Assembly (NCBI GenBank): GCA_025024175.1
Contig: QCXZ01000041.1
Span: 15,247,786 to 15,311,785, forward strand
Length of the DNA stretch: 64,000 bases
Reading direction: 5' to 3'
Source of the DNA: Rhyzopertha dominica
Lineage: Eukaryota; Arthropoda; Insecta; Coleoptera; Bostrichidae
Part shown: positions 1-64,000 of the stretch, piece after piece
Numbering within the stretch: the first letter of the stretch is position 1
Layout of the letters: each line of letters starts with the position of its first letter
Translations under genes and position numbers: made by a program
The notes under the pieces: generated by a model
What the model saw: only the letters and a program-made list of their open reading frames with translations
Told to the model about the DNA's origin: nothing
The model's database searches: none

Positions 1-1310
1 CGAATCAACGCGGCGGAGGGCAGTCAGTAATTTTTGGGAAACGTCTGTCAACGGATTTAAAAACTCGAGCAGTTATATTAATTACCTTTATCTCTTTAAC
101 TATTCGCATTGTTAATTACTTTGATTTGTTCAGTTGGCTCCGGCTTTTATTAAAGTGTTCCTGTGAATTGGTGTCTGTCTTGAAAAGAAGGGTCTAAAGA
201 TTACACTATAAAGTAATGCTTCACCCATTACGTTCCTCATTCGAAACAGAAACAATCCAGGATACTCAACCCCAGTATTCAACATTGTTAATTGGGACCT
301 GGAGCATGCGGTAAGCTAGGTACCGTAAACATCAGATTATTGCAACACACACAATACTGATTACACCTGTGATCAATTTGCTAATTTCATGTAGTCAAGC
401 ACCTGTATGCTATAACGAGCAAACGTCATACTAGGCAATGGAACAAGTCGCTCGTTCTGGTATAGCTATATTAATCACGGAAGGCTTCACGAAATGCCAG
501 TCCTGGAGTACGATTGTTCTGCATATCATACGTCAATGCGAGAGACAGGACCCATAGGACAATGGCTTAACACCACTTAGTCCTCGAGTTTAATTAAAGC
601 ATTCTTTGTGGGCATGAGCAAGAAATGGTGGCGCGTGAGAGTTTTCCTTTATTGTGTTGAGGATTTTTAAGGCGCTAGGGTTGTAATATGCGAGAAATGA
701 ACGGGGTGAATGCTTTGGTTTTATATAGTTGAGGTCAGAAGAAGGAATATTTGAGCATAACCCCTATTTATAAGCCAATTTAATTGTTCAGCCGAATGTT
801 TTTTCTTAAAAAAATTCTCAGTGAAATTTCAGTCTCACACTTTTTTTACTACCTAATCAGATTAAATTTCAATACAATTTTAATAAATCTTCTTGTGTTC
901 AATAAATAGTCCAGGGAATGGGTTTACATTGCAAAAACCCAGGTAGAATGTTTATTTTAAGGTGTTATCAATAATAAAACGCCAAGTTTTCCATATCAAC
1001 AACTTCCTGCGGGTGTTTTAAATTCCATAAATCGGCATGATCAAATCAGAAATATATATGTTACTTTTGGGCAGAAGGATTACGACCTGACCAATCTAGA
1101 AAGTGCTTACATAAACTTTTATAACTTTCGGATATTGACTGGTCATTTTTGAAAGTATATGGCAATCCAGAGATGCGTGCGCATATTTTAATGGTGAAAT
1201 ATATAGCATCTGAGATTTATGTGTACTGAAATATTCGGTTAAACATAAAAACAAATATCCTCCTTTTATATTAATGACAGTATTATCAAGGATATTCAAG
1301 AAAAATCGAG
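1..1310. other. AT-rich stretch, no gene recognised
   Basis: I see no protein motif, tRNA fold, inverted repeat or tandem repeat that I can name here. Short open frames are present, such as 67 codons on minus at 1096-1299, but they have the low complexity expected by chance in AT-rich DNA. Confidence 0.5.
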
Positions 1311-1800
1311 ACTCCGTAAACTATACTCAAATGGTCCTGGTATTCAGGTTCTAGTTAACATCAAACGCCTTAGAACAAAGATAAAACCAGATATTGAAAA
1401 CGCATATAAACAATATATAAGAAACATTGATTCCGATACATCTATGAATCCATATAAATTTTGGGCCTACGTTAACAGCAAGAATAGTTCAGGTAAAGTT
1501 CCTTCATGTACGAATTATAAAAATAACCGCTGGGTTCCCTTTAGGACATAGTCAATGCCTTTGCTACATTTTTAGCAAATCTTATGTTGATTTGAGGGCT
1601 CCGGTTCTAGAATCAGTCGAGGCTTATCAGTTCCCTCACCTGCACATTGACAGTGTCAGAGAGGATCAGGTGCTGGGAGCACTGAAGCGAACAACTAACA
1701 GGTCCTGATCGTATACCAGCTGTTGTACTAGCGCGTCCTCTAACTACTCTATTTAATATTTGCCTTAAATCGAGTTCTATTCCATGTGGACGTGTTCAAA
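1311..1800 (+). pseudogene. jockey-like non-LTR retrotransposon relic (linker and RT start)
   Basis: A frame open from about 1311 to 1550 reads like the linker between endonuclease and reverse transcriptase of jockey-clade elements: RLRTKIKPDIENAYKQYIRN, then NPYKFWAYVNSKNSSGKVPS. After a stop at about 1550 the reading continues in other frames, with VNAFATF, SKSYVDLRAPVLE, and then a degraded start of the RT domain (LKRTTNRS, DRIPAVVLARPL, LFNICLKSSSIP). The intact counterpart would be a 900-1000 residue endonuclease/reverse transcriptase acting at genomic target sites. Only about 160 codons remain, with frameshifts and stops, so this is a dead 5'- and 3'-truncated copy. The clade is inferred from remembered motif patterns. 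Confidence 0.65.
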
Positions 1801-2389
1801 GGTTTGTCCAGACCATTGGTCAAGACATTGAATATTAGTCAGAATATTGTTGTGCTGGCAAAATTATCACATAACCATCAGCGAAACATGTTTTTCGGAA
1901 GCCTTCAGGCTAGGGGAGGTTACAAGACTGATGCACTATTCTCAACTATTGCCCTACACTTATTCTTCTTATTCATGACTACCGCTCCTTTTGGATAGGA
2001 AGAACTGAAATGGTGAAATGGAGAGTGTTTGAAGATGTCCAGATAACATTACACAGTCACAAAATAGCCATAAATATATAACTCAAAAACTCGATGACTT
2101 TAGATAGAAACACTTTTCGGGACCNGCTACAGGATGTGGTNTGACAATATTGTTTCGATGTGAGAAAATTAGCGCCTGCGGATTAGGCAACCGGACTGTC
2201 GGATGATGCATGATGCTCCTTTTATCGNTCCAATCNAAGGTTCTCGAATTAACGCGAAAGCGACCGAAGGCTCTAGACCAATCGTGAAGCTCGGAAGCCT
2301 CTCATATGAAAAACTCGACGAATAGCGCATGCAGTAAGTCTGATTTGAAATGCGTGAAACAAGCGAACAAAGCGACCCTAGTGATACAG

Positions 2390-2529
2390 AGTGACTGCAG
2401 TGAAGTGTAGTTTTCAATAGTGGCTAATTGAATTAGTAGTGTTGAAACAGTAGTGTATTGTACTAGTAGAGTTATAGTTTGATGAATATTGTATTTATTG
2501 TATAAATACGTAAAGTTAAGTAAGTAACA
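2390..2529 (+). repeat. diverged 3' part of the TGTTGCGG-type LTR family
   Basis: The stretch around 2430-2475 (gaattagtagtgttgaaac followed by an agtagtgt and actagta block) aligns with the distal part of the two solo LTRs at 46977-47423 and 12115-12771. It ends in gtaaca at 2524-2529, as they do. The more GC-rich sequence just upstream (2200-2390) may belong to the same LTR but is too diverged to bound. No target duplication was found. Confidence 0.4.
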
Positions 2530-3302
2530 ATATATTCTGAGGGCATACCATCTTTGGCATAAGCAGGATCAAGGTAAATGGGCTTAGCAACGTGCTCGTC
2601 AGATCTGCAGCCTATCATATTCACAAAGGGTAATGCTTCCGCGTCACCACTAAAGTCTATTCCGTAAAAAAGGCTACAATATAGTGTGTAGCTTCGAAAA
2701 AAGCTTATGTGCTGAGTTTTCTTGTAGGTACACAATGCAGTGCCACCTCCTGCACTAGTGTACGCCACGATAAAATGGAGCTTATGGAAGATCAGAAACA
2801 GGCCAAGATTCTCCAAATTCATGAAAACGCTCAAAAATTCAAATTTTAATTGATTTAGTATATTATTCTGTTGATTGTACATACCAATAAAATATCTCTT
2901 ATGCGTTCTGCATTATTACTTTATAGCGACTATTAACCCTTAAGCAATAAATAAGAGTGTTCATTTAAAACTTAATAACCCAGCAAATCTGAAATGTTTA
3001 CGCTAAGATTAACTATTAAGAAGATATTTCGAAAAGGCGAAAGAATTTAATAAAACGTAGCTTATTGGATACCACAATATATTTCGAAATGAAAACTTGG
3101 CCTTTTATTAGTAGTAGGTATTTGGGGTGTTAAGTTTCTATCCAACCAAACGAAAATATAATATACAACAATCTACTTGGTCCTGTAGAATTACCTGGTT
3201 GAAAACTACTTCGTATTTCTGGAAAATACTTTAGCAGATATTTTAGATGATACGCCTTTAAAGATAAGGCTTAACTTAACGTACATTTTAAAATGAATTA
3301 TA
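2530..3302. other. no recognisable gene
   Basis: A 136-codon open frame on minus (2472-2882) is the longest reading here. It has no motif, signal peptide or family resemblance that I recognise, and no promoter or splice context. I see nothing else. Confidence 0.4.
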
Positions 3303-3375
3303 CTACTTATGAGAACCGTTGGATTAGAAAATCAGGACCAGTTGCCTGGTCAGCAAGGTCCTTGACTTCAATTTT
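3303..3375 (+). pseudogene. fragment of a DUF4817/DD41D-type transposase
   Basis: About 20 codons read NRWIRKSGPVAWSARSLTS. This matches the stretch just before the third catalytic residue of the intact transposase at 16421-17515, which has NRWIGRGGPVAWPPRSPDF. The fragment loses the SPD...PLD motif and is flanked by stops. It is a small dead relic of the same Tc1/mariner group, in the opposite orientation to the intact copy. Confidence 0.5.
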
Positions 3376-4754
3376 TGTAATTTTTGAACATGTATATACC
3401 TGAAAGCTTTAGTTCCAAGAAAGACTCGCGAGCAGCATTGGGCCAAAGCTTAACAGGCCCGTAATGAAAGAATACATTTATGCTTACAGAGAAAAAGTCG
3501 TCATGTGCGGCTCTTTTGGCATTTTTTTGGTAATTTTCACTATTGTATGTATTGATGGTCTAAACAACTAATTTAGTTTGCATTAGAAAACCGTATTTAC
3601 GAAAAAAAACAAAAGTGCCGAGCTTGATTCATGTGATTAAAAGCGTTTTGAAGATATTCGAAAAACACTGATTGTTGGGGCGCTATTTTCAAAAGACTGT
3701 AGCCCCGTTAGCAAGCAATATAGCAATATAGGCGATTTATGTTGAATCGGCTTAAAATTATTTATACACTACGAGGTTTTAGTTTGTCTGAGTAAAAACT
3801 GAACACCCAATATAAATGTTATGCATATATTCCGTATGACGTTTTTGTTAGATACAATGTAAATATCAACGTTTTTACCGGTTCATTTCAAATATCAGTA
3901 TTGCATTGAATTAACACAAACATTAGTCACTCTTTTATTACACTGCACATAAAATAGACGCAAACTGGAAAATAAACTAGACCTCTTGAATATGTGATGT
4001 TGGGAGGCCACTTCCGTTTATATCCTATGAAATATGATATATCCCAAATGGCAGCACTAACATCTAACAAGCATTAAAAAGGTTTCCCATGGCGAACAAG
4101 TGCGCATCAACGCTGCTTTACGACTATTATTTTAATTATTACGCCTTTCCGTTCCGCATTATTTGTTTAGTTGTGCATTACTCATAAAAAAACTAGAGAG
4201 AATAAAGGACTGTTTGGCAAACTCGATGGTTCCAAGACAATGGCGCTAATGGCAATGCTCTGTACGGTTTTTATCTGATTTAAAAGGCGAATTTTCCGTC
4301 AGCAAACTTCTTAATTAGTTCATCTGGTAGGATGTAAGTTTTAGGACCGTAGATTCTCTGCTTATTGTGGTCCCGAACAAACTCTTTAAAGTTTATTCAA
4401 AGTTGTCAGACACACTCCCAAAGTTTAGCGGCTTTCCAAAAAAAGGACCAAATTTTAATCAGGGCGTCAACTACGCCTTAATAATAATAACAACATAATC
4501 TAAGCTGAGGTGTGATATCAGACTATAAAAAGATATGTAGCTCATAGATATAAAATTGAAAATTTTAGACCGGAAGGATTTTCTTTAAAAATGTGTCTTG
4601 TGTTACTTGTATAGGCAGTACCGAGTTTTGAGAAAAACGAATCTCTTAAGCCGTTACACCAACTTTTATCAGAAGTCAGATGCTTCCCCCTTAATTAATA
4701 TACTTACACGAAATTGAATTAAAAGGTTGTCTTGATAATTGGACTTAAAAGTAT
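3376..4754. other. AT-rich stretch, nothing recognised
   Basis: No motif-bearing frame, RNA fold or clear repeat was seen. Some of it may be decayed flank of the transposase fragment at 3303-3375, but I found no matching terminal repeats. Confidence 0.4.
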
Positions 4755-5054
4755 TTGCAAAGCAGGGTAACTATTAGCCTGCATTTAGAAGATGTGAAAC
4801 AGAGGGATAGCTTTTTCATATCTTCCTCTAACAAGTACAAAGACCGAATATCCCGACAATTCTTTATTACTGCCGGAGGCATCGAAGGAGTTAACTTGAT
4901 TGAAGTAATTAAAAATATCTTGGGTTGCCTCCTAATCATGCTGTTCACCTCACTCTTAGCAAATACCGAAGCAGAGCTGTTAATAATAAAGCGCCATGCT
5001 GGTTGGAGGTCGGTATCTGAGGGTTTCATTAATACTTCAGTTGAAAACAAATAA
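4755..5054 (+). pseudogene. Crypton-like tyrosine recombinase, C-terminal catalytic relic
   Basis: A 99-codon frame ends in SLLANTEAELLIIKRHAGW, then RSVSEGFINTSVENK and a stop. Eukaryotic tyrosine recombinases of Crypton-like elements have the same order: S/TLLA..GA, then KRHGGW with the second catalytic His, then AEGY with the catalytic Tyr, then a D/TS.ENK tail. The Tyr position is Phe here (EGF), and the GHSFRR box with the HxxR pair upstream is not recognisable. The enzyme would cut and rejoin DNA through a 3'-phosphotyrosine. Without the tyrosine it cannot, so this is a relic. The N-terminal part (ISLHLEDVKQRDSFFISS) is only weakly like the family. Compare 59830-60560, which preserves the other half. 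Confidence 0.55.
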
Positions 5055-5199
5055 AGGAAGCCTAAAAATTCTTAGCGGAGAGTTAACTGACAATGAAGCC
5101 ACAACAAGTACTCCCAATACTTCCTAAGAAGACTTCAGCCTTTTTTGAAGAAAGCCTCAAGCTATAGCAGATATTTTCCAACAAAATTTAAGACATTCA

Positions 5200-6300
5200 C
5201 TGCCGGAGTCCGTACTGATGATTCCAGGTTAGTTGGCCGTGGTTGTGGCGATTTTCTCTTTGTTAACGTTTCGCTCTCTGCTGTGATGTGCTTCCTCAGA
5301 GCGGAATTCATCGTGGACGTAACTGTCTTCGAGCGAACTCAAGCTGACTCGCGTCCGTCCGCCGCTAAGTACTTACGTCGTCGTCCAGGATTGGCGGCCT
5401 CGCGACATTGGATCGCGTCCGCCGCTGAGTACTTATGTAGTTGTCCCTGGTTGGCGGAGCCGCGTCAGTGCACCGCGGCATATCACGTGATCGGTAACCA
5501 TCCGGCGTTGTTTTCCGTAAAACTGATATCCACGCACTGTTTGGTTTTAATGGTTCCTTGCGGTTGAAGTTTTCCTGGTGTTTGTAGATCTCAATAGTTA
5601 TACGTTGTACGCGAGCATAGTAGTGTTTGGCAGTATCAAAAATCCTTGCCTGTTTGCAGCAGCACTTTTTTTGGTGGTCTTAATGTACACTTTTACGCAA
5701 CTGCAAGCTTTAAAGTATACTCCGCTTGAAGATAAGGGATCTCCTTCGTAGAAGTGAAAATACGCTATAGCTTTCTTGTAGGTTTATCAACAGGTGTATT
5801 GTTCATCCTTTGCAGTATTTTACCAATACTATCGGTGATGTTCCTGATGTCAGAAGGCAGATAGTCCCTTCCCATTGGAGCTTGCTGTTGGGCAGATTCC
5901 TCCGTCTGAGCTCGTGGTTGCAGAGCTCGTTTTATCTCTTCCGTTCGTAATGATTCAGTTCTCAAATTCATTGCGCTCGCTCAAGTAAGGTGCCATTTTT
6001 CTGCCTAGGATGATGGTTGGAATCTTTGTTCTGGAAGCGGACCATGCGAGTAGGTTTGCGGTAAACCTGTCCTAGCTGTTGATTCGTTCTTTTGATGACT
6101 AAGACTTTGAGCAAGGTGAGCTTACCGGCTTTCTCGGTCTCCATGGTGCATTTTATGCTTGGTTCTAAGCTATTTAGGTATCTTAAAGGGAGTCCTTGCC
6201 ATGGCTCCAAACTACGAAGGTTTCATCAACGTGTCTGTGTCTTGTCGAGGGTTTCTTTCGTCTTTTGTTATTAGCAAGAATGCTGATTAGGCGACTTCAT
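5200..6300 (-). pseudogene. Penelope-like element relic: RT, linker, GIY-YIG tail
   Basis: Read on minus, the order is as follows. At 6233-6188, HVDETFVVWSHGKDSL corresponds to the RT catalytic box (YVDDTFVVW in live copies). Next come NSLEPSIKCTMETE and LLKVLVIKR, then VYRKPTR and SNHHPRQK (about 6150-6000). At 5971-5765 a linker reads LPSDIRNITDSIGKIL and DKPTRKL. Finally YYARVQRITIEIYKHQENFN at 5624-5558 matches the end of the GIY-YIG endonuclease domain. Several frame changes and stops separate the blocks, and the endonuclease core is missing. Penelope-like proteins copy their RNA and nick DNA in the nucleus. This copy is dead. Its 3' tail (5200-5340) recurs at 47690-47815. Penelope-like elements are known hosts of hammerhead ribozymes, but none was seen in this relic. 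Confidence 0.7.
5357..5476. repeat. two 60-bp GC-rich tandem units in the Penelope tail
   Basis: The block gtccgccgctRagtactta recurs exactly 60 bp apart (gccgct at 5361 and 5421), followed in both units by a variant of gtccNggattggcgg. Sixty bases is 20 codons, so the duplication keeps the reading frame of the Penelope-like tail on minus. Both units are GC-rich against the AT-rich surroundings. Confidence 0.65.
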
Positions 6301-8680
6301 CTGCCATTAATTTTACTAAAGAAAAAAATGTATATTCCATATTTATCACAAGAAATGATTAGTTAAGTACATACTATTTCGCACTGTTTGTTGCAAGAGT
6401 TGTGGGTCATTTAACCAAATTCAATTGAGTGCGGGTTAAATAAGTGCTATAGTTCTAGCACAGATGTAGAAGTTGTCTTTCAAGGATATCTACGAGCTTT
6501 TCAAGTACTGTCTAGTAAATTTATATTTCGTATAAGACGGATAGTACTCTGATCAAAGAGATCAAGTAGCAATTGTTAATTCGCTTAGCCCAGTATTTGT
6601 TCATGTTTTCATTGCGAAGTGTGAAGGTCTTGCCCTTCAAACTGCCCTTAAAGAACATAAGGTTTGGTAGATACACGTAAATGAATCTTGCGTTTCTTAG
6701 TAACGCAATCCACTAAAATAAACATTTCCGATCATGCAAACGCTGTTCGTGCAAGTTTTACTGAAGCAAGAGTTTAACGGCAAGTTACCGTTTTTAAAGG
6801 ATGCGCTGAATTAGAACTCTCGATTATCCCATTTACATATATAAGAAACCACGCACATGAACCGGAATGCTCTGGTGGCAAATTAATACCTTACTTCGAG
6901 AAGGAAACCGATAGCTATTTGAACCAATAACTCCACGATTTCTTCCTGCATTTTTCTCTCATACGATTTCTTACCGTTTTGTTTGATTAATTGTAATTAA
7001 TTGTAACGTTAACCTAATGCAGTTGATCTCGAAAGTAAAGAAAATCGCTTTTCAGGCTGATCAATTTCCTGGCACGTATCGCAGCAAATGATTTCGCTCA
7101 CAATCGAGAAGTGTGTTTGTCCAATAAGTGCGTCAACTTTTAGCGAATCGCTTTCATTTTCCCAGCCGCACAGATTGGCTGTGTATTTCCAGTTAGTGTC
7201 GATTTTCCGCGTACGTTCCTCCCGTCGTCGCGACTGCTGGGCGCCAGTTCGGTTCGTCGTTTTTCCGACTTTACGTTCCAGTGCTTACATCAGGGCTAAA
7301 GCTTTCTGAATGATGAGAAAAGTGGTTGCTCAAACATAGTGCACCAGATTTATTCGAATAGCAAAAGGCTAGGAATCTAGATGTATAAAGGCCATTACAA
7401 CCTTTCTTTGAAAATCCGACGAAAAATTTGTCCACCAATTCAGATGGAAGAAGTTAATAATTGTGAATTGGCACAAAAATCAACTTTGGTGAAATTTGTA
7501 TTGAAATGAAAACATCTTACAATAAATACATACATACTTAGGTTAATGTGCGATACAACAGTGAAAAATTAACCGCGACAACGTAAAAGTTAAATTAATA
7601 ATTAAATTTTGTGTTCCTAACATGATTAATAAAATCAAATGCTGCCATATATCGTTGGTTACCAGACTATTTATTATTGGAGGAGGTTGCAATATTCATT
7701 TTACCAGTACCGAAAATTTCATCATCTTGAATAGGTATCTATAATGCCTCTACGAGGGTAATGGCTAATTTTAGCAAATGTATTGATTATTTTTTGACGT
7801 TTCTAAAAACCAATAGAAAGTTTTAATTTTCACCTGTGTATCTTTTAACCATTCAGCGCATTATGTTATTGGTAATAACCGCAAGAGTTTATTATCAATA
7901 CCTGTAGTAATTTGTATTACTTTTGTTTTTATTGATTGACAACCCATTTTTCTCAAATATGAAGATCAACTGACGAAATCAGTGATAAAATTACGGAAAC
8001 TTCATAAAGAATAGAGCAGCAAGCAATATGTCAGTCTGAAATATTGAAAGTGTGTTTCTGGTTATAAAAGGTAAAAAAATAATCAAATACCACGCGAGAG
8101 TGAGAAGAAACTAGGAAATAATTCTCCAGAACTTTTCTCCAACTGTTGCCATTTGGCAACACTCGCTCGAACCTACGGATTCGTGGCTGTTACCATCAGT
8201 TCTCGAAGTTCTGTCGAATTATTTTTAATTTATTCTCACTCTCCGTAAGTAAATATTATTAATGTTAGCTTGATCAATGATAAATTGTCGGACCATTATG
8301 GTTTGTTATTTGAATTGTTGATTAAAACGATAAAAATCTATTTCTGCCGGTGAAAATGATTGCCTGCAAAAGGCGATTTCCTGAGAAAAACATACAACAA
8401 TTTCGTAACTTAATCACTTAATGCATTTAACTCCAGAAATTATTGACCTGCAGAAAACCGCGCATTTCCAAAATAAGTTGTAGGTTTTTTCTAAGGAAAC
8501 AATGCTTTCAATCTACATACATAATCTGACACCAGCGCTACTGTTGTTTTCGCCCCCAATCGCACTATATGCAAGAAATTCCGTAAGCTAACATTATAAA
8601 CCTTTCTTTTGAGGGTGAGTCTTACCTATCCAAGTAAAAAACCGCAAATGCGCATTGCATAAAAAGGGGCTGAAAGATGA
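6301..8680. other. mostly AT-rich; one GC-richer patch
   Basis: No recognisable gene. The patch at about 7080-7310 is GC-richer. On minus it holds an open frame of roughly 95 codons (7297-7012) with a TANLCGWENESDSLKVDALI stretch and a CCDTC cysteine cluster. I do not recognise it and see no start or splice context. A perfect 7-bp inverted repeat (gttgcca/tggcaac) lies at 8143-8158. Confidence 0.4.
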
Positions 8681-8767
8681 TGTAATGCTGACAGATGGCA
8701 TTGCCATCTAAATTCTTACTTACATCATACCATTGCTTTGGTATACAGGCAAAACCAGTTCCGTGCC

Positions 8768-8857
8768 GTGCTGTCTGCACTAGACCTAAACTGCACTCAT
8801 GAGCTGTAATGACAGCGAGATAGATCTATCTGCAGTTGGTTGGGGTGCAGACAGCAC
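8768..8857 (+). ncRNA. type I hammerhead ribozyme, core-mutated
   Basis: Outer stem I is a perfect 13-bp pair (8768-8780 with 8845-8857), and inner stem I is ACTGCA (8790-8795) with TGCAGT (8831-8836). Stem II is GCTGT-AATG-ACAGC at 8803-8816. Stem III is TAG-AT-CTA (8821-8828), and the cleavage triplet ATC ends at 8830. The core differs from consensus at two positions: CTCATGA instead of CTGATGA (8796-8802), and GAGA instead of GAAA (8817-8820). Both sites are invariant in active hammerheads, so this copy should not self-cleave even though every helix is intact. Confidence 0.8.
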
Positions 8858-9117
8858 AGCATAGACATGCATTTTAATGTATGTCGGTTCTTGCCCGCTA
8901 GCAAAAAGTGCCGTGGGGGCCGCTGTCAAATTGAAGTATGCAGTTGCATGCCAATTTGTCAGGCTACAGGTCACTTCCTTTAGGAAGTAGTACCCGTTAA
9001 GACAGCTAGGTGGCTTTGCGATCATGTCAGTGTGATGCTGACAGATGGCATTGCCATCTAAATTCTTACTTACATAATACCATTGCATTGGTATATAGGC
9101 AAAACCAGTTCTGTGCC

Positions 9118-9207
9118 GTGCTGGCTGTACTAGACCTAAACTGCACTGATGAGCTGTAATGACAGCGAAATAGACCCATCTGCAGTTGGTTGAGGTGCAG
9201 ACAGCAC
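9118..9207 (+). ncRNA. type I hammerhead ribozyme, intact core
   Basis: The core is consensus: CTGATGA at 9146-9152 and GAAA at 9167-9170. Inner stem I is ACTGCA (9140-9145) with TGCAGT (9181-9186). Stem II is five perfect pairs around an AATG loop (9153-9166). Outer stem I pairs 9118-9130 with 9195-9207, with one mismatch and one wobble. Stem III (9171-9178) is three pairs with one A-C mismatch. The predicted cut is between 9180 and 9181, after ATC. A very short stem III is typical of animal satellite hammerheads, which often act as dimers. The internal loop of stem I (9131-9139 against 9187-9194) is where the usual loop-loop contact with stem II would form. Confidence 0.85.
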
Positions 9208-9417
9208 AGCATAGACGTGCATTTTAATGTATGTCGGTTTTTGTCCGCTAGCAAAAAGTGCCGTGGTGTCCTGCTGTCAAACTGAAGTATGCAGTTGCAT
9301 GCCAGTTTGTCAGGCTACAGATCGCTTCGTTTAGGAAGTAGTACCCGTTAAGGCAGCTAGGTGGCTTTGTCATCATGTCAGTGTAATGCTGACAGATGGC
9401 ACTGCCATCTAAATTCT

Positions 9418-9879
9418 AACTATAGTGTTATTTTGCTCTAGCTAATTTTCGACCAGCACTTGATGCCCAACTTACTAACCACTTAAAATTAATAATTTTC
9501 TTAGTTTATCATAGTATGCATAGCTTTATTAAAAATCGTAATTTATATATGGCTTTTTATAACTTTGTATCAACCATCATGGTAACACGTACAGGAAAAT
9601 GCGTCTTGAGTGGGTCGAAATAGCTGTCAGCTTGTTTGTAACGTCAAACTTCTCCTTTCCTGACTCAACATATGTTATGTAATGAGGAAGGAAAGCTAGT
9701 TTAAGAGGGCCAACTGAAACATTAACTGTATAACCGTTAACTAATATTTAACTTCATGTGGTCTGGTATACGGTGGCTGAAGTGGTTTGCGAGAAAAACT
9801 GTCTTAAAATAATGGCTACAGAGGTGTTTTCTTGATGAATGCAGATTAATTAATTAGATACAGAGACTCCATTCAATTC
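9418..9879. other. no feature recognised
   Basis: AT-rich sequence between the ribozyme array and the integrase relic. It may include decayed pol sequence at its right end, but I see no motif. Confidence 0.4.
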
Positions 9880-10475
9880 TTCAGAAAGTTCAGCTGAAAT
9901 TGCTTAATATTAAGATAGTACACTGTTCTGTTCGTCACGCTCAGGCTAACAATTCTGAAAGGACTATGCGTGAACTAGGTAGGTTGTTCAGGACCTACTG
10001 TCACGCTAAACATTCAAAGTGGGCTTTGGAGGTTCCCAAAATAGCGAATTTCTTGAATGCTGTCGTTCATGAGTCCACTGGTTTTACACCGTTTGAACTC
10101 CAGTTTGGTAAGCCAAATCGCTCCTTATTACCTCCTGAGATAATTCATTCGACAGTTGTTAAAGACCATAACGCTCACGTTAAACTTTATTTGGCTCGAG
10201 AAAGTCTACAATCCCGCGCGGTACTTCGCCGGTTAAGGCAAACCGTATCCTAATTTTAAGGTTGATGATTTAGTGCTCCTTAGGAGTAATCCCTTTTCCT
10301 CACTATTACAACAACAAATTAAAAAGTTTATTTTGTTATACGAAGGGCCTTATCGTATTAAAAAGAAAGTTAATTTTTCAACATTTATTTTTGTGTGATT
10401 GTGTGGATGCCAACATCGAACGTCGTATGTTCCACGCTTCACATTTAAAGTTAAATGTATCTAATAGTAAATGAA
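9880..10475 (+). pseudogene. gypsy-like retrotransposon integrase C-terminus, broken
   Basis: The open frame 9900-10253 contains HAQANNSERTMRELGRLFRT, CHAKHSKWA and HESTGFTPFELQFGKP. These are the end of an integrase catalytic core and the start of its C-terminal domain. A frameshift lies near 10245, after which another frame gives DDLVLLRSNP, KFILLYEGPYRI and ERRMFHASHLK up to about 10473, with at least one further stop. Everything upstream of the integrase (gag, protease, RT, RNase H) is absent. The polypurine tract and LTR follow directly, so this is the 3' remnant of a 5'-truncated element and cannot function. Confidence 0.75.
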
Positions 10476-10520
10476 TTTTCTTTTATAAATTTTTGTGTAT
10501 TTTGAAAACTACCCCAAGAT

Positions 10521-10538
10521 GGGGGGGGGGGGGCAGAT
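10521..10538 (+). other. polypurine tract next to LTR
   Basis: A run of 13 G followed by caga sits directly before the TGTAGCAG start of the LTR. This is the expected place for the plus-strand priming tract of an LTR retrotransposon. The pure G run may have lengthened by slippage. Confidence 0.65.
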
Positions 10539-10833
10539 GTAGCAGTATCCGCTTCATAAAGGCGATAATCCCAGCGTCAGACCCTTTTCTTATACAAGTT
10601 TTTTGCTTAACACCAGCTCGGCTATTTAAACATACGACGAGCATCTTTTGAAGTGACTGCACATCCTCGGGGTGCGTTGAATTTGTTTACTAATTTAATA
10701 AACCTGGTGTTCAGGTAAGTTGCAGGTTGGGTGTAGGCATGTAATTCTATTGTATGTTTTTTATATTATGTTCAGTTGCTTCAATAAACGCTACACCGAT
10801 ACGTCTTCCTGTGAAACCCCTAACTCCATTACA
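10539..10833 (+). repeat. 3' LTR of the gypsy-like element
   Basis: The segment starts TGTAGCAGT and ends CATTACA, so it has TGTA...TACA inverted ends, and it is about 295 bp long. It follows the integrase and polypurine tract in the right order. AATAAA-type signals occur near 10699 and 10783. The matching 5' LTR is not in the window, so no target duplication can be tested. The right boundary rests on the TACA end alone. Confidence 0.65.
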
Positions 10834-11286
10834 GTGTACCAAAGGACTGTGGGTAAGATAAATCATCCAATCTCTCCGACTCATCAGTTACATTGATGTG
10901 GCTTTCAAACAACAATAACAACGCTTTAGTATGTCATTCGTTTGTTGTTTATATGCAAGGGTCCTTTTTCGCCCTGTTCCCATTAATTGATTGAAACCTA
11001 ATAATGGCTATTCAAATTGTTTACCTTCATCAGTAGTTATAAATTTCCAGTAGCCATAGCGAGACATCAAGCGACAATAAAACCCTACCACAACAATTTC
11101 TGCCGTTACGCGTTTCAACGAGACAGCTTAGGCCATATACTGAACCGGTGTATTTTTTGAAACAATACATAAAACAGCACAATGGCAGCATATCAACATT
11201 AATATGTTGAAATCTGCAGCTAGAAAAAGCAAAATTTACAGAAGAACTTACGTTATGCCAGTTAATGTCATATGAGTAAAATTCTG
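10834..11286. other. no gene recognised
   Basis: Unique-looking AT-rich sequence between the LTR and the candidate exon. It may hold 3' flank of that exon on minus, but I see no motif. Confidence 0.35.
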
Positions 11287-11542
11287 TTAATTAATTTCTG
11301 GTGAATTAAACAATCTTCCTGATGCACTACCATTCTGATATACCATATCGAAAACACGTTTATTGATAATCGTTGGACCATAGGGTCTGATGTATTCGGT
11401 GGATACATCATAATTTATTAGTGCATCCAAGCTTTTGAGTTTTCGAAGTTTATCAAACGGCTGCAGTAGCTCTAGTTCTTTCTGTGGGACCAGCAGTCCT
11501 TCATCTAGATCATCCAGATGTGCCAGGGTATCAGCAATAACA
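11287..11542 (-). CDS. possible last exon of an unknown host gene
   Basis: On minus a frame stays open for about 88 codons up to a TAA at 11289-11287. It begins after a possible acceptor (tccag, 11547-11543). The peptide is complex and looks selected: DTLAHLDDLDEGLLVPQKEL, FDKLRKLKSLDALINYDVST, then EYIRPYGPTIINKRVFDMVY. It is rich in Leu/Asp/Glu/Lys, has no cysteine, and has a dibasic KR before VFDM. Base composition is less AT-rich than its flanks. I do not recognise the family. An uncharacterised secreted or neuropeptide precursor would fit the dibasic site but is speculation. A possible donor (atg|gtatat, near 11346) would make it an internal exon instead. I found no partner exons. Confidence 0.4.
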
Positions 11543-11553
11543 CTGGATTTTTT

Positions 11554-12114
11554 TCAAAGATATAAGATGATTTTGGTTGTAAATTAGCCCATACAATCTA
11601 ATATTGTCGTAGATTATCGCGGTGATAAGAAAGCGTGAGTATGTAGCTTACTGTCAATTCGAACTGTCACCATACATAAATCATAAAGCAAGTAAATCGC
11701 GGTCGGAAGGAAAATATTAAGCAATTGCCATGTCTGATTGCTGTGTTGTTTCAAAATAGCTCATACAGCTCTTTCAGAGCATTAATTGTGATCGAAACCG
11801 GAGAGTTCTCAATAGCGTACGAGAATAATGCAAATCTTGTAAAAAGTTTATGTTTTCTTATAAACTCTGTTACGCCATTTTTAAGTGGGGTCAAGAAAGT
11901 TTTTTGTATAGATCATTTTTATTGTTCCTTTTGCTATGAAATAAAATAACATTTGACGCTTCGGCCATTTAGTTTGTATTCTTTAAAAAAAAATTGGATT
12001 TCTAACATTTACAAAGCAATCACGTATAAGGACGTCTCATTCTTTTTAAAATTGGATTGATGTCTCACAAGAAGTTTTAACATAGATTCATTGTACAACG
12101 AATAATAAATATAT
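11554..12114. other. no feature recognised
   Basis: AT-rich, with a 74-codon chance-like frame on plus at 11725. The last 4 bases (atat, 12111-12114) are one copy of the solo-LTR target duplication. Confidence 0.4.
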
Positions 12115-12771
12115 TATTACGACTACGAGGTTTGAATACTACGGATTTCTGATTTAACTCATTTAATTTAAAACAGTTGTACCTACCAAATACACTAAGT
12201 CTAAACATAACTAGTTTAAAACACTACTGTTTTAACACTGCTCATTCACTAAACCACTTAACTGCACACACTAGCACTGAAACAACTACTTCACTAAGCC
12301 TTCCGTTCGCTTTGTAACCACTATTCGAATTCAGAACTGCCCGCGCTCTCTTCTTCGGGTTATTTATATCCCTATCGAAAATTCCAGAAGCGATACTGAT
12401 GTTCGCAGTTATTTATTTTATTAACAAAACTGGTTACATTAAACATTTAAAAGTGGTTTTTAATTTCAAAATAATAATTATAAAAATTAACTGTCAACTA
12501 TCTACTGTTTTTATATTCATCAGAGTACACATTGAAAAAATGTGTTGCCAACATAAAAATACACAAAGTGAAATTAGTCAAAATAAGATACCAACAGATA
12601 CCTTCCAGACGGCATCGAAACTTCGCGCGAAGGTTTCATTGATAGAATTCTCTGGAGAGTCTCGACATTACCTGCCATCTGTCTGTCGCTAGAATCACAC
12701 TTGGAGTGTGCTACTACATCGTATTTATACGCTTGCAACTCCGGCCCACAGATGGCGCTGACTCCGCAACA
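12115..12771 (-). repeat. solo LTR, minus orientation, with atat target duplication
   Basis: Read on minus it starts TGTTGCGGAGTCAGCG at 12771 and ends cgtaata at 12115. It aligns along nearly its whole length with the solo LTR at 46977-47423, for example agacagatggcag, tctccagagaattctatcaa, gcgggcag and tttagacttagtgtattt. The flanks are atat on both sides (12111-12114 and 12772-12775), the 4-bp duplication expected for gypsy-type integration. No internal region remains, so it arose by LTR-LTR recombination. It is about 200 bp longer than its sibling because of an insertion at about 12396-12596. Confidence 0.75.
12396..12596. repeat. about 200-bp insertion within the solo LTR
   Basis: Between the LTR blocks ctggaaggtatc and gcttctgg (minus sense), which are contiguous in the sibling LTR at 46977-47423, lie about 200 extra AT-rich bases. 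A tatc tetramer sits at both junctions, which could be a target duplication. No terminal inverted repeat or coding frame is evident. It is a small nested insertion of unknown type. Confidence 0.45.
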
Positions 12772-12775
12772 ATAT

Positions 12776-14712
12776 GTTAGTCTTCTACAATTATCAAGGC
12801 AATTTTTAAGAAAAGCCACAATAAAAAACTAGATGGTCAAAACGTCAGATGATACTTGGAACTGAAAAAACAGGCGAAACCAAGATAAACGATAAAGTTA
12901 CACATGCTAATCGATGACACAGGCAATTTCTGGTACTTCGTCATGGAAAATTTGGACACGTTACAGGAAATTCCAAATAAAATGACTCAGTCCGTGTTTA
13001 CAAAAGATCTTGTTTACAACAAGGCTGCCACAAGCCATCAACGAAGTTCCAGTAAATTCCCTTCTCCTGTAGGGCAGAAAGCTACCGATACTCGATAACA
13101 GCCTGTATTGATCTAGCTGAAGATAGCACTAATTGTGTAATATAATAATTATTAATGTTTTTGTTTGAAAGCAATCCATACCCGGGAAGCTCCACTCAGA
13201 GAACTTGATGTAGCTTGATATATAGCGCGCAATTGATTTGTTGGTGTGCATTACGGGTGAAACTCCGTTTTGCCAATACAGAACAATTACTCTGAATGTT
13301 GAGATGCCAAAATGTTTATTGCAATGAAATACCTAAACAACATTAACTTTTCCCTGTTAATTAATTGCATTTTAATTTTAATGGAATACGCTATTCAATT
13401 TTCACGTTCCTGGAACACGTTCACCTTTGTTTACTTTACACAATACTTGCTCGCATTGTACTTCCTAAGTGCTTACCGTAGCAATTGTCAATTAACTGAA
13501 TTTGCGACCCCCCTGTTTGTTCTACGAATTGCTGCCAATTATTTACATAACCAAATTATAAACTGCTGTGCTACTAGAAAATTTACGCGGCTTTCCAGAA
13601 CGCACGAAGTGCTGCACCACCCTACACGGATGTATTCGAGCCCACCCCATCTAATACAATATTCATTGCTTATAGTGTTCTGCATTTAGCACCTCACTTT
13701 GTTGGGAATTATTAACAAAACTCATTATGGCGCGGTACGGCCGATTACGCAGACGGGTAATTTATGCATACGCAGTTGCTATATAAAGATGTCTTGTTAA
13801 AATGGTGTAGGATACGTTCCGTTGATAATTATACCATTGGGAATAATTAAACTTAAATAGACCGCGAAAAGAAAAATATTCAGGAGCATTCGCATTCAGA
13901 AGTATACCAGATGTGTTTTATGGGTGAAAGATTGTAGGAGGCAAGCAATTCACATTTGTTCAAAGCAGTCTAAAGTAACTGTGACTACATATAGACAGAT
14001 TCACATGATACCTCTCGTCAACCTACAAAAAATAATATATAAAATAAAATATTACCTGCCTTAACCTCAAATTAATAAATAAATTAATAAACCAAGTGTT
14101 TTGTAACTTGGGTACAGTGGACTGGTATATACCAGTCTAATATTAGTCTCCGGTGCCTCAAACCGAAATTATGTATGTCCGTTCGAAAAATTATATGAGT
14201 TATACAAATAAGGAGGAACCTGATTTATATTCTCTTGTGGTAAAAGCCGGTTGCATGGAGTTCCTTCGACACATTTCCAGTCACTCCAACTGTCTTAATC
14301 TACTCCTTACACCACCTTGTCTCCCAGTGCCAAAAATTATGGGCAAAACAGGATGTTGCAATTTTTGTGTTTTATTTGTATTTATATAGTCCAAATAATG
14401 TCCGTACATTATGTCACAGAAATCAAACTTACAGGGATAGATTTTTAGGTATGCAGCCTGGAGCAAGCTAAAATAGACTTATGTCATTTGCCAAGCTTTC
14501 AGAATAATTTATTCCTTCCTCAGGGCATCAACTTTGAGGTTAAACTAAATCGCCAAACGTCCATATAACTGCAAGTAAACAAGAGCGGCTAAGGCCACGA
14601 TATCTGACAATTAGCTAATGGCAAATGATGTAAGAGCCTTCTTAATCTTGCTCCAAACTGCATACACAAATATTTATATAGTTTTAGTTCTCTTCTAACA
14701 CAGTTTTAAAAC
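12776..14712. other. no gene recognised
   Basis: Several open frames of 60-125 codons exist, the longest at 13312-13689 plus, but none shows a family motif. A TATA-like ctatataaag occurs near 13780. I cannot assign a function to any part. Confidence 0.35.
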
Positions 14713-15345
14713 TTAGGAGTACATATTACAAATAATACTGTTCCTTTTAACAACAAATAAATGACGATTATGATATATTTTTAACGCTGCAATAATCGCT
14801 TTGCAAACATTTTGAAATGTGTTAAAGCGATAGGTAGGGTCAATATAAAGACCAAGGCTTCTAGATACATCAGATACATGCAGCCTAGAATCAGAAATTA
14901 TTACTTTAAAATTAGTATTTGTCTGTCTTGGCCCTCTCGCCAAATAACATATCAGTCAGACATATTACGAAATCTCTCCATATCGTTTATTTATCTTTTT
15001 TTGAGAACCAACTCCCGTTGTGTCAACAAAAAAGAATAGTATATTTGAGTCTTCCGCATACAACTGTGCTCGATAGAACTTTATAGAAGAGATAAGATAT
15101 AAATTAAGAACAAAAATGGGCCTAAAATAGACCCCTGAGGCACACCCAATTGTAGTGGCCTAAAAGATGAGACTTGGTCAGACCGGATGACATAGCCCAT
15201 TAGCAGAGACTCGGCTTTTTTTCCCAAAACCTATATAATACAGTACAACACCCTTAAGCACTTTTTGACAATGCTGTCGAAAGCCCTAGAATAGTCCGAA
15301 GAACATACTTCCGCACCTATTCTTCCATGATTTTCGATAGTGTTG
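14713..15345 (-). pseudogene. jockey-like reverse transcriptase relic
   Basis: On minus, LGVPQGSILGPFLFLIY at 15149-15100 is the hallmark RT motif of jockey-clade non-LTR elements. Upstream of it are FDSIVKKCL and VLYYIGFGKK. Downstream, AQLYAEDSNIL replaces the catalytic YADD box, and a frame ending at 14713 gives ARGPRQTNTNFKVIISDSRL and then SRSLGLYIDPTYRF, the usual thumb-region motif. Stops and frame shifts separate the blocks, and the second Asp of the active site is Glu-shifted, so it is inactive. About 210 codons of an original 500-600 RT region survive. Confidence 0.75.
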
Positions 15346-15530
15346 GTAAAATATTTATAAGTCTCGAATCTTGTTTTGGACTGTTAATTTTACGTACCGG
15401 CAAGACACATGCTATCTCCTAGTAGGAGGGAAATATTAACTTAACTATGCAAGTACTGGTAGAAGTATAAACTGACCCATTTACTCTGTAAATTTTTAAT
15501 TTTATTTTCATCTACTATTTTATAATATAA

Positions 15531-15832
15531 CTAGCGGACCTGCAGACGTTGTCCTGCATGATATTCCAAGCGATTAGGATATTAAAATGAATGAAATGAA
15601 TGAATGAATGTATACACAAAAATTCATTTAAGTCGATCCAGTCGCTTAGTTGCAGTATAGATAAATAACCTAGATACCAACTGCAGTGCCATCTGCTGGG
15701 CTGATTTGTGAATCTAAACCATATACGGCGTCACCCAAACGCATACAANAAAATCATTCAAATCGGTCCAGCCGTTTAGGAGGAATTCAGTGACATACAC
15801 ACGCNCGCTAAAATTATNTATGTATATATAGA
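15531..15832 (+). repeat. RTE-like non-LTR 3' tail or related SINE
   Basis: It begins ctagcggacctgcagacgtt and gtcctgcatgat, and ends with ggtccagccgtttaggagg, a cagtgacatacacacgc block and a tatgtatatatagat end. This order of blocks is common in insect RTE-type 3' ends and their SINE partners. The block aaaaatcattcaaatcggtcc appears earlier in a diverged form (near 15620), so two related sub-blocks are present. A short gaat-rich microsatellite lies at 15588-15611. It ends 41 bp before the DD41D element. The family name is from memory of the pattern. Confidence 0.5.
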
Positions 15833-15872
15833 TGTAATCTTTAATCATCACATATTTTTATAACTAATTATA

Positions 15873-16305
15873 CAGGGTGTCCCTGAACATGTGGGCAATA
15901 TCTCGGGATCTGATAGCTGAGCTAAAAACATCACTATTTTACAGTATAACTTTTTTTGATATATCGTTCGCCTACTGAGATATTCACCCCTAAAGCTCTT
16001 TTGAAAAAATTGGTTTCTCCGAAATATCTTTTATACCGCTTGATATAATTTGATGAAATTTTCGCCATTAATATTTAAAATGGAGGCGATTAGAATAGTG
16101 CAGACACAGTTTTTGTAATTGCACGGGGAAGTTGGGGGTAAACTACCCTTCACCGTTTTTTTCTCTTAATTTTAAGGCGGGTAAGATTTTTTCCCCGAAA
16201 TAGGCGTTTTTCAATTCTCCCAAACTTAAGAAGAAAAAAAGGTACTCTTTATTCATTATCCTAAAGTTAACCGTTTTCGAGAAAAATGTACTTGAATAAC
16301 ATGGT
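15873..16305 (+). repeat. left terminal inverted repeat of DD41D element
   Basis: It matches the right arm (17632-17975, inverted) from tgagatattcacccctaaag onward with few mismatches, through gggtaagattttttccccga and ccgttttcgagaaaaatg. The 94 bp at 15881-15974 have no partner in the right arm. Confidence 0.85.
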
Positions 16306-16420
16306 TATAATTATTGTATTTATTAAATAATTACATAAATATAACATTACGAAGAACACTTAAAAACTACATGGAGCTACAAAAAAAAATTAAGAAGCTT
16401 CAACATGAGCTCCTCCAACT

Positions 16421-17515
16421 TCAATGCATTTTCGGACCCGACGAATTAGACTGCCGGATTCTCCAAAACACGGCAGCGTTATTACGTATTTCATCACAGT
16501 AAAATACTATACGTTCTATTAGATTATCCCTCGTTTCTACAGGAGTAGAGTAAACTAAGTTTTTCAGGTGCCCCCACAAATAGAAATCGAGAGGGTTAAA
16601 ATCTGGCGATCGAGGAGGCCAAGCAACAGGTCCTCCTCGACCTATCCATCGATTTGGATACGCATTATTTAAAAATTGTCGCACAGCAATACTAAAGTGG
16701 GGTGGTGCGCCATCATGCATGCACCACATGTTTTTTCTTGTTGCTAATGGAACGCCTTCTAAAAGCTGTTGTAAGTTATTTTGAAGGAACTGCAAATAGA
16801 GTTCCCCATATAATCTTGGAGGTAGCACATATGGTCCTATTAAATGGTCTCCTATGATTCCGGCCCAAACATTAACAGACTGAAACTGGAACTGGTGTCT
16901 TGCAACCACTGTGGAATTAGGGTTTTCGTCCGCCCAAACATGTAAATTGTGTGAATTTATTACACCGTTTTTCGTGAAACCAGCCTCATCTGAATAAAGA
17001 ATCGAACTAATAAAATCCCTGTTATTTGTGTGCTGTTCTAAGACCCAATTTGAAAATTCCACTCTAGCAGGAAAATCTTCATGACTTAGAGCATGTACCT
17101 TTTGAACATGAAAAGGGTGCAGTAATTGTTCTTGAAAAATTCTGGAAATAGTGTTTTTGGACACATTGTGTTGCACCGCAAGTTTTCTAATACTATTGGT
17201 AGGATCCGCAGCCACGCTATCCAAAACGTTCTCCTCTAGGACCACTGTGAGTACTCTTCTTTGGACGCTACCGTTCAAGCTATCTTTTACAAATTTTCCT
17301 AATAATTACAAATTGATATAAACATGCCTTTATGGATAATTTTATGTCCCACCTGTCTCCCTTAAACGTCTATCAACCCGTTCAAAAGTTTTCCGATCAG
17401 GAATCCTACGGTCAGGAAATCGTTCTGCGTACAACCTCACAGCTTCTGTACTATTACCAAGGGCTAGACCATACACTAAATGCATGTCAGCATATTCAGG
17501 AAATGAATATTCCAT
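16421..17515 (-). CDS. DD41D transposase, two exons
   Basis: Exon 1 is 17515-17353 and exon 2 is 17298-16421, separated by a 54-nt GT...AG intron. Together they encode about 346 residues, the usual Tc1/mariner size. The first ATG is used; the frame is open upstream only to a TTG. Residues 1-55 form a DUF4817 helical domain (YADMHLVYGLALGNSTEAVR, then RRIPDRKTFERV). Next is a helix-turn-helix (SIRKLAVQHNVSKNTISRIF) that should bind the inverted repeats. The catalytic core shows LYSDEAGF, MHDGAPPHF and SPDFNPLDFYLW, with 41 residues between the second and third Asp. It would excise and reinsert the element at TA sites in the nucleus. All three acidic residues are present and no stop remains once the intron is removed. 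Spacing fits the DD41D families described in insects. Confidence 0.85.
17299..17352 (-). other. 54-nt intron in the transposase gene
   Basis: On minus the intron starts acag|gtgggac at 17352 and ends aattattag| at 17299. Splicing joins RRLRETG to KFVKDSLNGS in frame. Unspliced, translation would stop at once (TAA at 17344-17342). The size is typical of short insect introns. Confidence 0.7.
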
Positions 17516-17631
17516 TTTAAAATGATTGTTGGATAACAATCACACCAGGAAAATTAAATGGAGTGACAGCTAATAATATTTTTTAGCGCCTACTATAAAA
17601 ATTAAATTGCTCGTGTGGACGCAAGTGAAAA

Positions 17632-17975
17632 TGTGAACCATGTAATTCAACAGCATTTTTCTCGAAAACGGTTAACATTAGGGTAATGAATAAAGAGTAC
17701 CTTTTTTTCTTCTTAAGTTTGATAGAATTGAAGAACGCCTATTTCGGGGAAAAAATCTTACCCGCCTTAAAATTAAGAGAAAAAAACGGTGAAGGGTAGT
17801 TTACCCCCAACTTCCCCGTGCAGTTACAAAAACTGTGTCTGCACTATTCTAACCGCCTGCATTATAAATATTAATGGCGAAAATTTCATCAAATTATATC
17901 AGGCGGTATAAAAGATATTTCGGAGAAACCAATTTTTTCAAAAGAGCTTTAGGGGTGAATATCTCAGACACCCTG
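17632..17975 (-). repeat. right terminal inverted repeat of DD41D element
   Basis: Inverted partner of the left arm. It reads CAGGGTGT directly into ctgagatattcacccc, so 94 bp found at the left end are deleted just inside the tip. Removing the sub-terminal region could affect transposase binding at this end. Confidence 0.85.
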
Positions 17976-17979
17976 TATA

Positions 17980-19940
17980 ATCACTGATGAATTATGTTTC
18001 TTAAAAACTCAGATCTAAGAGACCGAACGCGCTCTGCTGAACTCCTCCATCGAGTGGAATTGGAGTTTAATTTGCCTTACAACCCCCTTTTTTGATATGT
18101 AATTACTGATGACATGTGCAATNATTGGAGGCGGGAAAGGAAAACCTAATTAAATAGTAGTTATGTTAATCAAGTACCAGAAAAGATAGTTTCCAACAAA
18201 TTCAAGAAGTAATATTGAAGATGGTGAATATAGACCACACCAAATGCGTATGACGGTTTATCAAATTGTACCTTAATCCACAATTACTCAATGCTAGAGA
18301 ATTCTTTTGTATCAGTTTGGGTAAACGCAATATTGCCTCTGACATAAAAATGCCACACCTACACCTCTGACAATTTTATCCGAAAACACATACAAAAAAG
18401 AAATCACTCAAAATTACACACATAGAAAGCACTCTCCGAACGTTATTAAGCGGCGAGCGAATGTTAACATGAGCAGAACACAATTTATTCCCTTTATTCT
18501 TCAGTTCACATTTCTCACACGCATGGCCCCAGTAATGAGAGACTAAATTTTGTGGAACTAAACCTGAAACAATACGTATATATGCATTAGACTTGAGCGT
18601 GAAGACAGCTGAGGGTATATTTATAATTTGGAAAAAAATAACAATAATGTGGTGTCTCCATTAACCATATCTACTAAACAGTTTTACAAATTTAAATTAA
18701 GAAAAACAATAAAAATATATGTGTAATAATAAAGCCAGTTTGCTAACATAATGGCGTGAACACAATCACTTAGGAGCATATAACAAAAGCAAATTCTTCA
18801 TAAAATTGTGTGTCTCAAACTGAATCAATATAATCCAATAATTGACACCAATGTAACCTAAAAAAACATATATTCAGTTTTTTCAAAATCCAAGAAATAA
18901 CATTTAAATAACCCGACCTCATTAAGGTCAAAAACATCAATTATATAATGACTGCTTAAATCAATCTCTTGCAAACGTACTCTAGCAAACCTATTAAATA
19001 ACAAAATATTTCTCCAATACTGTGGTTAGAAAAATTCAATCATGTTAAATCAACATATAGGTGCACGTGATAGATGACAACCTAATTTTTTGAAGTTTAA
19101 GATGTTTTTGAACGAGCTGGGTATGTTAAATTTTATATCACGTAACTATTTGGCTATAAAACGCCTCTCTCGAACAACACTTCAATAAAACATCATGTAA
19201 ATCCAACAGCATAAATCAAGCTCTGAATGAAAAAATACAACATGTTTCGAAACCTCGTGCGATTAGGCGTTAATCATTATTTACCTTTCGTATCGCTGCA
19301 GCCGGATTTAAAATTATTTTCGACAGGTTTAATTAAAAGTATCATTGTTCACTGCCCAAAATTTAAACACGTTTAATGCGATAAATGCAGCGTAAACTTA
19401 ATCCTGCAGTGTTAAATCGAAGTGCCAAACAATACGCTGGAGTTAATTGTCAAATACAGCATTCCGCCTCTATCTTTCGAGTTAGATAATGCNAGAGGGG
19501 AACGAGTCGAAAGTCGAGATGGAGAAAATTAAAAAGGGGACAGAAAGAGGTGTTTTAACTTAAATACCGAGAAAAAGTTGATGAATTAAGATTTGGCGCA
19601 TTGCAGTTTATTATTTTAGCTTCGGGTGGTCAGTATGAAAAGTAAATAGCTTTGGGGGGTCTAATTTTTAAAGACGAAGTCTATGCAATTAAATGGGTAG
19701 GATACTATCTATCTTAATAATAAAGATCGTTAATTTGTTTTTGAATTATGCACTTGCGAGTATTGATACGTGCACATCATAAAGTAATTCTTCACCAAAG
19801 TCAATATAATATTGTTTGGTTTGATGGATAATTTAACTCCTTAAGTTAATAAAAATAGATTTGAATTTAAATCCAATACCAAAAAAAAGTTAGGCGGAAA
19901 TCATGTCCAAAGTCTGTTCTATTATAGAGAAAATACAAGT
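17980..19940. other. no gene recognised
   Basis: AT-rich sequence with no motif-bearing frame, RNA fold or strong repeat that I can identify. Confidence 0.4.
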
Positions 19941-19944
19941 ATAA

Positions 19945-20260
19945 AAAAATTTTTCAATGGATCTTCGACAGGGCCTTTGAATAAATTTGCTAAAGAACGG
20001 ATTATTCCTGTCAAGGAAAACGGTCATTTTGAGTACTTAAAGATACCATTCGGCTTAAAGAATGCGCCACTTACGTTCACGTATCACGAACCAAACTTTG
20101 AAAGATTTACAGACAAAACTTGCATGCTTATGTTCAGTATACTGTTACGAAAACGTTCAAAATTTAATGTTCGTACTCCAGAAACTAAGAGAAGAGCATC
20201 TAAAAATCCAGTTGGATAAATCCCTGCTTCAGGAATCAATTCGAGCTTAAAGAAAACTTA
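19945..20260 (+). pseudogene. gypsy-like reverse transcriptase fragment
   Basis: The frame from 19977 has NGHFEYLKIPFGLKNAPLTF, the conserved RT block (FGLKNAPATF in live copies), preceded by AKERIIPVKE. After a frame shift, a second frame gives LMFVLQKLREEHLKIQLDKS, matching the helix after the active site. The YVDD-type catalytic box is not preserved, and only about 90 codons survive. It cannot make an enzyme. It may belong to the same family as the integrase relic at 9880-10475, but I cannot join them. Confidence 0.65.
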
Positions 20261-22886
20261 CCGATATCGCGAATACAAAAACAAATAAAATCATTTTTTT
20301 AGACCTCTGTTATGCTGCGTTAATTAACTACTTCATTAGTTTTACTATTACCTACTCGCACAATTTGAAGCGTGCAAAAGAATACTCTTCAGAATATGCT
20401 GGGTACACGTTTATTTTCCCGTTTTGTTTCGAGAACAGCCAGATTTACTTCCGCAGAATTCGAAATCAAAATATCCGCGCTCCATGAATGCGCGATCCAG
20501 TACCACTCGAATAGTGCATTTCCACCAGAGCTGCGCTCATAAATAAAACTACCCCCCTACAATGGAAACTCGAGTGTTAAAGGAAAACTACGATAACGCC
20601 GTCACACAGACGGCGATGACTAGCGAAACGCTTCCATAAATAGCGAAGCACGCATATCGATTATGCAGCCGTTTTGCAGTGCGAGGCCAAAAATCAAATT
20701 GAAGCCCATACAGAGAAATCACTCAATCAATGTTGCTTTGCATATTCACTTAACATCAATCATTTTACTGACACCTGATTGGCTCCGGCGACGCGGCAGA
20801 CCATGCAGACAACAGGCGAAAAAATTGGAGAAAACTACATGAGGTACCGAGCGTCAAGAAGTTTCAAAGAACTGTGGTAGCAATGCGGAGAAAACAGGGG
20901 TGCACTCGCTTGGGAAAAGACATGGAGAGACCCTACAAAACGAATTATTTCGACTAGTGTTTGATGGAGGAGGCGTGAAAAGAAAGAATCCCCTTGAGAA
21001 AGGACGCACAGATAGTTCGTTACAACGAGAGCTTGGTTCAAGAGAAATAAATGCAATCAATTGCTGTCATACATGCTCAAAATGTTGTTCTTCAATTGAA
21101 ATTATGAAAAACATAGATCTATTATTATTAGAATGTGAGTGATAGCAAAAACCTTTTAGCAAAGCTCATCGTGTCATTACAGGTCAGTATCCAATTTCTG
21201 GTTAGTCAATGACCAGGTGAGAAAAAATAGAGATAAAAAAGAAAAAGACGACAAGCATTTATAAATTGATAGTGTCATTTCTTGGAGTAAAAGAAAAAAT
21301 ATAGAAACTTCCGCAACAAAATATTACTAACAGCTAGAATATTTTATTTATAGTAACAAACGTTAAGCACAAAAAAACACCTGATTAAACAGAAAGGGTG
21401 AGGTCAAACCGAAAATAAGAAAGGATACAGAGATTGCTAAATACTGTAAAATGTTTCAGTTAGACTGCACAGAGGAGATTAGCTCGCATTATCAGAGCTC
21501 AAAATTATGTTCCTTGCTCCGATGATGCTGCACGAGGTAAAGGAAAATATTAAATCTAAAGAAAAAAAAGCATAGTGTTGTCACCCGAAAATTGAAGAAG
21601 GCCTACCAACTAAATCTTCTGCTACCTCTTGTTCACATAAACTTTATTTTTATAAAGAGCTGAATTCCTTCCGACTTCAACGTATGATTTTCGCCAATTT
21701 ATAACGCGCGAAATTTCATCCAAAAATATAGATGAGCGGCATTTATTGGGGTAAATGGCATATATATGCATGCTCCCCAATAAATATTACTTATGTTCAT
21801 TAAAAATTAATTCAGGCAACAATTTCTCTCATTTTTCTGCTGAATCTCTTTTAATACGTGTCATTTTAATTCAACGACGTATGCAAGAGGGTTTTATATA
21901 GTTCCTCTGTGTAAGCATCTCATATTTTCACAAGAACACCTATATAGGAGTATTATGTTCACCGAACATCAAACTAGGGGCTTGTTAATAAAAGACTAGT
22001 TTCATTGCTATGTAATAAGATGGTGCGAAAAATATTTAATCAAATGACTACATGAAGCTGCTACTTTTTCACCGAATGATAGAATCTGGGATTTGCGGTA
22101 ATTTTTGTAACCTCCATTCAACTGCTTTGTCTTAAATGGTTATTTACTATGTCTATTGGATTTTCTCTAAGGGACTTCGAAGGAGGAGCAAACACATTCA
22201 ACGCGAAGCTGGTGCTGAACTGCTTTCATCTGCGATAGTCAATCACACGATTTTAAATCAGTCGTTATCTTAGTCTAGACGTATTACATTATTGAAATAT
22301 ACCGCTGCCTTAACGGAGACACTTAGTTTCAATAGGCAATTTCTAATCGTTAAACGATAGGGGGTGCTAGAATTCAAATTATTACATCCAATCCCCTTTA
22401 AAATACGAAAAATCCCTGTTTTCAATATCGCGCATTCAACGAATGAACCAGATGTCGTCGAAACGGATAATTTCATTTGATAAATGATCCGCGATTTTTA
22501 TCGTTCGCTTTAGCGGGTGGTTCGAATTCGGAGGAAGGAAACGGATTCGCTAAAGTGAAATTTACATTTTGTGTTTACTCCGGTGTATTATTAAAACAGA
22601 AAGAGAAATGCAAGTTGCTTGCAGGTTTTAAATTATTCTGCATGCAGGTAATAATTGCTATGAATTCGTTAGCATGATAATTTTTGCGACCGTGAGCACG
22701 ACTATGCAGATTTTATTCAGTATAAATAATTGAGGGTGTGTTTATAATACATTTCTTCCTGCGTTTTATTGTGAACTTTTTTAAATGTGAGAATTGGCTT
22801 CTTCCATATATTTTATATTATTTTTTTTAACATGAACCTACTCATTTCTCTGTCAGTTATTTTAATAATACAACTTTCAACCGTAT
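20261..22886. other. no gene recognised; one strong hairpin
   Basis: No protein motif seen. The part near 20440-20830 is somewhat GC-richer. At 21741-21785 an 11-bp perfect inverted repeat (atttattgggg/ccccaataaat) encloses a 23-base loop, which itself contains a 12-base perfect palindrome (gcatatatatgc). Confidence 0.4.
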
Positions 22887-23030
22887 GTGAAATGTGGCTT
22901 CCCACAAGGATCGGTATTTTTATTATTATACATGTCTGTTATTGTACGGTCCCCGACTGCATCACTTCCATGCACATTACATTCAACTATATCATATCAT
23001 TTGTTTACATATGATGAGGCTAAAGCTGCA
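22887..23030 (+). pseudogene. short jockey-like RT fragment
   Basis: CGFPQGSVFLLLYM at about 22890-22931 resembles the jockey-clade motif GVPQGSVLGPLLFLLYI with a small deletion. Downstream, HLFTYDEAKAARG could be the decayed YADD region. Only about 45 codons can be recognised. No other blocks of the element were found nearby, so the call is tentative. Confidence 0.4.
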
Positions 23031-23259
23031 CGTGGAAGGATAAATTTTGATTTATTTTCCTTTCAAAGAAGTTATGTGAAATTAATTCATTATTAAACAC
23101 ATAAATATAAGCGTCTACTTTAGAAGAGCTATGAACGTAAGCTGTAAAGAATAAACTCAATAAGAAGATGATTATAATTTTGAAAAATTGAATTTGTTGA
23201 AAGTGACAGAAAGTGGGTGTTATTATGGATGGCTGGGTATAACTAAGATTGCATGCCAG

Positions 23260-23298
23260 TATCGATACCGAATTATACCATCTCAAAAAATATCGATA
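23260..23298. promoter_or_regulatory. two TATCGATA (DRE-like) palindromes
   Basis: Perfect tatcgata octamers lie at 23260-23267 and 23291-23298, with a partial one (ttcgata) about 20 bp on. In Drosophila this octamer is the DREF-binding DRE of broadly active promoters. No gene start is visible beside it, so a promoter role is only a possibility. Confidence 0.3.
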
Positions 23299-23330
23299 CA
23301 TGGAGTATAGATATTTCGATACTCAATCCA

Positions 23331-24739
23331 CTTTTATCTTATTGGCTCTAGACGGCACGTACCAAAAAGCAGGATAGTGTTGCCAGATCTCCTGTTTTAA
23401 CAAAACATCTATAATGTCCTCAGGTTACTGTTTTCACATCGAAACTTTCTGTTTGACAAAATTAAGTCGTATTAAAGCAACAGGAGTTATAATTATTAAC
23501 TTCAATCAATGTTGATTTACTAGTATACGGATAGTCTGTAAAAAGTGATAGCTAAAAACTTAGCGTATTAAGTTATTCAGTGATAACATTGCAGGATTGC
23601 TACATTGCATTTGGACTCAAGAGAGTAATCATGTTATTCTTTTGATTCAAAAAGAAGGGAAGGGATGAAAGCAATTTTTGTTAAATTACGAAATTAGAAT
23701 AGTTAACTGGTTTACAACCTACATAATATTAGTTTTACCTTTGTAACATTTAACGTGTAGACAAGTTTATTTTCAATTCTGTTTTTTAAACTTTTCTTTG
23801 AACTCTTTATGAGCGTAAGATTAAATAACGCTATCCGAGAAGATTTTTGTAACACAGTGCAGTCTATTGTTTTTACAATGCCAATACCTTTCTAATAATA
23901 AAAAAATTATTCATAAAGCCCTAATAAGTCTACTTTTTAGTGGGCTCAATAGACCTATTTATATTGACAAGTAGTAATTGTTGACGGGACATCTAAATGG
24001 GGTGTATTTTAAAATAAGGGTAACCTAATGTATATAACATTAAATTTGTTCCTTGTTCAGTCTTCTTTTATTTCGAATTGATTGATTCTGTAAATACCTT
24101 ATTATTGCAGTAGAGGAAACTTCCGTAAGCGACATACAGTGATTGAAAACTCGGAAAAGCTGGCCAAAAGATGAAGGTGTTAGTGGAATTCCATAATTTC
24201 TAGTATACTTACAATACTGAAATCAGATTTTCAAAATTCAAAATGGCATATACAATATGGCGAACGAATTTTGGTAAAAGTCATACAATATTTTTTAAAC
24301 TCGGGATTTGAGAGCGTTTTAAGTTGCTAGTAGGGTAAATGATCTCATCAGGATATAAGAACAATGGAAATACATTACAAATGACGATGGTGCCCAGCCA
24401 TGATGGGTTATTACTGCAGGTTTTTGAAGGGATAAGATGTGACCCTCCATAAAAAAAACAAGATTAAAAAAGCCCTATCGTCGAAATGTATTAAATTTCA
24501 TTTTAAGTACAGAACATTTCTTATAGAAAGCAATAAAATACTAATTCGTCATCGTTAGGCTAAGACCTATCCAACCAGCCCGATCCTTTAAGATGTTCTC
24601 AAAATATTTGAAAAAAATAAGGCGGGGCCGAGGCGGGGATATTTCTCGTATATGTAGATACTGTATTCGATATTTCATTGCAGAAAACGGTATCTAAACG
24701 TAACAACCGTTTACAAGATACGAAGAAAGAACAGAATAT
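23331..24739. other. no feature recognised
   Basis: AT-rich, no motif-bearing frames or clear repeats. Confidence 0.35.
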
Positions 24740-25800
24740 CGATTGTACAAGAGGAATAACTCTGATGTAGAAGTTCCTCCAATTGTATTCGCAGCATATA
24801 TCTAGAACTAAAGATCTATGGAATAATCCTAAGAGTCTCTATAATTCTGTCGGCTCTATAAAAGATCAGAGCACAATTCCTGGTATTAAGTTGATGCGTT
24901 TCGCGAGTATTTTGAAAGTGTTTATATCAACTAATTTTTACAAATTCAAACAATCTTTACAGCTTTCCAAATTTACTTTAGATGATTTCCTGTTGCTCTA
25001 AAGTCTTCTGCTAGACCTGACGACATTCCTTCTAACATTAAAAAAGACTGCCGCACTTCTGTTTTAGCTGATCTGCTGCTACATCTGTTTATCTAATGTC
25101 CTTCGACCTGGAAAAAAGCAAGGGGTCTATCCCCTTTTCAAAATTCCACTAACATTCGTAATTATAGATCTCATTTCCTGTAATATTCTTCTGAGGTGTT
25201 TGAGAGCGCTTTGTATATGTAAATATGTATCATACTTAATAACCTAACAGTCTTTATATAGTATGTATTGAAAAATATTGGCAACCAAGGTCACGAGGAT
25301 GTCATATATACATGAAAATTTAGAAAGTATTAGATAGAGTAGACTTATTTATCCATATTTGTACAATAATGTATGTAGTTTGATTCATTCTTCTTATCCA
25401 GTCGTGAGCAATTAGTTTCCTGCCAGCAAGTGCTATATTTGTCTTAACTTCTGGCGTTGATCAAAAGACCAAATTTGGACCCTTTGCTTTTCTTGATTTA
25501 CGTTAATGACTGTTGCATTATTATCTCCTGCAATCATTTATACTTTTCTGACGATCTCAAAATATTTGATAACGTTGAAACTCTAGTTAACTAAAATGTT
25601 ATACAACAGAACATAAATAAGGTGGACAAACGGTGTCGTAATAGTAAAAAAAGCTCTGTTAAGTTTAGACCTGACACTGTTCCTCATTTATAAATTAGGC
25701 ACGTTATTTGACTCTCGGCTTGTATTTACTAAATATATATAAAATGCTTCTGGCTATAAAGCCTTTCGCTTGATATACCGTAGGTGATTGTAGAGACTTT
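24740..25800 (+). pseudogene. jockey-like retrotransposon relic, linker through RT
   Basis: In order: AAYISRTKDLWNNPKSLYNS with IKDQSTIPG (linker, 24790-24890), ARPDDIPSNIKKDC and LADLLLHLF (first RT block, about 25010-25090), CPSTWKKA and NIRNYRSHF (25096-25170), a QSVYR/VSCQQ-like patch near 25410, then LDPLLFLIYVND at about 25476-25512 and HLYFSDDLKIF at about 25538-25570, which is the YADD-box region. At least five stops or frame shifts separate the blocks, and the first Asp context is altered. It is a long but dead copy of the same clade as those at 1311-1800 and 14713-15345. Confidence 0.75.
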
Positions 25801-28800
25801 AAAAATTGTAATCAATTGTATATTAGTCTGTTGTGGTTATCCTATGCAAAAATATTATATTAACAGCTTATAAAATATACAAAGAAAACACTCAAAATTT
25901 CTAGTGCTATCTATTGACGGTGTAACCACTTGACATTGACATTGACGTGCTATCTTTGGAAGTGCTTGTGGTAACTATAATTGTCTTCTTCTTATTATTA
26001 AGTATTGGTTTAAACCTTTAAAACAGTAAGAAAGAATGGTATTGGATTCTTCTAAGCCTAACGCTGTTTATGATAATAATGACAGATAATTGAGCTGTAA
26101 CAGCTCTTAATAATACGTCCATAAATTCTTGAAAGAAACCCTTTTAATCTATCATTTGGTTCATTGTTTTCCACATTGTTTGTGTTCGCTCTTACGCTTT
26201 CTACATCTAGCTGCAGGCGGACCTATTCATTTACGACTCCATACGAGCGCATTCCTCTTTTAACCAAGGGAAGTGCGGTGGCACCGGCACCCCGCGAGGG
26301 AGACGTAATTCCCCCAACATCGGTGAGTACATCACCTTCGTTTGGCTTCGATTGTTCCCCTTCCGGTAGGCGAAATTGGATTTTAAACAGATAGTAGGAG
26401 GACATCGCCCAAACTAACCTCAAATTCCGGAGAATTCGGGATTATTAAGCGGCATTAGGGTTACACCGCCGCGCCATGTTGAAGGATTTAGGACGATCGC
26501 GTCAAAGAGGGTGCAACAAAGCTGCCCTGGGGTGTGTTTTTAATATTAAGCGGGATATGGTTTTATATTGAGCGAGGAAGCGGGAAAGGCTATGAAATTT
26601 TTGTGGGCAAGGTGAGAAAGTATTTGTATTTAAAATAAATTCCAGAGTATCTTCTTCAGTGAGTCCACAACGTCTAGATTTAGATGAAGGAATTGGATTT
26701 TTCTTTCAAGACTTAAAATTTCGTTACGAAGTTCCTATTTGTAATTAATTGCTGACTGTCTAGCCCTTTAACCATGTCCCCATTTGCCTTTAAAGGTATA
26801 GCCTGGTGTTTTCAATGCCGCTTTTGCTTTTTGTGTAATATGGGAAACAAATATAAGAGCAGAAGGTATCTATAAGGACACGAAATTTAATACGGCATAA
26901 TAAAAAAACCGGTAATACTATAATACAAGGCAGTTGTTTAATTTTCTCGAGTTAATTTTTTTACAATTATTATTATTACACCATAAATTCAACTGATCAC
27001 TGCTATTTTGCAGTTCAAAACAGTCTGTTTGTCTGCAAATAACTCTTGCTAATTATAGATGCTTTCAGCACAAAAAATATGAAAAAAGTATAAAATGTAA
27101 TGGCCCCAAGTTGGAGCCTTAAGTGACATCACCAGAGACACAATACAAGTTAGATCTAAATCTGCAGACTTCAACAAATTGTTTCTCTCAATTAACATAT
27201 ATTTTATTTTTTATTTACATCATCAATTTGCTGAGTATTCGAAACGATTTCTATGTATTTAATAAAACATTATGGTCAGCAGGATTAAAGGTTTTGGACA
27301 AGTCTGAATAATGAAGTCAATCGGAAGGGATGAAATGCGTGAACTTATCCAGATCAGATAAACTGAGAGCTGCATTATTCCTACCACTACAATGAGTTGA
27401 AAGAGCATGACCACAGCCTGCTGATTGGCGTTTATACATACACGTATACGTAATATAAGTATGAAGGTTGTCAAAGTCAACATTAACAGAAATAATGTTC
27501 ACCAAAGACAACAACCACAGACGTGCATTTGGCACAACACGTCTTATGCTGCACTTTCGGAATACATTTTCTGAAAATCTACAATAGTGGCTTTACAAAC
27601 AGCGACGTGGGTTGGTCCTGTCTGAAAGTACAGAGACCTACATTGTCGATTACCAGGTCATTTTGTTAAAGTCAGTATCCAGTACGTCATGTTGCGGTAG
27701 ACAAGTAGAGAAAAAACCTACCGAAAAGAGTCCAGTTAAAAAGTTTACTTTGATTGACTGGATTAATTTTAACTGAAGGAATACTATTTCCCCCCACCAA
27801 ATTCAAAAGGTGTATCAAAGATAAAACCACCTGGGATTTTTGTCGCAAAACTGCCTACCATTCCCATGAATGAGCGACATTTTACGTTAAAGTGTTTTCA
27901 AGTTATGGCATCACTGATAAATTTCTCTGCAACAGCAGCAGCGGATAGAGGCTGACCACATATTAAAGAAGGTAGGGATGTAAACAGAGACAAGTTACAA
28001 ATAAGGCGCTGCTTTACAAAGAAGACAGCTGATAAATAATAATTTAGAGAATTTAGACGGGATAGAATTACTTTATAAAATCGTAATGTTAGAGATGAAG
28101 GCAAAATTTGCATAGCTGAGTTGTCTCCGAAAATGGTCATCAGGTCGAAACACACTATACAAAGTACCAGAAATAAATGATTCAACACGTTATATGTCAT
28201 GTGGTACATCATCCGCATGATAAGTGCAACCCGGCTGATCATTTTGAAATGGCAGTAGTCCTGACCATAGGCTGCGTTATTTGACATTGTTCACTGTTCA
28301 GGTGTTGGTTAAGTTCACTAAAGATACCCATTTAAGTATTATGTCGAGCTATGTAGACAGAAAGCGAACTCAGGTAAAGTACGTGAATTATTTAATACTA
28401 AATATCCGAAACAGCCATCCAAGCACACAACCTGTGCGAGACTGCACACGCACTGACTGCCTGAAACTAAGTGAAGAAATGAAGATCGCTGTATTATTCT
28501 ATATCGATAAATCCCTAAACTTCTTACAGACAAATCGGAAAAGATATAAACTGAAGTTTTGGGTTTCGTAACATTTCGGCAGCAAAATATCGTACAAACG
28601 CAGTATACACAAAAGAAAATGGTGTTTGGGTTGAAATAATAACACCCTGCAAAAGAAATGTATTTTCAGAAGGACCGTGCGCCTCAAACATCTCACCGTT
28701 GTATCAGAAAAAAGAGTGCCGACCTAGATCACTGAATTTGACTCCACTCTGAAATTTTCTTCTGACGATACTGGCATAGAATGCACAACAAAGGTTTTCC

Positions 28801-31800
28801 AAATTTAGAAGACCCAAAATAGTATGAGAAATGTTCAGGACAAATCTGCTCAGTATTTGGGATACTGTCAGGCTGAAAATGGTGCTCAATTTGAACATTA
28901 CGCTGTAACTGCTTCGTTAAAGTCACAGTTGTGTTGTCTTCCTGTTTCCCAAAGTCTAACATAAATGTGATGTTTGCAGCTAGTTGGTTTTACGAATAAT
29001 TGTAATTTATTTTAATGTATAGGATTGTCTAATCACTTCTTCCTAAAACGGGTGCTAATTGCTATAAGTAACAGATCTATCAAAGTGGTAAATCTGAGCT
29101 TAGGGTAAAACACTCTATCTGTATACCAGAAAAAAGTTAGTGTTGCTATAAACATCATGTCATAACTGGAAAATAATCGATTTTTACTAGTTAATATTTG
29201 CGCCATTTGTCATACTGTATAATACATTTTCAGGAAAAGTATTTTTAATCGTGTGCAACTATGTAAGGTGATTAATTATTTAATATTGACGGATAGACAG
29301 CAAATTATAAGTTTAACTAAATTATCAAGAAAAATTAAATTAACCGTACGGAAAATAATACACACATCTCTAGGAAGAATGTTTTGACGACAGTGTAATT
29401 CATAAATTATCCAGGTTTGACAGACGATATGACGTATATATCTTACAGTTAAGGCGGGAGCGATGACTTGTTAAATCCATTAGCCATCAAAAAGCAAATG
29501 CCCTCATGTTTACAAATAATCCAATTAGCTTCGACAATAATTCCTAGAAAGTACCTCTAAAAGTGCTAAAAGACGATAACATCTGGTATAAAAGGGGCAT
29601 GCGACCAATCAGAACAAACTTTCTGAATCAAAATAGCGGATTCCTTCTCAATTATACGTCCGAATTGCTTTAATTAATCCCAAAGCGGGCCACTACTCGC
29701 CATTTCCTTTCGGGTTGAAATTTCGTCAGTACCATTAATTTACAATTTGTGGGGGACTTACAAGGCGCCTTTCCGTAAATTGGGGATAATAAATTAATTT
29801 TGGGATATTTATGGTCATGACTACAGATAGTTTTTTTCCACCAATATCTAGAATTTTGCTTTGGCTGCATTATAATTATTCTTCACATGATAAAAAATGT
29901 GATAATGCTATGTGAGGCTAACTAAGGGTAAAACAAAAGAAATGTGTAAGATGCATAATCGTGAAACATTATTAAATACCCTTCTAAAAAGCTGGTTTTG
30001 ATTGTCTCACAACTTATGGATTGACTCGATATAATGATATTGGATTAGTAGAATAAAGCAATTCAAGCTGCTTAGTTAAGTTTTGATTATAATATTACAC
30101 GATTCAATGTACATGACGATCTGACTTCTAGAGCTGTAAGTTTCTATTTCTGAAACCTCATAAAGTCGTCTTTCCCACCATGTCATTTTAAGACTTACAC
30201 TTACTAAGACGAGCACTACAATGTTTATTTATACGACTCAGAATAAAAATAAACCGACCATGTTTAAATTAAACTTGTTTATATGCTATAAAATTGCATG
30301 AAACTTTACGGTTTTGCTGCATCAAACGCAATCTTATTGAAGGCTACTTTTTACCGTAAATGAATCAGCCACGATGTATGTGACTAACGATTTGAATGTC
30401 TTGACTAAATATATTCGTTTGGAAGATGAAAAGTATCGTTTCCCTAAGAAAAAACTCTACATGTTTTAGGCAAGTGTAAAATCTACTAAAAACTATCTAA
30501 AAATGTCAGTGTTAAGATTGTGTGTGTCTAATACATCAATCGATTATAATATTTTTTAAGTTAACACTTACGCCATCCAAATTTACCTTCTGTAGCATTT
30601 GCTGTCCATTAAACATAGCGTTCTTACCTGTAAAGAAAAATATAGTTAGTATTTAAAAAAAAATGTATATAGAACTACAAAGGCTACTTCGTTAATTTGA
30701 ACATGACAGCAAAACAAATGAAGGAAAACGACATGTAACAAACTACCGTTTACCCTGCTGAAGATGCTTCCGAATGCTATTTTGCAGATACCGTGTGTTA
30801 AGTATATTCGTATCGATTTATGGCAGGTGTAATATAATATTGCCGTGCTGATGGCACGATTTTAATTTTTAATTATTATGTTGTCCAATATTATTTCGTA
30901 AATAATATTTTACTTGTAGTAAAGTACTTCTTAAGCCGAAACCCTATTCTACACAAGAACTCTTCTTTTGCATTTAATACATGTACAACATCTTGTTGCT
31001 TCCTATAAATCCGACTATAGATAATGTATTTCATTTGCATTCCCTTTAGGTCATCATTCTGATTTAAAGAAATCAGTGTGTGATTTTATCGCAACCATCT
31101 AAATACAGTGGGACTATTTAGGGTACTTTGCTGTTTAAGGAATAAAGTTACAGTGCAGCGGGCTTTAAACTTTGACACCACAATAACAATGATTTCAGTT
31201 TAGCTATTTCAGTTATTGAACTGTCTATTAGCTAGTGACTGATCATAGTAGATGTAACACGTGCCGTCTGTCTAGCAATAAATTAAACTACCACTCTTAA
31301 TAACCTAAACAAGCTCGCAACACGGTCTTAAGCCTCAAAATCACGTTGCAGAATCGACGGCAAATTAATAAAACATGAAGGGCAGGGTGATAAAAGGGCA
31401 TTTAGAAAAGAATGACCCGAAGGATCGGCAATCCCCTTAAATCTCAATAAGCCGCCAATCTCACGTACAAGTCGAGCCAGAAAGACCAAGAGAAGCTGGG
31501 TCAGAAAGGTTCATTTCCGCAACTCAACGGAGCCGACAACGATGGAATCGGGGATTAGACTTTCCATTTCACCTTTGTAGATCGATCAAATGATATATTT
31601 AGTTGGACTTGCTAGGATTTTGGTCACGCCACTTAGTGAAAAAAGGAACGGTAACAAAATGTAACAGTAGGACGTATGACGTTTTAAATAAAGTACTCGT
31701 TGCGCTAATTCACAAAAATTGTTTTCATCGATTCCCATTTAAGATGCATTTAAATTCACTACTGGTGTACCAACGGAAAAAGTGTACTTTAATCAGAGGA

Positions 31801-33071
31801 GAATAAAATGGTCAGACAAGATTATATTTTTGGATCCCGATGTACAGGCTGTCATAAACCCCAATTCTGGTGGATGATGCTAGCAGTTTTGTCTAGTAGC
31901 ATTTTACCATAAAATGTTTAGGAACAAAGCAAATAATATAGTATTGCCAATTTCCTAACAATGTGACATCATTCAAATATCGCTCCTTTCAAGTTATGCT
32001 ACTGCAAATCGGAGTTCATGTGTCTATCTGGATGTGAAGTGGCAAATTAGCAATGCAGGTGTAAATTTAAATCAGAATTTCAATAAGTCAAATTGCATTT
32101 AGCTTTTCCCTCTTTAGCAGCCAACCAGAAAATGCTGGATCAGATAACCAACAAGCACCTATTTTGCCATTTAGTGTTTGTATTAGTATCTCGAAGACGT
32201 AAGTTCGCCTTGCATATACACAACCAAGTCAGTTAATCAATTTTTTTTCACTCCGGGCTGTTATGTAGTGGTTTGATGTTTCTTCTTTCTTCAAGCGTTT
32301 CTCGGCTCCTCAACGAAACGTACGTATAAAGGAGGAAGGAGAAACATTAGACCGCGGCATAATAGCTCGAAAGGAGAAAAAAATATTAGATATAGTTATT
32401 TATTAAGAGATGGGACTACGATACGCTGCTGACCTTATGTCTCTGAGACTACTAGGATATATATTTTCCAGTAGGCTAACTTTCCTCAAGAAGCCACTTC
32501 TCATTTTTGTGGTACTACCACCATAAGTTTGCAATTATGATTGCTGTCTTCCTCATTTATGAAAATGAAAGTATGCCACCATCTAAAACTGTATCTTCGA
32601 TAGAATTATGTAGAATATGAAGCTGGTTCTTTCCAGGAGCTACAGTAGGTAGGATTCTGCACATTATCATCAGGACATGAATGGTTCATTGTGATTCAAA
32701 TCTAAATAGTGTCAAAATAATGGATAACACAATATACGAGTATAATTCTAAACGGAATATAGCCGGTAGTAAACAAGCTATTATTGACTGGTTATATTAA
32801 ACAAATAATAATGAAAGGACTAATGAAGACTTATTTGAAGTGACCAAAAATATCTATAAAAATTAGTAAAAACCATGTAGCTTTTTCGAATATACTTTGC
32901 TATAATTGAATGAAATTAAGATTCGGACAATGTAAGTAAATTTCGTGAAAACTAAAATACGTTGTAAGATACATTTCTCACTTGCGACATTTAATATACC
33001 TATGGACAAATTATTACAAATTATTATTTTATGTCATTTGAATATTATAAAAATTGATTATATGAAATTAG
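25801..33071. other. long gene-poor stretch
   Basis: Apart from the candidate exon at 26217-26322, nothing can be named with confidence. The frames at 27898-28287 minus (129 codons) and 28281-28571 plus (96 codons) show no motif. The area around 26240-26500 and the area around 31330-31560 are less AT-rich than the rest and look unique rather than repetitive. Confidence 0.4.
26217..26322 (+). CDS. possible internal exon of an unknown host gene
   Basis: A pyrimidine-rich tract ends in ctgcag|GCGG at 26216/26217, and a strong donor CG|GTGAGT follows at 26322/26323, framing 106 nt. Two frames stay open across it: one reads ADLFIYDSIRAHSSF then GKCGGTGTPRG, the other RTYSFTTPYERIPLLTKG then VAPAPREGDVIPPTS. 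Composition is well above the local GC level. I recognise neither peptide and found no partner exons. The splice signals are the main support. Confidence 0.3.
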
Positions 33072-33186
33072 GCAGTTATTGCAGTGAGAAAGTTTCTACT
33101 CGCTTTGACAGGGACTTGAATCTGAGGTTTCCACATTGGTGCACTGGCGTGCTTACCAATTACACCACTAAAGCTCTCCGGTTAAA
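33072..33186 (-). repeat. tRNA-derived SINE, copy 1
   Basis: On minus it carries an A-box-like tagtggtgtaattggtaag and a B-box-like gattcaagtcc about 45 bases on, so a polymerase III promoter in a tRNA-like head. It then reads tgtcaaagcgagtagaaac and aactgcctaa. Blocks aagcacgccag, tcaagtccc, tcaaagcgagta and aactgcctaa recur in copy 2 at 34541-34640. The A/B layout resembles a tRNA, but stems are imperfect, so it is a SINE head and not a functional tRNA. Confidence 0.6.
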
Positions 33187-33371
33187 TGCCAGATCAAGCA
33201 AGTTATATAAACTGGGGAGCATCCTGAATTTTAAGTTTTTCTTCGTCAAATGCAAACGTAAATTAATGTAACTAACAAGAGGGATAAGAGAAGCGAAAAT
33301 AATATGAAGTAGGCTATTGAGTGTTTTATTAACAGTTCCCGTATTCTAATGAAATATTTTTTTAATTGGCC

Positions 33372-34351
33372 TGGTGCACAACTATAGCCCCATATAAATT
33401 TCAAACAAAACTGAACAAATTTTAATTTCATNGTGGCATACTATCGGTTATCGCCATATACTCGCCGAANTAAGAGACCACAAAGTTTTCAACTGGGTTC
33501 ATGTCANGTGAACAAGAGGGTTACTCTAACAATTCGACATTTTGGTTGGCAANCCAAGCCATTGACTCTATACTGAAGTGAATCCTCGCACTATCTTGTT
33601 GCAAAATGAAATCTCGTTCGTATTTGTTATTTGAAAAATGCATTAAATTTGTCTTAAAAACTTGAATGTACTCTCGACTGTTCATTCGTGTTGATGGGTA
33701 AGCCAGTGTTAAAACGCCTGCTTTTGTAAAGACACCCCATACCATACCACCGCCAAAGTTTCGTTCTGAAAGATACCCAGGTTCTCTGCTCAAATCTCGC
33801 CAAAAACACTTGAACCATCTGGATCATCAAAATTAATCTGAATTAAAAAAAAATAACATGGTTTAATTCGAGGTTTAGTTGTAAAGTTCTGGTTTACATT
33901 TTCCCAATTTCGATTCATATTCTTATGGTGAGGAAGAAGTCTCGGACACTTTCTTAGTTTTCATCTTTCTTTCAAAAACATCCCTATAGTCCAGTTTGAA
34001 ACATCAAGCACGCACTCTTGGGCAATTCTTTTTCGACATTTTAAAGTGTTACTCGCTGTAGCTATAATTCTTCTTGAAGTTCTGGGCGAAATTTTTTTCT
34101 GATATGCAGGGTTTCGCAAATAATTGGCGACAACTTTACGAGACCGGTTAATTCCTTGAGCAATTATTCATCTCAAAAAGCCAAGAGTTTACCTTTTTCC
34201 ACCACCTTTTCCCAGCTCCACGAGGCATTTTTAACACTATTGTTACAACACAGTGACAGTTATCAATAAAAAAATACTTATAAACATGTCTTTGACGTTC
34301 GATGGCAGCCAGCTAAAAGTTTTTTTAAGTATCGCTATAGTTATGCACCAC
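33372..34351 (-). mobile_element. Tc1-like (DD34E type) element with broken transposase
   Basis: Inverted tips tggtgcacaactatagc (33373-33389) and gctatagttatgcacca (34334-34350) bound about 980 bp. Read on minus, MPRGAGK near 34230 begins a decayed N-terminus. AQGINRSRKVVANYL with NPAYQKK is the helix-turn-helix region. SREPGYLSERNFGGGMVWG and LQQDSARIH (33793-33521) come from the catalytic core, then ELLE and DMNPVENF in place of SPDLNPIENLW. There are several frame shifts, and part of the core between the blocks is lost. The MPRG start and motif set place it in a Tc3-like branch. It is inactive but could still be mobilised in trans if its ends are intact. A further ggggctatagtta copy lies at 34506, hinting at IR/DR-type ends. 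Confidence 0.7.
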
Positions 34352-34540
34352 TCAAATTTTAGAAATTGTTTCATTAAATTATGGAAATTATTAATAAATT
34401 ACTTTAAATAGTCCAGTTCCTATTATTTTTATTTTTTTCACCCTTCTTGTAAGTTACATTAAATTAGGTTTACATTTGGCCAAGAAAAGCTGATAATTCA
34501 AGGTGGGGCTATAGTTATATATAGATATCATAATTAATGT

Positions 34541-34640
34541 GTAGTCATAAGCACGCCAGAGTACCAATCTAGAGCTCTCGGTTTCGAGTCCCGATCAAAG
34601 CGAGTAAAAACCTTTTTGTAGCAAAAACTGCCTAAAAACA
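34541..34640 (+). repeat. tRNA-derived SINE, copy 2
   Basis: Contains aagcacgccagagtaccaat, a B box ggtttcgagtcccgatc, then aaagcgagtaaaaacc and aaaactgcctaaa, matching copy 1 at 33072-33186 in the opposite orientation. The A-box region is more decayed than in copy 1. Confidence 0.6.
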
Positions 34641-34649
34641 AGATAAACA

Positions 34650-37600
34650 ATTATCATTGCAATTACTGTATGCATATAAATTCCTATGCATCGAGAAGTG
34701 GACTTAATATGCTTCCGATGCATTGTACCTGTCGATTGTCGAATATAATAGGAATCAATCTATGATCTCGGTATACGTATTTTAATCTTTAAAGGATCAG
34801 TAATGAAATGTACCTATACTGTGATATGGATGCAACAGAATTAAAAGTTTAGCAAATTTTGGTTTGCGACCGTTAGACGTTTGGGCATATGGGTATGATT
34901 TTGGTGTAGTTTTGTAAATTATGATTTTTCTATTCGATGCCGCTTTACGACACGAAGTTGCTTGCGCTTCATATTAATTGAATAGTGATATGCGAAAATG
35001 TATTTTACATCACTGCAGATGACGTTAACTTAGTCGATTGCAGTGCACGTAAATGCTAGTGGTAATAAGAAAAAATCGAATTTCAGGCAAACGGATATGA
35101 AACTGATTGGACTGGTAAATGTAGTCAAATACAAAATAATATTAAATGTATGTCGTAAAATATAAGCTTAGGAATGCATTTTGTAACCGCTGTTTGAATT
35201 GAAACTTCCAAATGTGAATGCTGCCTTGTTTGCCGACCCTTTTGGGGACCGTTGCGAATTGCTTAATTGTAGAACCGTCGCCCTACATCCTAGGTTACAG
35301 TTTGTCGTGTTTACGACAGTCAAAGCCACACGCGAACTTGAATACCGCGTACACAACAAGCCCTCCATTAATTTTGCAGTCCTTTGAGCAAGTTACAGGT
35401 TTTATTTTGCTTACCGCAAATCCGTCCTAATTAGATAAGCGTCTACTGGCGTTGACGTATCTGCCGGTGTGCGCCTAGCACAATACGCCAGATTCGCACT
35501 AACTATTCATGAAATCCTATATTGCTGATGATATTACGTGACATGTCTAATCGGGCGTGGGAGATCCCAAGCACATGGAGAACTTGCTTATTATTGGAGA
35601 GGCATATAGGAATTGAGCACCCTCTTGTGCAAGATAATGTATTGTATCATAGCAATGCATGGACTTTGCTTCTGTTTCAGGATCATGAGTATTTTAGAGG
35701 AAAAGTCATGATCCGCATTCATGCATTCCAAATGATTTCTAAAACTTTAACTGACTTAACTTACACATGTCCATTCAACGTGCAGAACACTCGGTTAAGG
35801 CATACTCAATATTTATCTTGTTCTTTAGCTTGGCGTTGGTCAGGTAAAAAATTTTTGTAAACGATTATAGCCATTTGAATACACTAAATTTACCATACCA
35901 AATACAGAGTAATACGATTATATTTATTTAAAGAAATATAGATTTATTAGTAATGTATTCGTCTTCAGAGATTGAGTTCAGTTTTCCCCATAATTTTAGT
36001 TTTCAGAACATATTATACATATGTCCATAGAAAGTATATTAATTACTCACACCAATGGTAATGACTAATGAATCTACATTACTATCAACGCAGGTGATCA
36101 AAATAAAATTAATATGGGTAGGGCTATCTCAATTTTAATTTTAAATTTAGTCCTACGGAATAAGTTATAAAGAAAATTACAATACTCCTTTATTTTATTT
36201 AGTTCATAGCCAAATTCCACATTACGGAGTGCCAGTTTCAAAGCTCAATACCCAGTGAGTTAGGAAACTATACTCACTATTAGTGTGCTTTGGACCTGCA
36301 TGTCGAGTTAGTGCAACGAATGCAGAAGAACGCAACAATTATATTTTGGCACTTTGAAATGAGACAAAAAATGAGTTCGGAGCCGACCGTCGTAGTGAAC
36401 GCACGCAACCGAACTGTGTTCTGACTGCCTGTCCGTTTCAAATGAGATGCTGTACGTTATTTCCTTTCATCCTTCACACATTGCAATTTTTTCACTCGTT
36501 CAAGCGCCACAGTAAATCACTCAATAGGTGAAGTACCATTAACAATAGTAAAACCCTAAGCATTCTGATGGAGACCAAAAATACTAATACCGATACCGTA
36601 AGTAGGATGACTAACAAACAGTAAACACAATCCTCATCTTTTTAGACGTTCTTTCAGTCAAAATGTTCTCTTATAGAAACAAGAACTCGACATAACCGAA
36701 AGAAGACATTATAAATAGAAGGGAAAGGAAATGCTCAACAAATCACACAATTGTGGTAAAGAAACACAAACTGTCTTTTGAGCGTACTGACTTACCAAAT
36801 ATACGAAGAAAACTTTACTCAACAAGAGCACAAGAACCTTACAAGAGAAATATAGAGAAAAGCTATAAAACGCTTTAGACAAAATATAATATGGATGTTC
36901 CGAAGTAGCTTAGAAGAAATTATTCAATAACTACTACCAAAATATATCATTCATTGGAAAGGGCCTACAGAACCATGCTACTCCTAAACGACCTCGAACA
37001 AAAAGGCTTCGGATGGGGAGGAGAAGAAATCATAACGGTAGAAATGCTACACAAGAAAATAGCAGTATCACATGGAGTAGTTCGCACAACAACATTCCAA
37101 ACAGACGAAAGTACTGAAGGAGTTGAGGGTAGTGAGGAACAAATAAACATTGTCCACGGTCTTCAAAGGAGTGTAAGAAATCTCCACGACAGCGCAAAAT
37201 TTTACAGAAAACAGGAAGACATTGAAACAAGCACAGCCACAGAAAATCGGGACATCCGTAAAGAAACTCCGACAGAGAAAACTAATGCACACATACCAGA
37301 AATATCTTGCAGAGCACCATCACTCCATCTAGAGCCCCAGCCAGCGAACGGAATAAACATACGAATTATTTAAAAAAAAAGCGTCGACACCATCACGCAA
37401 GAGTAACCTAAGCAAGTCACGGGAATCATATAATTACTACTTGCAGAAGACAAGAAAATAATAAATAAAAAGGTCTTAAATCTACATACAATTCCAGACA
37501 GCAGCTCGTCTCAGGAAGAAGTATCACGTAGACGTGTTAAATCAATATCCAACGTAGAAATGTGTAAGGAAAGCATTTACTTCCCATTCCAATCTTCAGC

Positions 37601-37720
37601 TTGCTGTATCATGCTCTAGTGGAAGCCCACTAGCAGCAAGCGTGTCAATCCTTCAATTCAGCGTAGACGGCAGGCAGGACGATATATCCGGCAGTGGCAG
37701 AAATGCCTACCGTACGCTGA
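34650..37720. other. no gene recognised
   Basis: Open frames at 35522-35860 (112 codons) and 36954-37373 (139 codons), both plus, are long for this composition but show no motif. The segment at 35160-35430 is GC-richer, with three frames open over about 200 bp. The 36954 frame is rich in Glu, Thr and Lys and could be a remnant of a mobile-element gag-like or linker protein. I cannot show this. Confidence 0.35.
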
Positions 37721-37905
37721 CTACAATAATTAATCAGTCAACAAGGAGACAGGACTTGAAAACTGACATCAGAAACGTTATTCGTGAGATACCCGTTCGA
37801 ATGTGTGAAAAGGTAATGATAAATTGGACTCGTGGAATATGCTATAGTCAACAAAGTCGAGATGGACATTCGGACGATATTATTTTTAAACCATTATTAC
37901 TTTAG
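37721..37905 (+). pseudogene. C-terminal fragment of a Tc1/mariner (DUF4817-type) transposase
   Basis: The frame reads RRQDLKTDIRNVIREIP, then VRMCEKVMINWTRGI and RDGHSDDIIFKP before the stop at 37905. In intact relatives the same region after the third catalytic residue reads DLK..I...I..IP..MCE.VM.NW..R......GGHL.DIIF, so the match is clear. The catalytic core upstream is not recognisable. It is a different, diverged subfamily from the intact copy at 16421-17515, whose C-terminus lacks this tail. Confidence 0.6.
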
Positions 37906-40540
37906 ATACTCTTGCAAATACGAAAATAACAATTTTGGTGGCATAACAATTTTTGTGTTTAATGCCATTTTATAATCCAAAAGCACTAATTGCATCAGTC
38001 ATTACATTATCCTATAGACAAAACTCCCTTCATGGAATGACTAATTTTTGATTGACGATGTTTATGTTATCTCTTTACATGAGTCAGCTTTTTAGGGCCA
38101 GAACATGTTATATACTTCTATATGTATATGTCTACTTCGTTACAATATCGTTGAAATTTGCGGATTACCAACTACAATCGTTGTTGAAAGCGTATAGATA
38201 ATATACTTTGTCTTTTCACAGCTGGAGGAGGAATATTCTGCGCTTTATGAGGTTCGCCCAGTTCGCAGCCTTGCAGACTTTTTATTGAAAGAATTCCAGG
38301 ACGTTGACGAAATTTTGTCGGGTATTAGTTTGCTTCTCCTTTAAGAATGTGGAAATATATGATTTTTTAAAGAATACTCCCACTGACTGGTTTTAAAAGA
38401 CTTTTCAGCTTTAGTAGCTCTTCATTAGTTTGTGTATAGTACCTTACCTCTGCTATTGATACTTCCATGGGGCGAATTGACTAAACTCTATTTCTACATT
38501 ACTTGTGCCCTTTCATCAATAAAACATCTCGTTGTGCAGATCAAAATTGATAAGCCATCGAGTTTCNGAACATGCAGTTTTAGTTCTTTTTCATTTTTTA
38601 AAAAATCGAACAATAAAACACAGCAATGCAGTCCTTAGTCGATCACAGCGCTCGTCGATTTTCTATTTAATAACGTCCGGTTCCATTTACTTTTGTTTGG
38701 ACTGCGGTCATTCGGCAGTTGCGTCACGTATTAGGTTTAAATTTTTGGGACGCGGAAAATTCGATTTGGCAATGCGGAATCTCTCGCAACGTGTAACTTC
38801 GGCACGTATGCCTCAGCCAGTTCTGATTGTATTGGGAGTTTCAGGGACTTGAGTCGACAAAGTGTGATGAACCGCAACCCTTTAAATGCGCCGCAAGTGC
38901 ACACACTCTTGGCAATATTCATCACTGGGCTTCGCCCATCCATTCCTGAACGTCTATAGAGTCCCCTGGTGGAGCGAAATCCGCAAATGCGAGAGGCGGA
39001 CTTGTTTTGTAGCTGCTTCTGCGGAACGGCCGGTTCTAAAATAACAATTTTCCACGTTTCGACCTAAAATACTGCTGTCTAGGGCCGACGATCGCGCAGG
39101 AGGTGTTATTCTCACCGACCCCCGTCTACTAGTCATAAGGGTGCCGTTATTGAGCCCTCCGGCGTGTTTTCGCGTTAAAATGGCCCTAAAGGCTAACTGG
39201 ATGTATCTAAGTGATACTGGAGGGAATCCCTCTAATAATAATGTTGTTATGACGAGCCAGATGGCGCGGTTTAATTAGATGATGTTTCGTTTCCGAATTT
39301 TCGGATTACTTGGGGAGCGTTTTCAAGTGGGAAGCACGAAAAAAAATGCTGCGAAAGATCAAACTTAATAAATGTTGATTCATCTAATTCGCGTAATGGT
39401 GTCACGCCTTAGGATAGTAAAATTGATAATTACTTGAAAATTATAAAAAACAAGAAAAGTTTGAATGAAATGAAATCGTAGTTTGTATTAATCGGTCGAT
39501 ATGACATATAATATTTATTTTGTTGTAGGTTATACCCACAAATTATTACACTTATTTGATTTTGCAAAACTATTTACTATCGTCTAGTCTGACATAACTC
39601 CCCTTGTCAGTACTTAAGCACCTCACATGTTTGCATAATCAGAAACCCTAAACACTTCACCATCTTAGTTGTTGTTATAGTTTCACAGCCCCAATAACAT
39701 GCAAAATCTCTAATTCGTTGAGTGATACCTTTACACACTTTTAATATTTTTAATCTTTTAGTCTTATAATTGTAATATTTCGGGTTATCTGGAGTAATAA
39801 CCTATTACTATTAAGTAGTTTGTTCCTGCAAATTCAGGAATATCCACTTCTAACCTTTTAAATGATAAATCTGGTATAGTATGACTTAGAAGAGGTTCTT
39901 TCGTATTACTTTTACTACATTGTGGGTACAATGGGCATGCTACAATATAATATTCAATTATTTAGCCGAAAAAAGTTGTTTTAGTTTTCTTACACCCAAG
40001 TATGTTGCAACTGTTTTGTAACATTTTTACGAAGGCTCTTNGGAATGATACTCTATTTCCATAATACAGTTGCCCGTTATCAATAATCATGTTATTTTTA
40101 AGTTTAACATAATGCTTTATTTTCATAAAATCTTAACACTTCTCTTTCAACCCCTCTTTATAGTAAATCAGAATTCTACTTAAACTTAAATCTTTCTCTT
40201 TTTGTTGTTGCAATATGCTTATTTTTGAATTTTAATTATTTAATCCCGATTACAGTTTTTTTACAATGACAAATAATCAGAGCGTGTAATGCTGTCTTTA
40301 TTATCATAAATGAATGTGTAATATTTTTACTGCTGTTGTAACGGTCTACAATTCTTTTTCTTTTTACCCTTAACCTTTTCAGCCTCATTTTAATGCAAAG
40401 TACCTAAATAAGTTTGTTATCATATATAAAGTGCCTATTGCATCTCTGAACGCTTCACACTCTACTTCTACAAGTTTTCTCACGACTCTGAACTGGACCA
40501 AACAATTTTTAACTACGTACGGAACAAAAATGGAAAAGTC
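37906..40540. other. no gene recognised; GC-richer island 38640-39260
   Basis: Most is AT-rich and featureless. About 38640-39260 is clearly GC-richer, with many CpG, and holds a 106-codon plus frame ending at 38852 and a 60-codon minus frame at 38954-39136. Neither has a motif. It could be an unassigned promoter, first exon or conserved non-coding block of a host gene. Confidence 0.35.
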
Positions 40541-40548
40541 GCACAGCC
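40541..40548 (+). repeat. left 8-bp target site duplication of P-like element
   Basis: gcacagcc, identical to 42989-42996 on the other side of the element. An 8-bp, GC-rich target duplication is characteristic of P-superfamily insertion. Confidence 0.85.
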
Positions 40549-40574
40549 CACAGTAGAGGTACAACGGTATGTCA
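40549..40574 (+). repeat. left terminal inverted repeat of P-like element
   Basis: 26 bp beginning CACAGTAGAG and ending GGTATGTCA. It pairs with 42963-42988 with a single mismatch (g against c at position 11). Confidence 0.85.
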
Positions 40575-40767
40575 GTAACTCCGCCCATTTGTGAGAACCT
40601 CTGCGCATAACGTCACGTGCGATCGCTCGTGCCCGCCACCCGTCACTAGATGTCTTTAACGTGAGCTTCTCTTCTCATCAGTGTAAAGGTGTATTTCGGC
40701 GTTTTGATTGTTATTTTTATTTGGGCTGCTTGTTGGCAATAATTTGCTAATTCTTCATACAATTAAG

Positions 40768-41554
40768 ATGCCTAATTGTGCTGTGGCCACCTGCAAAAAC
40801 TCAAACAGAACTACGATAGGAACTGACATAAAATATTTCCGTTTTCCTAAAAATGATGATATTTCAAAGGAATGGATTGTTGCTTGCCGAAGGGAGGATA
40901 AAATAAACTTAAGAAATGGTAAGTGTAATACCTGTTTATTTTAGAAATTTGGTTATTTGTTAATCTGTTCTAAAATGTGCTTAATATTGTTTTCAATAGC
41001 AGATGATAAAATGTGTTCTTTTTAACTGAAAACAACGAAACAAATATAGCTTGTTGAAAATTATTACAATGCAATCAACGCAAACATACAATTAACAAAT
41101 CATTTTGTCTGTCTACCTGCATAATTCCAATCCCCATTTCTTCAGAAAAGCAATTTTTTTCAAGTTAACCTCAATATGTTTGAACTGTAATCCCATCGAC
41201 TAACATTGAAATATATTTTCAGCGACTGTATGTTCCATACATTTTGAAGAAAAATGTCTTGCAGTTTCTCTTAAACATCAATTATTAAATTACTGTCCAA
41301 AAAATGCACGCAATCTGAAAGCTAATGCTGTGCCCACCCTAAATATTCCTAGATCTGCAAGTAGTTTTGAAACTCAAAACACTAGAGAAAGGTCATTACG
41401 GCAAATCAAAAGGAGAAGGAGGGACGTAGTAAATACTATATTGGAAACGTCACCGGAAATGTCACGTACTACATCGCCTGCAGAGGAAATATCTATCAAT
41501 ATTCTTGTTTCTGCAGAAACACCTAATGAAGTGCAGGAAAAAAACGTCGAATAA
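40768..41554 (+). CDS. THAP-domain protein of the P-like element, exons 1-2
   Basis: Exon 1 (40768-40918) begins MPNCAVATCKNS and ends at a strong donor (g|gtaagt). Exon 2 resumes at 41223 after a ttttcag acceptor. The join keeps frame and gives TVCSIHFEEKCL. The THAP zinc finger shows C-x4-C (residues 4 and 9), FPKN and W around 30-40, C-x2-H in CSIH, and the closing AVPT box (AVPTLNIP). THAP domains bind specific DNA; in P transposase this is the site just inside the ends. After the domain comes a basic stretch (RSLRQIKRRRRDVV) that may be a nuclear signal. The frame stops at 41554. It might instead splice to 41932, but no good donor with the needed phase is visible. If it stops there, the product is about 161 residues of DNA-binding domain. 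Confidence 0.75.
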
Positions 41555-41931
41555 GTACAATCGATTCCTATTTATTGGCTACAGAGCTGCTCAGAATACT
41601 TATTGGAAAATGATTTTCATTTAAAGTATTTAAAAAAATTAAAGTGTTTAAATACGCTTACTAAAGAGTATTTTGGCATTGTTTTTTTTGGATTTTGTCC
41701 CGTGTATGTTTATATTTATATAATTATTCCAACGTTTCCATTGAAAGTAATACTGATATCAACATTAAAGCGAATATGTAAACAGGTCTTATGAAACTCC
41801 AGATTGACTTCCTTACAACAATAGATCAAAAAAACAAAACAAAAATCTTTAAAATGAACCCGTTCTACAAACACATCATTTAAACACATTGTATGTCAAA
41901 AGCCTAAAACATTGTTTTCTTTTTATTTTAG

Positions 41932-42343
41932 GAAATATGAAATTGAAATTTCAGAACTGAAAAAGAAAGTTCAAGGCTTAGAAGCTGCTAATGGCCTGCT
42001 TCAAAGGCAGATGAAGGAAATTACAGACAAATATGAATGCATGTTAAAAATAGTATTTACGCCTGGTCAAATAAAAAAACTTGTACAGGAAGAGAGAAGA
42101 TTACGGTGGAGTTCAGAAGACATAGCATCCTTATGTAAAGAAAAAAATATCTTTAAAAAATTAGCTGAGAACACTATGGTTCGGATAAAATCAAACAACT
42201 CCATACCCTATGAAGTAATCCTTTATTTCGCCAGAGTTAGAAGTTATATTCGATTACGAGATTTGAATAGGAAAATAAGTTTTCAAAATACAAAAAGAAA
42301 ATTAGAAAAAAAATTGTCTAAATTTACCAACCGGAAAAAATAG
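41932..42343 (+). CDS. downstream exon: coiled coil plus start of P-transposase-like domain
   Basis: It starts after a ttttattttag acceptor at 41931. The protein begins KYEIEISELKKKVQGLEAAN, a heptad coiled coil like the leucine zipper that follows the THAP domain in P transposase. It continues IVFTPGQIKKL, then RRLRWSSEDIASL, matching the block at the start of the P-element transposase core (F...QI..L....R.RW...DI). After NNSIPYEVILYFARVRSYIR, where the core would continue, it ends at a basic tail and stop (42343). All catalytic acidic residues and the GTP-binding insertion would lie beyond this point and are absent. The exon needs a phase-2 donor upstream, which exon 2 does not clearly offer, so the joint or the gene may be damaged. 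AATAAA follows at 42421. Confidence 0.65.
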
Positions 42344-42962
42344 GGTTTCTGGAGCTTGCCATTATGTTGTATGATATATTTGTATGTATCACATTATTAT
42401 TATGTTCATTAAGCTAATGAAATAAATGAAATTTTTTGTGTATCGTTGCGTCTTTCGGCGGAACACACTGTATACATAAGTTTTCATGCTAAATATAACA
42501 AATAAACACTCCTGAAATATAAAAAAGATATGCGTGGGTTTATAAGATCTCCGTGCTTAAAACTTCACAACCGCGAACAGCACCGAACACCATACCCAGC
42601 ACGCAAAATTAATTTCATATCTTCATCTTTGTAACTTCAGTTGTAATAAAAACATTTTTCATATCTTATTGATTGGTATTTCGTCTATCTTTTACCACAA
42701 AAAATATCTCGCATGTTGAAAATTAACACAGATATGACATAACTTACAACATTTATTTTTTTTCAATTAACTGCTACAAAAAATAAAAATTATAACACAC
42801 CAACACAATCGTAAAGGTACAGGGGACGTTTTGCTTCAAAAATGAGCTTCCTAGCTACATTTTTAACGAAGATATGNCGCTGTGTNAGTATACTCTAATT
42901 TGCGGATATTCGCTCGCGCGTGACGTCACGAGTGGACGAGNGAGAGGGGCGAGTATGCGCAA

Positions 42963-42988
42963 TGACATACCGTTGTAGCTCTACTGTG
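42963..42988 (-). repeat. right terminal inverted repeat of P-like element
   Basis: Inverted match of 40549-40574. On plus it ends ctctactgtg directly before the second gcacagcc. Confidence 0.85.
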
Positions 42989-42996
42989 GCACAGCC
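42989..42996 (+). repeat. right 8-bp target site duplication of P-like element
   Basis: gcacagcc, identical to 40541-40548. Confidence 0.85.
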
Positions 42997-45900
42997 CAAT
43001 GTGTCCGACCGACCTGATCTACAGGTGCGAGAGAAAACATTGAGACAAGGACACTGCAGTCGAGCGCTTGGACCACGGCGCAAAACTGTTATTTTGGATA
43101 TCAAATTGCGTAAACACCGCTATAGATTTGTAGCAATCAGGTAGCTTTGGCTTATCAAAATCTAAGATTATAATAATCACATTGCCTGACAGTTGTCAAA
43201 CTGATAAAAAGTTAAAATAAAACTTAGAAACGAATAACAAAAAAAAACAGGAAGTGTTATCTTAAAACTTACCTTTGAACGTCTCTAAAGGCTTTCTATC
43301 TGAAGGCCAGAAGCTTCAGAAAGAAATTCCGTCGTCCCGAAAAATTATAAATTAACTATTTATGAATAACAGAACCCTCTAACAGAGGCCAGTGTTTTTT
43401 GTGGAATACTAACTGTTTTCTAATAATTGCTAAAGCTAATATATCTTAGGGTTCTTTCTACCTTTGTTCTACCTACGTATTTACTACTTTGAGTTATACC
43501 GCTACCGACCCCCTGATTCAAGTAGAGACCCGCGGACCATTACCATTGTTAGAACGGTAGTTCGAGTAGGAAACCCTACCTTCCACAAAGGGCCCAAAGT
43601 GGACAACGGTCTTCGGAAAGAAGCACGTACGCTGCCAGTGGCTATATTACCCCAACATCAAGGATTGCCTAAGACAATGCCAGATTCTCAATTCTTCTAA
43701 TTTAAATTTAAGTCAAAATTGAAAGTGTGTAGACTTCCTTAACTGACAAATGGTAATACTTGTAAACGTGGTGATACTACTGCGGAGCCCCAATTTATCT
43801 TTCACCTATAAATTGTCAAAATTTGCCTTAATGTTCGACTTCGCAGTTAGTCGTTTAGAGTCCCTTTAATAAACTGCGTGGCGCCCAGGCGCTCCGACGC
43901 TTAACTCATGACCCTAGCTGCTGGCGAAGAGCTGCCCTACGTTTTTGCAGCAAGTAGAAAGTAGCAAAAGCGGTTATAGATTTTGTTACAAAAATTAGAT
44001 ATATTTGTAGGCTAAACATTGCTTTCCGTACGATGCTCAATTGCAATTAACTACAAAGGTATTTAGAAACTGTGAGTAAAAGTTTGGCAATTTTTATGAA
44101 GTATCTGTGCAATTCACTTGAAATTTGGCATTGTAGGATACTAAGACCATCTATTTGCAAAAAAAAAAATGGAGTCGAGGCAGATATTACTATTTTTGAG
44201 GGCGTAATTTGTAACCAAAAATGTTTATAATGCAACCGTATTTTCGTTGGGTAGATCTCCCTTAAACCAGATGCTTCAGTGACTAATGTTTTAATATCGT
44301 AAAACTTTGTTCTGATCTCAAACTGAGATTCTTTTCAAAAGTTTTTTCAGAAGCGAACTTTTGGGTGCTAAATATGAAGTAAAGGTTATGAAATAATTTA
44401 TTATCGCTAGTACAATTTCAAATTCTCTTTTACATGTTAGTTTCGTTAACAGCATTATTGCTTCAATTTTTTATTGTTGGCCTTAATACTGCTCTAAATG
44501 AAGAAAAAGCCTATTTCAGTTAATTTAGACATAACTGTAACTTATTTGCATTAAAAGTTATATTTAAATTTCTACTCTTTTTCTCTCTTTCTACTTTTTG
44601 TAGAATTCTTCCGTGTTCTTCTTTTGTTTACACGCATTCGTCGAAATATATCGTTACTCCTTCAATGTTACCGAAATATTTCGAGGTTTGTTTTTTTTAA
44701 TTACGGGTGCTATGTTGCAACCCAAACGAATTTTTACAAATTTAATCGCTTTATATGGAGCTGCAAAATTGAATAAATTTACCTGATTCATTATTTAATT
44801 CAATATGGTAAAATTCGTCCTTTATGTATATAGCACTGTGAATGTTTTTTTTTGTTCGCCAGTGATTATTTTATCTGATCACTTGTCGCTATCGTTTAAT
44901 TTATGTTTTAATTCTTTCGATTCAAATGGAATATGACACCTCTTGAAACTTTAACATATATATTGTAAAGAAGCTTTCCTGATTGCGTAAAGAAATAATT
45001 ATTTCGGTCTATGAATTTTTGCCTGCAGAGACTCTTAATTCCATAACTCTTTTTTCAAAACATTGAATATTTTTCAAAGCAACATCATCATTTAATCATA
45101 ATATTCACATTATGGCTAAACTAACAAAGAAGAAATCGAAAATAACTCTGTTTAAATTAATAATTAATTTTAACTTTTACAATCCAATAATTGTTCTTTA
45201 TTTCTAAAACTTATAAGGTAACAAGTTCAGACTGCTCTGTTTCTTTACCTAACCCTAAAATTAAAGGCAATGTTAGAATTGCAATATTCACAAAATTTGG
45301 ATGAAATAAAGTACCTTCAATACACAGTGCAGGTACATTTTGCTGTTACACTACTTTATATTTTATTATTACACTGCGCAAATAGCGCAAGTTCTTTAGT
45401 TTGCATCCATTTTCCAACTTCGTTTTTAGTATCATTAACAAGAGAACGTAACAGCGAGGCGTAGCTGGAAGTTGCTGTTTTGCCTCACTAATTGACCTCA
45501 TTAAAACTGAAACTCTACGCTGGTATAATATGTAAAGGCATATTTCACATAAAGCCCGTTAGGATGAAAGTAAAAACGCCGAATGTTTTAAATGGGTGTG
45601 CTGGTGTTGAGCCGCAATTAGAAGTCAGCCACTGAATATAATTTGGCTCTTGCTTAAGAGGGTCCCGTAAAGGAGCGCTACAATAATGAATTATGTATTA
45701 ATCTCGTCTAAAGTTCTTGAACTTCGTGTATAACTCGGTGACTGGAGTTATACAGTGAATAATCACAGAGCCAACTTAGTATGTAGTCAATTTCACTAAG
45801 ATGGAGCTTGTATACCCATCCCAATTGACAGGGCTGCTAGAATACAGCACGTTTCTCTGGGTTGCATCAACTGTCGTAAAAATTAAATTTCCGAACGAGC

Positions 45901-46976
45901 TTCCTTACCTCTCGAAATGAATAGAACCCAAGCTAACGTTATTGACAATTTTCCAAGCTCTTACCGGCACAGAAATTACAGCAAAAGCATTTTCTGTAAA
46001 CCTCTCAAGAGCGATCATAACCACCAAGTCTCTCCGTTCCGGCAAACTTTTATTGCTAGCGATTCGCTCTCTTGCTTTTATGCTGCGATGCTGGAAACAG
46101 ATTTTTACATCCTACGTGTACTTTACTGCCGCGTGTTCGGATGGGAAATCGAAAACCCCGCGAAAATGTAATCAACTGCACGGCCAGGCAACTTTAATTC
46201 ATCCATCTAGCTGCAGCTGTTAATGTAGACTGACAGTTTTCGTGACAGGCTACATTAATGGTGAGGGACAGCATGGGGAAGGCCGAAATCTCGCGTGTGC
46301 TTTAGTTGAAACACATAAGGGATGGCTTCAGATTCATCATCAAGGTCTATATGATATGGTGTAACGTGAGAAGCATATTTTCCTTTTTAGGGGTGCCAGA
46401 TACTTGGAAATGTTAGGGAACAGTGAGAGATATCATTTACTAAAACTAATAGACCATAAACATCAATAATTGACATTTTTATTCCTGTATTACGGGTGAA
46501 CTATAGGTATAACCTAAACGAAGAACGTCTTGACATGAGGGAAAAATAAACCGATTGCTTATCTAGGAACTGTCAATAGTGGCAACTTCTTCTACCTGTA
46601 GAATGTAGATGCATAAAAGTTAATAATTACTCGTTTCATTAAATCGATTGTCCTTGATTAAGAAATCCATGTAGTGTTTTGATTTACGAAAGTAAGCAAA
46701 CATGAACCTTTGGGTCAAACGATAACAAAATTACTTGAACACCGCTTAATATCTTAATATCTAGATTATTCTTTAAAAAAAGATAATAATTCTTGCAAAC
46801 AAAAACCAGTTTGCGCAAGCGGTTTACGACTATTCGGAGTATTGCTAAGCCTTTTCCACCGTCAACACCCTGATTTCCTTTTCCCGAGGGAGTTATGATA
46901 GAGAAGTTTTAAAGTAAAAACAATATTTAGTCAGAAACTAAACTTATAGACAACCAGTACATGTAGATATTTATAC
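42997..46976. other. no gene recognised; possible weak LTR end near 43730-43890
   Basis: The segment at about 43730-43890 has an aataaac signal followed by ctgcgtggcgcccaggcgc, which resembles an LTR end next to a tRNA-primed binding site. No partner LTR or pol gene was found, so this stays weak. The 78-codon plus frame at 43464-43700 and those at 45917-46223 lack motifs. The rest is AT-rich. Confidence 0.35.
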
Positions 46977-47423
46977 TGTTGCGGAGTCAGCGACATTTGT
47001 GTACCGTAGTTGCATGCGTGTAGATGCGGTGTAGTCGGACACTGCAGGTAGTTATCCTAGCAACAGACAGATGGCAGAGAATGTCGATACTCTCCAGAGA
47101 ATTCTATCAATAGATCTTCGAGAAATTTCGATAGTTTCTGGAAGGTGTCGCTTTTGGAATTTTCGATGGGGGCATAAATAGTCCGACAGAGAGATCGCGG
47201 GCAGCTATGAATTTGAATAACGGTTATCAAATGAGCGAAAGGTTTGGTGGAACAGGTGTTTTTAGTGCTAGTGTGTGTAGTATAGTGATTTAGTGAATTA
47301 GTATTGTTAAAACGGTAGTGTTTGGAACTAGTTTTGTTTAGACTTAGTGTATTTGAAACAAATGTTTGAAATAAAAGGAAGTTAGTTAGAAATCCGCAGC
47401 TTTCGAACCTCTTATTCGTAACA
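46977..47423 (+). repeat. solo LTR with atac target duplication
   Basis: The 447-bp unit starts TGTTGCGGAGTCAGCG and ends CGTAACA (inverted TGTT...AACA). It is flanked by atac on both sides (46973-46976, 47424-47427). A TATA-like gcataaata lies near 47172. It matches the minus-strand solo LTR at 12115-12771 along its length apart from that copy's insertion. No internal region is left. Confidence 0.8.
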
Positions 47424-47689
47424 ATACTAATATTACATCCTTATCGTTATTCTATAAATAAGAACCGCCTTAGGAATAACAGAAATAGTGGACCAATTTT
47501 TAATAAAAGTGTTCATTGAAATTAAATAACTACTTCATAATCTAGTAAGCTAAATAAACACGCACTTCAATTCTACTATAAGTTTATAACTTTAAGCTTG
47601 TTTCGGGTTAGGATAAGATAAAGTATAAACCCAACCATATATTTGTACAGGGCTGATTAACATGTACCAATCTGTGCGAACTTAGTGGT

Positions 47690-47815
47690 AGGCGAGTCGA
47701 GTTTAGCTGACCGTGGCTATGGCACTTTCTTCTTCGTTGACGTTCATAGTGGACGTAGTTGTCCTCGCGCTACAACAAACTCAATTTGCTTGTGAGTACC
47801 TGATAAGAGACAGCA
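47690..47815 (-). pseudogene. second copy of the Penelope-like 3' tail
   Basis: Aligns in the same orientation with the tail of the Penelope-like relic at 5200-5340: tag(c/t)tggccgtgg(t/c)t(g/a)tggc, then ttgttaacgtt, then a (c/t)gtggacgtaRttgtc block and cRacaaactcaa. It is too short to contain any enzyme domain. It links the two sites as copies of one element family. Confidence 0.5.
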
Positions 47816-47839
47816 AGTGGAAGTAATCTATACATATAT

Positions 47840-48030
47840 ATTAAAAGCTTTTGATATAGCAGACCATAACATAAAAGGAGTTTGCAGCAACTGGTTGAGG
47901 CAATATTAGTTAGTCAAACAATTTGTAGAGAACCATGGAAGCTTTCTCGTTTGATTATTATATGGGTGTTTCCCAGGGCTATTGACATTATTACATTTGT
48001 AACATTATTTTTAACCCAAATGTATTATCT
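47840..48030 (+). pseudogene. jockey-like RT fragment
   Basis: Reads KAFDIADHNI, then KGVCSNWLRQY and KQFVENHGS, then GVSQGY and NIIFNPN. In live jockey-clade enzymes the order is AFDTVDH, GVxxNWFxSYL, GVPQGS, LFLIYIND. The catalytic Asp of the AFD motif is present, but the PQGS loop is degraded and stops intervene. About 60 codons survive. Confidence 0.55.
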
Positions 48031-48059
48031 TAGAAATGTGTAGAAGTCGTTGCCCCTAG

Positions 48060-48185
48060 TTTACAAATTAAATTGTGTAATTCAATTGGCAAGCTTTTAC
48101 GAAGGAAAGTGTAGTAACTCCAACATGAAATCGAACCCGGGTCTCCAGCGTTACCATCTGTTGCGCTGCTACTGCGTATTGTATG
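48060..48185 (-). repeat. tRNA-derived SINE of a second type
   Basis: On minus an A-box-like tagcagcgcaacagatgg is followed, about 30 bases on, by gacccgggttcgatttc, a good B box. This is the polymerase III head of a tRNA-derived SINE. The acceptor stem does not close, so it is not a tRNA gene. The sequence differs from the SINE copies at 33072 and 34541. Confidence 0.55.
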
Positions 48186-49367
48186 GTATAAATGATAAAA
48201 TGGAACGGAATAAGGTTTGTTATCAGCAGACAATTATTGTTTAGAAGGGTTGTTATGAACAGATTGTATAGAATACAATTTTTCAAACTGACTACCAACT
48301 ATTATAAACACGTCCATTCTAGTTTGTTTTGATGTAAAAAATAAATATATATTCAGCTGGTGAGCAAGAAAAATCAATCACATCCCAACTAAAACACGTT
48401 CAGTACTTCCTATCTTTTAGGGAACTTCACTAGGCTTATTAATTTAATAAAAATAAATACGTAATAGAGAACAGAAACTTATCTTTGATGTCAATATCCT
48501 ATAATGTGTGTTTTAAATAACTTAGTACAATATGTTATTCGTTCGTAAAATAACACCTCCATTTAATTCCTTCACTGATTCTTTATTTGACCTACCACAA
48601 AATATATAAAAGCCACTAGTTTTTAGATTCTTTCACTGCTCTCGTGTATGTTCCTAATCGGTATAGCTGTGTCTATTTCTTTAAGGAAAGACCTTTGATC
48701 TTACTGTAAACTTTGAAGGCTGTATCTTTGGTTACGTCTTAAGCACCCAACAGTTTAATGTAAGTTCTTAATAAGTGATAAGTATCTTACCATCGTTTGT
48801 TTGCCATTGCATGATTAGAACAAGCAAATACACCATAAATACAGAACAAACTGTACACAAAATAACTATTTCTTATCAAAATAAAATAAATATTGATCAC
48901 ACCTTTCAGATTTCAGGGATACTAGCAAAATTTTCAGGGATACCTATTTCAACATTTTGTCACTTTTGAGTTTGTGACTAAAACAAATTTGTGTATTACT
49001 TCCTATTACACCCGTTGCCACTCTAGTTTACCAATTTTCATACAAAATTTATTATTATATTTATTATCTAGAAATGTCAATTAGTTATATTTATAAATTA
49101 TGATGAATATTAGAACAATATTTATTCTCTCAATTCTGGAAATGATATGTCGGAATTTATACGATATTTGTACTTATAACGTTAATTTGAATTCCAACTT
49201 TATTACTTATTATGAAAAAAACCTAATATTTATCCAGAAATTGCGTCTTAGTGTTGTTTGGCTTGTTCAAAATTCATCCACAAGTCCTGGGACGCCACTT
49301 ATCGATATTGTTTGATATTAGTTGATTTATCCAAACCTTAAATTTATTGAAATCACCGTAGTTCGTC
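48186..49367. other. no feature recognised
   Basis: AT-rich, no motif-bearing frame or repeat seen before the palindromic element. Confidence 0.4.
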
Positions 49368-50528
49368 TATACAGGGTGTCTCTAAATTCGATGTCATAAT
49401 TTCTATTGCGTGTTCCTGACGTGAATTTATGACGAAAAGTCTATATAAACATGTGTCCGAAAATGCTTCATTTTTGATATACAGAGTGTTGAGGTTGAAC
49501 AAAAATTTTCGAATTTTTTTATTTTTTAGAGAACGGTTTTTTGAAACTTTACGAATTTTGGCAGAATGTTATAATAGATCATGGCTAATAATCCGGCATA
49601 AAAGATTTTTTCATATCTTTAACAGAGGCGGCGTAGGGGGAGGGGCAGAGGGATTTTCTCTTTGAAAAAAAGTTGTGTGTGAAATGTCAAAAAGCTCGTT
49701 ACTATTTTCAGAAAGAGCAACAAATAAGGTACAAAAAAGGATCTCTTATTGCATTTCGCTAGAACGAACCGTTTTCGAGAAAATCGAGAAAATATGAATT
49801 CCTACAGGCTGGCGCAAATAGACCAAAAATTAACTTTTTTTTATTTTCCACAGAAATTAACGTTTATATGGCAACAACTTTTTGAAAGTAATTGAACTCT
49901 ATCATTGCAAATGTTCAATATAAGGATTACCTCCATATTTAGGGAGGGGGAGCAAAAAGTCTTTTTTTTTTAAAGATTGTTTCCACATTTTTTAAATTGT
50001 TTCAAAAATTATGAGGATCAGTTAAAAATATTAAAAGAAAAATTTACATTTTATACTGCTAAGACAATCTATTGTTGTAAGATTAAGAAATTGCATTTTT
50101 TAAAGATTTTTTAATAACGCCAAATGCAAGTTGCATATCTAGCTTTAAATAATAATTAGTTTAATTTAATTAATTAATTTAATATTTCTTTTTTATATTT
50201 TACTGGTCTTTATAATTATTGAAACGGTTTTAAAAATGTGGAAACAATCTTTTTATAAGAAAGACTTCTTGCCCCCTCCAAATTACCGCCACTGTTTAGA
50301 TATGATGGTAATCATTTGTGTCTGACCATTTATCATGATATAGTGCGATTAATTCAAAAAAATTGTTGCCATATAAACGTTAATTCCTTTGGAAAACAAA
50401 AAAAGTTAATTTTTGGTCTATTTACGCCAACCTGTTCAGGTTTTGTCGATTTTTTCGAAAGCGGTTTGTTCTAGCGAAATGCAATAAGAGGACCTTTTTT
50501 GTACCTTATTTGTTGCACTTTCTGAATA

Positions 50529-50711
50529 CAGGGTGGCCCATTAGTGCGTGGACGGAATATTACGCAATTGTTATTATAGTTTTTAAAATTCTGCAAGTGC
50601 AGCGTGGTAGGGAGTGCTTAAGCCTACAAAATAAAAATATTTTTGCTCCTCCCACCACATATACGGGGGTGGTTCAATACATTCTTATATTTTTTTAAAT
50701 GGAACACCCTG
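50529..50711 (+). repeat. 183-bp terminal module with its own CAGGGTG...CACCCTG ends
   Basis: Bounded by cagggtggccc at 50529 and ggaacaccctg at 50711, with ta following. An inverted copy occupies 52246-52428 and is also 183 bp. It has the look of a small MITE sitting at each end of the larger element. Confidence 0.6.
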
Positions 50712-52245
50712 TATATTATTACATTTTTGGATTCCTCTTTTAATTTTAATGGGACTTAATATAACATATATGGGGTCTAAAATACACTGTTGTAAGGTTA
50801 TTTAATTTTTTTACAAAATTTTGACATTTCGGAAAATTATTATATTTTCAAAACCTTTATAGCTAGAGAAATGCAGTTTTCGCAGGGATGTTACTAATAA
50901 AATGCACATCATCTGTAGATATAAAGGATTAATATAAGAATAGTTAGTAGTATTAAAATTTACTTTAGAAATTTGATCATACTCAATCCCAGCCAACTCG
51001 ATTTTTTTAAATAGCACCCTATTTTACTTTCACCGTAGTTTAATGCGCAAATTAATTTCCTTTTATATGATATAAAGAAGTATGCATCTATCTCTAATAG
51101 TTTTTAAGAAAATTGATTATTTTTAAGTTTAGTTACATTTTAGTCCTTTTTATAGTAGGCTATGGAGAAAAAAATGAATGCGCTTTTATCAGCTTTAAAC
51201 TGTTTGCTTGATATCAGTAGTTCTACTACATATGTATGTGTCTATCTTCAATCATTTTTGAAAAAATGATGTTTGTACTACTTTAGTCATATTAACATTA
51301 ATATAATGTTTAAAATTAAAAAAAAAACAAATAAATATAGTCAACATGAGTATTATGGTCTAATTGAAAATTCAAAAACATCGTTAAAAACAAAATCAAT
51401 AAACGTAACCCATAACAAAATAAAAATAAAGAACAATAGTAGGTGGTAGGTAAAAACGAAACAAAAAAAATACAAGAAATGTAACACAACAAAAAAAGTA
51501 ACAAAAGTATCTGAAAACAACAAAGCAACAAAATGTAAGAAACGTAACACTACTAAATAACTCAAAAGTAATAGTATGCGAATACAAGGAGACAAAGAAG
51601 TACAAGGAACGTAACAAGTAACAAAATAACACAAAGTAACAAAAGTATGTGAAAACAAGGAAACGAAGAATGTAATGGCACTGCAACTTACAACAAATGT
51701 TCAAAATGGCGACCGTTGTGGTGTAAACACATTTTAACTCTACTACAAAACAGACAGTTTAAAGCTGATAAAAGCGCATTCATTTTTTTCTCCATAGCCT
51801 ACTATGAAAAGCAATAAAATATAACTAAACCTAAAAATAGGCAAATATCTTAAAAACTATTAGAGATAGATGCNTACTTCTTTATATCATATAAAAGGAA
51901 ATTAATTTGCGCATTTAACTACGGTGAAAGTAAAATNGGGTGCTATTTAAAAAAATCGAGTTTGCCGGGATTGAATATGATCAAATTTCTAAAGTAAATT
52001 TTAGTACTACTAACTATGCTTATATTAATCCTTTATATCTGCAGATGATGTGCATTTTATTAGAAACATCCCAGTGAAAACTGCATACCTCTAGCTATTA
52101 AGGTTTTGAAAATATAATAATTTTGCAAAATGCAAAAATTTTGGAAAAAAATTAAATAACTTTACAACAGTGTATTTTATACCCCATATATGTTATATTA
52201 AGTCCAATTAAAATTAAAAGAGGAATCCAAAAATGTAATAATATA

Positions 52246-52428
52246 CAGGGTGTTCCATTAAAAAAAATATAAGAATGTATTGAATCACCCCCGTATATGC
52301 GGGCGGAGGAGTAAAAATATTTTTATTTTGTAGACTTAAGCACTCCCTACCAGGCTGCACTCGCAGAATTTTAAAAACTATAGTAACAATTGCGTAATAT
52401 TCCGTCCATGCACTAATGGGCCACCCTG
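52246..52428 (-). repeat. inverted partner of the 183-bp module
   Basis: Starts cagggtgttcc at 52246 and ends gggccaccctg at 52428. It is the same length as the left module and in opposite orientation. Confidence 0.6.
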
Positions 52429-52765
52429 TATAGTGACGAGCTTTTTGACATCTCACACACAACTTTTTTTCAAAGAGAAAACCCTTCTGCCCCTCCCCCT
52501 ACGCCGCCTCTGTTACACATATCAAAAAATGTTTTATGCCAGATTATTAGCCCTGATCTATTATAACATTCTCCCAAAATTCGTAAAGATTCAAAAAACC
52601 GTTCTGTAAAATATAAAAGAAATCGAAATCTTGTTTTTAACTTCAACACTCTGTATATCAAAAATGAAGCATTTTCGGACACATGTTTATATAGACTTTT
52701 CGTCATGATTTCTCGTCAGGAATACGCTCTAGAAATTATGACATCGAATTTAGAGACACCCTGTA

Positions 52766-54842
52766 TTTTGTGTGCCAAGCAGTGTGTTTTGCAAAAACTA
52801 TAATATCCCTATTTGAGTAAATGATCTGATTGTAAAAGTTAATAGAGTAATAAAAACCAAGAAACGGCAAAGGTTTTGTAAATCTGTAAACGTCGTGGTT
52901 CATCTGCCCATTTAGCACGAGTTATTTTTATTTTATACACCGCATTTTTGCGAGGGGTAAAACATGACGATGAAACCTAATTTTCAAGAAACCAGAAATT
53001 ACATTGTACTAAGGCAGCGGCTTGCCTACAGCAGATGCGGCTTAGGTAATTGCCCGAGGAGACTGAGACAAAAGACGCACTGAATTATGTAGAAGGCAAC
53101 GCCGAGTCAAAGGACTTCATTAAATATTTAGCGGAAGGTCGAGCAAGAAGGAAAAAAAGACGACGTTGCCGACAGCTAATGCCCCACTTGGCAAATTTCT
53201 CATAAAAATAAGGAACGAGATGCGGTTTTTGCAGATTGCCGTAAGAATAAACAAGCAATTTCGACAGTTTACGTATGATGCGTGATGCTTTTAAGGTTAT
53301 TATGTGCCACGCATTTTGTTGGATTTATTGAAGCGCGCTCCTGAGCATCGAAACTTTTCAGAAGCAACAATTTGCACTAGCATCTAGTTCTCACTCATAA
53401 ATAATTTACGTAGAAATCAGAAGCAAACGCTTCGTTAGTCCGACTGGTTCGTACTGAATAACGATTTACTTTACGTCCACCTTAATTACTTAATCGGAAC
53501 GCAGTAGGTAATGGTCGAACGTGAATGTATAAAGGCGTTTCGGAGTTGTTTCCAGCAATCAGCGATTTGCCAACGGATAAACGTTGGGTAACAGGAAATT
53601 AAATTCTCGAGACACCATCGCAATCAGGGCAAAACGCCGTAACTGCGTCAGATGCAGCGATACCTCGAGTAATCAGGGTTCTGTGGTAGCCTGTAGAAGT
53701 CAATCGGGAACAAATCTGGACTATCCAGGTGGACATTAAATTCAATGAAATTACAGCTGTAGAGGATTTTTAATGCGTAAAATCACTCTTTCTAGTTCGC
53801 CGGAGATTATATAGTTGCACTGACTAATAGGTTCAGACAGAGTCGCCACAAGCAGTAACTTCAAAGAAAATGAGCACTGAAGTTGTAAGAACGTAAGCTT
53901 TCACACCCAGAGTTAGATAGAAATCTTAGTCTTTTTGGGTTAGACCACGTCCGCTTTTGGAATAAGGTCTCCGCGATATAACCCATATGACTAAGATTTC
54001 GAGAACAGAAGTTTGAAAACTAAAGTAATTATTAAAAGCAGAGTAGACTCTATTATCTCAAAATACAGACATAACCTTTTCGGGAAATGTGAGTATTTAT
54101 CGGATACACAAAATTCATGTTCATTGTTGCACCTAAAAAATTACGAAACGTAGAAATATATCTCCATAATCTGGGCAAAATTCCTAAACAAGCAACGGCT
54201 TACAAGCAGTTAAAAGCAGAACTAAAGAACATACTGAACAAGGGTGAAAGAAGCCTCAACATTCGATGTATATGAGACATTTTTTGCATTTAATTATTTT
54301 TCTAATCTAATCTGCCATTGCCACTTACACACTGAAAAAATTCTGTATGGGTAATCTCATTTTCGCTGTCAGAATTAATCCAATCAATTAAGCTCTCTTT
54401 ATCATTTTATCGTTAACTCCGTAATGACTTGCTCTTCTACCTCGTTAGTTTCATTGCTGCGATTAACTTTTTTTCGATAGCGCTTGCATTAATACGTATC
54501 GTATATACAATTCTACGACTTAGGAACAAATAAACAACATGCTCTGAATTTAAAGTGCATAGGCACAGCATTAAATTTTGAAACTTATCCTACTCCGCTT
54601 GATTTAACATCGACTCAAGTAGAAGTCCTTGGTAACTTAATTTTAGAATCCCCAAAACTGCTTATTCCTTATTCCATGGGTTTTAGTAACGTTAGGAAGA
54701 AGACACAATACCTCTATTTCTCCTTTTTGGTTTAAAGAAAACGGCTTTCCTCCCATAAGAGTTTTCTTAACCATTGGAATCGTTTAAAACGAAAAAAGCG
54801 TTCGACTCCAACTCTATCAATAACGAATATTAATATTAATAT
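52766..54842. other. no gene recognised
   Basis: From about 53000 to 53720 the sequence is less AT-rich and looks unique, but no frame or motif stands out. Confidence 0.35.
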
Positions 54843-55178
54843 TACCTCGCGGAACGATCAATGGGAGAACGAAAATGATATCTGAAAACTGCACAATCCA
54901 GCAACATCTAGTAGTTCCGATCGTGGTCCACGCGTACTTCCTACCTACTGACGTTACGGCGATCTGCAGAAAGCACGGCGATCTGCAACAACATTGATGT
55001 CCTGTAACTTTTGAAGCAGGAAGCTGCACACCGTAGGGCTCCGGATTGGAGATCAGTGAATCATAAGCTACTACCATACTAAGTTTGGTCGTGATCCGAT
55101 CAATTCCGCTTCATTGAGTGATTTATATAGTTCTCCTTTTTCACGTACCTCGCGGTACGATCAATGGGAGAACGAAAA
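54843..55178 (+). repeat. 33-bp direct repeats 303 bp apart
   Basis: tacctcgcggNacgatcaat followed by gggagaacgaaaa occurs at 54843-54875 and 55146-55178 with one mismatch. The second copy lies in a small hairpin (cgtacc-tcgc-ggtacg at 55144-55159), itself inside a gttctcc/ggagaac pair. This could be terminal repeats of a short element or a duplicated regulatory block. Confidence 0.5.
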
Positions 55179-57060
55179 AATATTTTCTATCCCGCCACGT
55201 ATTATTCAAGTTACCCATCCAAACATTTTTGGCTGCGGTAATATAAAGGCACGATCTTCCTTTGTCCATAAGAGGTGAAGGTCAATTCATCTTTCTACAG
55301 GCCTAAATGGTGACCTTTTATTTGCTTCTTATGCAACCTGACAGACGATTCCTGTTAAGACACCGATAGTAGGTATCATAAAATTGAAGCCAGTTACATC
55401 ACACCTATAGATTTTGTCACATACAAATCCATTAAACCATTGTTTAAATTCTGCTTTAGCTAAAAGGCCTTTATTTTGTAGCCTATTGTCACAACAACTC
55501 ATTGGCACTTCTTTGGTATCGGAGATGTACTTCTTTATTAAACAGTCAGCTCACTTTCGCGTGTAAGAATGAAGCTAAGAAAGTTAAAATTATTCAGAAT
55601 CCACTAGCATGACTTGCTACATGAACGAAAGCTATTGTTTAGTCTAGAGTCTCTAGTCTCTAGACTGTCATGTACAGCCACATTAAGAGTACCTGCTTTT
55701 TTTTCAAAATCATCTCAGATCTCAATTACATAATTTGACAGCGTAAAAAGTTTTTTGAAGTAATTAACTATCCCTCTATATTATTATCAAGACGCTGATT
55801 TCAAATACATTTCATGAGGCTAAAATTAACATCAACTTGTTTTGAGATATTCAAATCAATTGCATGGCGACGAATGCTGCAGCAGCAATTTGAGGCTCAA
55901 ATCCCAGGCCGTATCCGGCGACATAATTTGTCTGTACCCGGCCAACCGTGTGCAACTTGTGCAGCAAAAAGTCGTCCGCTTTTCGCGAGCAAGACAACGC
56001 AGAGTTCAGACCCTTAGGGGCAATGATGTGGCAATAATAAATTTCACTAGCACTAACAGCACGTTCGCACTGTCGCACAGTAGTAGTTTTTTCCTCTATT
56101 AAAAAACACTTCCTTTTTGGCCAGACCCGGCTGTTCTCCAACGGACGATTCGTTTAAATTCCCCTGGGATCCATTATTTTGGATCTGCAGACAGTTCTTT
56201 TTTCCCAGAAAGGGGGGTTTCATGCGTGGAATTCGGGGGTGACGATTCTTAACCGTGACAAAGTAATATGGCGCCGGTAATGGTTCGGATACCGATAGAA
56301 ATTCCGATAGATATCTGTTAAGGGAATTGTTTAACAGAAAACTAGGACGCTCTTTCCATGGGCTAAGGAAAACGTAGAAATATTGAAGATGTCCATAAAA
56401 AATCACTTGAAGATATAATTGTTCTCGTCATTGGTAATAATGATAATGGAATTCCTTGCCTGGGAAATATTAATTTCCAAAAATACAATACGAAAGAAAA
56501 CCATAAAGTCACTTTAGAATTATTAGTTATATGCAAGCAAAATGTATCCATTTTCGTGCAGGACAATACTCTCAATAACCATGATATTAATAATAGAATG
56601 AAATAGAACACTATTTCGATTCTAAAGAAATACCACGCGAAAATAAAGAATGTGCACCCAGTGATCAAACAAGAGGCGGCGATTCTGATACTTCAGCGTA
56701 TCAAAGTGAATAAAGAAGAGAAACTAGAAAACGAAGATAATAGAGGAAGAAAATGAAATTGAATACTCAGATGAAAAAGGTCAGCATTAGAAAAGAAGAG
56801 AAAATCAGTCGAGAAGAGTACTTCTCTGTTAATGGGTAAAAGGTTAAACCCGAAAGTAGACATGAAAGCATCATGTAAAAACAAACACAAGTAGAAGTGC
56901 ATCAAAACCATAAAGACGAAAAATCGCCAACTGATTTTTTCATAATTCTGGAATATTACTGCACAAATAGATCAGAGATGGCAGTTTATAATATCCCATT
57001 GAATAGAAGAAGTCGTCGTTGAGACAATGTGAACAAGAACAGGAGTTAGAGCTGGCAAAA
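55179..57060. other. no gene recognised
   Basis: Minus frames at 55851-56141, 56053-56406 and 56363-56668 have no recognisable motif. A 9-bp inverted repeat (agtctagag/ctctagact) lies at 55641-55666. The tgaggctcaaatcccagg at about 55891 resembles a B box, but no A box precedes it. Confidence 0.35.
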
Positions 57061-57260
57061 GAACACCATTAAAGAGCAAACCCAAAAATTTCCTCTCATC
57101 GAGTCTCACTATCCCAGGAATAAATCAAACATCTGCACGATATTTGGACATCTATTTTTCTACATTAAATGTGCACAACCATCATTACGAGTGGAACAAA
57201 TCCCAAAGCAATGGCTATATGCCAAAGCTTTTAACATGGAATTTGATGTTGAATTCAAAC
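57061..57260 (+). pseudogene. decayed ORF of an insect repetitive protein family (tentative)
   Basis: The frame reads FPLIESHYPRNKS near 57091-57125 and YAKAFNMEFDVEF near 57222-57258. I recall repetitive insect proteins of unknown function with IPRIESHYxR and a later YxxIFNxEFNxSF pair at similar spacing, and this fits them loosely. The middle is not recognisable, and neighbouring frames have stops. Low certainty. Confidence 0.3.
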
Positions 57261-58637
57261 GGCGAAATAATGTCATCAAATATTAAATAAAACCCTAACA
57301 ACGGAATAACGTTAGTAATTACAAACTGTATATAAAGCTTACTTAATCGATGAAGACAGGCCAAGGAAAAGGCTAAAATTAAAGTATACTAACAGTGGAC
57401 TTCCTACTAAACTACTTATAAAGCTCAGAGTTCCGATTCATTAAATTATATATTTTTAATCGTACAGTTTATGATGAGACAGAAAAACTTCTTGATGTTT
57501 TCTTCTTGTTATATATGCTTAAAACCTTGCTATTTTAATGATAAAACCAAAATGTTTAGATCACAAATTTTTCCTGGGGGACATATCCACATGGGGATGC
57601 TTATGCCATCCATGCGCAAATTGAAAGATAAATGAAAGCTGCCCGGCAAATTTCCATTAAGTATAACATCGCGGTCCCGACTGCAACTTACTAATTTATG
57701 TGGTCCCACGATTTTATAAAAAAATAAAACAACAGATAAGAAACATTTTCTAATATCAATACTATAATATTAAAGACGATACATCTAAAGTTTTTGAGAG
57801 TATCGCTTAGTATTTTATAACTTCTTATGTTTCGTTTGTATAATGTCTTAACTGTTATAACGTATTACTGGCAATTAGAATTTTCAGTATTATTGGAACC
57901 AGGTTGTATTACATTTCAAGCAACAATAATACAAAGTCGCACTGACATCAAGTCCATAACTAAAGTCATTCTATATCAAGTCCCAGATAAATTTACAAAT
58001 TATACTTTTATTTATATTTATAAAAAAATAATAATTTAAAAGCTTCATATTGATTTCTTACAAAATTATATTACTGATTTTATTTGATTGAAGTTTGCGA
58101 TCGCATAATTTTATATAAATATTGTTGTGATCTTTCGATCAACCTTGAGGTTTTTTTATAATAAAGAGTACTCTTTCATTTTTACCCAGCTTTCGACTGG
58201 TTTTTCAGTCTTCTTAAGGGCTATTACAAACACAGCACTTATAGGTTGCAGGATTGAAATATTTAACTCATCTTACTTATTCTTATTTATTACACATTCT
58301 GAGATTAAGTATAAATCCATCTTTTACAAACAAACACTAGTAAATTTCCTCCATTTAGTTTACATATTAAATTATACATTTCAAAAATAAAATAATACCA
58401 GACTTTTTGTCAAAGTTGTAATGTCAAGTCACAGCGTAAACGATGAAAAAAGATTTTTTCATATTAAAATCCTAAAACTATTGCCCGTTTAATTTTAAAG
58501 ATAATAATTTGATGAAGAAGGTCAAGAGACAGTAAATACATGTGTAAATGCTGCGTAATTGATTTGTACCAAATCTTTTGTTCATGGTGATTTCTATTTT
58601 ATTGATATGGTACAGGTCAAGAATTAAACTTTTATTG
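57261..58637. other. no gene recognised
   Basis: AT-rich. Frames at 57827-58039 and 58127-58390 plus are Phe/Ile/Tyr-rich and chance-like. On minus near 58185-58220 the sequence contains the two arms of a short inverted motif (gactg/cagtc), of unknown meaning. Confidence 0.35.
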
Positions 58638-58982
58638 AAATGCATGTCTATGCTGTGCAAAACCAGTTCTATGCCGTGTTGTCTACACTAGACCTAAACT
58701 GCACTGATGAGCTGTAATGACCGCGAAATAGTACTATCTGCAGTTGGTTGAGGTGTAGACAGCACAGCATAGACATGCATTTTAATGTATGTTGGTTCTT
58801 GCCCGTCAGCAAAAAGTGCCGTGGGGGCCTGCTGTCAAATTGAAGTATGCAGTTGCATGCCAATTTGTCAGGCTACAGGTCACTTCCTTTAGGAAGTAGT
58901 TCCCGTTAAGGCATCTAGGTGGCTTTGTCATCATGTCAGTGTAATGCTGACAGATGGCATTGCCATCCTAAATTCTTACTTT
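58638..58982 (+). repeat. third copy of the 350-bp hammerhead repeat, single and 5'-truncated
   Basis: From caaaaccagttct (58658) to taaattcttactt (58982) it follows the units at 8681-9417, starting at unit position about 69 and running past one unit end to position about 37. The distal end falls within a few bases of where the 8681-9417 array ends. Its 5' junction carries 21 bases (58638-58658) that are the exact inverse of 58762-58782 in the same copy. The orientation is the same as in the array. Confidence 0.8.
58676..58765 (+). ncRNA. type I hammerhead ribozyme, intact core, compensatory stem change
   Basis: Core CTGATGA (58704-58710) and GAAA (58725-58728) are consensus. Inner stem I is ACTGCA (58698-58703) with TGCAGT (58739-58744). 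Stem III is perfect (TAG-TA-CTA, 58729-58736), with the cut expected after 58738. Stem II (58711-58724) has one U-C mismatch. Outer stem I (58676-58688 with 58753-58765) has 12 Watson-Crick pairs and one wobble, although both strands changed relative to the unit at 8768-8857 (a G-C pair there is A-U here). This is the kind of paired change expected if the RNA fold matters. Confidence 0.85.
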
Positions 58983-59829
58983 AAACTTTTATTGGTTTTT
59001 TGTCCAAAACCTTAACATTTTCCCCATGAACACTACGATCGTTAATCAATACATGTTCAGCTAGAGCACATCTATCACGTTTTGTGGTGATATCACTTTT
59101 TGTGAAAAGCTAATCTATTAGATAGCCATTGGGGAGTTCTTTCTTCTTCTTTCAACTAACACCTGAATTAGAACAACCGCTCAGGAATGAAGCAAGAATT
59201 CGAAGACCATGACGATTTCGCTAAAATACGAATAGAAACCGGTAACCTCTAAATCACCAACTACTGAAGGTTAAAATCGGAGATAAAATATATGTACGTC
59301 ATTAAAATAAATTGCAAAAAAGACAGCTATCTGATGAACGACATCACATACTTTACATACTACAGTTGATCGAGTACCGAAACAAAATAGACGAGAACCT
59401 TAACCGCCTGAAACAACGGAACAGATCGACACAGTTCCGTTAAGGCCGGAAGCAGAGTAATATCCGCAATGGCTCCCATGCCATTTGCAGAAGAAAAACA
59501 AGAAAAAATTCATCTTACTTGGCTGGCTCTGCACTATCGGAACGCACTCTTGGAATATAAGGAACCTGATTGTGTATATTTGCCCTATTTAAGGAGATCT
59601 AATACTGCTACTTTAGCAACAAGTATCTAAAACGATGAATCATAACCGATGAGTACCAAAAAACTGATTTTAGGTATGTGTCACAAACAATATTTTTTTT
59701 GTCAGCGGTTCCCAAAACCATAATTCATAACAAATAGTGAGCTTGAAATTTTAATTACCATGCGACCATAGTAACCAGTTTGTTTAATGTAAACAAAAAT
59801 ATTTAGACGCGTTCTTTTTGCACGGTTTG
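58983..59829. other. no feature recognised
   Basis: AT-rich sequence with no nameable motif. Frames on plus through 59260-59640 are interrupted. Confidence 0.35.
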
Positions 59830-60560
59830 TGGTATAAAATGCAGAATCGCAAAGATAGAACTGAAAAAGCAAAACTATCAGACTTACTTTCGCCAAAATT
59901 CCGTCAAATGTATATGAAAATGAATAGAAGCATTCATTCGATTGAAAGAATTCAACGACATTGTAATTGTAGACGANGATGCAATGTTGAACTATTTACA
60001 TGAAAAGGTAAGTGCCGCTTTTCTCTACATTCAATTATTATGATTACTTTACATTTTCCTATTCCACTCGCAAGAAGTAAAAGCATCTCACTATTATGAG
60101 TCCACAAAGTCAAAAGTCTTGACGCGCTACGAAATTAACACATTTTTGATAAATACAGGAGAGATGAGTGTTTATTAATCAAACACACTTTAATGACATG
60201 CATCAGTTTCATATTTAATTTCATAAGTTGCTCTTCTCATTGGTGTGTGTGGAGCATGTAGGTGCGAAAAGTACATTCACAAAAACTATAAGATATTGTC
60301 TTATAAGTTACAACAATTCCCGATACGAAGAGCAACATCAAGATAGTGTTTCCCACGATAGTGAAAGGTGAAGCTGTTAATGCCGTGGATTTGTATCAAA
60401 AATATTTTGTTAGACAACGACCTATCGTAACGGAAAATGTAGCGGTACAACGTATTGGAATCCATATTGCGGGAAAATGTCCTCTATCGTTGCTGAATTT
60501 TCTAAGCTATACAGACCCATTACTGACTCTAAAAATTTGTTTAAACTGTTTGTTTTAAAC
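59830..60560 (+). pseudogene. Crypton-like tyrosine recombinase, N-terminal and core relic
   Basis: In order across several frames: LLSPKFRQMYMKMN (59885), DAMLNYLHEK (59980), SKVLTRYEINTFL (60110-60150), a GACRCEKYIHKNYK-like block (60255), then TIPDTKSNIK and VKGEAVNAVDLYQKYF (60315-60410), IVTENVAVQR and a GGKC-like block (60470). Crypton-like recombinases have the same order: SAM-like DNA-binding part with NYL.E, SKVLT..EI..FL, GACR with the first catalytic Arg, IPDTK, and R..NGKC. The C-terminal H/Y part (KRHGGW...EGY) is missing; the relic at 4755-5054 shows that part. Stops and frame shifts make it non-functional. Confidence 0.6.
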
Positions 60561-63551
60561 ATGATCGAAACGTTGGAGTAGGATTTTTGTTAGTTTTGAA
60601 ATCAGTGACAGGGTTTCTCCGAATATATACCTTCTGTATTCTACTACACTACTACTTGTGAATACTAGACAAGTACTACAACCTACGGTTCCGAAAGAAG
60701 AGAAAAATTAGCACTGATTAGCAGTAAGGTAGTTGTATCCCGCTATTGGCGGCTTCAATCCTTACCATGCACAATGCAATGATCCTATGAATTAAACAAC
60801 CGCAATGAGTAATATTTTTGTTACACCCGAAACCATTTACGATTTATGTTAAAAATTACTTTTTACACAGTCTTTATCAAATGCTTTCAACATCAGTACC
60901 TTAAACATCAACCATTAGTAGTTCACATCTCACTTTTTAAGACTGGTAGCAAATATGAAGAGATATTATTTTTTTTTGTTCAGACATTTTCGTTGTTGAA
61001 CTGAAATGTTTTCCAAACTCACAAATATACAGACAAAATTAATAAATATTATTATATAATTTATATAATTTTTATAACCAGTAATACAAGCCATGCGCGC
61101 TATGTCAGCAGTGCAGGGTTAGAGGACGCGGCAGATTTNACCATTTGGGTACTAATAAAAGTCAAACCAAGCAAGTTAATAATAATTCCAAATACTGCAC
61201 ATGATGCCATGTAAAGTAGGTGAGTTTTACGGCTTACAGGAGGTAAGTAATAGCCTAAATTGATTGAAACCTCTTTCCATAATGTTCAATAATTCTGTGA
61301 ATTCGTAACAAACACCAGCAGCTTTCCGTGTAATCTCTCCCTTATGGGAGGACTTCCTCAAAGCCCAGGTGGGTATATGATGTTCGTTCTCAAACTGAAA
61401 TACCATGAGGAGCTTGATAAAATAGAACCATCTGATATTTACTGATTTTCAAAATGGAGAAATTATTTATGTCGTACACAGGATACCGGTAGGGGCCCAG
61501 TATTAGATGCCGCCCCGAGCCTTCGAGGATGTTAGTCCGCCGCTGCCCATCAGAGTATACAGAGCATAGCTTCCGACCAAGTTCAGCGTCTGCGGCACAT
61601 GCTGATGTCGACTTAATCTCGTTAACAGGGCTAGAAGGATGGAAGCAAGTTTTTTCACACAATAACAGGTCGTCTTCGGTGACATAGTTATATATACAAA
61701 AATCAATGGAGAAGAAGAAAACCAGTGCGGAATGTTAATTCGGTTACTACCGAAGCAAAAGAAATAACGTGAACCTGAGGGTATTTTGTTTGATTGTAAT
61801 AGAATTGAAAGTGCTCAAAACTGTTAATTTCAGTTTCATTTTGGGTCTGAATAATTTAGTTATTTGAGTTTAGCTTACAAACCTAATAATAAATTCATAT
61901 GCTGCACCTATTAGATTAAATAGGGCTGTGTAGTTCTTGTGTAGAATCATTTTGTTTAATTTGCCTAAATGATCCTCAAAAGTTCGCAAAATAGCTATTT
62001 TAGTAATCTCATTCAAAAAATATAGTTTTCAGAATTTAAGGACTGATACATTTTAGTAAATTATTGGCTTTTAATTGTTTAGAAATAAAAATATCATAAG
62101 TAACACAATATAAGGTAAACTGCAATTATTGCGTGGTTTTCTACAAGGTTTTTTTGCAAGGCATAAAAGTGGTACGAATTCATAACACAGCATGCCGAAA
62201 CAGAACAGCTTTGAAATAACAAAATAGAAACACGGAGCGATGTCTACTCATTTTGCTGGAAACTTTTGCTTTTAGGAAGTTAACCAGTAGGCGACTTCGC
62301 AATATTATTATTTGTGTATTTGTCACGGCGTAAGGAATTTTCATATAGAAGTGCCATATTCACGCAACTTCCCCTAGCGTTTGTTGTGTATGCCATTTCT
62401 ATTGAGCGGGAACTTCTGTCCTCGGTATTTTACGTTGAAACTACTTTCGTTTAGCATTCGTTCTTGAGAATTTCCCTATTCCTGCATAGGGGAGAATGAA
62501 AAATGCATTAGTGCTACGCCTTAGATGCTCTGGAAGTTCTGAATAATTTACGAACGCCATAACTGAAATGGTTTGAATTTAAATGCGTAACTTAAAAATC
62601 CAAATGCGGCACGCACATGTCCTCGACTTTTNTAATCGAAATATGTAAAATATGGAGGTGATCAAACCCTTCGAATAAAATCTAATTGAATTACAGCGAA
62701 CATCGTCATGCATAACGAGGCTTGATCCAACAANCTGCAGCTTTAACAGTATTTAACAATTAATGTAATGTGTTCTCAGTTCTCAGGGCCCCGGTGCTCT
62801 CAGTTTACACCCCTGTTTTCTTTCCTCTCGCACTTATTCTTTATTAATTGGACAGCCCTATAATTTATTCTAATTAAGCTCGTTTCCCCCAAACAGCGTG
62901 CCGTTGCATCGATCTCCAGCGCACACGCTAGAACACATGAAACGCAGAGATGCAGTGCGGTTCATTGAACACATTTTTGCGGAGATTCGCAGAGGCAGTT
63001 TGGCTTTGTAGTTTGAATTAACATAGTTTTGATGAATCTACATGCTTTTTGAGGTTTAGAGGAATGCCAAAATTGTTTAATGAAAAGCTTCGTCCAGTGA
63101 ACAGGATGATTTAAACTAACAGTTCAGTATAAATCTCGTTTAACTATGACACGATTTGAAACCGTAAAAGAAAACATCCAGTACCTTTCTTATTTACTTG
63201 CTTCGCGTGCGGATTCACTACATTCTCTTACTTGCTAAGAATTATTAGGACAAAGTTAATAACACAATCCTTACATACAGCAATCGCATTACACAGTATT
63301 GAAAAACTTTACCGTTTTAATGTGACGGGTGAAGACGGTTCCACTTATAGTTGAATGCAAGAATAAGAAGGAATAGGACGAAAACAAAGGACGGTGGAAG
63401 TAGGAAAAAGCAATAAAATTGCACTTGTTGAATAAGGCCTCAAACTGACAGAAACGACACAAGCATCAATCAGGGCTCTGAGCTAAGCAAGCATTTGCTT
63501 GAAAAGTTAGGAAATTTGGCACCAGTTAATATAAAAAAATCCTGACCATTA
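60561..63551. other. no gene recognised
   Basis: A GC-richer patch at about 61490-61640 holds overlapping frames on minus (61390-61662 and 61503-61706) without a motif. Around 62750-63000 the sequence is also less AT-rich. Nothing else is nameable. Confidence 0.35.
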
Positions 63552-63553
63552 TA

Positions 63554-63913
63554 CAGGGTTTCTATAAATGATTCATGCAACGTGGGCGGCGTCGATTTCT
63601 AAATTCTTTGTGCCGACTTTTTGTAACTGCTGCCAACCTACAATATGCACGGCGATAGTATTTGAAGGTTGCAGATCAATGTCACACCACAGCTCCAAAA
63701 TGTGCGCTTTCTGCANCCTTAAAGTTAATTATCTCACAAAACACTACAGAATATGTTGAAAATACACAGGTATTTTCTCATATTAAAATATATCAAATAA
63801 TTCAAAAATTGACAGATGACAAATAAACGTCACTTTCCTGAGAAGCGGAAAATTGATTTAATCAATAATTTCCTTAAGCGTTTTGGTAACATGAATCATT
63901 TATAGAAACTCTG
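63554..63913. mobile_element. 360-bp MITE
   Basis: Inverted ends CAGGGTTTCTATAAATGATT (63554) and its inverse at 63913 match over about 24 bases with one mismatch. TA lies on both sides (63552-63553, 63914-63915). There is no coding frame of note. It is a TA-duplicating, Tc1/mariner-type non-autonomous element. Confidence 0.75.
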
Positions 63914-64000
63914 TACTATACATTGATAATTCACGGTACTGGAATTACGGCAAGTATAAAATTGACAATTTGTAGGTTTCTTCCATTCAATAAAATTATA

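Follow-up and report, generated by a model that had tools for sequence, protein, structure and literature searches.

The locus considered here raises two linked questions: what a tandem, ribozyme-bearing repeat of about 350 base pairs is in the genome of the beetle Rhyzopertha dominica, and which machinery places its copies in the host DNA. The repeat lies in a 64,000-nucleotide stretch of contig QCXZ01000041.1, the whole of which is referred to below as the window. A sequence-only reading of that stretch had described two non-coding head-to-tail units at 8681..9417, had assigned to each of them every helix of a type I hammerhead, and had likened them to the mobile, RNA-borne elements known as retrozymes. 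The tandem arrangement is borne out by a one-directional array (copy A) that comprises 2.1 head-to-tail units, at 8681-9421:

8681..9030, + strand: copy A unit 1, 350 bp, a direct repeat 92.6% identical to unit 2
9031..9381, + strand: copy A unit 2, 351 bp, the first base of which (9031) is u1 in the unit numbering
9382..9421, + strand: copy A partial third unit, about 40 bp, 95% identical to the unit start

The array therefore reaches 9421, and it is not confined to that place, as a further copy (copy B) occupies 58638-58980 and more are found elsewhere in the genome. The unit contains no coding frame, in agreement with what had been claimed; the sole long frame in copy A, of 145 aa and antisense, has no Pfam match. 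The GC content of the 350- and 351-bp units is 0.466 and 0.456, respectively. The array is absent from the output of Tandem Repeats Finder, and its two borders, when checked for a target-site duplication (TSD), have no word of 6 bp or more in common. The partial third unit terminates at about u37-41, within an end class that is designated S below. Approximately 440 bp beyond the array, at 9858-10253, is a 131-aa frame that by eye resembles the end of a retroelement integrase and has no Pfam match.

Within the unit, the hammerhead core is located at u116 and the predicted cut follows u150. Helix I (AACTGCA/TGCAGTT) is prolonged by a long outer helix, helix II reads GCTG-TAATGA-CAGC, and helix III is short and sits on a palindrome. 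Three such regions are present in the window:

8758..8870, + strand: hammerhead region of unit 1; descriptor match with 2 core mismatches; Rfam HH9 at 20.2 bits, sub-threshold; predicted cut after 8830
9108..9220, + strand: hammerhead region of unit 2; perfect-core descriptor match; Rfam HH9 at 25.5 bits, sub-threshold; predicted cut after 9180
58666..58778, + strand: hammerhead region of copy B; supported by descriptor and pairing probabilities; Rfam HH9 at 20.8 bits, sub-threshold; predicted cut after 58738

The predicted cuts in copy A are separated by 350 nucleotides, exactly as had been proposed. With a strict descriptor, the window yielded just two hammerheads with a perfect core, at 9146 and 58704 (both on the + strand), while 25 dinucleotide shuffles yielded none, and a chance motif was dismissed on that ground; when up to 2 core mismatches were allowed, the descriptor added unit 1 and a few chance matches, and the shuffles then gave 68. 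A covariance-model search of the window placed Rfam Hammerhead_HH9 at all three copies, with none of the scores (25.5, 20.2 and 20.8 bits for unit 2, unit 1 and copy B) reaching the threshold of 52, and no Rfam model matched anywhere in the window at gathering scores. Antisense matches of a custom hammerhead model were dismissed as a reflection of the self-complementary outer helix.

Each of the three hammerheads is impaired, every one in a different part. Unit 1 possesses all of its helices and carries two core mutations (CTCATGA, and GAG for GAA), because of which its hammerhead is predicted to be inactive; the core of unit 2 is intact and its helix III is, by inspection, down to 2 bp (ATAGACCCAT); and copy B combines an intact core with a mismatch within helix II. 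Calculations with ViennaRNA, a secondary-structure model that ignores tertiary contacts, gave helix III of unit 1 a pairing probability of 0.68-0.77 and that of unit 2 one of 0.0, assigned at most 0.04 to helix II of copy B, and put the hammerhead fold of the window copies above the free minimum by 1.0 to 2.7 kcal/mol. The earlier assignment of type I helices to both units thus stands, with the correction that the core of unit 1 is mutated and helix III of unit 2 is weak; these two defects make the pair of cuts that would free a 350-nucleotide RNA from copy A unlikely. Release of a 350-nucleotide circle by this locus alone is correspondingly unlikely, and copy A as a whole is probably inactive. 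Among the window copies, the hammerhead region is not better conserved than the remainder of the unit, and covariation across the three stays within its control, a value as high being reached in 151 of 500 shuffles.

The copy at the far end of the window, found by a BLAST search of the unit against the window, displays a different organization:

58624..58637, no strand: left TSD of copy B, 14 bp, a perfect match to 58981-58994
58638..58980, + strand: copy B, 343 bp, sharing 92.9% identity with unit 1 across 283 bp and enclosed by the 14-bp TSD
58638..58657, - strand: inverted 5' arm of copy B, an exact reverse complement of 58763-58782 (20/20), with its outer end at about u193-198, the end designated L below
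58981..58994, no strand: right TSD of copy B, 14 bp, a perfect match to 58624-58637

Copy B is slightly shorter than one unit, and its order is permuted, with u69-350 followed by u1-41; the inverted arm can be extended to 25 nucleotides at 96% into the flank. The presence of this second window copy, together with the further copies in the genome, led to the dismissal of a single-locus satellite.

Several unrelated repeats share the window. A Tc1/mariner-like transposon at 15975-17967, with inverted repeats of 332 bp at 95.8%, contains a frame (16421-17305, - strand) with weak Pfam matches to DDE_3/HTH_Tnp_Tc3_2 below cut-off, and its Tc1-like transposase has 1135 protein matches and a 97% identical protein in public data. 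A large nested foldback at 49369-52766 is built from the pairs 49369-49705/52430-52766 (92%) and 50526-51209/51748-52431 (93%), with a 75% self-palindrome at 49707-50526 and ends that read TACAGGGTGTCTC. A dispersed inverted repeat, 78-81% identical, is found at 12112-12775 and 46973-47426.

A search of the host genome (479,159,283 bp in 138 contigs) yielded 3592 first-look candidates, with 103 matches among the best 40 that were scored, and established that the family unit of about 350 bp has many dispersed copies on many contigs. From this one genome, 39 loci besides the window were fetched, ranked by their similarity to copy A rather than sampled at random. Together with the window they provide 132 hammerhead regions, after removal of those with fewer than 95 of 113 positions covered or crossing a locus border. 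The core is intact in 111 of the 132, so that genomic copies keeping it do exist, and 82 show no damage in the core, in helices I-III or at the cleavage-site base. Of the 39 fetched loci, 38 contain one or more hammerheads of this undamaged kind, and 25 contain two or more. Divergence is 1.9% in the core columns versus 3.7% in the other columns of the hammerhead region. The longest sampled array (L025:337-4111; 3,775 bp, about 11 units) runs in one direction, ends at L and has no clear TSD. Exact searches with two DNA patterns of the unit drew no match from the viral-contig and genome-contig collections, and one core string of the unit occurs in none of the open-licence papers searched.

In the same 132 units, six pairs have changed on both sides, in 33 cells, whereas a control of 300 shuffles, in which shared descent was retained, averaged 3.1 pairs and 7.9 cells and never exceeded 15 cells; 24 of the 33 double-changed cells fall at one base pair. 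Of the 132 regions, 119 have a palindromic helix III decamer, which reads ATAGATCTAT in 79 and ATAGTACTAT in 40. These two forms differ by a double swap, and no intermediate with AA or TT was seen in the 132 regions. Within one molecule the central bases of the palindrome are loop bases, and between two molecules they would pair, a property consistent with a dimeric hammerhead, although the same tallies would arise from two old subfamilies.

In copies of the family, the ends that correspond to RNA 3' ends cluster at two unit positions, S (about u42) and L (about u197): there are 32 S ends, within u33-61 (29 of them at u38-50), and 32 L ends, within u195-212 (25 of them at u196-198), in a count that omits two ends cut by region borders and uses bins drawn after the data had been seen. 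S corresponds to the foot of a stem bearing a AGATGGCA-n-TGCCATCT hairpin, and L, which lies just downstream of the hammerhead, by inspection to the loop of the u184-205 hairpin. L therefore falls about 47 nucleotides after the predicted cut and S about 108 nucleotides before it, and several arms are longer than one unit.

The fetched loci comprise 27 in which two arms stand head to head and 12 that are one-directional. Two of the former (L040 and L043) meet a region border, and the 25 that are complete demonstrate: (i) that each has one S and one L end (25/25, with neither S+S nor L+L seen), an outcome with a chance of about 3 in 10^8 by our own arithmetic if ends are even and independent; (ii) that the arms are of unequal length, with junctions that in most loci are off by a few bases, as either an overlap or a gap; and (iii) that 19 of the 25 are flanked by a clear TSD of 9-15 bp (score of at least 8), compared with 0 of 956 control pairings of flanks across different loci. 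Six of the 25 miss that strict score; at a looser score of 6, the counts are 20 of 25 and 14 of 956. Copy B obeys the same rule, with its S end at the right and its arm to u193-198 (L) at the left. The one-directional loci end at S in six cases and at L in six, with the opposite end scattered, and have a TSD in 0 of 12 by the strict score and 1 of 12 by the loose one (control 0/431). The mobility proposed for the repeat is thus supported both by TSDs and by two fixed end points of reverse transcription, and its retrozyme-like character by the type I hammerheads, a unit of about 350 bp without a Pfam match, dispersed copies with TSDs, and the 82 intact regions among 132.

A comparison was afforded by a Penelope-like family resident in the same genome. 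A GIY-YIG search gave 144 matches among the best 150 of 2080 candidates, many of them close opposite-strand pairs, and 20 loci (L060-L079) were fetched, 17 of which had been picked as such pairs; their head-to-head form is therefore an effect of selection, which leaves the nature of their ends unaffected. All 20 belong to a single family, with long alignments at about 95-99.9% identity, and the near-identity of copies (up to 99.9%) suggests recent activity. Domain matches to both RVT_1 and GIY-YIG were obtained with the frame that L061 carries, and to a single one of the two with portions of L060 and L075; a filtered domain search returned nothing above noise for the L060 and L079 frames of full length, and a PDB search with the Penelope-like protein returned nothing relevant. 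In 19 of 19 complete loci, one end is short and the other is long, the two lying about 38 bp apart with an AC-rich extra piece on the long end, and TSDs of 12-16 bp flank 18 of the 19 (control 0/724 strict and 13/724 loose). The twentieth locus presents one end only. The hammerhead descriptor found no match in the 20 loci or in 12 further GIY-YIG loci, several of the same family, and no sequence is common to the retrozyme and the ends of the one Penelope-like family compared (best E 2.6). A 33-nucleotide retrozyme fragment (91%) is present at L070:3534-3566, about 350 bp outside the Penelope-like insert.

Biochemical work on a lizard Penelope-like protein has demonstrated that the protein initiates reverse transcription internally on the RNA, at two neighboring sites within an AC-rich stem-loop, that it cuts and extends both target strands, and that the ends of genomic copies match the start sites (PMC11167929). 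In rotifers, the relevant passages of PMC3846280 describe Penelope elements whose pLTRs are inverted, one of which may carry a tail, and whose TSDs measure 8-10 bp. The retrozyme resembles these elements, as far as those passages describe them, in that its inserts are inverted and head to head, with the longer tail on one of the two sides, and in its short TSDs, internal start sites and tandem copies. It differs from them in encoding no protein and in having a full-length rather than a minimal hammerhead, and the tail between its two start sites is about 155 nucleotides, versus 38 bp in the resident family. Since the unit has no coding frame, the retrozyme may work like a Penelope-like element, yet it is not one.

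The regularity of the ends bears directly on other routes by which such copies might have arisen. A LINE might move the retrozyme by ordinary target-primed reverse transcription, with the inverted arms as products of twin priming; the lengths of the TSDs are compatible with that account, twin priming is described in the pertinent part of PMC2837659 as yielding 5' inversions within TSDs, and a portion of PMC4918200 compares the 15-bp TSDs of Nematostella repeats to those of LINEs. Twin priming on L1, however, joins one RNA 3' end to variable internal points, whereas here both outer ends are fixed, S is paired with L in all 25 complete head-to-head loci, and the resident family displays an equal pairing, in a comparison confined to Penelope-like elements. 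We accordingly regard movement by a LINE as unlikely, and ordinary twin priming, once entertained for the inverted arm of copy B, was dropped because the complete head-to-head loci proved to be S+L.

Accounts that dispense with reverse transcription fare considerably worse. The head-to-tail units, the one-directional array of about 11 of them at L025 (3,775 bp), and the existence of hammerhead satellites (as treated in part of PMC2837043) might point to plain tandem satellite DNA that carries a ribozyme motif and is spread by recombination, an explanation rendered very improbable by copies across many contigs with TSDs and two fixed ends. Just as improbable is a DNA transposon of the foldback or another inverted-repeat kind, in which a hammerhead-like repeat is carried by chance: its terminal inverted repeats would look like the head-to-head arms and TSDs seen here, but the outer ends of the 25 complete loci are never the same sequence (S versus L), their arms are unequal and their junctions imprecise, and the hammerhead core is conserved.

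The elements that the family most closely resembles are the metazoan non-LTR retrozymes, which are characterized, in the sections of PMC7229834 that introduce them, by type I hammerheads in short tandem units with TSDs of more than 4 bp when present, and by hosts that include insects and other arthropods. The repeat has in common with them a type I hammerhead, a non-coding tandem unit of a few hundred bp (350/351 bp, within a range of about 150-450 bp), many copies, a GC content below 50%, TSDs longer than 4 bp (here 9-15 bp), an arthropod host, and a genome that also holds Penelope-like elements (the RVT_1 and GIY-YIG family). It departs from them in that the sampled insertions are, for the most part, head-to-head and pair an S with an L end; a word search of the main text of PMC7229834 finds neither 'inverted' nor 'head-to-head', and we found no report of S+L pairing in retrozymes among the open-licence papers surveyed. 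Type I hammerheads in repeated DNA are likewise described, in the parts of the sources concerned, for the pDo500 satellite of cave crickets (PMC2837043) and for the W-elements of Schistosoma, for which a TSD is noted in one case (PMC8490949); compared by description rather than by sequence, those passages contain no paired end classes. The relevant text of PMC4918200 mentions 15-bp TSDs around repeats of Nematostella, and a tick example as well. Also alike, according to that text, are the LTR retrozymes of plants, which are non-autonomous retroelements whose RNA is cut by hammerheads; they differ in their type III hammerheads, LTRs with PBS and PPT, 4-bp TSDs and larger circles. The best reading, from a comparison with published units by description, is of a new family of metazoan non-LTR retrozymes.

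The arrangement of the copies suggests that Penelope-like retroelements are the movers, and both LINEs and Penelope-like elements have been named as candidate movers of retrozymes, the latter as a strong candidate (in a section of PMC7229834). We consider it likely that the window locus preserves, in decayed form, a non-LTR retrozyme of the animal type, and that new copies arise by Penelope-like, two-ended priming at S and L; against this stand the one-directional form of copy A and of 12 of the 39 fetched loci and the lack of any sequence in common with the ends of the sampled Penelope-like family. In such a process, arrays would be transcribed into multimeric RNA, which would be cut to unit length by the type I hammerheads, perhaps acting as dimers through the palindromic helix III, and a circular or multimeric RNA would then serve as template. 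Penelope-like machinery, comprising a reverse transcriptase and a GIY-YIG endonuclease, would open both strands of the target DNA; reverse transcription would begin at S (about u42) on one strand and at L (about u197) on the other, and the two cDNAs would be joined head to head within a target duplication of 9-15 bp. Because L lies after the cut, S lies before it and several arms exceed one unit, we infer that the cut linear unit would be a poor template.

Extended to animal retrozymes in general, the proposal, toward which we lean by a narrow measure, is that Penelope-like machinery integrates them by using one ribozyme RNA twice, with a separate stem-loop for each strand on either side of the cut; every complete two-armed insert would then have one S and one L end, and the template would be a circle or multimer rather than the cut linear unit. 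The finding bears on the identity of the enzyme that mobilizes the ribozyme-bearing RNA circles of animals. It provides, in one genome, a large family whose two-armed inserts can be counted by a simple signature, the pairing of one S with one L end, that is common to the resident Penelope-like element, and by virtue of that signature the question of the mover may be tested in any animal genome that harbors retrozymes, and with one purified protein.
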